A DNA stretch of 64,000 nt from positions 1 through 64,000 of the forward strand of contig JAJFGO010000106.1 in assembly GCA_021776095.1 (NCBI GenBank), given 5' to 3'. The notes under the pieces were generated by a model. The model was not told the origin of the DNA and ran no database searches. It saw nothing but the letters and a program-made list of their open reading frames with translations. Positions 1 through 64,000 of this stretch are shown here, piece after piece. Made by a program: the position numbers and the translations under genes. How positions within the stretch are numbered: position 1 is the first letter of the stretch; the number at the start of each line of letters is the position of its first letter. This stretch comes from Kiloniellaceae bacterium. GTDB taxonomy: Bacteria; Pseudomonadota; Alphaproteobacteria; Kiloniellales; J153.

Positions 1-217
1 TTTCGCGGAAAAGGGTTAGGGAAGACTTTAGGCGCAGATCGCCGCGCTCTTCCGCGACGTTGCGCTTCTGCCGAATTGGCGGAATCCTCGGCGGCGCCGG
101 CACTTGCTGCAGTGGCAGCGCTACGGTCGAGGTGCGTGGCATTGCTCCGAGCTCACCACCTACGCGGGTCTTGGATGGCCTCGCGACCCTCCATGGCCAC
201 GGCCACATCATAGCCAA

Positions 218-231
218 TTGATTACGATCAA
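218..231. promoter_or_regulatory. FNR/FixK-type anaerobox
   Basis: The sequence TTGATTACGATCAA is a perfect match to the FNR/FixK/DNR consensus TTGAT-N4-ATCAA. It lies 64 bases before the start codon of the cytochrome gene at 295. A site centred near 224.5 would activate a class II promoter starting near position 266, which fits the spacing. I infer oxygen-limited or nitric-oxide-linked induction of the cytochrome gene. Confidence 0.75.
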
Positions 232-294
232 TGTCTGACAGGATTCCTCTAGTAAGATCTTCTGCCGCCGGTCTAACACGGAAAGGAGCAGCCC

Positions 295-966
295 ATGAAA
301 CGGATTGCGTTGATTTTTACGTTCACCGGACTTGTCGCGGCGGCGGCCTTGGCCTTCGCGCCGACAGTTGGCGCACACGGGCCCGAAACCGAGCCAGACG
401 ACTCAGGTCAGCGCCCTCAAATCGATAGCGGGCGCATGGACGGCGAGCACATGGACGGCGAGCACATGGACGGCGGGCATATGGGCGGTGGCATGATGCC
501 GCAAGACTTAGACGAAATGCGCGAGTTGCATCGCGGCCATAAGCATGGCCACGATTTCGAGGCGATGGGCGAGATGTCGCCCCAACAGCGCGCCCGGGTC
601 ATGGCCCTGATGCATGAAATCGGTGTGGCAATGCCGCCCATGGATCCGCGACGCGGACGCCTCCTCTTCGTCAACAAGGGTTGCGTCGCCTGCCATGCGG
701 TCAACGGCATCGGTGGCGATCTCGGTCCGGCGCTTGATGCCGCCGATATGCCGCGACCGATGAACGCCTTCGAGTTCGCCGCGCGTATGTGGCGGGGGGC
801 GCAGGCAATGACGGCGCTACAGGAAGACCTGTTGGGAGATGTAGTCGCGCTGGACGGTCAGGATCTCGCCGATCTCGTCGCCTTCGCCCACGACAGCGAG
901 GAACAGGCACGGTTGAACGCGGACCAGATCCCCGAACGCTTTCAGACTGTAATAGACGGCGATTAG
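295..966 (+). CDS. c-type cytochrome with His/Met-rich region
   Basis: Predicted periplasmic monohaem cytochrome c, 223 residues. Residues 1-27 form a Sec signal peptide. A single haem-binding CVACH motif sits at residues 130-134, followed by a class I cytochrome fold in which conserved Met residues could serve as the sixth ligand. Before the haem domain lies a low-complexity stretch (about residues 48-67) built from MDGEH-type units and GGGMM, rich in His and Met and resembling copper-binding segments. An AAAGGAG Shine-Dalgarno lies just upstream of the ATG. The FNR/FixK box at 218-231 suggests microoxic expression. The electron partner is unknown. The family is certain from CxxCH; the specific role is not recognised. 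Confidence 0.85.
   Translation: MKRIALIFTFTGLVAAAALAFAPTVGAHGPETEPDDSGQRPQIDSGRMDGEHMDGEHMDGGHMGGGMMPQDLDEMRELHRGHKHGHDFEAMGEMSPQQRARVMALMHEIGVAMPPMDPRRGRLLFVNKGCVACHAVNGIGGDLGPALDAADMPRPMNAFEFAARMWRGAQAMTALQEDLLGDVVALDGQDLADLVAFAHDSEEQARLNADQIPERFQTVIDGD
433..481 (+). repeat. 15-bp tandem repeat in cytochrome gene
   Basis: Three head-to-tail copies of a 15-base unit, ATGGACGGCGAGCAC with the third slightly diverged, encode MDGEH-MDGEH-MDGGH in the cytochrome gene. In-frame unit length means slippage would change the number of His/Met pairs without breaking the gene. Confidence 0.8.
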
Positions 967-994
967 CGCCAAGCGGCGAACCGTGACCGCGGCG

Positions 995-1393
995 TCAGAA
1001 AAGGCCGTTGACCTTCTGCACGGCTCGGACGTAGTCGATGATCGTCTTTAACTGTTCGTCGTTGACGCCTTCGACCGGCTTCATGTCACCGAACTGCCAG
1101 TGGTGCGCCTTGGCGCCCTGTTTCGGCGCCACCATGAAGGCGCGGTCGCCGTGATGGCCCGGATGATAGACGCGGTGCAGGAAGGTCGGGCCCTTGTCCG
1201 AACCGGCCGTGCTGGCGCCGTGGCATTCGGCGCAATAGGCATCGTAGTTCAGCTTGCCGAGGTTCAGCCTCGGGGTCATGTCCGGCTGCTTGACCGAGCC
1301 CAAGTCGAGCTGTTGGCCGGCGACCGGCAGTTGACCGGCGGCGAAGACACCAGCAGCAACAAGCGCTCCGGTGATCCATTGCTTGGTTCTCAT
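995..1393 (-). CDS. small periplasmic c-type cytochrome
   Basis: Monohaem class I cytochrome c of 132 residues. Residues 1-26 form a signal peptide. The haem motif CAECH is at residues 54-58, and a GDMKPV segment about 50 residues later fits the axial Met ligand. The C-terminal helix NDEQLKTIIDYVRAVQ is typical of the fold. It would carry electrons in the periplasm. It converges on the cytochrome gene at 295-966, with stops 28 bases apart, so the two haem genes may serve related chains but are not co-transcribed. The partner oxidase or dehydrogenase is not in the window. Confidence 0.85.
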   Translation of the reverse strand: MRTKQWITGALVAAGVFAAGQLPVAGQQLDLGSVKQPDMTPRLNLGKLNYDAYCAECHGASTAGSDKGPTFLHRVYHPGHHGDRAFMVAPKQGAKAHHWQFGDMKPVEGVNDEQLKTIIDYVRAVQKVNGLF

Positions 1394-1649
1394 GTTTTCT
1401 TCTTTTTCCTACCGGGTCGTCGACAAATAGCGGACTAACCGTAATCTATGCGGCCCGCGCCGGGTCCATGCTAACTGGCGTCTTGGCGACTCGAAAGCTC
1501 AAATCCATCGACTCGGTCGGGATTTGTGGCGATTGCGGCGAGAAGCAAACATTGCGAAGACATCAATAGCCCCGCACCACGAAGGCCGAATGCGACCTGC
1601 CGGACGCCGTCCCCGTGGAGCGGGTTTTGCACGCCCTGGTTCGCGTGCC

Positions 1650-2090
1650 CTATCGTTTCCGTGGCTCCGGACTCGACACCGGCCGGCGCGCCTCGCAATG
1701 GGGGTCGAGCAGAGCGTCCAGGATCGGACAGGTGCCGCCGAGCGTGTCGGGACAGGCCTCCGTGATGGTCAGCAGCGCGTCGGCAATGCGCGTCAGGTTG
1801 GCGATCCGCCCACGCACTTCCTCGAGGTGTCGACTGGCAATCGCCTTTACGCCGCACTGGTCGGGTTGATCCGCTGCGGCAAGCGCCAGAAGCGAACGAA
1901 CGTCCTTCAGCGAAAATCCCAAGCGCCGAGCGCTTCCGATGAAAGCCAGTTGCTGTGCATGCACGCGGCTGTACACGCGATAGCCGTTGGCGCCCCGCGG
2001 CGGTGGCGTGATGGCGCCCGCTTTCTCATAGTATCGGACAGTTTCTACGCTGAGCCCGGCCTGCTCCGCGACCTCGCCTACCCTCAGCAT
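1650..2090 (-). CDS. MerR-family metal-sensing regulator (ZntR/CadR/PbrR/MerR type)
   Basis: Transcriptional regulator of 146 residues. Residues 1-70 form the MerR winged helix-turn-helix (GEVAEQAGLSVETVRYYEKAG, then NGYRVYS). A dimerisation helix follows, then a metal-binding loop. Cysteines fall at 79, 113 and 121, matching the three-cysteine pattern of MerR, ZntR, CadR and PbrR; CueR and GolS have Ser at the position of Cys79. This predicts a sensor of a divalent soft metal (Zn, Cd, Pb or Hg), not Cu(I). A fourth Cys is at 132 near the tail. The gene is divergent from the operon at 2300-5173, with a MerR-type operator between them. Which metal it senses cannot be read from sequence. Confidence 0.88.
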   Translation of the reverse strand: MLRVGEVAEQAGLSVETVRYYEKAGAITPPPRGANGYRVYSRVHAQQLAFIGSARRLGFSLKDVRSLLALAAADQPDQCGVKAIASRHLEEVRGRIANLTRIADALLTITEACPDTLGGTCPILDALLDPHCEARRPVSSPEPRKR

Positions 2091-2119
2091 GACCGTCTCC
2101 TTTCTCTAGCGGTTCGGAC

Positions 2120-2150
2120 TTGACCCTAGAGTAACTATAGGGTTTAGCCT
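2120..2150 (+). promoter_or_regulatory. MerR-type promoter/operator with 19-bp spacer
   Basis: A -35 element TTGACC (2120-2125) and a -10-like TAGCCT (2145-2150) are separated by 19 bases, the over-long spacer typical of MerR-activated promoters. Between them is a 21-bp dyad (2123-2143) with arms ACCCTAGAG and CTATAGGGT around TAA, close to known CadR/PbrR/ZntR operators. The promoter reads rightwards towards the gene at 2300, not towards the regulator. Confidence 0.8.
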
Positions 2151-2202
2151 TTGTCAGACCCTTCGGAGATCTTCCGCCCGGATGACGGTGCCGCACGCGA
2201 TT

Positions 2203-2259
2203 AAAGGGCGCGTTCCAAGTTGCCGGTACACATTGACATTCCTGGCGCCCGCGCCCTTT
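2203..2259 (+). other. long hairpin in operon leader
   Basis: A perfect 10-bp inverted repeat, AAAGGGCGCG (2203-2212) and CGCGCCCTTT (2250-2259), encloses 37 bases in the leader between the MerR-type promoter and the first gene. No T-run follows, so it is not a classical terminator. It could be an RNA structure or a second protein-binding site. Confidence 0.5.
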
Positions 2260-2299
2260 GAGCCTTCCCGTCACCTAATCAGCGAGGGCATTTGCGTCG

Positions 2300-3340
2300 A
2301 TGGCAAATTTGTGTAGCGGCCTTCTAATTCGCTGGGTGATTCCGATCGTTGGCGCGGGCGTGGCCACCGGCGTCCTCTTTTGGCTGTATCAGGACCTCGA
2401 CGCCAAGCGCCTTGCCAACGCGCTTTCGTCGGCAAAACCGGTTTGGCTGCTTTTCCTCGCCGGCAGCATCCTGGCCGAACAGCTGCTGCGTGGATGGAAG
2501 TGGCGCCAGATCCTCTTCGATCTGCAGCCGGTTTCCAGTTGGCGGCTGTTCGGCGCCATCCTCGCCGGCTATGGCGTCGCTACGCTCATCCCGCTCGGAG
2601 TCAGCCCACTGGTGCGTTCGTGGCTCATCGCCAGGCTGGAGAACCTGCGGCTGGCATGCGTTCTTGTCACTGCGGCGATCGAGCGATTCATCGACGGCAT
2701 CGTCTTCGGCATCATCGTCGGACTTGTCGCGCTGGCCAGCCAAATACCCCAAGTCGAGGGCAGTCTGCGCGTCGGCCTGGCGATCGCCGGGGTTCTGAAC
2801 GTGGTGCTGTTCGCCGGTCTTCTGTGGTTGCTGTTCAGGGGCCGCGGCCATCTGGCCCGCCACGACAGCCGGATCGGCCGTCTGATCGACTGGATCGCGT
2901 CGAAAGCCGGCACGCGGTTTGCCGGTCTGCGGGTCTCTATTGCCGAGGGCATCGTCTGGCCGAAGCGGCGCGCGCGCCAGACCGGCATCGTCGCCGCCAG
3001 TGTCATGATGAAGGCGGTCGCGGCGACGCATTTCGTCTGGGCGGGGCTGGCTGTCGGCGTGACGTTGAAGCCGTTCGACTATCTGTTTCTGCTGGTATTT
3101 GCGGGTTTCGCGCTGGTACTGGCGCGGTTCATACGCGTGCCCGGTGGCTTCGTCATCGGCTCCGGTTATGCCTTGAAGCTTCTCGGTGTCGCCGACGACA
3201 AGGCCGTCGCCATGATCCTGTTCAACAACGTTCTCAGCATTCTGCTCGTGGTCGGCATCGGCCTTACCGTGCTGTGGCGGAGCGGAATAGCGATTCGCAC
3301 GCTGGCGCACCACAGAGACGAGAACGATGCGCCGGCCTGA
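2300..3340 (+). CDS. flippase-like integral membrane protein (LPG synthase TM / UPF0104 family)
   Basis: 346-residue polytopic membrane protein with about eight hydrophobic segments. It resembles the lysylphosphatidylglycerol-synthase transmembrane family (UPF0104), which includes MprF flippase halves and HpnL-like proteins, usually linked to lipid or glycolipid translocation. No MprF-type catalytic domain is attached. It is the first gene after the MerR-type promoter at 2120-2150 and overlaps the next gene by 14 bases, so it probably starts a three-gene operon. A role in moving a lipid or lipid-linked molecule across the inner membrane is inferred from the family only; the substrate is unknown. 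Confidence 0.75.
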   Translation: MANLCSGLLIRWVIPIVGAGVATGVLFWLYQDLDAKRLANALSSAKPVWLLFLAGSILAEQLLRGWKWRQILFDLQPVSSWRLFGAILAGYGVATLIPLGVSPLVRSWLIARLENLRLACVLVTAAIERFIDGIVFGIIVGLVALASQIPQVEGSLRVGLAIAGVLNVVLFAGLLWLLFRGRGHLARHDSRIGRLIDWIASKAGTRFAGLRVSIAEGIVWPKRRARQTGIVAASVMMKAVAATHFVWAGLAVGVTLKPFDYLFLLVFAGFALVLARFIRVPGGFVIGSGYALKLLGVADDKAVAMILFNNVLSILLVVGIGLTVLWRSGIAIRTLAHHRDENDAPA

Positions 3341-4622
3341 CGGCAGCGGCAAGGCAGGCAGCCCGGCATTCTGGAAAATCGCCGGTGCCGGTGCCGCCTT
3401 TCAGGCCGGTTCCTCGGCCGTGGATTCGGCAACCATCGTTGCCAGTCTCGTCTATCAGCTCACCGGCAATGTCTTCATCGTCGCCGCCGCAAGCGCCGCA
3501 TTGCGGCTTGGCTGGCTGTTACCGCAAGCGGTGGTCGGCTTCTTGGCGCAGCGCGCGGACCGCAGCATGCCGTTCTACATCGTCGGTGCCTTCGGCCGAG
3601 CGATCTGCCTTCTCCTGATCGCGCTGCTGCTTGCCGTCGCCGCTGGATTGCCGCAGGCGTGGATCGCTGGCGGTTTTTTGGCGCTGTGGACCCTCTATGC
3701 CTTCGTAAGCGGCGTCGTCGCAGTACCCTACAACGACATCGTCGGGCGTCAGGTTCCCTCGAAATCTCGCAGCCGGATGCTGGCTCTGAGGTTTTTCGGC
3801 GGCGGCATACTGGCGCTTGCAGTCGCCGCTCTAGTCCATCGCCTGCTCGCCAGCCAAGGCCTTTTTGCCGCGCACGCTCTAATTTTCGCCCTCGCCGCGA
3901 CCCTGATGCTCTTGTCGTCCATAATCTTTGTCTCCGCCGGGGAACCGCAATCGCCGCGTTCATCGGCTTCGATGCCCGCCAGTTTCGGCGAATTCTTGAG
4001 CGACGGTATGACCGTTCTCCGGACAGACGCGCGCTTTCGCCTGTTTTTGTTCACCCAATGGCTCGGCGGCGCCAGCCTCATGGCTCTGCCCTTCTATATC
4101 GTGGCGGCGACCGACCTGGGACTTGCGGCGCCGGACGTTGCCATCCTGCTCGGCGCCCAGACGGCCGGGTCGCTGGCGTCAAATTCCGTCTGGGGCCGCA
4201 TCGGCGATCAATTCGGCAAGCTGCGCCTGTTGCGGGCCGTCGGCGTACTGCGAATCGTGCCGCCGCTTGGCGCACTCCTATGCCTTGCCCTCGCGAACCA
4301 GCAGGCGGACTGGTGGCTGGTGGCATTTGTCGGTCTCTTCCTGCTGATCGGTGCGCTGATCAACGGCACTACAATCGCTTTTCTCGGCTTTTTGATGGAA
4401 ATCTCGCCCGACGATCGGCGTCCCGCCTATTCCGCCTACTTCAATGTTCTGGCTTCGCCGGCAGCGTTGTTGCCCCTGGCCGGCGCCGCCATCGCAAGCG
4501 CGATCTCGCTTTGGACCGTCTTCGCCGCTGCGGCGGCGGCGGCGGCTGTCCAACTGTTGCTGATCAAGAAACTGGCGAACCGGAATATCGGCCCGAGGAG
4601 CTCACCGTGCGCCGGGCCATGA
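3327..4622 (+). CDS. MFS transporter
   Basis: 431-residue major facilitator superfamily carrier with about twelve membrane segments. An MFS motif-A-like turn lies between helices 2 and 3 (GFLAQRADRS), with a weaker counterpart in the second half (WGRIGDQFGKLR). The start lies inside the end of the flippase-like gene, and the stop overlaps the ATGA of the next gene, so translation is probably coupled. The alanine-rich C-terminal helix is followed by a short polar tail. It is probably an exporter of a small molecule, but I cannot assign a subfamily or substrate. Co-expression with a metal-sensor promoter suggests a stress or detoxification role. Confidence 0.85.
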   Translation: MRRPDGSGKAGSPAFWKIAGAGAAFQAGSSAVDSATIVASLVYQLTGNVFIVAAASAALRLGWLLPQAVVGFLAQRADRSMPFYIVGAFGRAICLLLIALLLAVAAGLPQAWIAGGFLALWTLYAFVSGVVAVPYNDIVGRQVPSKSRSRMLALRFFGGGILALAVAALVHRLLASQGLFAAHALIFALAATLMLLSSIIFVSAGEPQSPRSSASMPASFGEFLSDGMTVLRTDARFRLFLFTQWLGGASLMALPFYIVAATDLGLAAPDVAILLGAQTAGSLASNSVWGRIGDQFGKLRLLRAVGVLRIVPPLGALLCLALANQQADWWLVAFVGLFLLIGALINGTTIAFLGFLMEISPDDRRPAYSAYFNVLASPAALLPLAGAAIASAISLWTVFAAAAAAAAVQLLLIKKLANRNIGPRSSPCAGP

Positions 4623-5173
4623 GACCAGTCTGGCTTTCGCTGGCACTACGCGTCTGGCCGCTGGCCCGCTTGTGGTATCGCCTGTGGGGCCTGCGGCTTG
4701 ACGGCAGACCCGGCGACCTCGTTTGGTACTTTGCCTATGGCGCGAATATGCATGACAGCGCCTTTCTCGGACGTCGCCGCATGCGGCCAAAAGACTGGCG
4801 CGTCGGCCGCATCAGAGACTATCGGCTACGATTCAATCTCGATGGACGGCCAAAGGGCCGCGCTGCGCCGGCCAACATCAGTTCGGAAAAAGGGGCTGAA
4901 GTCTGGGGTGTGCCATACGGCATTACGCAGCGCGAATTCGTCCGTCTCAACGCCTCGGAAGGGGTTCCCGGCCGGCGCTACCGTCCGCTTTGGCTGCAAG
5001 CGGCAGACGAAGAGGGAAACGGCCTTACCGCTGTCACCTATATCGCCGCCGGCAACGATGAGGACGGGCGGCCATTACGACGTTATATCAGTCTCTTGAG
5101 AGCGGGCGCCCGAGCGCACGACTTGCCAGCGCACTGGATTGATTCTCTTGACCAGATCAAGCCCGCGGATTGA
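4607..5173 (+). CDS. gamma-glutamylcyclotransferase-like protein (GGCT/AIG2 fold)
   Basis: Predicted 188-residue protein. The family signature YFAYGANM is at residues 41-48. The catalytic-glutamate segment ASEGVPGRRYR gives the candidate acid/base Glu118. The C-terminal LPAHW...L..I.P.D pattern resembles animal GGCT. Such enzymes convert gamma-glutamyl-amino acids to 5-oxoproline. I chose the GTG at 4607 because GAGGAG lies six bases before it; the in-frame ATG at 4619 would be 18 bases away. The first 35 residues (rich in Leu, Trp and Arg) are extra to the family and could be a membrane anchor. It is the last gene of the MerR-controlled operon, with its start inside the end of the MFS gene. 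Confidence 0.78.
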   Translation: MRRAMRPVWLSLALRVWPLARLWYRLWGLRLDGRPGDLVWYFAYGANMHDSAFLGRRRMRPKDWRVGRIRDYRLRFNLDGRPKGRAAPANISSEKGAEVWGVPYGITQREFVRLNASEGVPGRRYRPLWLQAADEEGNGLTAVTYIAAGNDEDGRPLRRYISLLRAGARAHDLPAHWIDSLDQIKPAD

Positions 5174-5261
5174 AGGAGGAGGCAAGCAATTGTCCAGTGC
5201 GACGGTATCTCGGGAATCGCTCCGTTGGCACTTGTATTTCAGCGCGTCAAACAATGCGGAC

Positions 5262-7310
5262 TCAAGCCGCTTCGCGCTCGCTGTCCGCAACGATCTCGAC
5301 GATGGCGCCCAGGATGGCCGTCAGGTCATAGTCCTTGGGCGTGAAGACGGCGGCGACGCCGGCGGCTTCCAGGGCGGCGGCGTCTTCCGGCGGGATGATG
5401 CCGCCGACGACGACCGGCAGCTCGCCAAGACCGACATTGCGCAGGCGCTCAAGCACCTCGGTCACCAGCGGCAGGTGCGAGCCCGACAGCACCGACAGGC
5501 CGATGACGTGCACGCCTTCTTCCAAGGCACCGTTGACGATCTGTGCCGGGGTCAGGCGGATGCCCTCGTAGACCACCTCGAAGCCGGCGTCGCGGGCGCG
5601 CACGGCGAGCTGTTCGGCGCCGTTGGAATGGCCGTCCAGGCCCGGCTTGCCGACCAGCATCTTGAGCCGCCGGCCGAGCCGGGCCGAGACATCCGAAACC
5701 CGCGCGCGCACGTCTTCCAAGGCGGCGGCCCCTGAGTTGGATACCGCCGCGGCGCGGCCGACGCCGGTCGGCGCGCGGTATTCGCCGAAGGCGTCGCGCA
5801 GGGCCCCGGACCATTCGCCGGTGGTCACCCCGGCGTGGGCGCAGGCGATGGACGGCTCCATGATATTGCGGCCCTCGGCGGCGGCGGCCTTGAGTGCGGT
5901 GAGCGCAGCCTCGGCGGCTGCGCCATCGCGGGTGTCGCGCCAGGCCTTGAGGCGCGCGATCTGCTCCGCCTCAACATTGGAGTCGATGGCCAGGAACCCG
6001 CCGTCGCCGCCGTCGGTTAAGGGCGAGGGTGCGGACTCGGTATAGGCATTGACCCCGACCACGGTCTGCTTGCCGGTCTCGATCGCCGCCAGGCGGCGCG
6101 CGTTGCTCTCGACCAGGCGCTCCTTCATGTAGGCGCTGTCGATGGCCGCGACCGCGCCGCCCATGTCTTCGATCCGGGCCAGCTCGCCGCGCGCCTCTTC
6201 GATCAGCTCCGCAACCTTAGCTTCGATCACCGGCGAACCCTCGAAAATGTCGCCGTACTCGAGCAGATCGGTTTCGTAGGCGACAATCTGTTGCAGGCGC
6301 AGCGACCATTGCTGATCCCACGGCCGGGGCAGGCCCAAGGCCTCGTTCCAGGCCGGCAGCTGCACCGCGCGGGCGCGCGCGTCCTTGGACAGGGTGACCG
6401 CCAGCATCTCGAGCAAGATGCGGTAGACGTTGTTTTCCGGCTGCTGTTCCGTGAGGCCGAGGGAGTTAACCTGCACGCCATAGCGGAAACGGCGCAGCTT
6501 GGGGTCTTCGACCCCGTAGCGCGTGCGGCAGGTCTCGTCCCACAAGCGGGCGAAGGCGCGCATCTTGCACATCTCGGTGATGAAGCGCACGCCGGCGTTG
6601 ACGAAGAAGCTGATCCGCCCGACCACGGCGGGGAAGTCCGCCTCGGGCACCTGACCGGCCGCCCTGATCGCGTCCAGTATCGCAATCGCATTAGCGAGCG
6701 CGAAGGCCAGCTCCTGCACCGGGGTCGCGCCGGCTTCTTGCAGGTGATAGGAGCAGACGTTGACCGGGTTCCACTTGGGCACCTGACGGTAGGTGAAGGC
6801 GATGGTATCGGTGATCAGGCGCATGGAGGGCTGCGGCGGGAAGATATAGGTCCCGCGCGAGAGGTATTCCTTCAGGATGTCGTTCTGTGTGGTGCCGCTG
6901 AGGTTGTCGCGCGGGATACCGCGTTCCTCGGCCAGGGCCACATAGAGCGCCAACAGCCAGGCCGCGGTCGCGTTGATGGTCATGGAGGTGTTCATGCGCT
7001 CCAAGGGGATGCCCTCGAACAGCGCGCGCATATCGCCCAGGTGGCCGACCGGCACGCCGACCTTGCCGACCTCGCCCTTGGCCAGGGGATGGTCGCAGTC
7101 GTAGCCGGTTTGAGTCGGCAGATCGAAGGCGACCGAAAGCCCGGTCTGACCGCGCGCCAAGTTGGTGCGGTAGAGCTCGTTCGAGGCCGCTGCGGTCGAA
7201 TGTCCGGCATAGGTGCGGAACATCCAGGGCTTGTCCCGGCCATCGCCGGTTGCCGCTTTTTCGGGCGGGCTCTTAGCCGCTTTCGCAGCCTTGTCGTTAG
7301 GCTTTGCCAT
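5262..7310 (-). CDS. ecm: ethylmalonyl-CoA mutase (MeaA-like)
   Basis: 682-residue adenosylcobalamin-dependent mutase. The N-terminal TIM-barrel substrate domain is recognisable from YAGHSTA, FDLPTQTGYD and the TTQNDILKEYLSRGTYIFPP region. The C-terminal B12-binding domain has the base-off motif DGHSNG (about residues 557-562), then GLSVLSGSH and VVVGGIIPPED. Both domains on one chain, with this length, fit ethylmalonyl-CoA mutase more than two-subunit methylmalonyl-CoA mutase. It converts (2R)-ethylmalonyl-CoA to (2S)-methylsuccinyl-CoA. The divergent crotonyl-CoA carboxylase/reductase and the dehydrogenase after it supply the flanking steps, which supports the assignment. The N-terminal 25 residues are a Lys/Ala-rich tail. 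Confidence 0.93.
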   Translation of the reverse strand: MAKPNDKAAKAAKSPPEKAATGDGRDKPWMFRTYAGHSTAAASNELYRTNLARGQTGLSVAFDLPTQTGYDCDHPLAKGEVGKVGVPVGHLGDMRALFEGIPLERMNTSMTINATAAWLLALYVALAEERGIPRDNLSGTTQNDILKEYLSRGTYIFPPQPSMRLITDTIAFTYRQVPKWNPVNVCSYHLQEAGATPVQELAFALANAIAILDAIRAAGQVPEADFPAVVGRISFFVNAGVRFITEMCKMRAFARLWDETCRTRYGVEDPKLRRFRYGVQVNSLGLTEQQPENNVYRILLEMLAVTLSKDARARAVQLPAWNEALGLPRPWDQQWSLRLQQIVAYETDLLEYGDIFEGSPVIEAKVAELIEEARGELARIEDMGGAVAAIDSAYMKERLVESNARRLAAIETGKQTVVGVNAYTESAPSPLTDGGDGGFLAIDSNVEAEQIARLKAWRDTRDGAAAEAALTALKAAAAEGRNIMEPSIACAHAGVTTGEWSGALRDAFGEYRAPTGVGRAAAVSNSGAAALEDVRARVSDVSARLGRRLKMLVGKPGLDGHSNGAEQLAVRARDAGFEVVYEGIRLTPAQIVNGALEEGVHVIGLSVLSGSHLPLVTEVLERLRNVGLGELPVVVGGIIPPEDAAALEAAGVAAVFTPKDYDLTAILGAIVEIVADSEREAA

Positions 7311-7608
7311 ACCTTCGATCCATATAATGTGCCCCGGAACGCGGCGGCGCGGCGGTCCTTCGCGGGTGCGTCATAAACCCGCACCCAGCGCCATAATACC
7401 GCGAGCCAAGAAGTGTTTTATGTCGATTTTCTTGAATTGATTGTAATTTTATTACGTATAACACGCCAAAACAGCACTTATCAACCGATTTGTGCGTTGC
7501 AATAAGACTCGCCAAACGCTAGGGTCCGCGTCGCGCGCCGGCCCCCTGGCCGGGCGAATGAGGAGCACACATCCGGGGTCACCTTCCGGGCACATATCGA
7601 GGAGAGCG
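7311..7608. promoter_or_regulatory. divergent ecm/ccr control region
   Basis: 298 bases between two divergent pathway genes. A hairpin (GGGTGCG 7364-7370, CGCACCC 7380-7386) lies in the ecm leader. An AT-rich core at about 7410-7470 holds imperfect inverted copies of GTGTTTTATG and CGTATAACAC, a likely operator and promoter zone. I cannot name the regulator. Confidence 0.5.
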
Positions 7609-8898
7609 ATGATGACGGAAACCGCAGCCGAAGCAACGCAGGCTCAGGCGGTTCAGGCCAAAAAGGATCTCTACGAAATTGGCGAGATCCCGCCGCTCGG
7701 CCACGTGCCCAAGCAGATGTACGCCTGGGCCATCCGCCGCGAGCGCCAAGGCGAACCGGAAACCGCCATGCAGTGCGAGGTGGTCGAGGTCCCAGAGATC
7801 GACAGCCACGAGGTCCTGGTCATGGTGATGGCCGCCGGGGTCAACTACAATGGCGTTTGGGCCGGCCTGGGCAAGCCGGTCTCGGTCTTCGACGTGCACA
7901 AGGCGGATTACCACATCGCCGGATCGGACGCCGCCGGCATCGTCTGGGCGGTTGGCTCCAAGGTCACCCGCTGCAAGGTCGGCGACGAGGTCGTCGTACA
8001 CTGCAATCAGGACGACGGCGACGACGAACAATGCAACGGCGGCGATCCCATGTTCTCGCCGTCGCAGCGGATCTGGGGCTACGAAACTCCGGACGGCTCT
8101 TTCGCGCAATTCACCCGGGTGCAGGCGCAACAGGTCATGCCCCGGCCCCTGCATCTGACCTGGGAAGAAAGCGGCTGCTATATCCTGACCCTGGCCACCG
8201 CCTACCGCATGCTGTTCGGCCACCGGCCGCATATCCTGCGCCCGGGCCACAATGTCCTGGTCTGGGGTGCTTCTGGCGGGCTCGGCTCCATGGCGATTCA
8301 GTTGATCGCCACCGCCGGGGCGAACGCCATCGGTGTGATCTCCGACGAGACCAAGCGCGAATTCGTAACCCAACTAGGCGCGCGCGGGGTCATCAACCGC
8401 AAGGATTTCGACTGTTGGGGCCGCCTGCCGGAGGTCAACGACACCGGCGGCTACGGCGCCTACATGAAGAAGTGCCGCGAGTTCGGCAAGGCGATTTGGG
8501 AGACCACCGGCAAGGGCACCGATGTCGATTTCGTCTTCGAGCACCCGGGCGAGCAAACCTTCCCGGTCTCCTGCTTTGTAGTCAAGCGCGGCGGCATGGT
8601 GGTATTTTGCGCCGGCACCACCGGCTACAACATCACCTTCGACGCGCGCTTCGTGTGGATGCGCCAGAAACGTATCCAGGGCAGCCACTTCGCCAACCTC
8701 AATCAATCGAGCCAGGCCAACCGCCTGGTCATCGAGCGGCGCATCGACCCCTGCATGTCGGAAGTTTTCGCCTGGCACGACATTCCACGCGCGCACACCA
8801 AAATGATGAAGAACCAGCATCGCCCCGGCAACATGGCGGTCCTGGTCCAAGCCCCCCGCCCAGGCCTGCGCACCCTGGAAGACGCAATCGAGGGATGA
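7609..8898 (+). CDS. ccr: crotonyl-CoA carboxylase/reductase
   Basis: 429-residue medium-chain dehydrogenase/reductase that reductively carboxylates crotonyl-CoA to (2S)-ethylmalonyl-CoA with NADPH and CO2. The family N-terminus (KKDLYEIGEIPPLGHVP) and the segment NYNGVWAGLGKPVSVF are distinctive. The NADPH-binding loop is VWGASGGLGSMA. The asparagine in NYNGVW and the histidine in QGSHFAN match residues known to hold CO2 in characterised CCRs. I chose the ATG at 7609, which follows GAGGAG; a second ATG directly after it is possible. Length equals the usual 430. The gene overlaps the next start (ATGA), so the two genes are coupled. Confidence 0.95.
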   Translation: MMTETAAEATQAQAVQAKKDLYEIGEIPPLGHVPKQMYAWAIRRERQGEPETAMQCEVVEVPEIDSHEVLVMVMAAGVNYNGVWAGLGKPVSVFDVHKADYHIAGSDAAGIVWAVGSKVTRCKVGDEVVVHCNQDDGDDEQCNGGDPMFSPSQRIWGYETPDGSFAQFTRVQAQQVMPRPLHLTWEESGCYILTLATAYRMLFGHRPHILRPGHNVLVWGASGGLGSMAIQLIATAGANAIGVISDETKREFVTQLGARGVINRKDFDCWGRLPEVNDTGGYGAYMKKCREFGKAIWETTGKGTDVDFVFEHPGEQTFPVSCFVVKRGGMVVFCAGTTGYNITFDARFVWMRQKRIQGSHFANLNQSSQANRLVIERRIDPCMSEVFAWHDIPRAHTKMMKNQHRPGNMAVLVQAPRPGLRTLEDAIEG

Positions 8899-10601
8899 GT
8901 CAGGCTGCGGACATGAACAGCCGCCCCGATAGCGGAACTCTCGTCCTGCCCGCCTTGCTGCGCACGTGCCAAGCGGCGCTCGTCGCGACCGAAGCCTTAC
9001 GCGATGCAGCCAAGACTGCGGTCGCGGCGCGGGTCGCGCCGAGCGGCAAGGTTGACGCCGGTCTTCTGGAGCGCGAGCAGTTCGCCGCCCACGGCTATGC
9101 CTGGCTGGCGACCTATGTTAGTGCCCTCGCGCAAATGCTCCATTGGGCCGAGCGGCTGGATGGCGAGCAAGCCCTGGGCGAGTTGGAAAGCCTGATCCTA
9201 CAGGCCGCCTTCGGGGAATACCTGCAACAGATGACCGGCGGCATCCTGCTCAGCCAGGTCGAGATTGTCCGGCCCGGCGATATGGGTTTGAGCGGCGCGG
9301 CGGTCGCGCGTTTCCGCGACGACCCGGTAGTCGAGGCCCTGGTCACGCGCGGCAACACCAGCGCCGCCCGTCAGCGCCTGGCCGAGATGATCGGCGAGAA
9401 TCTGGGCTCCGGCAATTTCGGCCAGGTCGCCCTGGGCGACGAGACGCTCGAGATGGTCCGCGATCAGTTCCGCAAGGTCGCGGACGACCACATGGAAGCG
9501 GCGCACGCCTGGCACCGCAAGGACGAGCTGATCCCCGACGCCGTGGTCGCGCAGTTGTCCGAGTTGGGCGTCTTCGGCCTGACCGTGCCCGAGGACTTCG
9601 GCGGTTCGGGCCTGGGCAAGACCGCCATGTGTGTGGTGACCGAGGAGCTGTCACGCGGCTATATCGGGCTCGGCTCGCTCGGCACCCGCTCCGAGATTGC
9701 GGCGGAGCTGATCCGCCTGGGCGGAACCGAGGAGCAGCAGGCCAAGTGGCTGCCCAAGATCGCCTCGGGCGAAATCCTGCCGACCGCGGTCTTTACCGAG
9801 CCCAACACCGGCTCGGACATGGGCGCGCTCAAGACCCGCGCGGTCCGTAACGGCGAAGTCTACAGGATTACGGGCAACAAGACCTGGATCACTCACGCCG
9901 CGCGCAGCGACGTCATGACCCTGCTGGCGCGCACCAACCCGAACGAACCGGGCTACAAGGGCCTGTCCATGTTCCTGGCCGAAAAGCCGCGCGGCACCAA
10001 GGCCGATCCCTTCCCGGCGGCCGGCATGAGCGGCGGCGAGATCAAGGTGCTCGGCTACCGCGGCATGAAGGAATACGAGCTCAGCTTCGACGGCTTCGAG
10101 GTCAAGGCGGAGAATCTGCTGGGTGGGGTCGAGGGCGAGGGCTTCAAGCAGCTCATGGCGACCTTCGAATCGGCCCGGGTGCAAACTGCCGCGCGCGCCG
10201 TCGGGGTGGCGCAGAACGCCCTCGAGCTCGGCCTCGCCTACGCCCTGGACCGGGTGCAGTTCGGCAAGCCCATCGCCGCCTTCCCGCGGGTCGCGGGCAA
10301 GCTCGCCTGGATGGCGGTCGAGACCATGATCGCCCGGCAACTGACCCTTTTCGCTGCGCGCGAAAAAGATTCGGAGCGCCGTTGCGACATCGAGGCCGGC
10401 ATGGCCAAGTTGCTGGCCGCGCGGGTCGCCTGGTCGAACGCCGACAACGCCCTGCAAATCCACGGCGGCAACGGCTATGCGGAGGAATACAAGATCAGCC
10501 GCGTGCTGTGCGACGCGCGCATCCTCAACATCTTCGAGGGCGCCGCCGAGATTCAAGCGCAGGTGATTGCGCGGGGATTGCTGTCACCGGGACGGAATTA
10601 A
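8895..10601 (+). CDS. mcd: (2S)-methylsuccinyl-CoA dehydrogenase
   Basis: 568-residue FAD-dependent acyl-CoA dehydrogenase. About 150 extra N-terminal residues precede the standard fold, a hallmark of methylsuccinyl-CoA dehydrogenase. The standard fold follows: FGLTVPEDFGGSGLG, the flavin-binding TAVFTEPNTGSDMG, and the C-terminal HGGNGYAEEY and FEGAAEIQ, whose Glu matches the catalytic-base region of acyl-CoA dehydrogenases. It oxidises (2S)-methylsuccinyl-CoA to mesaconyl-CoA and passes electrons to ETF (encoded at 15.7-17.4 kb). The start overlaps the ccr stop by ATGA. The end overlaps the convergent nnrS gene by four bases. Confidence 0.93.
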   Translation: MSQAADMNSRPDSGTLVLPALLRTCQAALVATEALRDAAKTAVAARVAPSGKVDAGLLEREQFAAHGYAWLATYVSALAQMLHWAERLDGEQALGELESLILQAAFGEYLQQMTGGILLSQVEIVRPGDMGLSGAAVARFRDDPVVEALVTRGNTSAARQRLAEMIGENLGSGNFGQVALGDETLEMVRDQFRKVADDHMEAAHAWHRKDELIPDAVVAQLSELGVFGLTVPEDFGGSGLGKTAMCVVTEELSRGYIGLGSLGTRSEIAAELIRLGGTEEQQAKWLPKIASGEILPTAVFTEPNTGSDMGALKTRAVRNGEVYRITGNKTWITHAARSDVMTLLARTNPNEPGYKGLSMFLAEKPRGTKADPFPAAGMSGGEIKVLGYRGMKEYELSFDGFEVKAENLLGGVEGEGFKQLMATFESARVQTAARAVGVAQNALELGLAYALDRVQFGKPIAAFPRVAGKLAWMAVETMIARQLTLFAAREKDSERRCDIEAGMAKLLAARVAWSNADNALQIHGGNGYAEEYKISRVLCDARILNIFEGAAEIQAQVIARGLLSPGRN

Positions 10602-11812
10602 TCGGGCGACCGCCGGGTCAGCAGCATCGGACCGCACACGCCGAGGAAGACCGCGAACCCGCAACACCAAGCGATGGCCGCGATGGTGAGCAAGATGACT
10701 TCCATGGCTTCGGCGAAGGGTGCGGCGACCCGCGCCATGGCGGCCAGGATCACCAGGACATAGGCGATCGTCAGGCTGGCGCCGGCCGTTAGCGGCCGGC
10801 CTGTATGACCCAAAGTGGTTCGGCTCATGACCGCCAGGATCATGCTGCCGATGGCACCGGCGGTCAGCGCATGGGTCGCCGCCGCCTGGGGCAGGCCCGG
10901 CCACCAAACGCCAAGCGCGATCAGGCCGAGGCCCAGCGGAATCCAGAGATACGCGACGTGGAGGATCCAGAGCAACGGCTCCGCCCAAGTCCCCCGGCCG
11001 CGCCAGCGCAACAGGCGCACCAGGTTGCACGCCGCCGCCAATCCGGCCAGCCCACCGGCAAGGTTCGATCCAGGCGCCACCGCCCAGACAACCAAGGCCG
11101 GAAAGGTCAGCCCCAGGGCCGCGCGGTCCAACCAACCGAAGCGCGCCGGCATAACGCGCGCGCCACGCTTGGCGAGCCAATTGCGTGTGAAGCTCGGCAC
11201 AATGCGCCCGCCGATCAAGACGATCAGGCCGACCGCGACGGCGATGGCTAGGCGCAATTCCGCGTCATCCGAGTCCATCAGGCCGGCCGCCGCCGCATGA
11301 GACAACGCATTGCACAATGCAAAGACCAGAACCGCCAAGACCGGCGGCAGGTTGCGCCAGTTGCGCCCGGCCACGATTTCGCGCGTAATGACCGCCGCAA
11401 AGACCAGCAGAAAGGATAGATCGACCAACGCCACCGCCCCGGGTCCAATCGATGCGGAAAACGCGGTCGCGGCCCGGCCGGCCAACCAAAGGACGGCAAG
11501 GCCGAACAGAGGCCAGCCTTGCAGCGGCATGCGCCCGGTCCAATTTGGAATCGCGGTCAGCAAAAAGCCCGACATGGCCGCCGCCAGGGTACCGAACAAC
11601 ATCTCATGGACATGCCAGCGGATCGGGCCAAATGCGCTAGGTAAGGCGATCCAACCCATGGTCCATCCGAAGGACACGCCAAGTGACAGGAGCGCCCAAA
11701 GCCCGGCGAGCAGAAAGAACGGCCGGAAACCCTGAGCGAACAATGCAGGCCCGCCGTGATCGCGATAGCGCGGCACCGGCACGCGGGATGGACTTGCCTT
11801 AATGGAGGTCAT
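10598..11812 (-). CDS. nnrS: NnrS family membrane protein
   Basis: 404-residue protein of about twelve membrane segments, recognisable as NnrS by FAQGFRPFFLLAG near the N-terminus, HVHEMLFG and the ...MSRTTLGHTGR motif. NnrS proteins are haem/copper membrane proteins linked to nitric oxide stress in proteobacteria. I chose the ATG at 11812; upstream in-frame codons give an unrelated polar extension. No anaerobox-like site is visible upstream. No denitrification gene is nearby, so its role here may be NO tolerance. It converges on mcd with a four-base overlap. Confidence 0.88.
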   Translation of the reverse strand: MTSIKASPSRVPVPRYRDHGGPALFAQGFRPFFLLAGLWALLSLGVSFGWTMGWIALPSAFGPIRWHVHEMLFGTLAAAMSGFLLTAIPNWTGRMPLQGWPLFGLAVLWLAGRAATAFSASIGPGAVALVDLSFLLVFAAVITREIVAGRNWRNLPPVLAVLVFALCNALSHAAAAGLMDSDDAELRLAIAVAVGLIVLIGGRIVPSFTRNWLAKRGARVMPARFGWLDRAALGLTFPALVVWAVAPGSNLAGGLAGLAAACNLVRLLRWRGRGTWAEPLLWILHVAYLWIPLGLGLIALGVWWPGLPQAAATHALTAGAIGSMILAVMSRTTLGHTGRPLTAGASLTIAYVLVILAAMARVAAPFAEAMEVILLTIAAIAWCCGFAVFLGVCGPMLLTRRSPD

Positions 11813-12128
11813 GGGCCAAAGGTCAGGATCGAAGCCGCCCGCGTCAAGCCTGAGGCATGAGACGCCCTGGCGGATCGGCAGGCACGTCACCACATCCCGC
11901 TGGCCCTCTCCGCCGGGGCGCGTTATATCTCGGTCTTCATCATACCAATGGCCAATACCCCGGGGCGCGGCCGATCGCCTGGCGAACAAGTGCGGGCCCC
12001 GCGCGAACGCACGCGCAACGGGTAAAAATGGTCCGGATATTGTAGTGCCGAATTAGGCCGCCATATCGGTACCAGGTTAGAGAAATGTACTCGCCATGAC
12101 CGCGACAGCGGTCTCTTAGGATTGAAGA

Positions 12129-14051
12129 ATGTCACTCTTGCTAGGCTCACGAAATCGCTACTGCATCTTTTTGATCGTCGCCACGGTCTACGCCGCCATC
12201 AACTTGACGACGCGAATCGCGTTGCTTTTTTACGAAGGAAATTCGGCCCTTTACGAAATCCCGACGCTCGGCCGAATCCTCGCGATCGGATTTCTCTACG
12301 ATGGCGCATCGTTGTCTTGGGTTTTCTTGCCGTTTGCCCTAAACGCGTTGATCTGGCCGGACACCGAACGCGGGTGCAAGTTACATCAATGGTCCGCCAC
12401 CGTGCTGTTCTGCGCCGGTTTTCTTGGCCTTATGTTTCAGATGTTCGCGGAGTTCTTGTTCTGGAACGAATTTTCCGCACGTTTCAATTTTATCGCCGTT
12501 GATTACCTGGTCTACACCCGCGAAGTGATCGGCAATATCTGGCAATCTTATCCGATCGAATGGCTGCTGCTTGGCCTTGGCGCGGCGACCATGGTGGGGA
12601 TCGCTATTGCGGGGCCGGTCTTCTGGCGGACTGCCTGCGGGCAAGGCCCGGGTCTGGGTAACCGCGTCGCAGTCTCGCTCGGCGTCGCCGCCTTGCCGGC
12701 ACTGGTGTTCTTTGGACTTGGCGAAGGGCCGCACAACCTGCTCGCAAACCCGGCCGAGCGTGAACTGGCGTCGAATGGCCTATACTCGTTGTTCCGGGCC
12801 TTCCGCAACAATGATCTCGACTACAACAAGTTCTATGCGTTCCTTCCGCTAGGCCAGGCCGCGGAGGTCATGGCCGAAGAGCGCGTCGAAGCCCATAGTG
12901 AACCGGCGAAACTGGATTCTAAGGACGGTCTTGAGCGCGAGATCGTCCGCGAAGGTGCACCCTTACGTAAAAACGTGGTTCTGATTTCGATCGAGAGCCT
13001 GGGCGCCGACTATGTGGAAGCTTTTGGCGGCCGCGCCGGACTGACCCCGAACCTATCCCGCTTGGCGGCGAAAAGCCTTACATTTCAGAATCATTTTGCG
13101 ACCGGATTACGCACAGTGCGCGGTTTGGAAGCGATCACACTTTCTATTCCGCCGACACCCGGGCGCGCGGTGCCGATCCGCGTAAACAATAAAGGACTGA
13201 TGTCGATTGGCTCGGTGCTGAAGGAACAGGGATATAGCGCGGTCTATATCTATGGCGGATACAGCCTTTTCGACAATATGAAGGATTTCTTCTCCGGCAA
13301 CGGATATGACGTCCTCGACCGCAGGAATATCGCCAGCGACAAGATTGACCATGAAACCATCTGGGGCGTCGCCGACGAGAACTTGTTCACACTGGCGATC
13401 GAGGAGTTGGACCGGCGGGCGGCGACGCCTACACCTTTTTTCGCCCACATCATGACGACCAGCAATCATCGTCCTTATACGTATCCGGAAGGGCGCATCG
13501 ACATCCCCTCCCACACCGGCCGCGACGGCGCGGTGAAATACACCGACTGGGCGGTCAACAAGTTCCTCACCGAAGCGGCCGAAAAGTCTTGGTTCGCCGG
13601 CACGATTTTCGTGATTGTCGCCGACCATACCTCTCACGGCCGTGGACGGCTTGATCTTCCCCCGGAAAATTACCGAATCCCCCTTTGGATCTATGCCCCC
13701 GAATTCGTCAAGCCTGGTCGTATCGACTTCATGACTTCGCTGATCGACGTCGCGCCGACTGTGTTGGGCCTTTTGAATATCTCCTACACGTCAAAATTCT
13801 TCGGTCAGGACATTCTACGCGAAGCGCAATATCACCAGCGCGCTTTCATGGCGAACTACCTCACGGTGGGATACATGGAGGACGGCTTGATTGTCGAACT
13901 CGCACCCCAGAAAAGAGTTCGCGTGGTCCGCGCCGCGGATGGCCAAGTCATGCCAAACGACGACCCTTTGGCCCAGCACTTGATTCAAGAAGCGATTAGC
14001 CACTACCAAACGGCGGCAAGCTACATCAAGCGCGATACCCGGCCCGAATAG
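12129..14051 (+). CDS. LTA synthase-like phosphoglycerol transferase (sulfatase fold)
   Basis: 640 residues. About five N-terminal membrane segments (residues 10-215) are followed by a linker and an alkaline-phosphatase-fold domain (about 280-580) of the LTA synthase/OpgB/sulfatase family. The nucleophile is likely Thr329 in TGLRTVRG. Metal ligands are expected in SIESLG and VIVADHTSHG. Gram-positive LtaS makes lipoteichoic acid; alphaproteobacterial members more often add phosphoglycerol to periplasmic glucans or lipids. Which reaction applies here is unknown. It is a single gene, flanked by nnrS and a small conserved protein. The domain faces the periplasm. Confidence 0.85.
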   Translation: MSLLLGSRNRYCIFLIVATVYAAINLTTRIALLFYEGNSALYEIPTLGRILAIGFLYDGASLSWVFLPFALNALIWPDTERGCKLHQWSATVLFCAGFLGLMFQMFAEFLFWNEFSARFNFIAVDYLVYTREVIGNIWQSYPIEWLLLGLGAATMVGIAIAGPVFWRTACGQGPGLGNRVAVSLGVAALPALVFFGLGEGPHNLLANPAERELASNGLYSLFRAFRNNDLDYNKFYAFLPLGQAAEVMAEERVEAHSEPAKLDSKDGLEREIVREGAPLRKNVVLISIESLGADYVEAFGGRAGLTPNLSRLAAKSLTFQNHFATGLRTVRGLEAITLSIPPTPGRAVPIRVNNKGLMSIGSVLKEQGYSAVYIYGGYSLFDNMKDFFSGNGYDVLDRRNIASDKIDHETIWGVADENLFTLAIEELDRRAATPTPFFAHIMTTSNHRPYTYPEGRIDIPSHTGRDGAVKYTDWAVNKFLTEAAEKSWFAGTIFVIVADHTSHGRGRLDLPPENYRIPLWIYAPEFVKPGRIDFMTSLIDVAPTVLGLLNISYTSKFFGQDILREAQYHQRAFMANYLTVGYMEDGLIVELAPQKRVRVVRAADGQVMPNDDPLAQHLIQEAISHYQTAASYIKRDTRPE

Positions 14052-14105
14052 CTGTCCCATTGCGGCAACATCGCCCCGGCACCGGGCCGGTAAACCTTGA
14101 TGCAG

Positions 14106-14555
14106 CTATTCGCGGGCGATGTTTTTCTTCCAGTCGCCGGTGGTGTTCCACCAGCGGTGGGGATTGGTACTGTCGTCGAGGCCCTTCGAGCGGCTGACCA
14201 AGCTATACCGCACTTTAATGACAGGTTCTTGATAACTGTGAACCTGAAAGACGGATTCTATCACGCGCTCCAGAAGTCCTTGATCGTCCGGCATCTCGAA
14301 ACTTAGCTCAACGACGCCCGGGCGTTGGCGGACCTTAATTTCGGGGCCGGCCGCCGCGCCTTCGAGCGGGCGGTAACGTTCGATTCCGGCAGCGGTTTGA
14401 TACGCGTTGCTATCGTATTTGTCGCCTTGGGTCAGCGGAACGATCTGACATACATGCGCCATGATTCGCTCGACATCTTGCTCGGGCGCGAAAACGCAAA
14501 TCGTCAGCAATTGCTCCATCCGAACCGACTTGGTTTCGAATCCACTCTCTTCCAT
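14106..14555 (-). CDS. CutA/NIF3-like small conserved protein
   Basis: 149-residue soluble protein. Its core, starting LLTICVFAPEQDVERIM and ending in a VRYSLV strand, resembles the stand-alone ferredoxin-like domain found in the NIF3/YqfO insert and in CutA1-type proteins, sometimes misnamed RtxA in annotations. I chose the ATG at 14555 because GGGAG lies eight bases upstream; an in-frame start at 14579 adds eight residues. No enzyme motif is visible and the function is unknown. It stands alone on the minus strand between the LTA synthase-like gene and the HIG1 gene. Confidence 0.6.
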   Translation of the reverse strand: MEESGFETKSVRMEQLLTICVFAPEQDVERIMAHVCQIVPLTQGDKYDSNAYQTAAGIERYRPLEGAAAGPEIKVRQRPGVVELSFEMPDDQGLLERVIESVFQVHSYQEPVIKVRYSLVSRSKGLDDSTNPHRWWNTTGDWKKNIARE

Positions 14556-14737
14556 CGGCGCAACTCCCGTCCGAAACATCAGATCCTCTGGGACAAGCTA
14601 CGCGATCCCTCCTGACACCGTTCTGTCAGGAACTCATCGTCATTGCCTAGCTGTGAACCGTCGACCTTTGGGCGCCCGCCCGGCAGCCCGGCAACATCGT
14701 CCTGGTATCGGGCCCGGCCGGGGTTTATATCCCTGTC

Positions 14738-14935
14738 ATGGATATCCTGATTCCGACCCTGATCGTCGCCGCCTTGCTCGCCGTGCTGATCGTGCTCATG
14801 ACCGGCGTGCTGGGCATGGCCAAGGGCGGCGGTTTCAACCGCAAGTACGGCAACGTCTTGATGCGCTGGCGGGTCGCCTTGCAGGGCGGCGCGGTCCTGC
14901 TGATCCTGATCGCCGCCCTGCTGTCGCGCGGCTGA
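14738..14935 (+). CDS. HIG1-domain twin transmembrane protein
   Basis: 65-residue membrane protein with two hydrophobic helices (residues 4-27 and 45-62) separated by a polar FNRKYGN.LMRWRVALQG turn. This is the signature of bacterial HIG1/hypoxia-induced-type twin-membrane proteins, which in alphaproteobacteria often precede the cobalamin adenosyltransferase gene, as here (18 bases before). Members of the family are associated with cytochrome oxidase in mitochondria. The bacterial role is not established. Confidence 0.8.
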   Translation: MDILIPTLIVAALLAVLIVLMTGVLGMAKGGGFNRKYGNVLMRWRVALQGGAVLLILIAALLSRG

Positions 14936-14953
14936 ACCGGCGCGGGGGGCTGC

Positions 14954-15517
14954 ATGGTCAAGCTCACCAAGATTTATACTCGAGGCGGCGATACGGGGGA
15001 TACCTCGCTGGGCGACGGCGCGCGGGTGGTCAAGCACGATCCGCGCGTGGCCGCCTATGGCACGGTGGACGAGGCCAACGCCGCCGTCGGTCTGGCTCGC
15101 CTGCACACCGGCGGCGCCTTGGACGGGATGCTGGGCCGGATCCAGAACGACCTCTTCGATCTTGGCGCCGACCTCTGCCGGCCGGAGACGGACGGCGAAA
15201 AAGGCCCGGCGCTGCGCATGACAGCGGAGCAGGTCGCCCGTCTGGAGCGCGAGATCGACAAGATCAACGCCCGCCTGGCGCCCCTGAACAGCTTCGTCCT
15301 GCCCGGCGGCACGCCGGCGGCGGCCCATTTGCATTTGGCGCGCACCACGGCGCGCCGGGCCGAGCGTGGTATCACCGCGCTGGCCGAGCACGAACCGGTC
15401 AACCCGGAGGCGGTTCGCTATATCAACCGCCTGTCCGACCTGCTCTTCGTCCTGGCCCGCCATGCCAACGACGACGGCGCCCAGGACGTGCTCTGGCAAC
15501 CCGGCGCCAATCGCTAG
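14954..15517 (+). CDS. cob(I)yrinic acid a,c-diamide adenosyltransferase, PduO type
   Basis: 187-residue PduO-family ATP:cob(I)alamin adenosyltransferase. Family markers are the N-terminal KIYTRGGDTGDTSL, which binds ATP, then YGTVDEANA, FVLPGG and the C-terminal RYINRLSDLLFVLAR. It makes adenosylcobalamin, the cofactor of the ethylmalonyl-CoA mutase encoded at 5.3-7.3 kb. That gives a direct reason for its place in this neighbourhood. It sits between the HIG1 gene and the ETF operon; 234 bases with an own promoter separate it from etfB. Confidence 0.93.
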   Translation: MVKLTKIYTRGGDTGDTSLGDGARVVKHDPRVAAYGTVDEANAAVGLARLHTGGALDGMLGRIQNDLFDLGADLCRPETDGEKGPALRMTAEQVARLEREIDKINARLAPLNSFVLPGGTPAAAHLHLARTTARRAERGITALAEHEPVNPEAVRYINRLSDLLFVLARHANDDGAQDVLWQPGANR

Positions 15518-15587
15518 ACCGTCGCCCACGGGCCGGGTTCGGCCGCATTCCAGCAGGATTCCTAGGATTTTTGCATGTTACGGTGCG

Positions 15588-15617
15588 TTGACAGGGGGAG
15601 TTTCCTGCATTTATTGT
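15588..15617 (+). promoter_or_regulatory. candidate sigma-70 promoter for ETF genes
   Basis: TTGACA (15588-15593) is followed 18 bases later by TATTGT (15612-15617). The first hexamer is a perfect -35 element and the second matches four of six -10 bases. It lies about 135 bases before etfB and after the adenosyltransferase stop. Typing is by eye only. Confidence 0.5.
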
Positions 15618-15751
15618 GCGCCTGCGAAATAACCCCGAAGACCAGCGCCAGGAGTGGCCGATTTGGCCGCGCGGCGCCATATTGCGCTCACTCAGCCAGG
15701 CTTACAAAGCCCGGCTCACACATTTAGACTGAAAACGGCGGCGGGCATACG

Positions 15752-16501
15752 ATGAAGGTTCTGGTTCCCATTAAGCGCGTCATCGACGCGAACGTGAAGG
15801 TCCGGGTCAAGGCCGACAAGACGGGGGTCGAGTTGACCAACGTCAAGATGGCCATGAACCCGTTCTGCGAGATCGCGGTCGAGGAAGCGTGCCGCATGAA
15901 AGAGGCGGGCACGGCCAGCGAGATCATCGCGGTTTCCGCCGGCGGCGCTCAGGCGCAGGAAACGATCCGTACCGCCCTGGCCATGGGCGCCGACCGGGGC
16001 GTCCTGATCCAAAGCGATATGGCGCTGGAACCCCTGGGAATCGCCAAGCTGCTCAAGGCCGTGGTCGAGAAGGAATCGGCCGAACTGGTGATCATGGGTA
16101 AGCAGGCCATCGACGGCGACAACAATCAGACCGGCCAGATGCTGGCCGCGCTGCTGGGCTGGGCGCAGGGCACCTTCGTCTCGCGTATCAAGGTCGAGGA
16201 CGGCACCGTCAAGGCGACCCGCGAGGTCGACGGCGGGCTGGAGACGGTGGCGCTCAAGTCGCCCTGCGTTCTGACCGTCGATCTGCGGCTCAATCAGCCG
16301 CGCTATGCCTCCCTGCCGAACATCATGAAGGCCAAGAAAAAGCCGATCGAGACCGTGACGCCGGAGGATCTGGGCGTGGACGCGAGCCCGCGCCTGACCG
16401 TGGTGCAGGTGGTCGAGCCGGCGTCGCGCAAGGCCGGGGTTATTGTAGCCAGCGCCGCCGAGTTGGTCGAGAAACTGAAAAACGAAGCCAAGGTGATCTG
16501 A
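15752..16501 (+). CDS. etfB: electron transfer flavoprotein subunit beta
   Basis: 249-residue ETF beta subunit. It starts with the typical [19 protein letters not shown], contains the family segment [14 protein letters not shown] and the AMP-binding [17 protein letters not shown], and has the L-rich [22 protein letters not shown] recognition segment near residue 190. With the alpha subunit it accepts electrons from acyl-CoA dehydrogenases such as the methylsuccinyl-CoA dehydrogenase upstream, and passes them to ETF-ubiquinone oxidoreductase. The gene is directly joined to etfA (stop and start adjacent). Confidence 0.96.
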
Positions 16502-17434
16502 ATGAGCGTTTTGATTGTCGCCGAGCACGATAACGCCGGCCTGAAGCCCGCCACGCTCAACACGGTGACCGCCGCCGGGCAATTGGGCGGCGACGTCGAC
16601 CTGCTGGTCGCCGGCAGCGGTTGCGGCAACGCCGCCGCGGCGGCCGCCAAGGTGCCCGGCGTGGCCAAGGTGCTGGTCGCCGACGCGCCCGAATACGAGG
16701 CCATGCTGGCGGAAAACCTGGCGCCGCTGATCGTCAAGCTGGCGGCCGGCTATAGCCACGTTCTGGCCCCGGCCACCACCTTCGGCAAGAACGTCATGCC
16801 GCGCGCCGCCGCCTTGTTGGACGTGCAGCAGATTTCTGAAATCAGCGGCATCGAAAGCCCCGACACCTTCGTGCGGCCGATCTACGCCGGCAACGCCATG
16901 GCGACCGTGAAGTCGAACGACGCCATCAAGGTGGTCACCGTGCGCGCCACCGCCTTCGACCCGGCGCCCGAGGACGGCGGTTCGGCCGCGACCGAAACCG
17001 TCGAAGCGACCGGCGATACCGGGCTCGCCAGCTTCGTCGGCCAAGAGCTGACCAAGTCGGAGCGGCCCGAGCTCACCACGGCGGGGATCGTGATTTCCGG
17101 CGGGCGCGGCATGCAGAGCGGCGAGAACTTCGCCATGCTGGAGCGGATCGCCGACAAGCTGGGCGCCGCCGTGGGCGCGAGCCGCGCGGCGGTCGATGCC
17201 GGCTTCGTGCCGAACGACTATCAGGTCGGCCAAACCGGCAAGGTGGTCGCCCCCGATCTCTATATCGCGGTCGGCATCTCCGGCGCGATCCAGCATCTGG
17301 CTGGCATGAAGGATTCCAAGGTCATCGTGGCCATCAACAAGGACGAAGAGGCGCCGATTTTCCAAGTCGCCGACTACGGCCTGGTCGCCGATCTGTTCCA
17401 GGCGGTGCCGGAATTGGAGAAAGAGCTGGGCTAG
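16502..17434 (+). CDS. etfA: electron transfer flavoprotein subunit alpha
   Basis: 310-residue ETF alpha subunit. The N-terminal domain starts [19 protein letters not shown]. The C-terminal FAD-binding domain contains [56 protein letters not shown] and [22 protein letters not shown], all hallmark segments. It pairs with the beta subunit immediately before it. A hairpin follows the stop at 17433-17477. Confidence 0.96.
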
Positions 17435-17477
17435 AGGCCCGAGGGGCCAAAGCCCGCGTTTAACGCGCGGGGCCTCT
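17433..17477 (+). terminator. hairpin after etfA
   Basis: Outer arms AGAGGCC (17433-17439) and GGCCTCT (17471-17477) enclose further GC-rich pairing, including CGCG-TTTAA-CGCG. There is no clear T-run, so it may only attenuate transcription between etfA and the next gene, which begins 24 bases later. Confidence 0.45.
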
Positions 17478-17501
17478 TCACGACTGACAAGGCAGGACAA
17501 C

Positions 17502-18410
17502 ATGGCCGATCAACCAAGCGCCGAAGGCGAAACCATAAACATCCAGTCGGCCGGGGTCATCGGCGCCGGCCAGATGGGCAGCGGCATCGCGCATGTCTGC
17601 GCCTTGGCCGGCCTGGACGTCACCCTCTCGGACATCAGCGCGGAGCAGCTCGACAAAGCGCTCGCCGGTATCGCGCGCAACATGGACCGTCAGATCGGCC
17701 ATGGGAAGATCACCGCCGGGGACAAGGACGCCGCCCTCAAGCGGATCCGCACGGCGACCGACTATTCCAAGTTCGGCGACTGCGACGTGATCATCGAATC
17801 GGCGGTCGAGAACGAAAGCGTTAAGCGCGAGATTTTCAAGACCCTTTGCGCCTCCCTAAAGCCCGAGGCGATCATCTGCTCCAACACCTCCTCGATCTCG
17901 ATCACCCGCCTGGCGGCGGTGACCGACCGGCCGGGCCGCTTCATGGGCATGCACTTCATGAACCCGGTGCCGCTGATGAAGCTGGTCGAATTGATCCGCG
18001 GCATCGCGACCGAGGAACCGACCTTTCAGGCGATCCGCGACCTGGCGGTCCGGCTCGACAAGACCACGGCGACCGCCGAGGACTTTCCGGCCTTCATCGT
18101 CAACCGCATCCTGCTGCCCATGATCAACGAGGCGGTCTATACCCTTTACGAGGGCGTCGGCTCGGTCGAATCCATCGACACCGCCATGAAGCTGGGCGCC
18201 AACCACCCCATGGGACCGCTGGAGCTGGCCGACTTCATCGGCCTGGACACCTGCCTTTCGGTCATGCACGTGCTCTACGAGGGCTTGGCGGATACCAAGT
18301 ACCGGCCCTGCCCGCTTTTGGTGAAGTACGTCGAGGCCGGCTGGCTCGGCCGCAAGGCCGGCCGGGGCTTCTACGACTACTCCGGCGAAAAACCCGTCCC
18401 GACCCGCTAA
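17502..18410 (+). CDS. hbd: 3-hydroxybutyryl-CoA dehydrogenase
   Basis: 302-residue short 3-hydroxyacyl-CoA dehydrogenase. The N-terminal Rossmann motif is GAGQMGSGIAHVCALAG (residues 19-35). Next comes SNTSSISIT, and the catalytic His lies in MGMHFMNPVPLMKLVE, with Glu in the same segment. The C-terminal domain has the family motif GFIVNR-like AFIVNRILLPMINEA and MKLGANHPMGPLELADFIGLD. It interconverts acetoacetyl-CoA and 3-hydroxybutyryl-CoA, which feeds crotonyl-CoA to the ethylmalonyl-CoA pathway or takes part in butyrate and PHB metabolism. It lies 67 bases after etfA. Confidence 0.93.
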   Translation: MADQPSAEGETINIQSAGVIGAGQMGSGIAHVCALAGLDVTLSDISAEQLDKALAGIARNMDRQIGHGKITAGDKDAALKRIRTATDYSKFGDCDVIIESAVENESVKREIFKTLCASLKPEAIICSNTSSISITRLAAVTDRPGRFMGMHFMNPVPLMKLVELIRGIATEEPTFQAIRDLAVRLDKTTATAEDFPAFIVNRILLPMINEAVYTLYEGVGSVESIDTAMKLGANHPMGPLELADFIGLDTCLSVMHVLYEGLADTKYRPCPLLVKYVEAGWLGRKAGRGFYDYSGEKPVPTR

Positions 18411-18442
18411 CGGGGTCGCGTTAGGGCCGCCGCCCTCATACG

Positions 18443-18479
18443 TCGACAGGCTCGGCAGGCCTCACCCTGAGCTTGTCGA
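18443..18479. repeat. REP-like inverted repeat
   Basis: TCGACAGGCTC (18443-18453) and GAGCTTGTCGA (18469-18479) form an inverted repeat with one mismatch. This type of sequence is a common dispersed palindrome in proteobacterial genomes. It lies between hbd and the small protein on the minus strand. Confidence 0.6.
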
Positions 18480-18537
18480 AGGGTAAGGTCCGAGCCGAGG
18501 CCGCGCCGGACGCGGCCGGCGCGGCCCCGACAAGGCG

Positions 18538-18846
18538 CTATTCGCGGTAGTGCTGTTCGTCCTCGAGGGGCACATCGAAATTGAAGCGGTGGTTCCGCAC
18601 GGGCGGCTCGTAGCGCTCTACGGCGGCCGCCGGCTGGGCGTCGGAGGCGCCGACCCGCGCGCTTTGCCGCGCCGCCTCGCTTGCCAGGCGCTGGTTTTTC
18701 TCGGCCGTCGTCTCGGTCGCGAGGACCGTCCGGTAGCGGTAATCCCCGGCGTCGGCCAAGGTGACGGCCGGCTGGGCGAAAAGGACGGGGACGGCGATGG
18801 CGGCGGCGGCGATCAGGGCCAGGCCGATGGTTTTCGTTTCAGACAT
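18538..18846 (-). CDS. small secreted hypothetical protein
   Basis: 102-residue protein with a Sec signal peptide at about residues 1-31 (MSETKTIGLALIAAAAIAVPVLFAQ). The mature part is polar and Arg/Glu-rich, with no membrane segment, Cys or known motif. I chose the ATG at 18846 because AAGGAA lies seven bases upstream; an in-frame start at 18975 would add 43 residues without a signal peptide. Its family is unknown to me. It stands alone between hbd and a repeat-rich spacer. Confidence 0.6.
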   Translation of the reverse strand: MSETKTIGLALIAAAAIAVPVLFAQPAVTLADAGDYRYRTVLATETTAEKNQRLASEAARQSARVGASDAQPAAAVERYEPPVRNHRFNFDVPLEDEQHYRE

Positions 18847-19087
18847 GATTCGGTTCCTTGCAAGTTGAGGGTCGCTTGGGTTCGCGGTGCCCCAGGACGC
18901 CCGGTCCGCCGCGCGGGGCGGTCCGGGCCCCTGTGGGCTTGCCCGTATATCTATGGGTGAATCCCCCGCGCCCATGTGACGGCCGTCACATCCGGGGCGG
19001 TTCGGCGCCGGCGATCACGGCATGGTGATCCGCCGCGGGACGGCCGGGGGCTAGGCCTTTATGCGTGTATCGGCGGCGAGTCCGTTT

Positions 19088-19123
19088 CCCTGTTATTCCC
19101 TACTGAACAGGGAATTTACAGGG
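19088..19123. repeat. nested palindrome
   Basis: CCCTGT and TTCCCT pair with AGGGAA and ACAGGG around a 7-base loop (ACTGAAC). The two stems are separated by small bulges (TA and TTT). It looks like a dispersed hairpin element similar to those seen across alphaproteobacteria. It lies in the 405-base spacer with the next repeat. Confidence 0.55.
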
Positions 19124-19153
19124 CGCCCGCCGCCGACGCCCAAACGCCAGCAC

Positions 19154-19232
19154 GTCATCCCGGACTTGATCCGGGATCCTTTGCAGGGGCCGGTCGGGGC
19201 AACCGAAGATCCCGGATCAAGTCCGGGATGAC
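19154..19232. repeat. 25-bp perfect inverted repeat (alphaproteobacterial palindrome)
   Basis: The arms at 19154-19178 and 19208-19232 are perfect 25-base inverted copies built on GTCATCCCGGACTTGATCC. They flank a 29-base loop. This is a well-known kind of dispersed palindrome in alphaproteobacteria. The rest of the 18847-19251 spacer holds no gene that I can support. Confidence 0.85.
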
Positions 19233-19251
19233 GACCCAATACTGATATGAC

Positions 19252-19647
19252 TTAATCCTCGCTCTCCATGATGTCACTGAGACCGCCGTGGACCCAGGTC
19301 AACCGCTGGATCAGGTTGAGGACCATGGCGGTCGCCGTGGGATCGCCCTCGATCGCTTTGGCCATCAGGCCGCGCAGGATCGAGCGTTGGGTGCTGAGGG
19401 TTTCGCGGGTCTCGCCCTCGCCGACGGTGATCGGCTCCCGCAAGATTTCGTAAAGATCGCGCGCCAGGCTGCGCGGCCCCTTGGGCCGCCCCGCCGGATT
19501 GCCCGATTGACCCGGCTTGAAGCGCGTGTGCACCGGCGGATTGCAATAACCGACGGGCGCGTCCGCCGCGCCGGATATGTGGTCATCGGGCGCCTCGTTA
19601 TCGGACCTCTCGTCATCGGCCATGGGCATCATCTCCTGCTCTGCCAT
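19252..19647 (-). CDS. DUF5681 domain protein
   Basis: 131-residue protein. The central segment GYCNPPVHTRFKPGQSGNPAGRPKG (residues 33-57) is the DUF5681 signature; DUF5681 is often found in phage- or mobile-element-associated genes. The rest is helical, with no recognised catalytic site. The N-terminus has several possible Met starts (residues 1, 6, 7, 9). A second, truncated copy lies at 20454-20588. The function is unknown. Confidence 0.75.
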   Translation of the reverse strand: MAEQEMMPMADDERSDNEAPDDHISGAADAPVGYCNPPVHTRFKPGQSGNPAGRPKGPRSLARDLYEILREPITVGEGETRETLSTQRSILRGLMAKAIEGDPTATAMVLNLIQRLTWVHGGLSDIMESED

Positions 19648-19846
19648 TCACCGACCCCGAGATTGGCACAAGGACAGGCGGGCGCAATGGGAAGGCTGTG
19701 GAAAGCGGGTGAGCGGGGAAAGGCGCGGCGCACCGCGCGCGGAATTAACCCTGCCCCGCCCCGCGCCAGTTAGCGGCACATAAAGGATTTCCATCGAAAA
19801 TCGGTGCCTCTGTCGTGCGATTCAGTCGCGGAACCGAGGCCTGCCC

Positions 19847-20449
19847 TTGAGATCGATCTTTCCATTCAGCCGCCTATGGCGAAGCCGGCCAAAGGGGCGG
19901 CGTTGGGGCTGGCGAAAGGCGCGCCGACCGCGCGGGCGGGCCACGCTGAGGTTGCCGTTATTGGCGCTTATTGGTTCGGCCGTTTTCTTTTACGGCGCCC
20001 TTGAGTTCAGCACGAATGACGGTCGCGGCACCGGCCGCGACATTATCGGCGCCGCGCGGGTTATCGACGGCGACACGATTGACGTCAATGGAACGCGCAT
20101 CCGATTTCACGGCATCGATGCCCCCGAAGGCCGCCAATCGTGCCGTGTGGACGGTCGTATGCAACGCTGCGGTCAGCGTGCCACAAGGGCCCTCGCCAAC
20201 AAGATCGCCGGCCGGCCGGTCGTCTGCACGCCGAGGGGCCGCGACCGATACAAAAGGGTCATCGCGGTCTGCTATGCCGGCGATGAAAATCTGAACGCCT
20301 GGATGGTCGCCAACGGCTGGGCCATGGCTTACCTCCGGTACTCCTACAGCTACGTTCCGGAGGAATTATCCGCCAGACTATCCAAGCACGGCATATGGCA
20401 AGGCGATTTCATCGCGCCATGGGACTGGCGGCGCGGAGAGCGGCTGTAA
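19847..20449 (+). CDS. thermonuclease-family (SNase-like) protein
   Basis: 200-residue protein. Basic residues 1-35 precede one hydrophobic segment (about 36-50, LPLLALIGSAVFFYG), so it is probably anchored or exported. The nuclease-like core starts at VIDGDTIDVNGTRIRFHGIDAPEG (about residue 72): the two Asp residues, the Arg in RIRF and the Glu in APEG fit calcium-binding and catalytic residues of staphylococcal nuclease. DRYKRVIAVCY carries the second Arg. Many bacterial paralogues are envelope-associated. Four or more Cys suggest disulfides and a periplasmic location. It lies between the two DUF5681 copies. Confidence 0.82.
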   Translation: MRSIFPFSRLWRSRPKGRRWGWRKARRPRGRATLRLPLLALIGSAVFFYGALEFSTNDGRGTGRDIIGAARVIDGDTIDVNGTRIRFHGIDAPEGRQSCRVDGRMQRCGQRATRALANKIAGRPVVCTPRGRDRYKRVIAVCYAGDENLNAWMVANGWAMAYLRYSYSYVPEELSARLSKHGIWQGDFIAPWDWRRGERL

Positions 20450-20453
20450 ATCA

Positions 20454-20588
20454 GAGAGCCGGATTGCCCGACTGGCCCGGCTTGAAACGGGTGTGCGCGG
20501 GCGGCTTGCAATAACCGACGGGCGCGTCGGCGGATGTGTCGTTATCGGTCCCCTCGTCATCGGCCATGGACATCACTTCCTGCTCTGC
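20454..20588 (-). pseudogene. truncated second copy of DUF5681 gene
   Basis: Reading the minus strand, this stretch encodes MSMADDEG..., APVGYCKPP, HTRFKPGQSGNP and then stops (Ala-Leu-stop), so it lacks the last ~77 residues of the full copy at 19252-19647. The first copy's start codon ATG is ACG here, so only internal Met codons remain. DNA similarity continues into the upstream flank (about 19640-19700 compared with 20580-20645), so it is a duplicated segment. The thermonuclease gene lies between the two copies. Confidence 0.75.
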
Positions 20589-20690
20589 CGTTCACCAGTC
20601 CCGAGATTGGCACAAGCGGCGGTGGGCGCAACGAGAAGGCTGTGGAAATCGAAGGAAGTATGGGCAAAGGCCACTTCGCTTGGGCACGGC

Positions 20691-21953
20691 CTAAAAGCTC
20701 AAGGTTCGGCTTCCTGAATAGTCGACGGAGTTGCCGAGATTGCAGGCCCAACTTTGTACTCTTGCCAAGCCAGTCCCACCGGGGGTCGTGGAATATTGCA
20801 CGGCCTCGGCGCAAGCAACGGCGCGGTACGCATTCAAGCGGCGAATTGCCGCACCGCCGCTCGTTGGAACGATCGATTCGCCGGTCTTGACAAGGATCTC
20901 GCGGACCACCCAAGGATCTAGCGTAGGCTCAACGTTGAGCACCATCGCAGCCGCGCAAGAGACGAGGGGCGCCGCGTATGATGTTCCGCTGTCGGTGACC
21001 ACCGATCTATATTTCTCGATCACGTCGAGATCCTGTCCCGGTGCATAGAGATCGATGCCGGGCCCGCTCGCCGTACCGGTGGTTTGATCGACAATCCAGA
21101 GATCATCGCCGCTTGGATTGAGCGCACCCACGACGACGACGTTGTCGAAGCCACGCGCCCAGGCGTCGTCTGGGATATTGGCCCGCGTGTTTCCAGCGCC
21201 GGTAACCACAATGACCTGACGCGCGTCCGCCCAAGCCAAACGATTGGCGATGTCGCTGCCGTCAGGCAGATTCAATTCGATCAGGGTCTTGCTGATGTTG
21301 ACCACGCGGATTTGAGCCAGACTGAACACCACCTCGTCAAATATCGGGACCAGCAATGACGGCGAAGGAGGAGGAACGAATCCGCGCCCGATGCGCACGG
21401 GCAAAAAACGCGCGCCCCACTCATTTCCGCCCTCCTTGTTCAACCATGGGCCACACGCGCCGGATAGGAGAAACCCGTTGTTGGTGCGCGACGACATCAA
21501 TGACAGGACTGCGGTACCGTGATGGCCGTAACTGGCCACCTGCCCCGCCGGAGGGTCGTCTCCCCAAGCACTACCGTTGGGGTCAGTCCCGGACCCGTCT
21601 GGGTAGCCGGGCCTTATCTTTGGGCGAATTCCACTGTCGTCAGAGGGGAAAAACCCATCATCGATCACGACCATGGTCGGCCACGCCTCGTCGATTGCCG
21701 GGCCTTGCCACCTGTCCCGCATGAAGCGCCAAGCCTCGGGCAGGCATATGGCATCGAACTGAGTACCGTTGGCCGCGTATTCGATGTAGTCGGGACCGCC
21801 AGGGTTGTTCTCGGTGAAATCGGGAACAAGGCGTTGGGCCGTCCCGCAGTTGCCAACCGGCGCACCGAATAGGCGTCCGTTCATCCCCTCACACCCCGCG
21901 CATAGCAGGGCGAGTGACACGACAAGACTGAGCGGGTTCCACATGCCAGTCAT
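20691..21953 (-). CDS. subtilisin-like serine protease (S8), probable lipoprotein
   Basis: 420 residues. The N-terminal signal has a possible lipobox ending at Cys21 (ALLCAGC; the Cys at -3 is unusual). The peptidase S8 triad is likely Asp98 in VVIDDG, His144/145 in GHHGTAV and Ser325 in SGTSYAAP, with oxyanion Asn in VVTGAGN. Cys-rich flanks suggest disulfides. There is no propeptide-like domain of normal length before the first catalytic Asp, only about 75 residues. Substrates are unknown. The gene is isolated and its 5' side faces a spacer with a redoxin fragment. Gene order gives no hint of role. Confidence 0.83.
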   Translation of the reverse strand: MTGMWNPLSLVVSLALLCAGCEGMNGRLFGAPVGNCGTAQRLVPDFTENNPGGPDYIEYAANGTQFDAICLPEAWRFMRDRWQGPAIDEAWPTMVVIDDGFFPSDDSGIRPKIRPGYPDGSGTDPNGSAWGDDPPAGQVASYGHHGTAVLSLMSSRTNNGFLLSGACGPWLNKEGGNEWGARFLPVRIGRGFVPPPSPSLLVPIFDEVVFSLAQIRVVNISKTLIELNLPDGSDIANRLAWADARQVIVVTGAGNTRANIPDDAWARGFDNVVVVGALNPSGDDLWIVDQTTGTASGPGIDLYAPGQDLDVIEKYRSVVTDSGTSYAAPLVSCAAAMVLNVEPTLDPWVVREILVKTGESIVPTSGGAAIRRLNAYRAVACAEAVQYSTTPGGTGLARVQSWACNLGNSVDYSGSRTLSF

Positions 21954-22179
21954 CCCTCAATGGAGTGATGAAATTTTGGCGCCATCGAGCCGTAGCTGAT
22001 ACCTGATCGGAAAGACTACCTGAGATTGTGGCCAAAACAAGACCCTTGGCAGTCTATTTACCGCCCCCGTCGATCCATCTGCCGCCTCAGTCAACACGAC
22101 GGATCATATCCACGCGTGAGGTGTCCGTATCTGGGGCATGACTTGTCTCCGGTACGCCTGCGGCCCTTTGCTCCACCCC

Positions 22180-22276
22180 ACCGTTTCGCGCGAATCCCAC
22201 TCGGTCGGGCCGGCTAGGGTGCGTACGACTTTGCCTGCCGCGTCGACCAAAAAGGTGGCGAGCTTGCCGAAGGCGG
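22180..22276 (-). pseudogene. fragment of TlpA-like redoxin gene
   Basis: Minus-strand translation gives LATFLVDAAGKVVRTLAGPTEWDSRE, close to TFLIDAKGQVVRALAGPAEWDSRE in the intact TlpA-like gene at 23253-23840. Only the C-terminal third is present, with no start or thioredoxin motif. It is a duplicated remnant about 1.1 kb from the intact gene. The 410-base spacer 21954-22363 holds nothing else that I can support except the short tandem repeat at 22275-22306. Confidence 0.75.
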
Positions 22277-22306
22277 CGGAATGCGGTGGCGGCGGAATGC
22301 GGTGGC
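22275..22306 (+). repeat. 16-bp tandem repeat
   Basis: Two head-to-tail copies of GGCGGAATGCGGTGGC at 22275-22290 and 22291-22306 lie just before the NHL-repeat gene. The first copy begins where similarity to the redoxin gene ends, suggesting local slippage or recombination. Confidence 0.75.
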
Positions 22307-22363
22307 GGCGGCCAGGAAAATTTGCCATCCTCGGCGGATTCCACGCACCCGAGGAGTCCTCAC

Positions 22364-23224
22364 ATGACTCTGCGCCTTGCCTTGGTCTTGCTGCTCGGCC
22401 TTTGGCCCGCGTGCGGTTGGGCGGGGGCGCTGGAACTTGATTTCATGGGCGCCAGCACGGCTGAGTTGGAAAACCCCCACGACCTCAAACTCTCCCCGGA
22501 TGGCCGCTATCTTTTCGTTTCCGACGTGGGCAACAACCGGGTCGCGGTCCTCGACCCGGATACGCTGGCGCCGATCTCCGCCTTCGGCGCCGATCACCAA
22601 TCCGGGACCCACGATATCGACTTCGACGCCATGGGGCGCGCCTATGTCGCCGATACCCACAACAACCGCGTGACGATCTACGAGATGGCGGGCGCGGCGG
22701 CCACGCTGGTCGGCCGGATCGAAGGGCGCATGCGCGGCCCCGAAGGCGTGCTCGCGCACCCCAACGGCCGGATCTACGTGGCCGGCGCCTGGTCGGGCAA
22801 CGTCGTCGCCTACGCGGACGGCATGGCGGTCGGGGAACTGACCGGCCTGTCGTCGCCGCACGATCTGGCGCTCGCACCCAATGGCGATATCTGGCTGGCC
22901 GATGCCGGCAACGACCGGATGCTCCTGCTCTCGCCCGAGTTGAAGATCAAGCGCGAGCTAAAAGGCGCACCCTACGATTTCGACGGCGTGCGCTATCAGG
23001 ACGTCTTGCCGGACGGCACCTTGATCGCGGCGGACAAGAACAACCACCAGGTCAAGGTCATCGGGCCCGACGGCGCGCTGCGCCTGGTGCTGGGCACGGG
23101 CGATCCGGGCAAGGGGCCGGGCCGGTTCAGAACGCCCGAGGGGATCGAGGCCGAGGGCGATACCCTCTGGATCTCCGATTCGGGCAACGACCGGGTGGTG
23201 AAATACCGGATCGTGAAGCCCTAG
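22364..23224 (+). CDS. NHL-repeat beta-propeller protein, secreted
   Basis: 286 residues, beginning with a signal peptide (residues 1-21). The mature part is a series of about six NHL-type blades, visible as repeated D.gr.fVsD.gNnRV.v.d units (SDVGNNRVAV, ADTHNNRVTI, ADAGNDRMLL, ADKNNHQVKV, SDSGNDRVVKY). It is probably a periplasmic six-bladed propeller for ligand or protein binding; a lactonase-like role is possible but no catalytic site is clear. I chose the ATG at 22364 because GAGGAG lies seven bases before it. It converges on the TlpA-like gene, with 28 bases between the stops. Confidence 0.8.
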   Translation: MTLRLALVLLLGLWPACGWAGALELDFMGASTAELENPHDLKLSPDGRYLFVSDVGNNRVAVLDPDTLAPISAFGADHQSGTHDIDFDAMGRAYVADTHNNRVTIYEMAGAAATLVGRIEGRMRGPEGVLAHPNGRIYVAGAWSGNVVAYADGMAVGELTGLSSPHDLALAPNGDIWLADAGNDRMLLLSPELKIKRELKGAPYDFDGVRYQDVLPDGTLIAADKNNHQVKVIGPDGALRLVLGTGDPGKGPGRFRTPEGIEAEGDTLWISDSGNDRVVKYRIVKP

Positions 23225-23252
23225 AAAGATCGCAACCTCGGCGACGGCGGCC

Positions 23253-23840
23253 TTAGTTCGCTGCGTTCTGCCGCGCCGCCGCGCCGCCGCCGGTCTTGAG
23301 GTAATGTTGAATCAACGCCACCGCCTCGCGCGAATCCCACTCGGCGGGGCCGGCCAGGGCGCGCACGACCTGGCCCTTGGCGTCGATCAGGAATGTCATG
23401 GGCAATCCGGCGATGCCGAAGGCGCGCGCGAGCTTCGATTTCGGGTCGAGGTAGAGCGCCAGGTTCTTTAGGCCGAGTTTCTCCGCGAAGGGCGGCACGA
23501 CCTTTGGCCCGCCCCGGTCGATGGAAACGGCCAGGACCTTTAGCCCCTCGCCCGCCAGGATCGACTGCAGGCGGTCGAGGGCCGGCATCTCGCGGATGCA
23601 GGGTGCGCACCAGGTGGCCCAGAAGTTGAGCAGAACCACCCCGCCCTTGAAATCGGCCAGGCGCACCGGGGCGCCCTCCAGGTCCTGGAATACCTCCAGC
23701 GGCGCTGGCACGGGCGGGGTCAAAAGGCTAAAGTCTTGCGCGAATGGGCTGTTCGGGGCTTTGTCCTGGGCGGCGGCTCCGGCTGGCCAGGCTAGTGCCA
23801 CGGCCAGGGCCGCGAGCTTGAGAAACCCTGAAACCGACAT
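23253..23840 (-). CDS. TlpA-like thiol-disulfide oxidoreductase
   Basis: 195-residue periplasmic thioredoxin-fold protein. Residues 1-24 form a signal peptide. The active site WCAPC is at residues 77-81, within FWATWCAPCIREMPALDRL. A cis-Pro lies in GLPMTFLID. Such proteins reduce disulfides, often in cytochrome c or copper-centre maturation. It is divergent from argH with only 24 bases between the starts, an arrangement frequent in alphaproteobacteria. An extra copy of its C-terminus lies at 22180-22276. Confidence 0.9.
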   Translation of the reverse strand: MSVSGFLKLAALAVALAWPAGAAAQDKAPNSPFAQDFSLLTPPVPAPLEVFQDLEGAPVRLADFKGGVVLLNFWATWCAPCIREMPALDRLQSILAGEGLKVLAVSIDRGGPKVVPPFAEKLGLKNLALYLDPKSKLARAFGIAGLPMTFLIDAKGQVVRALAGPAEWDSREAVALIQHYLKTGGGAAARQNAAN

Positions 23841-23864
23841 AACGCGTAACCTTTCGATTCGAGC

Positions 23865-25304
23865 ATGACGACGCAAAAAAACAAAACCGCCCACCCCCTT
23901 AGTCGAAGCTCGGGCGACAACCACGCCCCCAACCAGATGTGGGGCGGGCGCTTTGCCGAAGGCCCGGCCGAGGCCATGGAGCGGATCAACGCCTCGATCG
24001 ATTTCGACCGGCGGCTCTATGCCCAGGATATCGCGGCCTCCCAGGCCCATTGCAAGATGCTGATCGCCCAAGGGATCGTGCCGGCGCAGGATGGAACCGC
24101 CATCCTAGGCGGTCTAGACACGATTTTGCGAGAAATCGAGGCCGGCGGCTTCCCCTTCCGGGTCGAATACGAAGACATCCACATGAACGTGGAGGCCCGC
24201 CTGCGCGAGCTGATCGGCGAGGCCGCCGGGCGCCTGCACACGGCGCGCTCGCGCAACGACCAGGCGGTGACCGATTTCCGCCTCTGGGTGCGCGACGCCG
24301 TGGACGCCCTGGACGGCCAGCTCGCCGACCTGCAATCCGCCCTGATCGACCAGGCCGAGGCCCACGCGGCGAGCGTCATGCCCGGCTTCACCCACCTGCA
24401 GGCGGCGCAGCCGGTGACCCTGGGCCATCACCTGCTGGCCTATGTGGAGATGTTCGGGCGCGACCGGGGCCGCCTGGCCGACGGGCGGGCGCGCATGAAC
24501 GAATGCCCGCTGGGCGCCGCGGCCCTGGCCGGCACCTCCTTTCCCATCGACCGGGCGGCGACCGCCAAGGCCCTGGGCTTTGCCCGGCCGACCGCCAATT
24601 CCATGGATTCGGTCTCGGACCGGGATTTTGCCATGGAGTTCCTGGCCACGGGCGCGATCCTGGCGGTCCATCTGTCGCGCCTGGCTGAGGAGCTGGTGAT
24701 CTGGTGCAGCGCCGGTTTCGGCTATGTCCGCCTGTCCGACGCCTTTTCCACCGGCAGCTCGATCATGCCGCAAAAGCGCAACCCGGACGCCGCCGAACTG
24801 GTCCGCGGCAAGGCCGGCCGGGTCATCGGCGCCCTCAATACCGTCTTGGTGATGATGAAGGGCCTGCCCATGTCTTACGGCAAGGACATGCAGGAGGATA
24901 AGGAACCGGTGTTCGACGCGGCGGAAACCCTGTCGATCTGCCTGGGCGCGGCGGCGGGCATGATCCGCGACATGACCCCGGACCCGACGGCCATGCGCGC
25001 GGCAACCGCGGTCGGCTTCCTGACCGCGACCGATCTGGCCGACTGGCTGGTCCGGGTGCTGGGCATGCCGTTTCGCGAGGCCCATCACGCGACCGGCGCC
25101 ATCGTCGCGCGCGCCGAGCAACGCGGTTGCGACTTAGCCGAGCTGCCTCTTACCGAGATGCAAGCGGTCGAGCCGCGCATCACCGGGGCGGTCTTCGAGG
25201 TCCTCTCGGTCGACAACTCGGTGCAGAGCCGCACCAGCCTGGGCGGCACCGCGCCAACCCGGGTGCTTGAGGCGGCGGCCGCCGCGCGGGGGCGGTTCCT
25301 ATGA
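23865..25304 (+). CDS. argH: argininosuccinate lyase
   Basis: 479-residue fumarase/aspartase-superfamily enzyme that splits argininosuccinate to arginine and fumarate, the last step of arginine synthesis. Family segments are [54 protein letters not shown] and the signature [20 protein letters not shown]. The signature contains the catalytic Ser loop. Length is slightly above the usual 460 because of a 25-residue N-terminal extension. The next gene begins in the ATGA overlap, which gives the argH-lptM-lysA order typical of this group. Confidence 0.96.
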
Positions 25305-25570
25305 GGCGCGGACCGGTCATGACCCTGGCCGCGGTTCTGGCCCTGGCCGTGGCGCTGGGCGCCTGCGGCAAGCGCGGCAGCTTGCGCGCGCCGGACGACG
25401 CGACCGAGGCCTACACCTACCCGCGCCAATACCCGAAACCGGAAACCGTCCTGCCCAAGGGCGACACCGCGGTGCGGCGCTCGGGCGAGGTCTCGCCCAG
25501 CGCCGGGGATTTGTCGCCCTTCCCCAATTCGCGCAAGACCACCACCTACAGCAGCCCGGCCCCGCAATGA
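25301..25570 (+). CDS. small lipoprotein, LptM-like
   Basis: 89 residues. A short signal peptide ends in a lipobox with Cys22 (ALGACGKRG). The [12 protein letters not shown] start of the mature part matches the LptM/YifL family, which helps assemble the LPS transport translocon. In many proteobacteria this gene lies directly before lysA, as here. The tail is Pro/Ser-rich and poorly conserved. It overlaps argH at its start and lysA at its end by ATGA. Confidence 0.8.
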
Positions 25571-26874
25571 CCAGTCCAACCGTCTTTCAGTACCGCGCCG
25601 GCCAACTGCATGCCGAAGACGTGCCCCTCAGCGCCCTGGCGGAGACCGCGGGCACGCCGTTCTACTGTTATTCCTCGGGCATGATCGAGGGCGCCTATGG
25701 CGCCGTGGTCGAGGCCCTGTCCGGCCTGCCGGCGACGGTCTGCTACGCGCTCAAGGCGAACAGCAACCTGGCCGTGGTGCGCAGCCTGGCCAAACTGGGC
25801 GCCGGCGCCGACGTGGTCTCGGAGGGCGAGATGCGGGTGGCCCTGGCGGCCGGCGTGCCGGCGGACAAGATCGTCTTCGCCGGGGTCGGCAAGACCCGCG
25901 AGGAAATGGCGTCGGGCCTGCGCGCCGGAATCCTGCAATTCAACGTCGAATCCCTGCCGGAGATGGAGGCCCTGTCCGAGGTCGCCCAGTCGCTCGGCAC
26001 TCAGGCGCCGACGGCGATCCGGGTCAATCCGGACGTCGATGCCCTGACCCACGAGAAGATCTCGACCGGGCGGGCGGAAAACAAGTTCGGTATCGACCTG
26101 GCCCATATGCCGGGCGCGGTCCGGCGCGCCATGGAGCTGCCGGGCATATCGCTCCAGGGGCTGGCGGTCCATATCGGGTCGCAGTTGACCGATTTGGCGC
26201 CCTACGGCGTCGCCTTCGAGCGCTTGGCCGGGCTGTACCGGGACCTGCTCGGCCAGGGCATCCCGTTGCGCCGCCTCGATTTCGGCGGCGGCCTGGGCAT
26301 TTCCTACCGCGAAGAAACGGCGCCGGACCTGGCCGCCTATGCCGCCCTGGTACGCCAGGCGGCCGCCGACCTGCCGGCCGGGCTGATCTTCGAGCCGGGC
26401 CGCTTCCTGGTCGGCAACGCGGGGGTCCTGATCACCCGGGTGCTCTACGTCAAGCAGGGCGCCGCGCGGCGGTTCCTGATCGTCGACGCGGCCATGAACG
26501 ATCTGATTCGGCCATCCATGTACGACGCCTGGCACCGGATCATCCCGGTCGCGGCGCCGGCGCCGGGCGCCGGGGAGGAACCGGTCGATATCGTCGGGCC
26601 GATCTGCGAATCGGCCGATACCTTCGCCAAGCAACGCCTGCTGCCACCGGTCACGGCCGGTGAGCTGCTCGCGATTTGTTCAACCGGCGCCTATGGCGCG
26701 GTCATGTCCTCGACCTATAATAGTCGTCGGCTGGCGCCCGAGATCATGGTCCGCGGCAAGGATCATGCGATCGTGCGGGCACGGCCCGACTATGCGGCCC
26801 TGCTGGCCGACGCGCCGCTGCCGGACTGGTTGAAGGACGACCGGGCCCCGACGGCAACCCGCGGCGTGGCTTGA
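25567..26874 (+). CDS. lysA: diaminopimelate decarboxylase
   Basis: 435-residue fold-type III PLP enzyme that decarboxylates meso-diaminopimelate to lysine, the last step of lysine synthesis. The PLP-binding Lys63 is in CYALKANSN. Other family marks are HIGSQLTDL, DFGGGLGISY, EPGRFLVGNAG and GPICESADTFA, where Cys completes the second active site. The ending SSTYNSRRLAPEIMV is typical. It starts in the ATGA overlap with the LptM-like gene. Confidence 0.96.
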   Translation: MTSPTVFQYRAGQLHAEDVPLSALAETAGTPFYCYSSGMIEGAYGAVVEALSGLPATVCYALKANSNLAVVRSLAKLGAGADVVSEGEMRVALAAGVPADKIVFAGVGKTREEMASGLRAGILQFNVESLPEMEALSEVAQSLGTQAPTAIRVNPDVDALTHEKISTGRAENKFGIDLAHMPGAVRRAMELPGISLQGLAVHIGSQLTDLAPYGVAFERLAGLYRDLLGQGIPLRRLDFGGGLGISYREETAPDLAAYAALVRQAAADLPAGLIFEPGRFLVGNAGVLITRVLYVKQGAARRFLIVDAAMNDLIRPSMYDAWHRIIPVAAPAPGAGEEPVDIVGPICESADTFAKQRLLPPVTAGELLAICSTGAYGAVMSSTYNSRRLAPEIMVRGKDHAIVRARPDYAALLADAPLPDWLKDDRAPTATRGVA

Positions 26875-26911
26875 CGCCGGGGCGAAACCACACGTCCTTC
26901 GAGGTCGCAGC

Positions 26912-29386
26912 ATGACCGGGACACATCGGCAAGGGTCAAACCCAGGCGGCGGCGCGCCGCGGCGTACGGCCGCGCTTTTGGTCCTGGCCCGCGCCGCCCT
27001 GTGGTGGGAGCGCCTGTGGCCCGCCGTCTGGCCGCCTTTGGGCGTCGCCGGGCTATTCCTGGGCCTGGCCCTGCTCGATGTCTTACCGCTGCTGCCCGGA
27101 TCGCTTCATGGCCTGACCCTGCTCGCCCTGATCGCCGGGTTTGCTGTCTTGGCCTGGCGCGGGATCAGCCGCCTGCACGCGCCCAGCGTGGCGCTCGCGC
27201 GCCGGCGCCTGGAATTGGACAGCGCCCTGGACCACCGGCCCTTATCCGGCCTGGACGACACCCTGATCGCCGGCGCATCGGACCGCGGCAGCGCCGGCCT
27301 TTGGGCCCTGCATCAGCGCCGCCTGCGCGACCGCCTGGCCACATTGCAGCTCGGCCTGCCGCGCGCCGGACTGGCCGCGGTCGATCCCTTTGCCCTGCGG
27401 GCCGCCTTGGGGCTGTTGCTGGTGATCGGCGTGGTGACCGGCTATGGCGACCTGACCGACCGGCTGAACCGCGCGGTCCGGCCCGACCTGGGCACCCTGG
27501 CCCAAACGGCGCCGGCCGGCCTGGACGTCTGGGTCAACCCGCCGGCCTATACCGGCCTGCCGCCGCTGTTCCTCGATGCGGCCTCGGCCCCCGGTTTGGA
27601 TCCGGAATCGGGCGCGGCGGCGCTGCAACTGCCTTTGGGCAGCGTCATTCTGGCCCAGGTCCAGGGCGGCAGCCAAGTTCCCAATCTGATCGCCGGCGAG
27701 ACCGAGGCGCCCTTCAAGACCGTGACCCAGGACGCCTATAAGGTCAGCGCGGTTCTGGAACGCGGCAACCAGTTGCGGGTCGAACAGGGCGGCCGGGATT
27801 TGGCGGCCTGGCCGGTCGCGATCATCCCCGACGAAAGCCCGACGATCGATTACCTCTCGCCGCCCGGGCGCAGCGAGCGCGCGGCCTTGAAGCTCGAATA
27901 CCTGGCCGAAGACGACTACGGCCTGACCCGGGTCATGGCCATGATCCAGCGGATCGACAAGCCGGAGATGGCACCGCTGGAGATCGAATTGCCCTTGCCG
28001 GGGTTGGGCTTGCGCGACGCCGAGGGTTTGAGCTTTCACGACCTCACGCCCCATCCCTGGGCCGGTCTCGCGGTCGAGATTCAACTGATCGCCGAGGATG
28101 CCCTGGACCAGCAAGGCGAGAGCGAGCCGGTACGCACGGTCTTGCCGGAGCGCATCTTCAACCATCCGGTGGCGCGCGCCCTGGTGGAGTTGCGCAAGCA
28201 GTTGACCCTCGACCCGGATGCGCGCCTGCCGGTGGTGCGCATGCTGAGCGAAATCTATGACCGGCCGGACCACTATTTCAACGATGTGGTGGTCGCCTTG
28301 TCCTTGCGCTCCGCCGAGCGGCGGCTGATCCACGACCACGCCCCCAGCGCGGTGCCGCAGGTTCAGCAAATCCTTTGGGATACCGCCCTGCACTTGGAAG
28401 AGGGCGAGTTGGCGACCGCCGAGCGCGACCTGCGCGAAATCCAAAAGCAGTTGATGGAGGCCCTGGCGCGCGGCGCCGACGACGAAGAGATCGAACGCTT
28501 GATGGACGAGATGCGCAAGGCCCTGGACCGCTTCCTGGAGGCGCTGGCCGAACAACTGCGCGACCAGATGGCCGAGGGCGCCGAACCGCAACCCCTGCCG
28601 CCCAATTCGCAAATGCTGCAAAGCGAAGACCTGCAGCGCCTGCTGGACCGGGCGCAAGAGCTGGCGCGCTCCGGCGCCCGGGACGCGGCGCGCGATCTGC
28701 TAACGCAGTTGCAAAACATGCTGGAAAACCTGCGCGCCAATCCCATGGGTCAGGCCATGAACGAGCAGTCCCGCGAAGCCATGCGCATGATGGAGGACAT
28801 GGATAAGCTAATGCGGCGGCAGCAGGAGTTACTCGACCGAAGTTTCGAGCGCTCGCAGCGCGAAGGCGAAGGCAGTAACCGATCGGAAGAGTCCCAGCGC
28901 GAAAGCCGGGGCGATGCCCGTGGCCAGGAGGGCCTGCGCCGGGAACTGGGCGAGATGATGCGCCAGTTGGGCGATGCGCTGGGCGATATCCCGGGCGCCC
29001 TGGGCCGGGCCGAACGGGCCATGCGCGACGCCCGCGAGGCCCTGGAGGGCGGCGAGTCGGGCGACGCCGTGGGGCCGCAGACCCGGGCGCTCGACCAACT
29101 GCAACAAGGCATGCGCGACATGGCCGACCGCTTCATGGAGGCCATGGGCGCGGGCGCCCCGCCGGGTAGCGGACAGGTCGGCGCCCAGCCCGGCACCGGC
29201 CAGGATCCTTTGGGCCGGCAACAGGGGCGCAGCGGTTTCGAGGCCCTGGAGGGGGTGCGCATCCCCGAGGAAATGGAACTGCGCCGGGCCCGCGAAATCC
29301 TCGACGAACTGCGCCGCCGGCGCGGCGAGCAACAGCGCCCGCCGGTCGAGCTCGACTACATCGACAGGTTGCTCAAGCAGTTCTGA
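26912..29386 (+). CDS. TIGR02302 family (DUF4175) membrane protein
   Basis: 824-residue protein typical of alphaproteobacteria and usually placed after lysA. It has two or three N-terminal membrane helices (about residues 38-85 and 160-180), a periplasmic-type beta-rich part, then a long Gln/Glu/Arg-rich helical region (about 420-720) with many coiled-coil heptads such as MEDMDKLMRRQQELLDRSFERSQR, and low-complexity Gly/Gln. The function is not established in the literature I know. The coiled coils suggest an envelope-spanning scaffold. It lies 37 bases after lysA. Confidence 0.85.
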   Translation: MTGTHRQGSNPGGGAPRRTAALLVLARAALWWERLWPAVWPPLGVAGLFLGLALLDVLPLLPGSLHGLTLLALIAGFAVLAWRGISRLHAPSVALARRRLELDSALDHRPLSGLDDTLIAGASDRGSAGLWALHQRRLRDRLATLQLGLPRAGLAAVDPFALRAALGLLLVIGVVTGYGDLTDRLNRAVRPDLGTLAQTAPAGLDVWVNPPAYTGLPPLFLDAASAPGLDPESGAAALQLPLGSVILAQVQGGSQVPNLIAGETEAPFKTVTQDAYKVSAVLERGNQLRVEQGGRDLAAWPVAIIPDESPTIDYLSPPGRSERAALKLEYLAEDDYGLTRVMAMIQRIDKPEMAPLEIELPLPGLGLRDAEGLSFHDLTPHPWAGLAVEIQLIAEDALDQQGESEPVRTVLPERIFNHPVARALVELRKQLTLDPDARLPVVRMLSEIYDRPDHYFNDVVVALSLRSAERRLIHDHAPSAVPQVQQILWDTALHLEEGELATAERDLREIQKQLMEALARGADDEEIERLMDEMRKALDRFLEALAEQLRDQMAEGAEPQPLPPNSQMLQSEDLQRLLDRAQELARSGARDAARDLLTQLQNMLENLRANPMGQAMNEQSREAMRMMEDMDKLMRRQQELLDRSFERSQREGEGSNRSEESQRESRGDARGQEGLRRELGEMMRQLGDALGDIPGALGRAERAMRDAREALEGGESGDAVGPQTRALDQLQQGMRDMADRFMEAMGAGAPPGSGQVGAQPGTGQDPLGRQQGRSGFEALEGVRIPEEMELRRAREILDELRRRRGEQQRPPVELDYIDRLLKQF

Positions 29387-29671
29387 GGCGCGACCTCATG
29401 AACGAATGGAGAGTTGGTGGCGGGGCCATGGTGTCGGCTCAAGCCCCAATGCCGGTGGTAAAACCTGGCGGTCCGGCACGTCCGAGATGTGCCGGAAGCG
29501 GCCCTCGGCGCCGCCCTTTTTGGTTGCCGTGGCACGAGAAAGCTGAAAAACATGGGACACATACGGCGTCATTGAGGGATTGATTTGGTCAATACATGAC
29601 AGGACCGATGGTGAGAGGCGCAATCGACAAACGCCAAACTCATCCAATTATCGCAAAACAGTGAGGACGAA
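29387..29671. other. spacer before ABC operon
   Basis: 285 bases between the TIGR02302 gene and the ABC binding-protein gene. I see no gene. Short inverted pairs such as GGCAC and GTGCC occur near 29477-29493. The region must hold the promoter of the ABC operon. Confidence 0.5.
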
Positions 29672-31282
29672 ATGATAAAAATATCTCGACGGCGGCTTCT
29701 AGCCGCTAGTCTTATTGCCGCGACGGCCGTCGTGCCGGCCGGCGTGTCGCAAATGGCGAGGGCGGAAACGCCCGGCAACATGCTGGTGCTCGCCAATCGT
29801 ATCGACGATATCACCACGCTCGATCCGGCAGAATCGTTTGAGTTCGCCGGTAGCGATGTCAGCCGCAATGTCTATGGCAAGCTGGTCAACTTCGATCCGC
29901 TGAACATGGACAAAGGCTATGGGCCCGATCTCGCCGCGAGTTGGGACGTCTCGGCGGACGGAAAAACCATCACCTTCACCATGCGCGATGGCGTTAAGTT
30001 TCATTCCGGCAACCCGGTAACGGCGGCGGATGCGGAGTTTTCGCTTCGCCGGGCCGTGCTACTGAAAAAGACGCCGTCTTTCATTCTCACCCAGTTCGGA
30101 TTCAATGCCGATAATGTCGAGCAGACCATCAAAGCGGCCGGCAACAAACTGTCGATCACCACGGACAAGAAATACGCCACGTCGTTCGTGCTCAACTGCC
30201 TGACGTCGACCATCGGCGGCATCGTCGATAAGAAAACCGTCATGGCGAACGAAAAAGACGGCGACATGGGTAACGAATGGCTGAAAACCAACTCGGCCGG
30301 TTCGGGCGCTTACAAAGTCGTTAGCTGGAAGCCGAACGACTCCGTCACGCTTCAGGCGAACGAGGATTTCTACCTGGGCGCCCCAGCGATGAAGCGCGTG
30401 ATCGTTCGGCACGTTCAGGAAAGCGCGACCCAGCGTTTGCTGCTGGAAAAAGGCGATATCGACGTTGCCCGCAACCTGAACCCGGAAGATGTTGCCGGGG
30501 CCGGTTCGAAGACGGGGGTCGCCATAGACAGCGAATTGCGCGGGCGCCTGATGTACATCTCGCTCAATCAAAAGCATCCGGTCCTGTCCAAGCCAAAAGT
30601 CATCGAAGCGATCCGGTATTTGGTTGACTACGAGGGCATGCAGAACAGCTTCCTGAAGGGCCAGTACACCATCCATCAGGCCTTTCTGCCCCGGACGTAT
30701 CTTGGCGCGATCGACGACAAGCCCTACAGCCTGAACGTTGCCAAGGCGAAAGCCCTGCTGGGTGAAGCCGGCGTTTCGGGCCTGGAGATCGAGGTTGGCG
30801 TCCGCGATGCGCAGGAACGCATTGAAATCGTCCAGTCCCTGCAAAATACCTTTGGCCAGGTTGGCATCAAGCTCAACATTACGGTCGGCACGGCCAAGCA
30901 GATTCTAACCCGCTACCGCGCGCGAGAGTTGGACATGTATATGGGCGCTTGGGGACCGGATTATCCCGATCCGCAAACCAATGCCGGCACCTTCGCCTAC
31001 AACCCGGACAATTCCGACGAGATTAAAGCGACCGGCCTGCTGGCCTATCGCAACGCCTGGGATCCGGGCGCCATGAACCAGGCGGTCGAGGCCGCGGTCA
31101 TCGAACCCAACCGGGACGTGCGCCGCAAAATGTATGAAGATATGCAGCGCGAGCATCAAAGAGTGTCGCCCTTCATCGTCATGTTCCAGAAAATCGAACA
31201 GACGGGCCGGCGCGACAACGTCAAGAACCTGATGCTTGGCGGCGCGATTACCGCGGTGTCCTACTGGCCGGTTGCCAAGTAA
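29672..31282 (+). CDS. ABC transporter substrate-binding protein (SBP family 5)
   Basis: 536-residue periplasmic peptide/nickel-type binding protein. The N-terminus SRRRLLAASLIAA looks like a Tat signal peptide ending near residue 30. Family-5 marks are LDPAESFEFAGSDVSRNVYGKLV, DLAASWDVSADGKTITFTMRDGVKFHSG, GSGAYKVVSWKPND and RRKMYEDMQREH. Its ligand is not predictable; peptides, oligosaccharides or opines are all possible. It heads a complete five-gene importer operon (two permeases, two ATPases follow). Confidence 0.92.
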   Translation: MIKISRRRLLAASLIAATAVVPAGVSQMARAETPGNMLVLANRIDDITTLDPAESFEFAGSDVSRNVYGKLVNFDPLNMDKGYGPDLAASWDVSADGKTITFTMRDGVKFHSGNPVTAADAEFSLRRAVLLKKTPSFILTQFGFNADNVEQTIKAAGNKLSITTDKKYATSFVLNCLTSTIGGIVDKKTVMANEKDGDMGNEWLKTNSAGSGAYKVVSWKPNDSVTLQANEDFYLGAPAMKRVIVRHVQESATQRLLLEKGDIDVARNLNPEDVAGAGSKTGVAIDSELRGRLMYISLNQKHPVLSKPKVIEAIRYLVDYEGMQNSFLKGQYTIHQAFLPRTYLGAIDDKPYSLNVAKAKALLGEAGVSGLEIEVGVRDAQERIEIVQSLQNTFGQVGIKLNITVGTAKQILTRYRARELDMYMGAWGPDYPDPQTNAGTFAYNPDNSDEIKATGLLAYRNAWDPGAMNQAVEAAVIEPNRDVRRKMYEDMQREHQRVSPFIVMFQKIEQTGRRDNVKNLMLGGAITAVSYWPVAK

Positions 31283-31294
31283 GCCAGACGCACC

Positions 31295-32353
31295 GTGAGC
31301 GCCACGACCGAGGCGAAGAAAGGGCGGCAGCCGCCGCCCTTTCTTTCCTACCTGGCCAAGATTGCAAAGACGCTCGGTTCAATCGCGGTCACCATGATAG
31401 GGCTGCTCTTCGTCACCTTCGTCATCGGACGGATCATGCCGATCGACCCGGTGATCGCCGTGCTTGGCGAAAGGGCGACCAAGGAAACCTACGACGCCAC
31501 CTATATCGCCATGGGGTTGGACAAACCCTATATCGTTCAGTTCTTCTACTACCTCTGGGACGTTATCCAGGGCGACTTTGGGCCGTCCCGGCTAACCGCG
31601 CGCCCGGTCGAGGACGATATCGCGCGCGTTTTTCCGGCGACCCTCGAACTCGCGACACTCGGCACCCTGATCGGGGTGTTCATAGGTGTGCCGCTCGGCG
31701 TCCTGGCTGCGGTCAAGCGCGGCACCTTGATCGATCAGATCGCCCGTGTCGTCGCGTTGATCGGCTATTCGATGCCGATCTTTTGGCTCGGACTCGTGGG
31801 CTTGCTGATTTTTTACGGCATTCTCGGCTGGGTCGGCGGGCCGGGGCGCGTCGGTATCTTCTATGTCGATCTCGTGCCCACCGTCACGGGCATGATCTTG
31901 ATCGACAGCATTCTCGACGGTCAGTGGGATGTGTTCTGGAATGCAGTCAGCCACATTATCCTGCCCGCCTCGCTGCTGGGTTATTACAGCCTGGCCTATA
32001 TCAGCCGCATGACGCGCTCGTTCATGCTGGAGCAGTTGAGCGCAGAATACATCACGACGGCGCGGGTGAAAGGCATGTCGGAATGGGCCGTGATATGGCG
32101 CCATGCCTTCGGCAACATCAAGGTGCAGCTGATCACCGTCATCGCGCTCTCCTATGCCGGCCTGCTCGAGGGATCGGTGCTGACCGAGATCATTTTCTCC
32201 TGGCCAGGCATTGGCTCTTACATCACGACGGCGCTGCTCTCCGCCGATATGAATGCCGTGCTCGGCGGAACGGTGGTTGTGGGTCTCGTCTTCGTTTGCT
32301 TGAACATTTTTTCCGACCTGCTCTACAAGTTCTTCGATCCGAGGGCGCAATGA
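31295..32353 (+). CDS. ABC transporter permease (DppB/OppB-like)
   Basis: 352-residue permease with six or more membrane helices. The family segment LGLDKPYIVQFFYYLWDVIQGDFG is in the periplasmic part near residue 75, and the ATPase-contacting EYITTARVKGMSEWAVIWRHAF loop near residue 250. The start is GTG at 31295, 12 bases after the binding-protein stop. The end overlaps the second permease by ATGA. Confidence 0.92.
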   Translation: MSATTEAKKGRQPPPFLSYLAKIAKTLGSIAVTMIGLLFVTFVIGRIMPIDPVIAVLGERATKETYDATYIAMGLDKPYIVQFFYYLWDVIQGDFGPSRLTARPVEDDIARVFPATLELATLGTLIGVFIGVPLGVLAAVKRGTLIDQIARVVALIGYSMPIFWLGLVGLLIFYGILGWVGGPGRVGIFYVDLVPTVTGMILIDSILDGQWDVFWNAVSHIILPASLLGYYSLAYISRMTRSFMLEQLSAEYITTARVKGMSEWAVIWRHAFGNIKVQLITVIALSYAGLLEGSVLTEIIFSWPGIGSYITTALLSADMNAVLGGTVVVGLVFVCLNIFSDLLYKFFDPRAQ

Positions 32354-33288
32354 CGGCGGTCGGGATTCCCGAACCGGGCAAACCGGGCTGGCGCCAATGG
32401 CTACTGACGGATACGCCAACATCACGCCGCCACGCGCGCGCGGCGTCGCTCTATCAAAGCTGGTTGACGCTCAAATCGAACAAGCTGGCGATGATTGGTC
32501 TTGGCATTCTCGTCTTTCTCGCTCTGGTGGCGCTCTTCGCACCGATTCTCTCCCCCTACGATCCCTTCGCTCAAGACCTTGGTAACAGGCTCCAACCCTT
32601 GGGGGCCGATGGGCATTTGCTGGGTACGGACTCCCTTGGACGCGACATTCTAAGCCGCCTTATCCACGGCTCGCGCATCACCCTCTACATTGTCAGTCTG
32701 GTGGCTCTCATCGCCCCCATAGCCGGACTCATCGTCGGTACGGTCGCCGGTTATGTCGGTGGATGGTCGGACACGGTTCTGATGCGCATAACGGATATCT
32801 TCCTCGCCTTCCCCCGCCTGGTTCTGGCCTTGGCATTTGTCGCAGCCCTCGGCGCCGGCATCGAAAACGCGGTGCTCGCAATCGCACTGACGGCATGGCC
32901 GCCCTATGCGCGCATTGCGCGTGCCGAGACGCTTTCCATCCGCAAATCCGACTATATCAGCGCCGTGAAACTGCAGGGTGCCGGGCCGTTGCGCATCATC
33001 ACGAAGCACATATGGCCACTGTGCATTTCCTCACTCATCGTCCGCGTCACGCTCGATATGGCCGGCATTATTCTGGCCGCCGCCGGTCTTGGTTTTCTGG
33101 GCCTTGGCGCCCAGCCGCCGTCACCGGAATGGGGTGCCATGATCTCCGAAGGGCGCAAGTTCATTCTCGATCACTGGTGGATCGCCACGATGCCCGGCCT
33201 CGCCATTTTCACCGTCAGCCTCGCCTTCAATCTGCTCGGCGACGGCCTGCGAGATGTGCTCGATCCCAAGGACGGCGGTGAGTTGTGA
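32350..33288 (+). CDS. ABC transporter permease (DppC/OppC-like)
   Basis: 312-residue second permease. The N-terminal helix KLAMIGLGILVFLALVALFAPILSPYDP and the segment HLLGTDSLGRDILSRLIHGSR are hallmark DppC features, and DYISAVKLQGAGPLRIITKHIWP is the EAA-like loop. It starts at the ATG inside the ATGA overlap with the first permease; reading further upstream in frame is only a shadow of that gene. It overlaps the first ATPase by GTGA. Confidence 0.93.
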   Translation: MTAVGIPEPGKPGWRQWLLTDTPTSRRHARAASLYQSWLTLKSNKLAMIGLGILVFLALVALFAPILSPYDPFAQDLGNRLQPLGADGHLLGTDSLGRDILSRLIHGSRITLYIVSLVALIAPIAGLIVGTVAGYVGGWSDTVLMRITDIFLAFPRLVLALAFVAALGAGIENAVLAIALTAWPPYARIARAETLSIRKSDYISAVKLQGAGPLRIITKHIWPLCISSLIVRVTLDMAGIILAAAGLGFLGLGAQPPSPEWGAMISEGRKFILDHWWIATMPGLAIFTVSLAFNLLGDGLRDVLDPKDGGEL

Positions 33289-34151
33289 ACATCCTCGATG
33301 TCGAAAACCTCTGGGTTAGGTTCCCGACCCGCAGCGACGTGTTCGACGCGGTACGCGGGATCTCGTTTTCGCTTGGCAAGGAACGGCTCGGGATCGTCGG
33401 CGAGTCCGGTTCCGGCAAATCGATGACAGGCCGTGCCATCCTGCGCCTGATACGAAAGCCGGGCATGGTAACTGCGGACCACATCCTGCTCGATGGCCAG
33501 GACATCATGGCGATACCCGAGCGCAAAATGCGCGACGTTCGGGGGCAGCGCATTTCCATGGTCATGCAGGATCCGAAATTTTCGTTGAATCCGGTGATGA
33601 CCGTGGGCGACCAGATCATGGAAGCCTATTCGCTCCACGCCAACGCAACGAAGGCCGAGACGAAGCGCAAAGCCATGGAGATGCTGGATGCCGTTTCTAT
33701 TCGCGATCCGGAGCGTGTTTTCCGGGCCTATCCGCACGAGATGTCCGGCGGCATGGGCCAGCGCATCATGATTGCCATGATGCTGATTCCGGACCCGGAA
33801 ATTCTCATCGCCGACGAACCCACCTCGGCGCTCGACGTCTCGGTGCAGACACAAGTACTCGGCATCATAGACCGTCTTGTCCAGGAACGCGGCATGGGGC
33901 TGATCTTCATCAGCCACGATCTCAACCTTGTCACGTCTTTCTGCGACCGCGTCCTGATCATGTACGCCGGGCGCATCGTTGAGGTTTGCCAGGCCGACAA
34001 GCTGCACGAGGCGCAACATCCCTACACCCGTGGCCTGCTCAATTCATTGCCCCGTCTCGACGAGCCGAGCAAGAGGCTAGAGGTGCTGAAGCGTGACCCG
34101 GCATGGCGCGAGGCCGCCAGCGTCAGCGGCAGTGTGAGCGCTCCGGCATGA
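33285..34151 (+). CDS. ABC transporter ATP-binding protein (DppD/OppD-like)
   Basis: 288-residue ATPase. Walker A GESGSGKS, Q-loop MVMQDPKFSLNP, signature MSGGMGQR, Walker B ILIADEPTSALD and H-loop SHD are all present, followed by the oligopeptide-type C-terminal HPYTRGLLNSLPRLD. The start is GTG at 33285 in the overlap with the permease. It is co-translated with the second ATPase through ATGA. Confidence 0.94.
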   Translation: MNILDVENLWVRFPTRSDVFDAVRGISFSLGKERLGIVGESGSGKSMTGRAILRLIRKPGMVTADHILLDGQDIMAIPERKMRDVRGQRISMVMQDPKFSLNPVMTVGDQIMEAYSLHANATKAETKRKAMEMLDAVSIRDPERVFRAYPHEMSGGMGQRIMIAMMLIPDPEILIADEPTSALDVSVQTQVLGIIDRLVQERGMGLIFISHDLNLVTSFCDRVLIMYAGRIVEVCQADKLHEAQHPYTRGLLNSLPRLDEPSKRLEVLKRDPAWREAASVSGSVSAPA

Positions 34152-34924
34152 GCGGTATCGCCATAAAGAATCTGAACGTCTGGTTCAGCGAAGGCCGCGA
34201 CCGTGTCGATGCCGTCAAAAACGCGACGCTCGCGGTGCAGCAAGGCAGCAGTTTCGGCCTGGTCGGCGAAAGCGGGTCGGGCAAATCCACCATCCTGCGC
34301 GCGCTAACAGGTCTCGTGCCCACCTGGGACGGCCATATGGAGGCGGCCGGGGAGACGCTGGGCAAAAAGCGTTCGGCCAGCTTCCACAAAAAGGTCCAGA
34401 TGGTATTTCAGGACCCCTATGCCTCGCTCCATCCGCGCCACTCGGTCGATCAGGTTCTCAGTGAAACCCTTGGCCTGCACGGGTACAAGGATATTGAAGC
34501 CCGCGTTTCGAAACTGCTCAACGATGTCGGTCTCGGCCCATCCTTTCGCTTTCGCTATCCGCACCAGTTGTCCGGCGGTCAGCGCCAGAGGGTCGCCATT
34601 GCCAGAGCCTTGGCGCCTGAACCGGTGCTTCTTCTGTTGGACGAACCGACCTCCGCGCTCGACGTGTCGGTGCAGGCAGAAATCCTCAACTTGCTGACCG
34701 ATCTACGCACGGAACGCAACCTCACCTATCTCATGGTCAGCCACGATCTCGCTGTCGTCAGTCATATGTGCGAGCGTATCGCGGTCATGCAAAACGGTGA
34801 GGTCGTGGAGCTGATGACGGTTCAAGACATGCGGGCCGCAAAGCCGAAGCAGAGCTATACGCGGCATTTGTTGGAAAGCGCGCTTGGGTACAAACGCCAG
34901 GAGTTTCGTGAAGCAGGCGACTGA
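34148..34924 (+). CDS. ABC transporter ATP-binding protein (DppF/OppF-like)
   Basis: 258-residue ATPase. Walker A GESGSGKST, Q-loop MVFQDPYASLHPRHSVDQVL, signature LSGGQRQR, Walker B LLLLDEPTSALD and H-loop SHD are present. The C-terminus QSYTRHLLES fits the peptide-importer group. It is the last gene of the importer operon. The hypothetical kelch-like gene starts 181 bases later. Confidence 0.94.
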   Translation: MSGIAIKNLNVWFSEGRDRVDAVKNATLAVQQGSSFGLVGESGSGKSTILRALTGLVPTWDGHMEAAGETLGKKRSASFHKKVQMVFQDPYASLHPRHSVDQVLSETLGLHGYKDIEARVSKLLNDVGLGPSFRFRYPHQLSGGQRQRVAIARALAPEPVLLLLDEPTSALDVSVQAEILNLLTDLRTERNLTYLMVSHDLAVVSHMCERIAVMQNGEVVELMTVQDMRAAKPKQSYTRHLLESALGYKRQEFREAGD

Positions 34925-35105
34925 GGCACGTCTGCTTAGTGCCAATATGAGACATTGGCTGCTTTGCGAATCAACTGCCCATGGGGCATCCTGTTGCCGG
35001 TGCGCGCTGTGCTATCGTACACGGTCGACGATCGGGAGGAACCATCCGTAGAATCCGGTCTCACACGGCGCCGGATAGGCAGACACCGTGGACGGGCACA
35101 GATTC

Positions 35106-36410
35106 ATGAGCAAATCCGCAGCCGCCGAAACCAGAAGCAGAGCATTGGCGCCGGACTGGTTGGGCGGGATGCCGATCGGTCGCTGGTATCGTGTCTCAGG
35201 CAACGATCCCGAACTGGATCTCCCTGTCACAGCCAAGGGAACGCGTTACCTCCAGGACGGCGATCCGGCCATGGATGGGCATCTGAATCCGTCGCGCAAC
35301 CTGGAGCGTAAACTGCGGCGACTGGTCGGCAGATACGTGATGGCGCCGTGGAGCGGTCGCTGTGGCTTCGACTCGATAACCGAAGCCTGGAACGGCGCAG
35401 TTTTTGCCGAGCATTTTGGTCGCAGCGGGTCGATGATCGTGTTCGGCGGAGGACATGACGATTATTTCGGGTCGGATGTGCATGCCTTCGATCTGGGTAC
35501 CCGCGAGTGGACGCGAATATCCGACGGTTATGTGTCTGGTGAGGCCAAAGCCTATGGCCAGGGCGTTGTTTACCCGGAAGCCGAATATCCAGACGGGTCC
35601 CCCTTGCCGCCCCATACCTATGAGTACGTGCAATACGACCCGGTGGGAAACGACTATCTGCTCTTAAAGGGCCAGATAGAGCTTGGGCCGAATGTGACCG
35701 CAACACCCATTCCGCACATTTTCAACCTGGACAGGTTGAGTTGGCGCCGCGGGCCAAAGCATCCCTCCGCTGTTCTGAATTCGGGCGGTTGGACAACGTG
35801 GGATGCCGCTCGCCGCATCCTATGGGGTAACTCAGGCAATGACGGAAACGCCTTTATCGGTTTTTGCCCGGACGCTGACAACGGCGATGGCACGTTCGGC
35901 TCCTGGGGTACGCTCTTTCCGAACAAGATGCCCGGCAACGCCGATCACAACGCGATGGCGATCGATCCAAACCGGGACATCATTGTGGTCCTGGTCCATG
36001 GCTTCGATGCCCTGTACGCCATCGACCCTGCCGATCCGGACAAATCCAGTGTGCGGCTCTCGTCGTCGGGTCCTAAACCTTCAATTCGTCCCTATTCTGC
36101 AATCGAGTTTGCGCCGAACTTGGACGCGTTCATCCACTACTCTGCGAGCGGCAGTCCGAATGTTTACGCCATCAAGGCGCCTGACGGCTCGACTTGGTCC
36201 CGGTTCACATCGCAAAGCTGGTCCTGGCGAAACATGCTGGCGAAGAACAACGCGTTAGATCCCGTTGTGGATGCCGCGGCGGATTCCCGTTATGAGGTCA
36301 ACCGGCATCATACGTTTGGACGTTTCCGTGTGGCGACCTACGGCTCCACGGACCTAGCCATACTCATTCGTCACGTTGATTCGTCGGTCTATGTCATGAA
36401 GCTTTCATGA
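35106..36410 (+). CDS. kelch-like beta-propeller hypothetical protein
   Basis: 434 residues from the ATG at 35106; a GTG at 35088 would add six residues, and neither has a strong ribosome site. No signal peptide or membrane helix is visible. The body shows repeated motifs that fit a kelch/galactose-oxidase-type propeller, e.g. MIVFGGGHDDYFGSDVHAFDLGTREWTRISD and FNLDRLSWRRGPKHPS. No enzyme site is clear. It follows the peptide ABC operon on the same strand, which may mean it acts on or binds the imported compound. The function is unknown. Confidence 0.65.
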   Translation: MSKSAAAETRSRALAPDWLGGMPIGRWYRVSGNDPELDLPVTAKGTRYLQDGDPAMDGHLNPSRNLERKLRRLVGRYVMAPWSGRCGFDSITEAWNGAVFAEHFGRSGSMIVFGGGHDDYFGSDVHAFDLGTREWTRISDGYVSGEAKAYGQGVVYPEAEYPDGSPLPPHTYEYVQYDPVGNDYLLLKGQIELGPNVTATPIPHIFNLDRLSWRRGPKHPSAVLNSGGWTTWDAARRILWGNSGNDGNAFIGFCPDADNGDGTFGSWGTLFPNKMPGNADHNAMAIDPNRDIIVVLVHGFDALYAIDPADPDKSSVRLSSSGPKPSIRPYSAIEFAPNLDAFIHYSASGSPNVYAIKAPDGSTWSRFTSQSWSWRNMLAKNNALDPVVDAAADSRYEVNRHHTFGRFRVATYGSTDLAILIRHVDSSVYVMKLS

Positions 36411-36482
36411 GCGAGCAGTGCCGTTCATTGGCGTCTATTTCTCGACCGGGGGGCCCAAACCGCCTCGCCCCTTAAAGCGCGA

Positions 36483-37235
36483 TCAGGAAATCAGCAGGCC
36501 GCCATTCACCGAGAGGACCGTACCCGTCATATAGGCGGAGAGGTCGGACGCAAGGAACAGGCAAACGTTTGCCACATCTTCTGACGTCCCCAAACGGCCC
36601 AGCGGAACCTTCGCCGCAATTTCTTCCTTTATCTCCTTGGTCATTCGCCCTTTTGTGAAGTCGTTGTCGATGACGCCCGGCGCGATCGCATTGGCCCGAA
36701 TTCGGTCGGGCGCCAACTCTCGGGCCAATGCCTTTGCCAGGCCGAATATCCCCGATTTGGCGGCTGCGTAATGCGAGCGTCCGAACAGCCCGCCGCCAAC
36801 TTGACCGGCGATCGAGGACATCAGCACGATGGATCCGCCTTTGTTACGGCGCATATGCGGAATGACAGCCTGCGCCATGTGAAAGTTGCCGCGCAGATTG
36901 ACATCCAATACCTGGTCATACTCTTCATCGGAGACCTCGAGAATCGGCGTGCCATAGACCACACCCGCGTTGCCGATCAAGATATCGACGCTGCCGAAGG
37001 TTTCGGCAACCCGATCCACACAATCGCTACAGGCGCCTTTGTTCCTGACATCGCAAACAAGGCCGAGATGTTCAGGCCCCAGGTTCGCGGCCACGCTCTC
37101 TGGGTTGGTTTCGGGCAGGTCCAAAATCGCCACGCGCGCGCCCTGCCGAGCAAAGACCCGCGCCGTCGCGTGCCCAATGCCGGTGCGGGTAGCGCCGCCG
37201 GTTATGACCGCAGTTCGGCCGGCCAAGAGTGTCAT
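36483..37235 (-). CDS. short-chain dehydrogenase/reductase (SDR)
   Basis: 250-residue classical SDR. NAD(P)-binding TGGATRTGIGHATARVFA is at residues 11-28. The NAG motif is present (GNAGVVYG). The active site has Ser in SSIAGQ and YxxxK in SHYAAAKSG. The end LSVNGGLL is typical. The start ATG at 37235 follows AGGGGA with slightly long spacing. The substrate is unknown. It converges on the kelch-like gene and is divergent from the polyamine genes. Confidence 0.9.
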   Translation of the reverse strand: MTLLAGRTAVITGGATRTGIGHATARVFARQGARVAILDLPETNPESVAANLGPEHLGLVCDVRNKGACSDCVDRVAETFGSVDILIGNAGVVYGTPILEVSDEEYDQVLDVNLRGNFHMAQAVIPHMRRNKGGSIVLMSSIAGQVGGGLFGRSHYAAAKSGIFGLAKALARELAPDRIRANAIAPGVIDNDFTKGRMTKEIKEEIAAKVPLGRLGTSEDVANVCLFLASDLSAYMTGTVLSVNGGLLIS

Positions 37236-37799
37236 AAGCAAAAATTCCCCTAAACGATGGCGCCGATAATCCGCCACCAAGATCTTATCTGATCCCGTTT
37301 CCGTCCCCAACCACAAGGCCGATCCATGCCTTATTTGACCGCCAGCTTGACGCTCCGACCCGGCCTTGCCGGAGTTTGACGATCAGGTCGGCCGGGGAGC
37401 CCGTCCCGGGCGCATGGTCGCCCGCCGGCTCGCAGGACCTCGGACGATGCGCGCAATTCAGTTTGCCCTATTTTTTCGCTTGCACGCCGCTCGCGAAGGC
37501 CCTAGGTACCGGTCGCCCTATTTCGCACGTGCCCATGGACGCCGGCAACAATCCCGCCAAGGGATAGGCGTCCCAAAGCAACGACGGTGCGGGCTTTTTT
37601 GGTCTCAGTCCGGTTGTCCAAAAGCCGGTGACTCTGAAGAGGCACACCTTCATTGCCCCACGTGCGGAGCGGCCCACCCGTTCCAATCCGAAGGCAGAAA
37701 ATTCGGGTTCCCGTGTCTTGCGGCGGACCCGGTAACGCCGCGTACCGGTCCGCACGGACCGGCACCGGCATGGCCGATTCCTGGATGGAAGACAAGCGC
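37236..37799. promoter_or_regulatory. long leader of the decarboxylase gene, candidate speF-type RNA
   Basis: 564 bases without a convincing gene. It contains a 10-residue reading frame at 37534-37566 (MDAGNNPAKG), a GCGGG-then-T6 run near 37589-37599, and two hairpins near the start codon: GCGGCG/CGCCGC at about 37724-37740 and CCGGTCC/GGACCGG at 37745-37762. A structured leader called speF is known upstream of ornithine decarboxylase genes in alphaproteobacteria. I infer but cannot confirm that this is an example. Confidence 0.4.
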
Positions 37800-38963
37800 A
37801 TGACCAGCTCTCGTATCCTCGATTTCCTCGCCGCCGAACGCCCGGACGGCCCCTGCCTCGTCATCGACCTCGAGGTCGTGCGGCGAAATTTCCTGCGGCT
37901 CGCGGAGGCCTTTCCCGCGACCGGGATCTATTATGCCGTCAAGGCGAACCCGGCGCCGGAGATCCTGGACCTGCTGGCCTCCCTGGATTGCTGTTTCGAC
38001 GCCGCTTCCGTCGCCGAAATCGACATGGCGCTGGCCGCCGGCGCCACGCCCGAGCGGATTTCCTATGGCAACACCATCAAGAAGGAGCGCGACATCGCCC
38101 GCGCCAGCGCCCTTGGTGTCCGCTTGTTTGCCGTCGACTGCATGGAAGAGGTGGAAAAGATCGCGCGCCAGGCGCCCGGTGCCCGTGTGTTCTGCCGCGT
38201 CCTGACCGACGGCGAAGGCGCCGAATGGCCGCTGTCGCGCAAGTTCGGCTGCCACACCGACATGGCGGCCAAGGTGCTGGAACGGGCCCATGGTCTCGGC
38301 CTTGACGCCTGTGGTCTGTCCTTCCACGTCGGCTCGCAGCAGTGCGACCTGGCCGCCTGGGACAGAGCGGTCGGCGATGCCAAGAAGGTTTTCCTGGCGC
38401 TCGGCGAGAAGAACATACGCCTGTCGATGCTGAACCTCGGCGGCGGTTTTCCGGCGCGCTATCTGAAGGACGTGCCATCGACCCTGGCCTATGCCGAAGC
38501 GATCCACAGCGCCATGACCCGGCATTTCGGTAACCAGTTGCCGGCCACGATCGTCGAGCCGGGCCGCGGCATTGTCGGTGATGCCGGCGTGATCAAGACC
38601 GAAGTCGTGCTGATCTCACGCAAATCCGACGCCGACGACACCCGCTGGGTCTATCTCGATATCGGCAAGTTCGGCGGCCTGGCCGAGACCATGGACGAGG
38701 CCATTCGCTATCCAATCCGCACGCCGCGTGACGGCTCCGAGGCGGCGCCGTGCATTATTGCCGGTCCGACCTGCGACTCGGCCGACGTGCTGTACGAAAA
38801 GACGCCCTACGCGCTGCCGCTGTCGCTGCAGATCGGCGACGAGCTGCTGATCGAGGCGACCGGCGCCTATACCTCGACCTATGCGTCGGTGGCCTTCAAT
38901 GGATTCGCCCCCCTGCCGACCTACATCGTCGGCGGCAAGAGCGATGCGGCCCTTGCCGCTTGA
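37800..38963 (+). CDS. type III PLP decarboxylase, ornithine/lysine type
   Basis: 387-residue alanine-racemase-fold decarboxylase. The PLP Lys48 is in YYAVKANPAPE. HVGSQ, LNLGGGFPARY and EPGRGIVGDAG bind the cofactor phosphate. Cys325 in GPTCDSADV is the active-site cysteine of eukaryotic-type ornithine decarboxylases. It would make putrescine (or cadaverine). I chose the ATG at 37800 because GGAAGA lies upstream; the in-frame ATG at 37785 is also possible. It lies 45 bases before homospermidine synthase, which uses putrescine. That context supports ornithine decarboxylase. Confidence 0.88.
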   Translation: MTSSRILDFLAAERPDGPCLVIDLEVVRRNFLRLAEAFPATGIYYAVKANPAPEILDLLASLDCCFDAASVAEIDMALAAGATPERISYGNTIKKERDIARASALGVRLFAVDCMEEVEKIARQAPGARVFCRVLTDGEGAEWPLSRKFGCHTDMAAKVLERAHGLGLDACGLSFHVGSQQCDLAAWDRAVGDAKKVFLALGEKNIRLSMLNLGGGFPARYLKDVPSTLAYAEAIHSAMTRHFGNQLPATIVEPGRGIVGDAGVIKTEVVLISRKSDADDTRWVYLDIGKFGGLAETMDEAIRYPIRTPRDGSEAAPCIIAGPTCDSADVLYEKTPYALPLSLQIGDELLIEATGAYTSTYASVAFNGFAPLPTYIVGGKSDAALAA

Positions 38964-39008
38964 GGCACCGCGCGGTACCGATCCCCGATAAACCAAGGAG
39001 GCCCAGCC

Positions 39009-40496
39009 ATGACCGATTGGCCCATCCACGCCCGTTTCGGCGGTCCCATTGTCATGATCGGCTTCGGCTCGATCGGCCGCGGCACCCTGCCCTTGATCCT
39101 GCGGCACATCGCCTGCGATCCAGCCAATATCACCGTGATCGATCCCAATGACGCCGAACGGGCGATGGTCGAGGCCACCGGCGCCCGTTTCATCAAGGCG
39201 GCCGTCACCCGGGAGGGTTACCGCGACCTTTTGCTGCCGCTGCTGAGCGTGGCGGGCGGCCAAGCCTTCATGGTCAACCTATCGGTCGATGTCTCCTCCA
39301 CGGCGATGATGGAACTGTGCAACGAAGCCGGCGCGCTTTACATCGACACGGTGGCCGAACCCTGGCTCGGCCACTACACCGACCCCACGCTCAGCATGGC
39401 CCAGCGCACCAACTACGCCCTGCGCGAAAGCGTGCTGGAGTTGCGCCGGCGTCTGCCGGGCGGGCCGACGGCGGTGAGCTGCTGCGGTGCCAACCCGGGC
39501 GCGGTGTCCTGGTTCGTCAAGCAGGCGCTTTTGAACCTCGCTGCCGACATGAACATTGCGTTCGAGACGCCGTCGCAGCGCGAGGACTGGGCCAATCTGA
39601 TGCAGCGCCTCGGCGTGCAGGGCATTCACATTGCCGAGCGCGACACCCAGCGCGCCCGCAGCCCGAAGCCGCGCGGCGTCTTCGTCAACACCTGGTCGGT
39701 CGAGGGTTTCATCTCCGAAGGCCTGCAGCCGGCCGAACTTGGCTGGGGCACCCACGAGAAGGCGCTGCCGGCGGAAGGCCGGCAGCACGAAGGCGGCTGT
39801 GGTGCCGCGATCTACCTGGCCCGCCCGGGCGCCGGCACCCGTGTGCGGTCCTGGACGCCGACGGCCGAAAGCCAGCTCGGCTTTCTGGTGACGCACAACG
39901 AAGCGATCTCGATCGCCGACTTTTTCACCCTGCGGAACGACGGCGCGGTGGTCTATCGTCCGACCTGCCATTACGCCTACCACCCCTGCGACGACGCCGT
40001 GCTGTCGCTTCACGAACTGGCTGGGCGCCAGTGGCGGGCTCAAGAGACCTTGACCATCTTGGACGAGGCCGAGATCGTCGACGGCATCGACGAACTGGGC
40101 GTCCTGCTCTACGGCCATAGCCGCAATGCCTACTGGTACGGCTCTCAGCTGTCCATCGAGGAGACCAGGGCGCTGGCGCCCTACCAGAATGCCACCGGCC
40201 TGCAGGTGACCTCCGCGGTGCTGGCGGGCATGGTCTGGGCGCTGGAGAATCCCGAGGCCGGCATCGTCGACGCTGACGAGATCGACTTCAAGCGCTGTCT
40301 TGAGGTGCAACGTCCCTATCTCGGCCCCGTGGTCGGCGTGTACACGGACTGGACGCCGCTCAGCGGCCGCGAGGAGACGCTGTTCCCGGAGGATATCGAT
40401 CGCGACGACCCATGGCAGTTCGCCAACGTGCTGGTGCGGGACGTGACCCTCGATCCCGACGCGGCGGCCGACAAGCTGGGGCGCGGCTCCGCGTAG
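39009..40496 (+). CDS. hss: homospermidine synthase
   Basis: 495-residue saccharopine-dehydrogenase-like enzyme that joins two putrescines (or spermidine and putrescine) to form homospermidine with NAD+. The N-terminal Rossmann segment is MIGFGSIGRGTLPLILRH. Family features are NLSVDVSS, YIDTVAEPW, CCGANPGAVSWFVKQAL, the conserved Trp/Glu-rich GWGTHEK and the C-terminal GPVVGVYTDWTPL. Length fits the alphaproteobacterial enzyme (about 480). AAGGAGG lies before the ATG. With the decarboxylase it forms a two-gene polyamine operon. Confidence 0.95.
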   Translation: MTDWPIHARFGGPIVMIGFGSIGRGTLPLILRHIACDPANITVIDPNDAERAMVEATGARFIKAAVTREGYRDLLLPLLSVAGGQAFMVNLSVDVSSTAMMELCNEAGALYIDTVAEPWLGHYTDPTLSMAQRTNYALRESVLELRRRLPGGPTAVSCCGANPGAVSWFVKQALLNLAADMNIAFETPSQREDWANLMQRLGVQGIHIAERDTQRARSPKPRGVFVNTWSVEGFISEGLQPAELGWGTHEKALPAEGRQHEGGCGAAIYLARPGAGTRVRSWTPTAESQLGFLVTHNEAISIADFFTLRNDGAVVYRPTCHYAYHPCDDAVLSLHELAGRQWRAQETLTILDEAEIVDGIDELGVLLYGHSRNAYWYGSQLSIEETRALAPYQNATGLQVTSAVLAGMVWALENPEAGIVDADEIDFKRCLEVQRPYLGPVVGVYTDWTPLSGREETLFPEDIDRDDPWQFANVLVRDVTLDPDAAADKLGRGSA

Positions 40497-40793
40497 CGAC
40501 GCGGCGGCACGCCGATGCCGGCGGCGGCAGCATTACTGGTCGCGAAACCGCAAAAATTGGGTGCCGCCGCCAATAATCGTCAGCCCGCCCTGATGTCCCG
40601 GAGGCACGACGTTCGCTGGTGGCGGAAAGAGAGAAACCGCAGTATTGACAGCGGCACCAACCAACCCTGCCCCGTTGGCCATACTCGAACCCGCGCCCGC
40701 CGCTATCGATTTATAGCTTTCCTGTGTGCCGTGCGGCTGTAGGATCAAATTTGCGTGCGATCGATCCACAGCCGTGACGGTATAGGGGAACTA
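40497..40793. other. spacer between hss and the IS
   Basis: 297 bases. A minus-strand frame (40533-40769, plausible composition, starts GTG) exists but lies in frame behind the osmC stop codon in the pre-insertion arrangement and has no family match. I do not count it as a gene. Otherwise nothing is seen. Confidence 0.4.
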
Positions 40794-40803
40794 GGCTCAG
40801 GAC

Positions 40804-41199
40804 TCATTGATTGATCCAGAAGAGCATTGTTGCGGCGATGCAGATTGCCGAGAAGTAGGTGTGCGCGCATCGGTCATAGCGGGTTGCGATACGGCGCCAG
40901 TCTTTGAGTTTGGCAAACATCCGTTCGACCAGATTGCGCTTTTTATACAATGCCTTTGAATATGTTGCCGGATTATTTCTGCCCGACCTTGGCGGGATGC
41001 AGGACTTGATGCCTTTTGCTTTCAATGCCGTACGGAACTCGTCGCTATCGTAGCCTTTGTCGCCGATCAGCATATCTGCATCCGGCATTGCCGGGTAAAG
41101 GAGCTTGGCTCCGATATGGTCGGATGTCTGCCCCTCTGTGAGCGCCAGCATGATAGGTCGGCCGATGCCATCGGTGACAGCGTGAAGTTTAGAGTTCAA
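40804..41199 (-). CDS. IS5-family transposase, C-terminal part (OrfB)
   Basis: 131 residues. It carries the second Asp in DMLIGDKGYDS and the Glu in NLVERMFAKLKDWRRIATRYD of the DDE active site. Its reading frame continues upstream past the Met at 41199 (KKG...IGRTKGGLNSKLHAV) to the A6G4 run at 41235-41244, where it meets the first frame. The stop lies within ten bases of the IS end. Together with OrfA it gives a full-length transposase. Confidence 0.88.
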   Translation of the reverse strand: MNSKLHAVTDGIGRPIMLALTEGQTSDHIGAKLLYPAMPDADMLIGDKGYDSDEFRTALKAKGIKSCIPPRSGRNNPATYSKALYKKRNLVERMFAKLKDWRRIATRYDRCAHTYFSAICIAATMLFWINQ

Positions 41200-41563
41200 T
41201 CCGCCTTTGGTGCGTCCGATACAGCGGGAAAGAACCCCTTTTTTGAAGGCTTGCCGCTGTGCGATGAACCTTCAGATGTGTGGCATCAATGATCAATGTA
41301 TCCGGCGACCCTTCCTGGGCTGCCAAACTGCTGAATATACGATCAAAAACGCCCAGTTCGCTCCACCGGACAAACCGGTTGTACAGCGTCTTGTGCGGGC
41401 CATACTCAGTTGACGCATCACACCAGCGAAGGCCGTTTTTGATGACATGGATGATGCCACTCAGCACCCGGCGGTCATCAACACGCGGGATGCCGTGGGA
41501 GAGTGGAAAGTGCGGCTTTATCTGCTCAAGTTGCGCTTCGGAAAGCCAAAACAAAGTGCTCAT
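41189..41563 (-). CDS. IS5-family transposase, N-terminal part (OrfA)
   Basis: 124 residues. The N-terminal DUF4096-like domain is LSEAQLEQIKPHFP...RVDDRRVLSGIIHVIKNG, and the first catalytic Asp is in DTLIIDATHLKVHRTA. At the A6G4 run (41235-41244) the correct protein continues in the other frame, offset by +1 (or -2). This may be a natural translational frameshift, as in many IS427-type elements, or a one-base change in the homopolymer; the sequence alone cannot decide. Confidence 0.85.
   Translation of the reverse strand: MSTLFWLSEAQLEQIKPHFPLSHGIPRVDDRRVLSGIIHVIKNGLRWCDASTEYGPHKTLYNRFVRWSELGVFDRIFSSLAAQEGSPDTLIIDATHLKVHRTAASLQKRGSFPLYRTHQRRIEL
41235..41244 (-). other. frameshift site between transposase frames
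   Basis: A run of six A then four G on the transposase strand. The N-terminal frame reads CAA-AAA-AGG here; the C-terminal frame reads AAA-AAA-GGG. It is the only place where the two parts of the conserved protein join. Confidence 0.65.
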
Positions 41564-41637
41564 GCGTGATCCTCCTTAACGGAAGGGAATCACAAATCAC
41601 GACCGAGGAGAATCCCGAAAATTGTTGGGCCCTGAGC

Positions 41638-42042
41638 CTAAGTGGTCATTGAAATGGTTACTGGAACGCCTTGTGTCAGTGTATTGCTTACCATGCAGCT
41701 TGACTTGGCATTCTCCACGACGGCAACCGGGTCAGAGCCGTCTAATGTGGAGCAATCGACCAGCATACTGGCGGAAGTGGCGACCAACGGAGTACCTGCC
41801 AATTCAAGCGATACCTCCACGGAAATATCTCCAAGCTTTATTCCAAGCTCTTCCGCGACATAGCGCAAATCGTTGCAGAAACAACCACCTAACGCGAGCG
41901 CAAGCAATTGAGCACCATTGAAGCCGAGGCCACGACCTCCTGCTTTGCCCTCGGGTCGGTCGGCAACGATTGTGTGTCCACCTGCCCAGCCAACCGCTGC
42001 TTCGGTGCCAGGAATACTTCGTAGCTGAACGTTCACATTCAT
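41638..42042 (-). CDS. OsmC-family protein
   Basis: 134-residue OsmC/Ohr-fold protein. The two conserved cysteines are in LALGGCFCNDL and AKSSCMVSNTL, spaced as expected for the redox pair. Such proteins reduce organic hydroperoxides. The central segment GGRGLGFNGAQLLALALGGC is diagnostic. The stop codon TAG is formed by the TA target site plus the first base of the IS, but it would also be TAG without the IS. The gene is otherwise full length. Confidence 0.88.
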   Translation of the reverse strand: MNVNVQLRSIPGTEAAVGWAGGHTIVADRPEGKAGGRGLGFNGAQLLALALGGCFCNDLRYVAEELGIKLGDISVEVSLELAGTPLVATSASMLVDCSTLDGSDPVAVVENAKSSCMVSNTLTQGVPVTISMTT

Positions 42043-42265
42043 TAGCTCACCTTACTTCCGCGCTCGCGAATGTTCGTCAAAAGAAACAGACCCGTCAAGA
42101 AGACAAGCAGTGAGGTGGGGGCTGCTTTTGGGCTTGAAGCAGTCAAGAAGCCCCGCCTGATTAATGGGTCCTGACCCTAGCTCTTTCGTCGCCGCAAATT
42201 TGAGCGATCGGATCGGACGCGGACCTCGGTGTCAGCACCCGGGAAGCGGGTCAGGGTTTCCTCGG

Positions 42266-43291
42266 CTACTTGGCCCGCAGGCGCTCGACGAGATCGGCGG
42301 AGACGCGCCCGTCGACTGCCGACCCGGTTTCGGCCTGAAACCTTTTCACCGCCGCGCGGGTCATTGGCCCCGCCATGCCGTCGACCGGGCCAGCGTCATA
42401 GCGCCGCTGGTTCAAAGTATGCTGAACGTAAATGACGGTCGCGCGGTCGGCAAAAACGGTGGCGCGCCGTGGTTGAAAATGCGCGGCCCATGACTCGGCT
42501 CTTTCGATTTGATCGGGACTCAAGCGCGCCACCACGGCCTGGCCCGCGGTTTTCGCATCCTCGTGGTTGGCGCGCGCCGCCAAGACCAGCCACGCGTAAC
42601 CGGCCGGCAAGTTTTTCGGAAGGCCGAGGCCCGACGCGTGCGCCACGCCGTAGGCGTATTGCGCCGCGCCGAGACCTTGTGCGGCCGCCTTGCCGTACCA
42701 GCGCGCGGCCCAGGCCGCGTCCCGGTCGACGCCTCGCTCGTTCGAATAAGCTTCGCCCAAAAGGTACTGCGCCTGCGCATGGCCCTGGATCGCCGAATCG
42801 CGAAGATATTTGGCGGCGGCCTCGTAGTCTTGCGGGATGCCGACGCCGCCATAGTAGGCGGCGCCGATCAGAAATTGTGCCCGTGCCTCGCCGCGCTCGG
42901 CGGCCCAGTTGGTCCAATGTGCGGCACTCTCGAGATCCGGGGCGACCCCGCGTCCCTCCGCGTAAGCGCGCGAGACTTCGTAGGCAGCTGCCGCATGGCC
43001 GAGCCGGGCGGCCACCATGAAGGATCGAAAGCCTTGATCCGTGGCGCCTCCCGCGCGCGCCTCAAGGCCGGACTGGTATTGGGCTTCGGCGGCAGGATCG
43101 GTCTCTCGCACGGGGCCGGTTTCGACGACCCCGCCGGATGGCGCGGCGAACAGGCCCGCGAGCTGGTCGCCCGCCTCTTGGAACGCTTCGCCGATCCCCG
43201 CTGAGCAGCCGGACAATGCTAGGCCAGCCGCAAGTACGAGAGTGGGCGCTAGTCGCCGGCCAGCCAATGGGTGGATCCGTTCGTCTCTCAA
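42266..43291 (-). CDS. Sel1-repeat lipoprotein with peptidoglycan-binding domain
   Basis: 341 residues. The signal peptide ends in a lipobox with Cys29 (LALSGCSAG). About five Sel1/TPR-like repeats follow (residues 65-250, e.g. GHAAAAYEVSRAYAEGRGV, GEARAQFLIGAAYYGGVGI, GHAQAQYLLGEAYSNERGV). The C-terminal PG_binding_1 domain is at about 275-341 (YVQHTLNQRRYDAGPVDGMAGPMTRAAVKRFQ). It is predicted to be an outer-membrane lipoprotein that touches peptidoglycan. A paralogue of the same design lies just upstream at 43719-44807. Confidence 0.85.
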   Translation of the reverse strand: MRDERIHPLAGRRLAPTLVLAAGLALSGCSAGIGEAFQEAGDQLAGLFAAPSGGVVETGPVRETDPAAEAQYQSGLEARAGGATDQGFRSFMVAARLGHAAAAYEVSRAYAEGRGVAPDLESAAHWTNWAAERGEARAQFLIGAAYYGGVGIPQDYEAAAKYLRDSAIQGHAQAQYLLGEAYSNERGVDRDAAWAARWYGKAAAQGLGAAQYAYGVAHASGLGLPKNLPAGYAWLVLAARANHEDAKTAGQAVVARLSPDQIERAESWAAHFQPRRATVFADRATVIYVQHTLNQRRYDAGPVDGMAGPMTRAAVKRFQAETGSAVDGRVSADLVERLRAK

Positions 43292-43718
43292 GAACGCTTA
43301 CCTCCAAGACCGTAAGTCGCGATGCGATTCGAGTTTCTCAGAATGACGAAGCGAAGCCGACGGCACAACGTGTTGAGCCTCCGCACAAATTTGACACAGT
43401 GCGGCGCCTAGGCACACAGCGAGTCGGCTGACATAGTGCTGTGGCGTGGCGCGCGGTCGGCGTGAGTCGTTTCGGGGGGAATGGTTCAACGCAACAACGA
43501 CCGCGTGTCGGCACCATAGTCTTGCCGCCGAAAGACGCGGACGATTTGGTGCCTGCGGGAGGAGGGTCAGGGGCTTTCTCGGCGCTCCGCCCGAGACTGC
43601 GATGAGAGTAAAGGCTGCAGATGCGATGTGCTGGAACCGGCGGGCCAAATGCCCGCCGGTTCGTCGCGTTGCTGGACGGCTGCGCTAAGGTGATGATGCG
43701 CGTTGGCTAGGCGACCGC
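43292..43718. other. spacer between Sel1 paralogues
   Basis: 427 bases between two minus-strand paralogues. No gene is supported. The only clear structure is the hairpin at 43635-43661, annotated separately. Promoter elements for the gene at 42266-43291 must lie here. Confidence 0.5.
43635..43661 (-). terminator. strong hairpin after the second Sel1 gene
   Basis: A perfect 11-bp stem, AACCGGCGGGC and GCCCGCCGGTT, with a 5-base loop. It lies 58 bases after the stop of the gene at 43719-44807 on its strand. There is no T-run, so it may act as a stabiliser or weak terminator. Confidence 0.5.
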
Positions 43719-44807
43719 CTAGTTGGTGTTGGTCTGCTCGCTCACAAGCCGCTCGACCAATTGCTGCGTGATCCGCCCGTCGCGACTTTGACCCGATTTC
43801 TTTTGATAAGCACTGATCGCGCGCTTGGTGCGCGTGCCGGGCTGACCGTCCACCGGACCGGCGCTATAGCCCAGGTTATTCAGAACCTGCTGGACATACA
43901 TGATCGTCGGCTGGTCGGTGAAAGCCAGTTCGTGTTGGGGCTGAAACCGCTCGACCCATGCTTCCGCGCGCTTGACCATTTCCGGCGCCATCTTAGCCTG
44001 CATGGCTTTACGGACCACCTCGGCCCGATCGTGCCCGGCGCGTGCGGCCAGCAACAACCAGCGGTAACCTTCCGTCCGGTCGATCGGCAAGCCCAGGCCG
44101 CGCGCGTGGACCAGGCCGTAGGCGTACTGTGCCTCGTGCAATCCCTGATGGGCCGCCTTGCCGTACCAGCGTGCTGCCCAGGGCAGGTTCTTGGGCACAC
44201 CCCGGCTGGACGAATAAGCCTCGCCGAGAGCGTGCTGGGCCCTGGCGTGGCCTTGTGCGGCGGCCTTGGCAAAATAGCCGGCCGCCTTGAACTCGTTCGC
44301 TTCGACGCTGTCGCCGTTCCAATAGGCTTGGCCCATGTGAAATTGAGCGTTCGGATCGCCATAGGATGCGGCCCGATCCATCCAGATCTCGCCTTTGGCC
44401 TTGTCCTGCTTGACACCACGGCCGACCAAGTAGGCAAGGCCGGTATGATAAGCTGCCCCAGGGTGCCGTTTTTTCGCCGCTTCGCGGAAATGCTTAAAAG
44501 CAGTTTTGTCGGCGCCCTTGGCGCGGGCCGTCAAACCCTTTTGATAGAGATTGTCATAGGGCACTTCGGAGGCCGTTTCAGCCGCCTTGCCAGAGGCTGT
44601 CGCCTTGGCCCCGGCCGCGGCCGGGGCCGTCTTCGCGCGAGCCGTTTCGGATGTTCTCGCGCCCTGGGTGTCGTCCTCGCCCAGAAAACTGACAAGTTCG
44701 CTGCGTGCGCTCTCGAAGGTCTCCGTTACCTGGGCACAACCGCCCAGGACCAGAAGCACAGCAATGGCGGAGCCCGAAATCGGGCGGATAAGGCCGGTTC
44801 TAACCAT
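43719..44807 (-). CDS. Sel1-repeat lipoprotein with peptidoglycan-binding domain (paralogue)
   Basis: 362 residues. The lipobox Cys24 is in VLLVLGGCAQ. An Ala/Thr/Lys-rich linker (residues 48-80) is followed by five Sel1 repeats (about 87-270, e.g. HPGAAYHTGLAYLVGRGV, DPNAQFHMGQAYWNGDSV, GHARAQHALGEAYSSSRGV). The C-terminal PG-binding domain is YVQQVLNNLGYSAGPVDGQPGTRTKRAISAYQ. The order of repeats and the shared C-terminus show duplication from a common ancestor of the gene at 42266-43291, now well diverged. Confidence 0.85.
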   Translation of the reverse strand: MVRTGLIRPISGSAIAVLLVLGGCAQVTETFESARSELVSFLGEDDTQGARTSETARAKTAPAAAGAKATASGKAAETASEVPYDNLYQKGLTARAKGADKTAFKHFREAAKKRHPGAAYHTGLAYLVGRGVKQDKAKGEIWMDRAASYGDPNAQFHMGQAYWNGDSVEANEFKAAGYFAKAAAQGHARAQHALGEAYSSSRGVPKNLPWAARWYGKAAHQGLHEAQYAYGLVHARGLGLPIDRTEGYRWLLLAARAGHDRAEVVRKAMQAKMAPEMVKRAEAWVERFQPQHELAFTDQPTIMYVQQVLNNLGYSAGPVDGQPGTRTKRAISAYQKKSGQSRDGRITQQLVERLVSEQTNTN

Positions 44808-45141
44808 CTTGTATTCCTCGGCTTGGACTCATGGCTTTCGAAGCGCTCCATAGGCTAACAGGCGGTCGCCAACAGGGTCTTAACGCCGCGCCCGGTATGG
44901 GCTCAAAAATCGCGAGCCAGGGGAGGTTCTTGAGCGGCCCCAAGGGGTTAAAAGTCATTGATTTGCAACAGAAAACTTGCCACAGATTGGACACAGCCCA
45001 GTGCCGGGGGCTGTCGTCGGCTGGCCGGAACCGTCTCGGGCTTGGCTTGCGCGGCGTCTGGGTTGGCGCGCATAATCGCGTGGAGGGTGATAATTTCCCC
45101 AGGGATTGTGGGGAAAAGGGCGGCTCGATGGAGGGGCGATC
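44808..45141. promoter_or_regulatory. divergent spacer of Sel1 and rhodanese genes
   Basis: 334 bases between divergent genes. It contains a hairpin (ACAGCCC 44993-44999, GGGCTGT 45008-45014) and the 12-mer AAACTTGCCACA at 44973-44984, which recurs at 48933-48944 upstream of the giant secreted protein. No gene is supported. Confidence 0.4.
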
Positions 45142-46080
45142 ATGGCTAGGGTTTTGCTCAGATACGGTGCGGCGTTTCTCGCCATGGTTGCGGTCGCCCT
45201 TGGCCCGGCGCTGGCAGCCGAGGTGTCACCGCTGGTCGATGCCGCCTGGGTGCGCGGCAAGGGGGCCAAAGCGGGGGTCGTGATTCTGGACGTCCGCAAT
45301 AAGCTTGGCGGCGGCTCGGAAGCGGTTTTTCGGCAGGGCCATATTCCGGGCGCGGTCTACAGCGATTACCTTTCGGCGGGTTGGCGCACCAAAGTCGACA
45401 ATGTCCCCGGGCAACTGCCGCCGGTTTCGAACCTCGAGGCCCTGATCGGCGGCCTGGGTATCGATAACGATAGCCACGTGGTGGTGGTCAGCGGCGGGAC
45501 CAGTGCCTTGGATATGGGCAGCGCGACCCGGGTCTACTGGACCTTCAAGGTCCTGGGGCACGACAAGGTTTCGATCCTGGACGGCGGCTACCGCGCTTAT
45601 GTGGCGGACCCCAAGAACCCGGTCGAGATGGGCCCGGTCTCACCCAAGGCGAAGCGTTTCACGGCGCACTTCCGGCCCGGTATGGTGGCGGATCGCGACG
45701 CGGTTCAGGCGGCGCAAAAGGCCGGGGTCGCCCTGATCGACATGCGACCGCCGGAGCAGTATCGCGGTGAGCAGAAGCACGGCATGGCCAAGCGAGCCGG
45801 CACCATTCCCGGCGCGGTCAACGTTCCGGAAAGCCAGATCACAACGGCCGACGGTAAATTCGTCGACGCCAAGCGGCTCGGCGAAATACTGGCTGCCGTC
45901 GGCGTTGAGCCGGACCAAGATGCCATCACTTTCTGCAACACGGGACACTGGGCCTCACTGGGCTGGTTCGCAAAAAGCGAGATACTCGACCGCAAGAACG
46001 TCAAGCTGTACGACGGCTCCATGGTCGATTGGGCAGCGCAGGGCGACCTGCCGATCGAGAACAAGGGCCGGGTGCAATAG
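45142..46080 (+). CDS. periplasmic rhodanese-type sulfurtransferase
   Basis: 312 residues with a signal peptide (1-22) and two tandem rhodanese domains (about 30-150 and 165-305). The first lacks a catalytic Cys (VVVVSGGTSALDMGS). The second has Cys265 in ITFCNTGHWAS, in place of the usual CRxGxR/T loop. It is probably a thiosulfate- or cyanide-linked sulfurtransferase. GAGGGG lies before the ATG. The next gene encodes a YeeE/TsuA-type transporter, which fits a sulfur-transfer pair. Confidence 0.88.
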   Translation: MARVLLRYGAAFLAMVAVALGPALAAEVSPLVDAAWVRGKGAKAGVVILDVRNKLGGGSEAVFRQGHIPGAVYSDYLSAGWRTKVDNVPGQLPPVSNLEALIGGLGIDNDSHVVVVSGGTSALDMGSATRVYWTFKVLGHDKVSILDGGYRAYVADPKNPVEMGPVSPKAKRFTAHFRPGMVADRDAVQAAQKAGVALIDMRPPEQYRGEQKHGMAKRAGTIPGAVNVPESQITTADGKFVDAKRLGEILAAVGVEPDQDAITFCNTGHWASLGWFAKSEILDRKNVKLYDGSMVDWAAQGDLPIENKGRVQ

Positions 46081-46207
46081 TCCGGCGCCCGCCCGCCAGC
46101 GAGATCATTCGCAGCCTTCCCGCACCTGCTACATTACCGAGGCCAATCATGACTGCCGCCGGTCGGAGGTTGAAAACCGCTGGGGCTCCCCCGAGGCCAA
46201 GCCCGGC

Positions 46208-47431
46208 ATGACCTCCGGCGTACCGCGTCCTGACTGGCGGGTGGTGGGACCGGCCTTGGTCTTGCTGATCGGCGGGGCGCTCTATCTTTCACGTGCTTTC
46301 GACGGCCGCCAAGCGGCGCTGCTTATGCTTGGCGGTGCCCTGGGGCTGGTGCTCTACCATGCCGCCTTCGGCTTCGCGTCGAGCTGGCGGGTTTTCCTCA
46401 CCGAGGGGCGCGGCGCGGGCTTGCGCGCTCAGATGCTGATGCTGGCGCTGGCCAGCGCGATATTCTTGCCGGCCCTGTCGCAAGGCACACTTTTCGGCCA
46501 GCCGGTCGGCGGCGCCTTGGCGCCGGTCGGCATCTCGGTCTTGTTGGGCGCCTTGTTGTTTGGCGTTGGCATGCAACTGGGCGGCGGTTGCGCCTCCGGC
46601 ACCCTCTATACGGTCGGCGGCGGTTCGACCAACATGGTGGTGACCCTGGTCTTCTTCGTGGCCGGATCCCTGCTTGGCTCGGCGCACCTGCCCTGGTGGC
46701 TGGACCAGCCGAGCTTTGGCACGGTCTCGCTGCTGCGCGAATTCGGTTTGGCCGGGGCGCTCGGCCTTCAATTCGGCGCCTTGGCGTTGATCGTGCTGGC
46801 GAGCGTGATGATCGAGCGCAAGCGCCATGGCCGGGCCGCCCTGGGTTTCACGCTGCCCGAGCCCGCCGGCGCGCGCCGGCCAAGTCTGGGACGCCGCCTG
46901 GTTTCCGGGCCCTGGCCCTTGTTGTGGGGCGCGGTCTTGCTAGCCGTGCTGAACGGGGCAACCCTGTATTTGGCCGGCCATCCTTGGAACGTATCTTTTG
47001 GTTACACCCTGTGGGGCGCCAAGGCCGCCGCCGCCCTCGGTGTCGATGTGGGGTCTTGGGAGTACTGGAGTTGGCGGTACCCCAAGCAGGCCCTTGAGGG
47101 CAGCCTGCTCGCGGAAACCACCTCCCTAATGAACTTCGGCATTCTGGCCGGGGCGTTTCTGGCGGCCGGATTAGCCGGGCGTTTCGCACCCCGGGCGCGG
47201 GTCGGCCTGCGGGTCGCCTCGGGGGCGGCGCTGGGCGGATTGCTCATGGGCTATGGCGCGCGCCTGGCCTTCGGTTGCAATATCGGTGCGCTGTTCAGCG
47301 GGATCGCCTCTGGCAGCGTGCATGGTTGGCTCTGGTTTGCCGCGGCCATGATCGGAACCTATATCGGCATTGCTTTTCGGCCGGCCTTTGCCCTGTCCGC
47401 CCAGCCCGGTCCGGCGCGGCGCGGCACGTAA
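46208..47431 (+). CDS. YeeE/YedE (TsuA-like) sulfur-compound transporter
   Basis: 407-residue membrane protein with about ten helices. The two half-sites GMQLGGGCASGTLYTVGGGST and YGARLAFGCNIGALFSGIASGS carry the conserved Cys and GGGC/GCN motifs of YeeE/TsuA proteins, which take up thiosulfate. It starts at the ATG at 46208, 127 bases after the rhodanese gene; further upstream in frame is a shadow of that gene. Import of thiosulfate with conversion by the rhodanese is inferred. Confidence 0.85.
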   Translation: MTSGVPRPDWRVVGPALVLLIGGALYLSRAFDGRQAALLMLGGALGLVLYHAAFGFASSWRVFLTEGRGAGLRAQMLMLALASAIFLPALSQGTLFGQPVGGALAPVGISVLLGALLFGVGMQLGGGCASGTLYTVGGGSTNMVVTLVFFVAGSLLGSAHLPWWLDQPSFGTVSLLREFGLAGALGLQFGALALIVLASVMIERKRHGRAALGFTLPEPAGARRPSLGRRLVSGPWPLLWGAVLLAVLNGATLYLAGHPWNVSFGYTLWGAKAAAALGVDVGSWEYWSWRYPKQALEGSLLAETTSLMNFGILAGAFLAAGLAGRFAPRARVGLRVASGAALGGLLMGYGARLAFGCNIGALFSGIASGSVHGWLWFAAAMIGTYIGIAFRPAFALSAQPGPARRGT

Positions 47432-47587
47432 AGGCGCGCGCGCCTATCGGCCTGGTCGCAGGCGTGACTTGCGCCGCGAAGAGGAATTGCGCTATATGCA
47501 TCTCAATTAACAAGGCTTTTAAGACCGTTCCGAGTGCGCTCAGTCGTCGCGGTCTAAAGCACAGGGCATTCAGGGAAGGACCGGGGT

Positions 47588-48517
47588 ATGAAGAAATTAT
47601 TGGTTCTGTTAGGGGTGGTTGCGGCCATGTCGTTCGCGGCGCCGCTCAAGGCCGACCTCATTTTCGATACCAGTTCCGGCCAGGGCCGCACCGCCGACGG
47701 CGTTGCTTTCATGAACGGGCTGTATGACGGCTATGTCGGCCTGCGCAATGAAAGGGTCAACGTCCTCGATGCGCCCGACGGCGAACATTTCAATCACAAG
47801 GCGCGGCGCGCGGCGCGGCGCTCCAGCGTTATGCCCGATCACGTTCAGGACCGTAGGCTGAGCGATCAGGACGTGCCCGTGTTCGAGGCGGCCTGGAAGC
47901 GGATTCACGATGCTTGGGATCGCGGTGGCCGCACCTTGGCGCCCGCCGCCGCGGCGCGGGCGCAAGTCAGCTACGATTGCTGGATCGAAGCGAGCGAGGG
48001 CGCCAATTCCAGCTATGGCCTAGGCTCTTGGGCGGCCCGCCGGAGCGGCGATGTTGACCGCTGCAAGGGGGCCTTCGAGACGGCCATGGCTGAGGTCGAG
48101 GCCGCCGCAAACCTGGCGCTGACCGCCGCCCAACGCGCGCCGGCACCAGTGCCAATGGCGGCCGCGCCGACCCCGCCAATGGCGGCGCCGAAGCCCTTCA
48201 TCGTGTTCTTCGGCTTCGACAGCATCGCGGTCACGGCCGCGGGCAATCGGGTAATCGAAGACGCCATCTCCTCGGCGGAGCGCCTGGGCATTGTCGATTT
48301 CACCATCACCGGTCACGCCGACCGGGCCGGCCCCGAGGCTTACAATCTGGCCCTGTCCTTGCAGCGCGCCAATGCGGTGCGCGACGCCCTGCTGGCGCGC
48401 GGCGTCAAGGCGAGTGGCATTAGCGTCGCCGGCCGGGGCGAGGCGGAAAATGCCGTAGCCACGGCGGACGGCGTTCGCGAGCCCGCCAACCGCCGGGTCG
48501 AGATCATTCTGCTGTAA
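47588..48517 (+). CDS. OmpA-domain outer-membrane/periplasmic protein
   Basis: 309 residues. Residues 1-22 form a signal peptide. The middle part is alpha-helical with an Ala/Pro-rich linker (about 185-205). The C-terminal OmpA-like domain (about 205-309) has the peptidoglycan-binding motif TITGHADRAGPEAYNLALSLQRANAVRDALLARG and ends with ANRRVEIIL. It is probably anchored to peptidoglycan. No beta-barrel is evident. A strong terminator follows at 48575-48624. Confidence 0.88.
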   Translation: MKKLLVLLGVVAAMSFAAPLKADLIFDTSSGQGRTADGVAFMNGLYDGYVGLRNERVNVLDAPDGEHFNHKARRAARRSSVMPDHVQDRRLSDQDVPVFEAAWKRIHDAWDRGGRTLAPAAAARAQVSYDCWIEASEGANSSYGLGSWAARRSGDVDRCKGAFETAMAEVEAAANLALTAAQRAPAPVPMAAAPTPPMAAPKPFIVFFGFDSIAVTAAGNRVIEDAISSAERLGIVDFTITGHADRAGPEAYNLALSLQRANAVRDALLARGVKASGISVAGRGEAENAVATADGVREPANRRVEIILL

Positions 48518-49028
48518 ATCGCGCGGCCCGGTGCCCCGGTGTGGGGCGCGGTTAGGATACCTCGAAATACATCGGGCCCCGCCGGACCGCTGCGCTCGCA
48601 GCGCCCCGGCGGGGCCTTTCGTTTGCCGGTTCGCTCTCCGGCGACGGTTGGTTTGCGCGGCTTATAGTAATAAACTTATATTTCTTTACAACATCGCAAT
48701 ATAAATCGGAAAATTAAGGATATACCGCGACATTTTTTCTATTATACATTTATATATGTTCGTTCTATTCATGGATTTAATTTGTCAATAGGTGCTATTT
48801 TACTTGTAAATCTTCAACTCAAGCCTAAACGTTAACCATTTTACTAATTTTCTTTACAAATTCGGCATAAACTCATACATAATTATATTGCTTTCGCGTG
48901 AACTATCGTTGAATTCCTAAGCCTGATTCCACAAACTTGCCACAAGTTTTAGAAACGATCGGCAACGTCGCCAACGCGCTGGGGTCTAAGGTACGCGCTG
49001 GCGGTCGCCATCACAGGGAGGGTTAGGT
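48518..49028. promoter_or_regulatory. AT-rich control region of giant secreted protein
   Basis: 511 bases. After the OmpA terminator (48575-48624) the DNA becomes strikingly AT-rich (about 48660-48960), unlike its surroundings, with no gene. It contains a CtrA-like half site TTAACCAT (48832-48839) and a 17-base palindrome AAACTTGCCACAAGTTT (48933-48949). GGGAGG precedes the giant gene. AT-rich stretches of this kind can be silenced by xenogeneic regulators; that is inference. Confidence 0.65.
48575..48624 (+). terminator. rho-independent terminator after OmpA gene
   Basis: An 11-bp stem GGCCCCGCCGG (48575-48585) and CCGGCGGGGCC (48606-48616), with an inner small hairpin in the loop, then TTTCGTTT. 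It lies 58 bases after the OmpA stop. Confidence 0.75.
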
Positions 49029-52000
49029 ATGACCGACGATCTCGGCCGGGGTTACGGCACGCGCGAGTCCAACGAGGAAATCACCGCCAGCGAAAACACG
49101 GGCAACGAAGCCTTGCTGGGCGCGCAGGATGCCGCCGAGCTGGTGGGCCAAGCGGCGATCTCCATCTCGCAGCCCGCGCCGGGCCAGAATGTGTCGATCC
49201 AGGCCGAGGCCGGCCAGCGTTATGTCATCGAGTTCGAACCGGATGCCGCCCAGGTCCGCGTTCAGGGCAACGACCTGATCCTGCTCTTCTCTAATGGCGC
49301 CACCGTCACCTTCGAAAACCTTGTCCAGGTGGCAAGTGAAGCCGATGCGCCGGTCTTCGAGATCGGCGGACAGCAATTGGCCAGCTCGGAGATCTTCGGT
49401 CCCATTATCACCTCGGCGCCGCCCACCCCCGGCACCGGCGAGACCCGCTACGACGACGATACCGGCGAGATCATCGACCTGCTCGACCCCCAAGGCGTCA
49501 TCCCGCCGACCGAACTGCAATTCGGCTTGATCGCTCTGGAGCCGACCGAGGTTCTGCTCGGCGTCGAGACCAATCCGCCGGTCGACTTCGATGTCGACGT
49601 GACGGCGGGCTTTGTCGACAGCCTAGCCGCGGCCGGTCTGACCTTCGCGCCCGGCGTTGGCTTCGGCTTCGGCGGCGGTGCTGTGGCGGCGGTCAGTGCA
49701 GTAGGTGGCTCCGGCACCGGCGGCGCCATCTTTGTCACCGGTCACGATTCCGAGGAGCATTCGAACGGCGAGTATATGAGCGCCGGTCTGGATTTCCTGG
49801 CCTTTGGCCACGAAGCGACAGGCGGAGAAATAGCGCAGCGCGGCAGCTTTACGGTTGCTTTTCTTAACCCCAATACCGACAACGGCGCCGTTTCCGCCAT
49901 GCAGGCGCAGGGGTGGAACGTCACCTTCTTCGATCTCGACAACGATTTTTCGCCAGCCTTCAATGGTAGCTTCGATCTAATCATGGTCGGAAGCGGCGAT
50001 GGGTCATCGGCCCACCGCGATGCACTGTTTAACGCCGAAAGCAATTTCGAAGCATTCATTAATGGCGGTGGCGGCCTCTACATCAACACTGACGAGGGCT
50101 TTGGCCAGACCTGGTACGATTTCGTGCCTAATTTTGGCACTGCCACAAACAACACTATTTCCGATAGCGGCGTTTTCACGACGACATCGGCCGGCCTCGC
50201 CATCGGCCTGACCGAAGCGATCGTCGATGCGGATATCACCCATAGCTTCTATACCGGCGTCAACACCGACCTCTTTACGGTATTTGAGGTCACGGACGAG
50301 AGCTTTGGCGAAGACGCCGGCATACCAGTCGCTTTCGGCACCCGGAATATTGGTATTTCCGACGGCGAGTTCGTGCGCGCGGACACCTCTACCGGTGGTC
50401 TCCTCTATGAGTTCCAAGTCGGCGAAGCGGAGATCGTCGCTGACAATATCCACGGCACCGATGTCGAGGATGGGGTCACGACCTCGTTCGTTATCACCAA
50501 CCTGCCGACCGGCCCCGACGGCGCTCCCGTTGGGTTCCTGTTGATCGACCGTGGCGATGACAATGTGATCGAAGAGATCGTCGGCCCCGGATTCAGCGGC
50601 GTGCCGATCAACGTCCAGACCGGAGATTCGGTTTGGTACTTCCTGCCGAAATCCGACTTCGCGGACCGGCCCGACGTCGTGACTTTCAACTATTTCACCA
50701 CCGATTCCGACGGTTTGACGAGCCTGAACGACGGCCCGGCCACGGTCACCATCAACCTGCCCGATCCGGTGCCGACGGTCAGCGCCACCGACTCGGCGGT
50801 TGACGAGGACGACATCCCGTTCACAGACTCCAATCAGCCGCCCGGGTCCGACATCCACAACCTTGGCGATCCGCCCTTCGATCCGGATGCGGGGCAGTCG
50901 CCGCCGGATGGCTTCCAGCCGACGATCGTTGACGGCACCATCACGGCCAATTTCAGCTTCGACGAGCCGGGCACCATCGGCTTCACCCAAGGCACGATCG
51001 ATGGGCTCAACGCCCTCGGCCTGACGTCCTCCACGAACGACTTGCCCCTAAGCTACGCGATCAGCAACGGCGGGCGCACCCTGACCGCCACGGCGGGGTC
51101 CGAGACGGTGTTCGAGGTCACCTTGAGCCCGGGTTCTTCGTCCGGGAACTTCGACTACGCCTTCGAGCTCATCGGCTCGATCAATCACCCGTTGACCGAC
51201 GATCCCGCCACGGGAGATGTCGAGACCAAGTTCGAGGACCCCTCGGTCCTGCCGATCCAGTTCCAGGTCACGGACCTCAATGGCGATAGCGCCACCGGCG
51301 TCTTCAACGTCAGCATCGTCGACGACGTGCCGACCATCGGTTTCGATGGCGCTGAAGGGCAGTACGGCGACGGCGTGTTGCCGGGCTCGGTCAAGCTCTG
51401 GGAAGCGGATATTCACCTCGACGGCGCCGAGGGCGTTGTTATACCCGCGACCGCCGTCCAGCATTTCACGGTCGTTTATGGCGCCGACGGACCGGAGTCG
51501 GATTCGTCCGTCGCCCCTGCCTTGGCGCTGAATTTCCTCGGCGCGCGCGCACCGGCCGAAGGGCCGGGGACGGAGACCGAGATTGTTTACGACACCGACG
51601 GGACCACGGCCGATCCGGCCCTGACCTCGGGCGGGGAGACGGTGACCGTGACCGGCGATGCCGGCGATCCGCGAACCATCTTGGGCTTCATCGACCGGGA
51701 TGGCAGCGGCACCTTTAACGACGGCGACGATCTGGTCTTCACTGGCCAAGTTCAGCTGTCCGGCGGCGATCCGCGCGACGGCCAGCTTGTGTTCGAGCTC
51801 CATCGTCAACTCGACCACCCGGATAACGACGATCCCTCGACGCCGGATATCAACGAGAGCGAGTTCACGTTGAGCGACGGCACGACTGTCCGTGGTCTCG
51901 ACAATATCCAGTTCGAGTTCTCCGTGACCGTGACCGACGACGACGGCGACAGCGACACCCTGAACTTCACGGTCGATGTCGACGACGACGGGCCCCAGGT

Positions 52001-55000
52001 CTTCCAGACTCAGGCAGCCATCGTCGACGAGGACGGCCTGGACGCACGCCCCGTGGGCACCGACCCGCAAATCAATGAGGGCATCCCCGGCGGGCCCGGC
52101 GATATCCCCGATCCGCAGCCCGGCGACGACGGTAACGAAGCGACCTTCGTCGGCAGTCTCAATGTCGACTTCGGCACCGACAAGCCCGGCGACATCGACT
52201 TCGCCGGACTCGATGGGGAGCCGGTCGTTGATGCGAGTGGCGTTCCCGTGCTCTCGCACGGTCTGCCCCTGACCTATAGCTGGGACGCGAGCACCCACAC
52301 CCTCTCCGCCGTCACGCCGGGCGGGCCCGGCGACGGCACCGACGGCAGCACCGGTTTGCCTGGGCCGTCGGGTAACAACCTGGTCACGGGTTTGGGCGGT
52401 CCGGCCGGGTTCGGCGAGAATACCTTCGCTCCCAACGACGACGGTTCGGTGGAGGTCGACATCACGTCGATCTTCGGCCCGGGCGGCATGAACTTCTTCG
52501 GGACCTCGTTCACCAGCATATTCATCAACAACAACGGCAACATAACTTTCGATTCTAGCCAAAGTACGTTCACGCCTTTCGCGATCACTGGAAGTACGGG
52601 AAATCCGATCATAGCGCCCTATTTCGCGGACGTGGATACGAGGGCGAGCGGCGAACCGATCGTATTCGATCCCGCTGGGAATTCGACCGGCACCGATCTG
52701 GTTTACTGGGATATGGATACGGTCAACGGCATTATGACGATCACCTGGGACGACGTCGGTTTCTTTAGTTCAGACACAAGCAAGACCAACGCGTTCCAGC
52801 TCCGCATATTCGACAATGGCGGCGGAGACTTCAGTTTCGAGTTCCGCTACGAGGACATCAACTGGACGACCGGCGACGCCAGCAGCGGCACCGACGGCCT
52901 GGGAGGGGTTATTTCCAGAGCCGGTTGGTCATCCGGCGACGGCGTCAACTTCTTCGAATTGCCGCAATCCGGCGATCAAGCCCAAATGCTTGCCTTGGAA
53001 GACATGGGCAGCAACGTCGGTGTGCCGGGCGTATGGCAGTTCGGCGTCGTTGAGGGCGGAGTCGTCGACGTTCCGACCGGCGCCGGGGAAACGATCTTCG
53101 AGCTCGAGATCACCGACGTCCAGAACGGCGACTACACCCTCACCTTGCTCAATCAGGTCGACCATCCGCTGACCGACGATCCGGCGACGACGGAGGTCGA
53201 GACAGCATTCGAGGACGACATACTCCTCGACCTGCCGTTCACGGTCACCGATTTCGACGGCGACACCGCCACGGGCATCTTGCCGGTGCAAATCAACGAC
53301 GACTCGCCCCTGGTCGGGCCAGAGCAAATGTCGATTGCGGTCGATGAGGACGGCTTGGAGCCTGACGGCATCGCGGGCGGTCCTGGCGACATCGTTGTTC
53401 CGGACACCGATCTCGACGGCAACGAGGCGACCAATTCGGGCGTCCTCGACTACGACTTCGGGGCCGACGGACCCGGCGACGTGGACTTCGCCGCTCTCGA
53501 CGGCATGCCCGTCATGGACGAGAACGACGATCCCGTGCTCTCGCGCGGCGAGCAGGTGGTTTATCGCTGGGATGGGGACACTCACACCTTGTTCGGCGAG
53601 GTACCCGCGGCTCCGGGCGGCGGCGGCCGGGAACTGGTGCAGGTCGAAACCGAGCCGAGGGCTGTCTTCGAGCTCCAGATCACCGACATCAACACCGGGG
53701 CCTACACCTTCGCGCTTCTCGATGTGCTCGACCATCCGCTGCCGCTCCAAGGCGGTCCGGCGGTCGAGGACGACATCGTCCTCAAGCTGCCGTTCACGGT
53801 CACCGATTTCGACGGCGATGCGGCGACCGGTAATCTGTTCGTTAACGTCAACGACGACTCGCCGGTCATCGACGGCGGTGAGGGCATGTCGGTCCAAGAG
53901 GCTGAAATCGTCGATACCGACGGCACAACCGTCACCTTCGCCTTCGGCGCCGATGGGCCGGACGCGGTCACCCCAGTGGCGCTTACCTTTGGCCCGCCGG
54001 CCATCGATGTGGCGGAGACGCCGGGAGAGCTTCCGGAAACGGCGATCGCCCTCACCTCCGACGGCCTGCCGGTCACGGTCGTAGCGGTCGACGCCACCAC
54101 CCTGCGTGGATTTGTTACCTTGCCGGGCGACAGCGACGTGGCCGAGAAAGACATATTCACCGCGACGGTCGACCCGGACACCGGTGAATTTGTCTTCACC
54201 CTGCTCGGTCCGATCGATCATCCGGACCTCAACCAGGCCGGCACCGACGATCAGGTTCGCCTGCTCTTCGACGTCACCGTGAAAGACGGCGACGGCGACA
54301 CCGCCACTCAGCGTGTGAGTGTCACCGTCGACGACGATCAGCCCGCGCTTGAGAACGTTACCCTCACCCACGACGAGACTCCGGGCATCGACAATCCGGA
54401 CGACGTCGATCCAGCTTCCAAATCCGATGGCCTGCAGGCTGCCTTGAATGGCCTGTTCGGCGAAGGGGGGGCGCCCACCGAGTTGGGCGTGGCCCAAAAG
54501 GGCTTCGACTTCGACTACGGCGCGGACGGGCCGGGGCGGCTCATCGGTCTGGATCCGATTACGGATGGAACCGACAGCGGCCTGTTGTACTCGGCCACGA
54601 ACGATCCGATCCTTCTGTTCAACGGCCCCGACGGTTCCGTTGTCGGGGTGGTCATTCCGGCGGGCTTCGTTCTCACCGGCCAAAGTCTCGATCTCTTGAT
54701 TTCCGAGTTCGAGCTTCCGGTCGCCTTCGTCGCCTTCATGGAGCCGACGGCGGAGGCGTCCGGTTTGCCGAACAATGCGTCCAGCGCCGATCTCTGGTTC
54801 GTGCAGTACCTGGCGGTGGAACACGACAACCCGGCCGATCACGACGAGGCCGGTCCGGAGGGCGGCGAATTTGCCAACGAGCTCTTCGCGCTCGACTTCT
54901 CGGTCGAGGACCGCGACGGCGATACGGTCACCCGGACCGCGACCATCACCATCGAGGACGATGGACCCAGGCTTAACGACGCAACCGTTATGGGCACGGT

Positions 55001-58000
55001 CGAGGAAGAGCATCTTCCGGGAGGCAACGAGGACACTTTCCCGGCGGCGGACGGCGACACGGCGGTGACGCCTCCCGGTTCCGACGTGACCACGACGATC
55101 GCGACGGGCTCGCTGGCTCCGCTGGTTAATTTCGGCGCCGACACGCCGGGCACCTTCAGCCTGTCGGCGGACTTAAGCGGCCTGCCGGCCCTGACATCGA
55201 ACGGCGAGACCGTCCTGTACGGCTTTATAACCAATGTGCTTGTCGGCTTCGTGGATGTCGACGACCCAGTGGGGGACTCCCGTGAGGGCGTGTTCGACAG
55301 CGACGACCGGCTCGTGTTCTCGCTGCATCTGAATCCGAACGGCAGCTATATCTTCGAGCTTCGCGACCAGCTCGATCATCCGCTGACCGACGATCCTGAC
55401 ACGCCGGTTACCGAGACGGCGTTCGAGGACATCCTCGGGATCGACTTCTCGTCCATCGTCGTGGCCACGGACGCCGACGGCGATACGACCGGCCTCGACG
55501 CGGGCGCCTTCACGATCGACGTGATCGACGACGTGCCGCGGGCACGAGAAGACGGCTTCACGGTCGACGAGGACGGCCTGGCGGGCGGTAATCCGGGCGG
55601 GCCCGGCGACACGGCCCTCGCGGTGACGATGCCCGTGCACAGCCTGTTCGGTCCCGAAGGCGGCTTCGGCGCCGACGGTCCGGGCGATATCGACTTCGCC
55701 TCGCTCGACGGGACCACGGCCGAGGCCTTGAGCGGAGCCACGACGGTGCCGCTTACCTCAAGCGGCGACGCGATCACCTATGATTGGGACGGGGCGACCC
55801 ACACGCTCACCGCCGTGGCCGACCTGGGCGGCGCCGACGAGCGGCCCGTCTTCACCTTGCAGGTCACCAACCTCAACGCCGGCATAGTCACCTTCAAGTT
55901 GCTCGACGCGGTCGATCACCCGCTGACCGACGACCCGGGTACAGGAACGGTGGAGACGGCGTTCGAGGACGATTTGCGCCTCAATCTGCCGTTCTCGGTG
56001 ACCGACTTCGACGGCGACGCGAGCACGCATACGCTGCAAGTCGTGATCGACGACGATTCACCGATCATCGATGGTGCGGAGGGCTCGACGGTCACTCACG
56101 ACGAGACGCCGGGCATCGACCTCGACGCCGACGATACGGCCAATCCGCGTCCGACGGCTCTCGCGGCGGCAATTCTCGCGCTCGGCTTGACCGAGATAGG
56201 CTCGGCCCAAAGCAACGGGCCGGTGGTCAACGTCAGCATCGGCGCCGACGAGCCCGGCGGGCTATCACTCACCGATGCCGCCGGGGCGTTCCTCGACGGG
56301 GTCGACAGCGGGCTGGATCGGACATCGGACAACCTCGACATCTTCCTGTTCACCGACGCGGATGACCCGCGCCTGGTGTACGGGCGGGCGGGGACCGACG
56401 CCACGGACGCGGAGATCGGCGAGACCGCTTTCCTGGTGTACTTGGATAGCACCGACAACTCGCTCTGGGTCACCCAGTTCGACGCGGTTGAGCATCCCAA
56501 CGCGCTCGATCCCGACGATACGGTCAGCGTTTCCGACAAGATCTTCGTCACCGCGACCGACGAGGACGGCGATGCCGCGACCACGGACGAGGCGGTCACC
56601 GTCGCCTTCCAGGACGACGGGCCGGTCGCGAACGACGACTTCGACTTTACCGCTCTCGGCAGTTCAACCAGGGGCAACGTCATCACCGGCGAGGACGCGA
56701 ACGATCCGGATGGCTCGCCGGACCTCAGCGAGGCCGACAGTCCCGGCGCGGACGGGGTCGGGGCGATCCGTTCGATCGCGCACGACGGGATTACCTATAC
56801 CCTGAATGCGGCAGGCACCGGCTTCACGTTTGCGGTGACCGGCCCAACATCAGGTAACACGGACCCGAACAACGCGACCTTCGATCCGCTGACGGGCGAG
56901 CTGACCATCGAAACGGAGCAGGGTGGCACATTGAAGATCGACCTGCAGGACGCGGACGTGGGTGACTATGTCTACACGGCCCCAAAGGGACCAGGGGCGC
57001 CCGGCGGGACGCAGACGCTGACCTTCAATAGCTTGGCGGCCGGGACCTACGACGGTACCGACGGGGTGGTCGACGGCACATTCGAGGTCTTCGCCGACGG
57101 CGGTCTCGTGCCCATCCTGGTCAGCGGCATCAACGCCGGGCTCCCGGGCAGCAACGCCGCCGTGATCTTCGACTCGGCCAATCCCACGGGCGGCCTGACC
57201 GGTTTGGGCTCGGCCAACGAGGATTTCGGGGGCCCGGGCGTCGGCACCGCCGGCGCGGAGTTTGGCCCGTTCCCGAACTTCAAGCAGCTCGAGGAGGTGC
57301 TGATCGTCAGTAACGAGGGTTTCTTGACGGACACCATCAACAACGAGACTGGCCTCCTGTCTCCCGATGGTCTGATCGACACTCCCTTTGTCCAAGGCCT
57401 GACGACGACCACCATTGTCTTAGACTTCTCGTCCTTCGGCTCGGTGCGCCTGGACTCGATCGACGTGCTCGACGTTGGCGGCTTGATTAACCCCGACGAC
57501 CCGAACTCGGGGCCGCAGACGATGACCTTCAACCTCTACGACGCGGGCGGCGCTTTGATCGATACCATCGCCGCGACTATGTCGGGATTGACAACAGATG
57601 GTGACAATGGTTTCGAGGAGGTCGATCTCCTCGGCACGGTCGGCGTGGTGCGCTTGGAGGCCGTCATCGAAGGCTCCGGCGCGGTTGACAACATCGTGTT
57701 CGCGCCGCCCGGCGGCGAAGATGAGACCGAGGTGTTCGACTATGTGCTCGAGGACGGCGACGGCGACACGGCCGCGGCCAGCCTGGCGGTCCTGGTAAAA
57801 GCCGGCGACAGCGACGACCTCTTGTTCGGCACCGATGGGGCGGATTCCTTCTTCTTCAGCCTCTTGGCGGACGAAGGCGACATTACCATCAGCAATTTCG
57901 CCGATGGCGATACGCTGGCCTTTACCGATGTGGTGGATGTTGGCGGCGATCCAGGCCCCGATTTCGGCGAAGTCTTCGTCGACGGGTCGTTCAGCACGGA

Positions 58001-58112
58001 CGGTTCGACGGTCAATGTGACCCTGCAAAGCGGCACGATCTTGGCCATTGAGGACGTCAACAGCGTCATCGAGACGGTGGATGACCTCATCGCGAATAGC
58101 GTCATCGTTTAG
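49029..58112 (+). CDS. giant type I-secreted repeat protein with amidotransferase-like and NIDO domains
   Basis: 3027 residues, very acidic. Residues 1-160 are an N-terminal module with no signal peptide. About 234-430 is a Rossmann-like segment (VTGHDSEEHSNGEY..., VAFLNPNTD, FDLIMVGSGDGSS) like class I amidotransferase folds. About 590-2530 holds some nine repeats of the DUF5801/T1SS-143 kind, marked by (L/V)DHPLTDDP..VET.FED and DFDGDTATG. About 1115-1340 is a NIDO-type domain, apparently inserted inside the third repeat. Residues 2535-2920 form a VCBS-like tail and 2925-3027 resemble a type I secretion signal (LLFGTDGADSFFF...). RTX nonapeptides are absent. I predict a cell-surface adhesin. 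The matching type I export genes are not in the window. Confidence 0.9.
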   Translation: MTDDLGRGYGTRESNEEITASENTGNEALLGAQDAAELVGQAAISISQPAPGQNVSIQAEAGQRYVIEFEPDAAQVRVQGNDLILLFSNGATVTFENLVQVASEADAPVFEIGGQQLASSEIFGPIITSAPPTPGTGETRYDDDTGEIIDLLDPQGVIPPTELQFGLIALEPTEVLLGVETNPPVDFDVDVTAGFVDSLAAAGLTFAPGVGFGFGGGAVAAVSAVGGSGTGGAIFVTGHDSEEHSNGEYMSAGLDFLAFGHEATGGEIAQRGSFTVAFLNPNTDNGAVSAMQAQGWNVTFFDLDNDFSPAFNGSFDLIMVGSGDGSSAHRDALFNAESNFEAFINGGGGLYINTDEGFGQTWYDFVPNFGTATNNTISDSGVFTTTSAGLAIGLTEAIVDADITHSFYTGVNTDLFTVFEVTDESFGEDAGIPVAFGTRNIGISDGEFVRADTSTGGLLYEFQVGEAEIVADNIHGTDVEDGVTTSFVITNLPTGPDGAPVGFLLIDRGDDNVIEEIVGPGFSGVPINVQTGDSVWYFLPKSDFADRPDVVTFNYFTTDSDGLTSLNDGPATVTINLPDPVPTVSATDSAVDEDDIPFTDSNQPPGSDIHNLGDPPFDPDAGQSPPDGFQPTIVDGTITANFSFDEPGTIGFTQGTIDGLNALGLTSSTNDLPLSYAISNGGRTLTATAGSETVFEVTLSPGSSSGNFDYAFELIGSINHPLTDDPATGDVETKFEDPSVLPIQFQVTDLNGDSATGVFNVSIVDDVPTIGFDGAEGQYGDGVLPGSVKLWEADIHLDGAEGVVIPATAVQHFTVVYGADGPESDSSVAPALALNFLGARAPAEGPGTETEIVYDTDGTTADPALTSGGETVTVTGDAGDPRTILGFIDRDGSGTFNDGDDLVFTGQVQLSGGDPRDGQLVFELHRQLDHPDNDDPSTPDINESEFTLSDGTTVRGLDNIQFEFSVTVTDDDGDSDTLNFTVDVDDDGPQVFQTQAAIVDEDGLDARPVGTDPQINEGIPGGPGDIPDPQPGDDGNEATFVGSLNVDFGTDKPGDIDFAGLDGEPVVDASGVPVLSHGLPLTYSWDASTHTLSAVTPGGPGDGTDGSTGLPGPSGNNLVTGLGGPAGFGENTFAPNDDGSVEVDITSIFGPGGMNFFGTSFTSIFINNNGNITFDSSQSTFTPFAITGSTGNPIIAPYFADVDTRASGEPIVFDPAGNSTGTDLVYWDMDTVNGIMTITWDDVGFFSSDTSKTNAFQLRIFDNGGGDFSFEFRYEDINWTTGDASSGTDGLGGVISRAGWSSGDGVNFFELPQSGDQAQMLALEDMGSNVGVPGVWQFGVVEGGVVDVPTGAGETIFELEITDVQNGDYTLTLLNQVDHPLTDDPATTEVETAFEDDILLDLPFTVTDFDGDTATGILPVQINDDSPLVGPEQMSIAVDEDGLEPDGIAGGPGDIVVPDTDLDGNEATNSGVLDYDFGADGPGDVDFAALDGMPVMDENDDPVLSRGEQVVYRWDGDTHTLFGEVPAAPGGGGRELVQVETEPRAVFELQITDINTGAYTFALLDVLDHPLPLQGGPAVEDDIVLKLPFTVTDFDGDAATGNLFVNVNDDSPVIDGGEGMSVQEAEIVDTDGTTVTFAFGADGPDAVTPVALTFGPPAIDVAETPGELPETAIALTSDGLPVTVVAVDATTLRGFVTLPGDSDVAEKDIFTATVDPDTGEFVFTLLGPIDHPDLNQAGTDDQVRLLFDVTVKDGDGDTATQRVSVTVDDDQPALENVTLTHDETPGIDNPDDVDPASKSDGLQAALNGLFGEGGAPTELGVAQKGFDFDYGADGPGRLIGLDPITDGTDSGLLYSATNDPILLFNGPDGSVVGVVIPAGFVLTGQSLDLLISEFELPVAFVAFMEPTAEASGLPNNASSADLWFVQYLAVEHDNPADHDEAGPEGGEFANELFALDFSVEDRDGDTVTRTATITIEDDGPRLNDATVMGTVEEEHLPGGNEDTFPAADGDTAVTPPGSDVTTTIATGSLAPLVNFGADTPGTFSLSADLSGLPALTSNGETVLYGFITNVLVGFVDVDDPVGDSREGVFDSDDRLVFSLHLNPNGSYIFELRDQLDHPLTDDPDTPVTETAFEDILGIDFSSIVVATDADGDTTGLDAGAFTIDVIDDVPRAREDGFTVDEDGLAGGNPGGPGDTALAVTMPVHSLFGPEGGFGADGPGDIDFASLDGTTAEALSGATTVPLTSSGDAITYDWDGATHTLTAVADLGGADERPVFTLQVTNLNAGIVTFKLLDAVDHPLTDDPGTGTVETAFEDDLRLNLPFSVTDFDGDASTHTLQVVIDDDSPIIDGAEGSTVTHDETPGIDLDADDTANPRPTALAAAILALGLTEIGSAQSNGPVVNVSIGADEPGGLSLTDAAGAFLDGVDSGLDRTSDNLDIFLFTDADDPRLVYGRAGTDATDAEIGETAFLVYLDSTDNSLWVTQFDAVEHPNALDPDDTVSVSDKIFVTATDEDGDAATTDEAVTVAFQDDGPVANDDFDFTALGSSTRGNVITGEDANDPDGSPDLSEADSPGADGVGAIRSIAHDGITYTLNAAGTGFTFAVTGPTSGNTDPNNATFDPLTGELTIETEQGGTLKIDLQDADVGDYVYTAPKGPGAPGGTQTLTFNSLAAGTYDGTDGVVDGTFEVFADGGLVPILVSGINAGLPGSNAAVIFDSANPTGGLTGLGSANEDFGGPGVGTAGAEFGPFPNFKQLEEVLIVSNEGFLTDTINNETGLLSPDGLIDTPFVQGLTTTTIVLDFSSFGSVRLDSIDVLDVGGLINPDDPNSGPQTMTFNLYDAGGALIDTIAATMSGLTTDGDNGFEEVDLLGTVGVVRLEAVIEGSGAVDNIVFAPPGGEDETEVFDYVLEDGDGDTAAASLAVLVKAGDSDDLLFGTDGADSFFFSLLADEGDITISNFADGDTLAFTDVVDVGGDPGPDFGEVFVDGSFSTDGSTVNVTLQSGTILAIEDVNSVIETVDDLIANSVIV

Positions 58113-58143
58113 CTTGGCCGACCCGCTTCGGCGGGATCGGTTC

Positions 58144-58175
58144 AATGGGGGCGCAGGTAGCGCCCCCATTTTTTT
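58144..58175 (+). terminator. rho-independent terminator after giant gene
   Basis: Perfect 11-bp stem AATGGGGGCGC (58144-58154) and GCGCCCCCATT (58160-58170) with a 5-base loop, followed by five more T. It lies 31 bases after the stop of the giant gene. Confidence 0.9.
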
Positions 58176-58213
58176 GCCCGGGCGGCGGGCCCCGTCGCCG
58201 CATCTCGGGAGGG

Positions 58214-58246
58214 TTAATAAAACGTTAAGATTAAGTGCCGTATAAT
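58214..58246 (+). promoter_or_regulatory. perfect CtrA box and TATAAT before small secreted gene
   Basis: TTAA-TAAAACG-TTAA (58214-58228) matches the CtrA consensus TTAA-N7-TTAA exactly. TATAAT follows at 58241-58246. The CtrA box covers the -35 region, the usual place for CtrA-activated promoters. It lies 124 bases before the secreted-protein gene. Confidence 0.6.
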
Positions 58247-58369
58247 CGGGTGGAGTGACGTCCCGCTCGTGTCCTTTTTGTGGCTTCGGGCAAATAGTGC
58301 TGAAATTCAGCGGTTGCGCTTTATGTTGGGGTCAACCGTTGGTGTTGCGACGAATTAGAAGGATACCCG

Positions 58370-58846
58370 ATGCGGCTTTTGGCCCGAGGAAAAACGGTCA
58401 GGTTCTCCTGGCGCGGGATAGTCCAGCCGATCGTGTTGGTCTTGGTGGGATTGCTCATGGGACCGACGGGCCTGGCCCAGGGTGAAAGCATTGGCCCCGC
58501 GATCTGGGTGCCCGCTGCGCCGACGGCCCCGGGCGGGCCGATCGTTCTGGTGCCTTATGAACAGACGCTGACGAATTCGGGCCTCGGCTCGGAGCCCCAA
58601 CCCTGGGTTCCCGATTACCTCGCCTCGCCGGGTCCCGATCCATTCGGGGGCAATATGCAAAGCGGGCTGCTGCCGGGGGATTTGGGCTGGGCCGGGACCG
58701 GATTTGAGGGCCAGCAAGCCAGGCGGCCCGGTACGGACCCGGCACAGGGCACTTACACCTTCTCAGACGTATTGCGCGACGTTGACTGGCGTCGCGAAAC
58801 GGCGGCACGCTTGCGCGCCCAATCGGACATCCAGTCTAGATTTTAA
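58370..58846 (+). CDS. small secreted hypothetical protein
   Basis: 158 residues. A basic N-terminus and hydrophobic segment (about 14-35, QPIVLVLVGLLMGPTGLA) form a signal peptide. The mature part is Gly/Pro-rich, with repeated YEQTL/PDPF-like segments but no domain I recognise. The end (VLRDVDWRRETAARLRAQ) is amphipathic. It follows the giant secreted gene and has its own promoter with a CtrA box. Co-regulation with the giant protein is plausible. Confidence 0.6.
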   Translation: MRLLARGKTVRFSWRGIVQPIVLVLVGLLMGPTGLAQGESIGPAIWVPAAPTAPGGPIVLVPYEQTLTNSGLGSEPQPWVPDYLASPGPDPFGGNMQSGLLPGDLGWAGTGFEGQQARRPGTDPAQGTYTFSDVLRDVDWRRETAARLRAQSDIQSRF

Positions 58847-58915
58847 GGCGCGATCCGAGTCGGTCGAATCGTGCGTTAAGATAGGCCGGCCCTTCAATCG
58901 GACCTAGCTATTGAC

Positions 58916-58939
58916 CGGGAGTTCATTGCTCTCCCGGAA
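58916..58939. terminator. hairpin between convergent genes
   Basis: CCGGGAG and CTCCCGG pair around TTCATTGCT between the small secreted gene and the LysR gene. No T-run follows on either strand, so termination is uncertain. Confidence 0.4.
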
Positions 58940-58997
58940 TATGCTCTAGCAGCTTGTAGCGGTCGCGCTTGGAAATCCCCTTGAAGTCTATTTCCAT
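58923..58997 (-). pseudogene. N-terminal stub of a flavin-reductase-like gene
   Basis: A 24-codon frame starting MEIDFKGISKRDRYKLLEH, then soon a stop. The start resembles the N-terminus of flavin reductase/flavoredoxin (DIM6/NTAB) proteins, typically MEIDF..LSARDRYKLL. GGGAAAG precedes it, nine bases after the LysR stop. I infer that a downstream flavin-reductase gene was deleted after residue 18 or so. Alternatively it is a chance frame. Confidence 0.5.
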
Positions 58998-59006
58998 ATT
59001 CTTTCC

Positions 59007-59906
59007 CTATAGGCTGGCCGGCGTTTTTTGGGACTGCGTCTCCATGACCGAGCGAATGAACAGCTTGGTCAGTTTCGAAAGCGGCTTGAGTTTCGAGTAG
59101 AAGAGATAGGCGGTAATCTGGATCGCGGGGTCGAAAGGCTTGACGGTTAGCCCTTGAAAATTTCCCTGACTTTCTACGTACTCGTCGACCAGGGCCACAC
59201 CAAAACCCTTTTTTACCAAGGTGCTGGCCACTGCGGTGTAGCGCGTTTCGATGGACCAGGCGATGTCTTCGCCCGCCGCCTCGAAAGCCGCCGCGATCAG
59301 ATTTCCTAGCGGCGATCCGCGCGTCATCATGATGAAGGGGTAGGCCCTCAGGTCCTTCGGCGTGACCACGTCGAGGTCTGTCAGGGGATGCGCCTCCGGT
59401 ACTATACAGACCATTCTGCCCATCTTAATGGGCCGGAGGGCCAAGTCTGGCGTTTCCGCGGGGGTGAGCGCCAGGCCGACATCGGCAGTGTTGGCCTGGG
59501 TGTGCTGAACCACGTTTTCCCGCCGCCGGATATCGAGTGTAACCTGGACCTTGGGGCGCTCCCGTAAAAAGGATTCCAAGGCCTGGGGGACAATCGAATG
59601 GGCCAGGCCGGGGGTGGCGACGATACGCAGGCTACCGGCCTTGGCATCCCGGATATCGTGAATCCGATCCTGAACCGCTTTGATCGAGGCAAATAGCGGA
59701 TTAATTTCCTCGTAGAGCCTTTGAGCCTCGTCGGTCGGGCAAAGCCGGCCACCCAGGCGCTCGAACAGTTGAAAGCCCAGGCTGGCCTCGGTGTGCTTGA
59801 TCATGCGGCTGACGGCGGGCTGCGAGACGCCAAGGCTGTCGGCGGCATTGGCGACGCCGCCGGAGGCGACAACGGCCCTGAAAACTTCCAGTTGTCTCAC
59901 GTTCAT
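59007..59906 (-). CDS. LysR-family transcriptional regulator
   Basis: 299 residues. The N-terminal winged helix-turn-helix is MNVRQLEVFRAVVASGGVANAADSLGVSQPAVSRMIKHTEASLGFQLFER, with a periplasmic-binding-protein-like sensor domain after residue 90. I chose the ATG at 59906, where the classic LysR N-terminus begins. It is divergent from the carbamoylase and TRAP genes and is their likely regulator. The inducer may be a carbamoyl- or D-amino acid; this is inference. TAACA-CTC-TGTTA at 59911-59923 next to its start may be an autoregulatory site. Confidence 0.92.
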   Translation of the reverse strand: MNVRQLEVFRAVVASGGVANAADSLGVSQPAVSRMIKHTEASLGFQLFERLGGRLCPTDEAQRLYEEINPLFASIKAVQDRIHDIRDAKAGSLRIVATPGLAHSIVPQALESFLRERPKVQVTLDIRRRENVVQHTQANTADVGLALTPAETPDLALRPIKMGRMVCIVPEAHPLTDLDVVTPKDLRAYPFIMMTRGSPLGNLIAAAFEAAGEDIAWSIETRYTAVASTLVKKGFGVALVDEYVESQGNFQGLTVKPFDPAIQITAYLFYSKLKPLSKLTKLFIRSVMETQSQKTPASL

Positions 59907-59910
59907 CAGA

Positions 59911-59923
59911 TAACACTCTGTTA
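59911..59923. promoter_or_regulatory. palindrome, candidate LysR operator
   Basis: TAACA-CTC-TGTTA, a perfect 5-bp inverted repeat with a 3-base centre, with the T-N11-A form of LysR sites. It lies four bases before the LysR start codon in the divergent spacer. Its role is inferred from position only. Confidence 0.4.
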
Positions 59924-60090
59924 AGTCCAATGCCTGAAATAGCATATGACATTATCTAGCGCTCGATCTAGCCTGTTTTCTCGAGGCTCGGGGCCCGAGC
60001 ATGGGCGGACCCCCAATTCTCGGCATGGCGGGCCGGGTGTCCGGCCATGGTTTGAATTGCAGCGGGCGTGAATTGAAGAGGGATAGAGAC

Positions 60091-61020
60091 ATGAGCCGGA
60101 TCATCAATGTCGGCGCCGCCCAGATGGGACCGATCGCCCCCAACGAAAGCCGGGCCAGTGCGGTCAACCGCATGATGGACTTGTTGCGGCAGGCCAAGAG
60201 CCGGGGCTGCGACCTGGTGGTGTTCCCGGAGATGGCCCTGACCACCTTCTTTCCCCGCTACTACGAAGAAGACATCGCCAAGATGGACCCTTTCTTCGAG
60301 CGCGAGATGCCGGGGCCGGAAACCCAGCCCTTGTTCGACGCGGCTGCCGAAGCCGATATCGCCTTCTACCTGGGCTATTGCGAACTGACGCCCGACGGTC
60401 ACCGATTTAACACCTCGATCCTGGTCGACCGCGGCAAGATCGTCGGTAAATACCGTAAGGTTCACCTGCCCGGGCATGCGGAATACGACAGCCGGCGGCC
60501 CTGGCAACATCTTGAGAAGCGCTATTTCGAGCCCGGCGACTTGGGCTGGCCGGTTTGGCGCTGCAAGAATGGCATCATGGGCATGGCGATTTGCAACGAC
60601 CGGCGCTGGCCGGAGACTTTCCGGGTGATGAGCCTCAAGGGTGTGGAGCTGGTGATGCTCGGCTACAACACGCCGGATCGCAATACCTCCGCGACCGAGC
60701 CCAACCACCTACGCATGTTCCACAACCACCTGGTTATGCAGGCGGGGGCCTACCAGAACTCGTGCTATGTCGTCGGCACCGCCAAGGCCGGTGTTGAGGA
60801 CGGCTGCATGTTGATCGGGGGATCCTGCATTGCACAGCCTTCGGGCGAGATCGTCGCCCTGGCCTCGACGCTCGAGGATGAGTTGATCACCGCCCCTTGC
60901 GACCTCGACCTCGCCAAGATGGGTAAGGAGACGGTGTTCAATTACGCCAAGCACCGCCGTATAGAGCATTACGGTATCATCAGCAGCCAGACCGGCGTCG
61001 AGATTCCTGAAGGTATCTAA
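60091..61020 (+). CDS. N-carbamoyl-D-amino-acid hydrolase-like nitrilase-superfamily enzyme
   Basis: 309-residue carbon-nitrogen hydrolase. The catalytic triad is Glu47 (VFPEMALTTFFPR), Lys123 (KYRKVHLPG) and Cys168 (MAICNDRRWPE). Many segments match Agrobacterium N-carbamoyl-D-amino acid amidohydrolase (RFNTSILVD, QHLEKRYFEPGDLG, GYNTP, SMQAG-like VMQAGAYQN, TGEIVAL-like). It would release D-amino acid, CO2 and ammonia. I chose the ATG at 60091, preceded by GAAGAGGGA. It is divergent from LysR and 144 bases before the TRAP genes, which suggests import and hydrolysis of carbamoyl compounds. Confidence 0.88.
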   Translation: MSRIINVGAAQMGPIAPNESRASAVNRMMDLLRQAKSRGCDLVVFPEMALTTFFPRYYEEDIAKMDPFFEREMPGPETQPLFDAAAEADIAFYLGYCELTPDGHRFNTSILVDRGKIVGKYRKVHLPGHAEYDSRRPWQHLEKRYFEPGDLGWPVWRCKNGIMGMAICNDRRWPETFRVMSLKGVELVMLGYNTPDRNTSATEPNHLRMFHNHLVMQAGAYQNSCYVVGTAKAGVEDGCMLIGGSCIAQPSGEIVALASTLEDELITAPCDLDLAKMGKETVFNYAKHRRIEHYGIISSQTGVEIPEGI

Positions 61021-61164
61021 CCCATTCGTCCGAATGTTCAATCGAGGGTGAACGGCCACAAGACGCAAAAGACGATAGAAAGCCCAGACGATAAACGGGT
61101 CAAGCATTGCTGGGCGTTGCGGCACCCGAAGGGTGCAATACCAAGAATCAACAGGAGGTGCATT

Positions 61165-62226
61165 ATGACCGTATCGACATTATCCAGAAGGACCGCGGGC
61201 CTCGGCCTAGCCGGCGCCATGGCCCTGACCTTGAGCGTGGCCAGCCAGGACGCTTTGGCCGCGAACGCGAAGTATTCCGATCACGATGCTCCGGGCGGTA
61301 TGCGGACCGACTTCGTGAAAGACGTATGGTTGCCGGAGATCGAGAAGCAAACCGGCGGCGAGTTGAAAATCCGTCAGTTCTTCGGCGGCACCCTGCTCAA
61401 ATCCAAGGAGGTCTTGAAGGGTGTCGGCGACAACGTCGCCCAGATGGGCTTCGCCTTCCCCGGTCACTACCCGCGCCGGATGCTGGCCCATTCTATCTTC
61501 GCCATGTTCCCCAAGGGTCCGGAAAAGTTCGAGAATCAAGCCTGGCTCTATCATCAGGCCTACGAGGAAATCCCGGCCTTGAAGGCGGAACTGGCGAAAT
61601 CCAACGTCGTGCCCCTGATGATCACGGCCGGCTTGCCTGGGGCCTTCGCCGGCAAGAAGCCGCTGGGCGGCCTTGCCGATATCAAGGGTGACAAGTGGCG
61701 CGCCGGTGGCAAATGGCTGCTTCGGTATCTGGGCAGTGCCGGCGCTTCGCCGGTTTCCGTGCCTTGGGGCGATGTTTATGTCGCTCTGCAAACCGGCACC
61801 ATCGACGGTGTTTTCACCAACTACGACGGGCTGCATCTAATGAAGTTCGACGAGGTGGCCTCGAACCTGCTGATCTCGAAGAAACTGTGGTATGCGACGC
61901 CCTTCGTGCACTTCATGAACAAGGAATTCTTCGACGGTCTGCCTAAGAATGTTCAGGACGGCGTTGTCGCGGCGTCCAAGACCGCCGAACAGAAATTCGG
62001 CGCTGTCTATGACGCAGCCTTTGACAAGGTGAGGTCGGAACAAGTTGCGTCCGGCTTTAAGGTGACGGAGCTTTCGTCCGCCGATATCGATGCTTGGGCG
62101 GATTCGAGCAATCTTTCCAAGCATCAGGACGACTGGGTCAAGGAAGCGACCGAGGCCGGCCTGACCAACGCGGCGGAAATCATGGAGCAAATGCGTGGTC
62201 TCCATAAACAAGCCATGAGCCGCTAG
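61165..62226 (+). CDS. dctP: TRAP transporter substrate-binding protein (DctP family)
   Basis: 353-residue periplasmic binding protein. The N-terminus LSRRTAGLGLAGAMALTLS may be a Tat-type signal, cut near ALAANA (residue 34). Family segments are GGELKIRQFFGGTLLKSKEVLKGVGDNVAQMGF and WGDVYVALQTGTIDGVFTNYDG, the conserved ligand-site region. AGGAGGTG lies upstream of the ATG. It is the first gene of a TRAP operon with DctQ and DctM, next to the carbamoylase; the ligand is unknown but may be an N-carbamoyl compound. Confidence 0.94.
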   Translation: MTVSTLSRRTAGLGLAGAMALTLSVASQDALAANAKYSDHDAPGGMRTDFVKDVWLPEIEKQTGGELKIRQFFGGTLLKSKEVLKGVGDNVAQMGFAFPGHYPRRMLAHSIFAMFPKGPEKFENQAWLYHQAYEEIPALKAELAKSNVVPLMITAGLPGAFAGKKPLGGLADIKGDKWRAGGKWLLRYLGSAGASPVSVPWGDVYVALQTGTIDGVFTNYDGLHLMKFDEVASNLLISKKLWYATPFVHFMNKEFFDGLPKNVQDGVVAASKTAEQKFGAVYDAAFDKVRSEQVASGFKVTELSSADIDAWADSSNLSKHQDDWVKEATEAGLTNAAEIMEQMRGLHKQAMSR

Positions 62227-62249
62227 TCCCAAGCGGCCTACGATCAATC

Positions 62250-62287
62250 CCTCCCGCCGCCCAAGTACCGCTTCGGGCGGCGGGAGG
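62250..62287 (+). terminator. strong hairpin between dctP and dctQ
   Basis: A perfect 13-bp stem CCTCCCGCCGCCC (62250-62262) and GGGCGGCGGGAGG (62275-62287), loop 12 bases, in the 88-base gap between dctP and dctQ. There is no T-run. Such structures are known to raise expression of the binding protein over the permease in other operons. Confidence 0.6.
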
Positions 62288-62314
62288 CTGCGATTCCCCG
62301 GCAGGGAGGCGATC

Positions 62315-62815
62315 ATGAAGAACCTAGCCACCAGAGCTAATCAGATCCTGTCCGGTTTCACCGGCTGGTTGATGCTGGCTATGATGTTGATTTTGGTTGC
62401 AGATATCCTCTGGCGATTGTTCGGAATGCCGTTGCAGGGCATGGCGGAGATGTCGGTCTTCGTCATGATGATCGTGATTTATCTGGGCTTCGCGCGCTGC
62501 GAGGAACACCACGATCACGTCGGGCTGGAGTTCTTTACCAACGCCCTGCCGAATCGCGGCCGGCGGATGACGCTTACTGTCGCGCAGATCCTTTCCGTCG
62601 TTACGGTCGGCTTGCTGTTCTATGCCGTCGCCACCAATGCCCTATCGGCCTTCCAATCCAACGAGTCGATCGAGGGCACGGTGGAGATCCCCACCTGGCC
62701 GACAAAATTCGTCATGGTTGTCGGCATGGCTTTCTTCTTTGTGCAGGCGATCCTCAACATATTCAACCTGCCCAAACGTGAGGAGACCGAAGAGTCGCAC
62801 GGCGGTTACGAGTAA
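62315..62815 (+). CDS. dctQ: TRAP transporter small permease (DctQ family)
   Basis: 166 residues with four membrane helices. The family marks are ILVADILWRLFGMPLQGMAEMSVFVMMIVIYLGFARCEEHHDHVGLEFF. It forms the membrane core together with DctM. The gene lies 60 bases before the dctM start. Confidence 0.93.
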   Translation: MKNLATRANQILSGFTGWLMLAMMLILVADILWRLFGMPLQGMAEMSVFVMMIVIYLGFARCEEHHDHVGLEFFTNALPNRGRRMTLTVAQILSVVTVGLLFYAVATNALSAFQSNESIEGTVEIPTWPTKFVMVVGMAFFFVQAILNIFNLPKREETEESHGGYE

Positions 62816-62875
62816 CCGAATTTGCGGTGCGCGCGGGTTCGCGGGCCGGCATAGCGGGGGCAGCGGAGCAGGGCA

Positions 62876-64000
62876 GTGGAGTATCTGGTCGACGGAATCG
62901 TCTGTATCTCCATCCTCTTGGTCTTGATGACCATCGGTATGCAGATCGGCTTGGCCTTCTTACTGGGCGGATTTGTTGTTTGTTCCTACCTGCTTGGCGT
63001 CGATAGCTCGATTTCGCTCCTGGGGCAGGTATCGTATTTCTCCGTAGCGACGCCCACATGGGCGGCCATTCCTTTGTTCATTCTCATGGGTGCCTTCGCT
63101 TCGAACGGCGGCTTGGCCCGCCGCGCCTACAATGGCGTCCATGCGCTGGCCCGCAAGCTGCCGGGATCGCTCATGATCGCCACTTGTTTCAGTTGCGGCG
63201 TCTTCGGCGCGGTTTCCGGGTCTTCGATCGCGACCACGGCGATTTTCGGCAAGATGGCCTTACCGGAAATGGCCCGTCTTCGCTACGACAAGGCGCTGTC
63301 TGTTGGCGTTATCGCATCGGCCGGCACCTTCGCATCGATGATCCCACCCAGCATGATGATGATTATCTATGCCCTCTTTACCCAGCAGTCCATCGGCAGG
63401 CTGTTCGCGGCGGGCATCATTCCCGGGGTGGTGACGGCGTTCGCCTATGCGGCTCTGATCGTGTTCATGGTCAAGCGCAATCCAAGGTTGGCGCCGAACG
63501 CCGAAGCCGGCTCCGAGACCGGCGAACGGACCAGCCGCGCCCAGGAAGCCCTGCAAATGTGGCCGGTCGTGGCCATCGCCTTTGTAGTTCTGGGTGGACT
63601 CTATTCGGGCGCCTTCACGCCGACCGAATCGGCCGCCGCCGGCGCCTTGGTTTCGCTCGGCTTCGCCTGGTATCTGAGGGCATTCACGAAGCTGTCCGAC
63701 GTGACCGAATCCATGCGCGAGGCCGCCAACGTCACGGCGATGCTGTTCCTGATCAACGTCGGCGCGCTGTTCTATAGCCGGGTGCTCGCGGTCACCGGGC
63801 TGCCGACCGAACTGACCACCATGCTGCAAACCGCCGACGTGCCGCCCTTCATGATCCTCATGGGCGTGATGGCGATCATGTTCTTCCTGGGCATGATCAT
63901 GGTCCCGGTCGGCATTTATGCCCTGACCTTGCCCATCGTCTTCCCCATCCTGGTTAAGCTGGGGTACGACCCCATCTGGTTCGGGGTTATCGCCCTGAAG
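62876..64000 (+). CDS. dctM: TRAP transporter large permease (DctM family), partial
   Basis: 375 codons from a GTG start at 62876 (MEYLVDGIVCISILLVLMTIG) to the window end without a stop. Family segments are ATPTWAAIPLFILMGAFASNGGLARRAYNG, CGVFGAVSGSSIATTAIFGKMALPEM and ASAGTFASMIPPSMMMIIYALFTQQSIG, the DctM signature. Full DctM is usually about 425 residues, so about 50 are missing beyond the window. It completes the TRAP operon. Confidence 0.92.
   Translation, partial: MEYLVDGIVCISILLVLMTIGMQIGLAFLLGGFVVCSYLLGVDSSISLLGQVSYFSVATPTWAAIPLFILMGAFASNGGLARRAYNGVHALARKLPGSLMIATCFSCGVFGAVSGSSIATTAIFGKMALPEMARLRYDKALSVGVIASAGTFASMIPPSMMMIIYALFTQQSIGRLFAAGIIPGVVTAFAYAALIVFMVKRNPRLAPNAEAGSETGERTSRAQEALQMWPVVAIAFVVLGGLYSGAFTPTESAAAGALVSLGFAWYLRAFTKLSDVTESMREAANVTAMLFLINVGALFYSRVLAVTGLPTELTTMLQTADVPPFMILMGVMAIMFFLGMIMVPVGIYALTLPIVFPILVKLGYDPIWFGVIALK

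Follow-up and report, generated by a model that had tools for sequence, protein, structure and literature searches.

The locus examined here, in a 64,000-nucleotide window of a Kiloniellaceae genome, raises the question of what a MerR-type metal sensor controls when the operon that its promoter reads into encodes no P-type ATPase, CDF, or RND pump. That absence, reported in an initial annotation of the window, holds for the operon, whereas the oddity which the annotation saw in it does not; the gene set is better read as an accessory of mercury resistance (mer) whose reductase and transporters are encoded elsewhere. We consider it probable (roughly 0.7) that the operon is a soft-metal-inducible accessory module of mercury resistance. 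The link to mercury and soft metals is the well-supported part of this reading; the chemistry is not. The link was invisible from the window because it contains no mer structural gene, and a comparison of the window with mer and copper reference proteins returned no relatives beyond the regulator, the three operon genes, and two cytochromes (Table 1).

Table 1. Features of the locus, with positions in the window
Feature	Positions	Strand	Basis
c-type cytochrome with Met/His-rich stretch; possible associate	295–966	+	homologues beside flip in L033, L035
Small c-type cytochrome; possible associate	995–1393	-	homologues beside flip, MFS, or GGCT in L027, L033, L035, L041, L069
MerR-family soft-metal sensor gene	1650–2090	-	Pfam/NCBIfam; PDB relatives CueR, CadR, MerR; Cys pattern
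MerR-type promoter/putative operator, TTGACC-19-TAGCCT, with 21-bp dyad at 2123–2143	2120–2150	+	sequence, pattern scan, shuffles
flip: MprF-flippase-type integral membrane protein (LPG_synthase_TM, without synthase domain)	2300–3340	+	PF03706; AF2 model retrieves MprF structures first
MFS carrier, subfamily in and beside mer operons	3327–4622	+	PF07690, neighbourhoods, MerA co-occurrence
GGCT: gamma-glutamylcyclotransferase-like	4607–5173	+	start GTG 4607 or ATG 4619; PF13772/PF06094, human GGCT match, invariant columns

The regulator gene diverges from the promoter, which reads into flip, MFS, and GGCT. The promoter combines TTGACC, a 19-bp spacer, and a weak -10 element, TAGCCT, and the dyad, ACCCTAGAGTAACTATAGGGT, pairs at 9 of 10 positions, a score that none of 200 shuffled versions of this intergenic region attained. 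A dyad within a 19–20-bp spacer promoter adjacent to the regulator gene is the arrangement of the MerR family, and this dyad is the sole site in the 5-Mb genome with at most one mismatch to the MerR-type pattern. The long-spacer promoter and 21-base dyad described in the initial annotation are thus borne out.

The three genes very probably form one transcript, because they overlap (flip and MFS by 14 bases, MFS and GGCT by 4–16 bases), and the gene set proposed downstream of the promoter is confirmed by these overlaps and by Pfam. The flip product scores 77 bits against PF03706 (cut-off 33.4), and its AlphaFold model (mean pLDDT 82) gives MprF entries as all of its top five fold matches (probability 1.00, TM 0.45–0.59). 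It thereby resembles the flippase domain of MprF in both Pfam match and best fold match but is devoid of the aminoacyl-PG synthase domain, and its flipping of lipid is putative. A fold search with the MFS model retrieved generic MFS proteins, and the attempt to read a substrate from it was dropped; searches of the PDB with sequence profiles of flip and MFS yielded nothing useful. For GGCT, the closest PDB match is human gamma-glutamylcyclotransferase, whose catalytic glutamate is Glu98. The equivalent residue in the window protein, Glu118, is invariant in 10 aligned members, and the Y/F-G-A-N (YGxN) motif is kept. This predicted enzyme differs from the human type in its N-terminal extension and in its place within a metal-linked operon. 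In alignments of the flip, MFS, and GGCT families, no conserved cysteine was found in any of the three, in which they differ from Hg(II) carriers of the MerT/MerF class. A direct cysteine relay of bare Hg(II) by the operon products therefore appears unlikely from their sequences, and the handling of thiol or gamma-glutamyl compounds or lipids is more plausible.

The two c-type cytochromes beside the regulator gene are possible members of this metal-linked set, because their homologues adjoin flip, MFS, or GGCT in five relatives. Downstream, inspection by eye reveals an unrelated ethylmalonyl-CoA pathway set (mutase, crotonyl-CoA reductase-like, and acyl-CoA dehydrogenase genes; 5262–10601).

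Many other genomes share the gene order, a check that the initial annotation had proposed. Among 27 relatives of flip from a scan of genome contigs and eight plasmid records, flip-MFS-GGCT occurs in Kiloniellales and Rhodospirillales metagenome-assembled genomes, on an Indioceanicola plasmid, and on a Sulfitobacter plasmid. In Ruegeria, Leisingera, Marinovum, and a Rhodobacteraceae isolate, flip-MFS occurs without GGCT, with a divergent MerR gene ~90–165 bp upstream. The flip gene also stands alone, with no metal genes, in Aurantimonas and others, including same-genus genomes. Together, flip and MFS form the core of the module, to which GGCT is an optional addition. In another proteobacterial class, a heavy-metal P-type ATPase gene lies immediately upstream of flip-MFS-GGCT (L095, 11037–13535), and two loci have a Met-rich DUF7482 protein encoded next to the MerR gene linked to flip or MFS (L038, 9244–9837; L074, 4044–4604).

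In several genomes, these genes lie within or beside mercury-resistance loci. The order merR-merF-merA-flip-MFS is contiguous in G094, and the Indioceanicola plasmid carries merR-T-P-F-A, an oxidoreductase gene, a MerR gene, and a hypothetical gene followed by flip-MFS-GGCT. Shorter clusters read merR-merF-GDCCVxC-flip-MFS-GGCT (L019) and flip-merF-merR (L033). The MFS subfamily closes mer operons after a CcdA-like gene in Roseibium and Leisingera methylohalidivorans and adjoins a full mer operon in G195. Depending on the mer locus, it is paired with flip or with a CcdA-like thiol-electron carrier, which suggests MFS as the constant element. A CcdA/DsbD-type gene stands directly before MFS in five loci (L044, 7318–9230; L045, 7194–9269; L070, 7399–9215; L093, 8394–10294; L094, 8334–10270); several such pairs lie at a mer operon, with the CcdA/DsbD-type gene as an alternative partner to flip.

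The association was examined by co-occurrence in 385 evenly drawn alphaproteobacterial genomes, with MFS counted at E<1e-100 and MerA above its curated cut-off. MFS was found in 10 genomes from ten families; MerA is present in 8 of these versus 27 of the other 375 (Fisher p=8e-8). The window's own genome is one of the ten, and p=7e-7 when it is left out. As small genomes seldom carry MerA, the test was repeated with 200 genomes taken to be large enough, a number that is an assumption and not a count (p=5e-6). The link of flip alone to MerA is weaker (4 of 6, p=8e-4). A second, phylum-wide sample added three genomes with MFS: in one, from another proteobacterial class (G737), merR-T-P-F-A lies ~5 kb from flip-MFS-GGCT, and in the other two MFS follows a CcdA-like gene and the surrounding ~8 kb contain no mer gene.

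The operators and regulators of the relatives point in the same direction. The Tn501/Tn21 mer operator is TCCGTAC-N4-GTACGGA, of which GTAC-N4-GTAC is required for MerR binding (PMC11049809). A mer-type operator, TCCGTAC-N4-GTACGG, precedes flip in L038, and near-matches are present in Rhodobacterales, where the flip promoters of Leisingera, Marinovum, and Ruegeria read TTGAC(T/A)CCGTA(C/T)CATGATAC(G/A)G with a 20-bp spacer; that of the Indioceanicola plasmid is TTGACTCCGTACCTTGGTACGGCGGCTAAGGT, also with a 20-bp spacer. The closest PDB entry to the flip-adjacent regulator of Ruegeria is Tn501 MerR, which the group of flip-linked Rhodobacterales regulators joins, weakly, in the tree (88/51). 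In a further locus (L030, 7929–7960), the mer-type operator is kept before flip and an adjacent MerR gene was not found. Conserved gene order, mer-type operators and MerR neighbors in relatives, and co-occurrence with MerA together give the initial proposal of a metal-responsive operon good support at the level of sequence.

Which metal the window regulator senses is a narrower question. The protein of 146 residues has MerR and MerR-DNA-bind domains above the Pfam cut-offs (PF13411, PF09278, and PF00376), including the helix-turn-helix, and a scan of the locus with defense-system models returned this helix-turn-helix match and nothing else. Its cysteine pattern, Cys79 at the start of the dimerization helix and Cys113 and Cys121 in the metal loop, with a further Cys132 in the tail, agrees with the three-cysteine description given initially and is that of the Hg/Pb/Cd/Zn group. 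The metal of this regulator probably belongs to that group, and copper is less likely; we take it to be a soft metal, most likely mercury. Two routes to the metal were abandoned: NCBIfam scores, as all four model families score alike and MerR proteins adjoining merA also fail the cut-offs, and the regulator tree, as the window regulator sits on an overly long branch and was not placed.

The regulator could instead be a PbrR-, CadR-, or ZntR-like sensor of Pb, Cd, or Zn, this copy having turned to another soft metal while the module still belongs to mercury loci. The cysteine triad fits this divalent group, the four model families give similar scores, and the window operator, with its 19-bp spacer, differs from the Tn501 type and looks like lead and cadmium operators. 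However, the C-x7-C spacing of the regulator is the same in alphaproteobacterial MerR proteins adjoining merA, and the operators of these proteins, which precede merT and merF (CTGTAGT-N-ACTACAG), are of the window's type, the merT site of the window's own assembly sharing 13 of 18 bases with it. We therefore regard a Pb/Cd/Zn sensor as unlikely.

A CueR-type regulon, in which the operon answers Cu(I) as part of copper resistance and the mer links reflect clustering in metal-gene islands, would account for several observations that speak against the mercury reading. The window regulator scores slightly better against the CueR equivalog TIGR02044 (112 bits, curated cut-off 147.4) than against the MerR equivalog TIGR02051 (100 bits, curated cut-off 150.85), a cut-off that does not discriminate here since MerR proteins adjoining merA (L038, L072) also fall below it; the long-branched regulator groups loosely near CueR, and four relatives lie in copper islands (L011, L037, L040, L041). 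E. coli CueR, however, has no cysteine at the place aligned with Cys79, the regulators linked to flip in other genomes are of MerR type and have mer operators, and MFS lies inside mer operons, so that a copper regulon is improbable. We give little credence to a general envelope or thiol housekeeping operon with an incidental MerR association, as might be suggested by triads with no nearby metal gene (L015 and L016, also L013 on a short contig) and by solitary flip genes, because MFS co-occurs with MerA over ten families, the operators are conserved, and these genes are direct members of mer operons.

Neither the operon nor the rest of the window encodes MerA. A merT-P-F-A cluster is present on another contig of the same assembly (C1, 3029 bp), with its mer operator at the contig end; this contig could be a contaminant (estimated contamination 4.4%). 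Joining it to the left end of the window contig was tried and rejected, as the two have no end overlap and no shared 20-mers. The genome contains a second cluster, MerR-MerF-GDCCVxC (L049, 7076–8390), whose regulator is of the type linked to flip in relatives.

The regulation of the operon would follow the MerR family: the three-cysteine sensor would hold the over-long promoter silent, and binding of a soft metal ion would untwist it and turn on flip-MFS-GGCT. From their linkage, the products would support MerA and MerT, replacing neither. Because no cysteine is conserved in any of the three, their targets may be the effects of Hg(II) and not the bare ion. The MFS protein may transport a small thiol through the inner membrane, or else a gamma-glutamyl compound or a metal-thiol complex; GGCT may cut gamma-glutamyl compounds so that thiol is recycled, and the flippase-type protein may move lipid or otherwise adapt the membrane; as a whole, this chemical model is tentative. 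The link to glutathione or other gamma-glutamyl compounds proposed in the initial annotation is possible given the retained active-site features of GGCT, but GGCT is not core, as it is absent from several versions of the module (Rhodobacterales, G094).

The window operon is reminiscent of the alphaproteobacterial mer operon, merR-T-P-F-A, in its MerR-type sensor and long-spacer promoter, and the relatives' genes lie inside or beside mer; it differs in having no reductase or Hg(II) transporter and in products without conserved cysteines. A low-molecular-weight thiol gene within a mer operon has precedent in Thermus, whose mer operon holds the bacillithiol gene oah2 (PMC8261052). That gene serves to make a thiol, whereas GGCT would cleave gamma-glutamyl compounds, and the two are unrelated. 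Neither MFS nor flippase nor GGCT is named in that study, which deals with mer diversity. The initial statement that no system with this gene set had been described stands in the searchable papers, in which we found none with flip-MFS-GGCT; their coverage is partial, making this weak evidence of novelty.

Mercury resistance is among the best-known metal systems, and a gene set conserved with it in several orders has seemingly gone undescribed. We consider it possible, if doubtful, that MFS, an MprF-type flippase (or a CcdA-type thiol-electron carrier), and GGCT constitute a new layer of mercury resistance, a thiol/gamma-glutamyl cycle feeding or relieving MerA. In the culturable marine genera Ruegeria and Leisingera, the module offers a handful of genes that can be tested, and if its proteins handle thiols or lipids, not the ion, it would show that survival of Hg(II) has other needs besides reduction.
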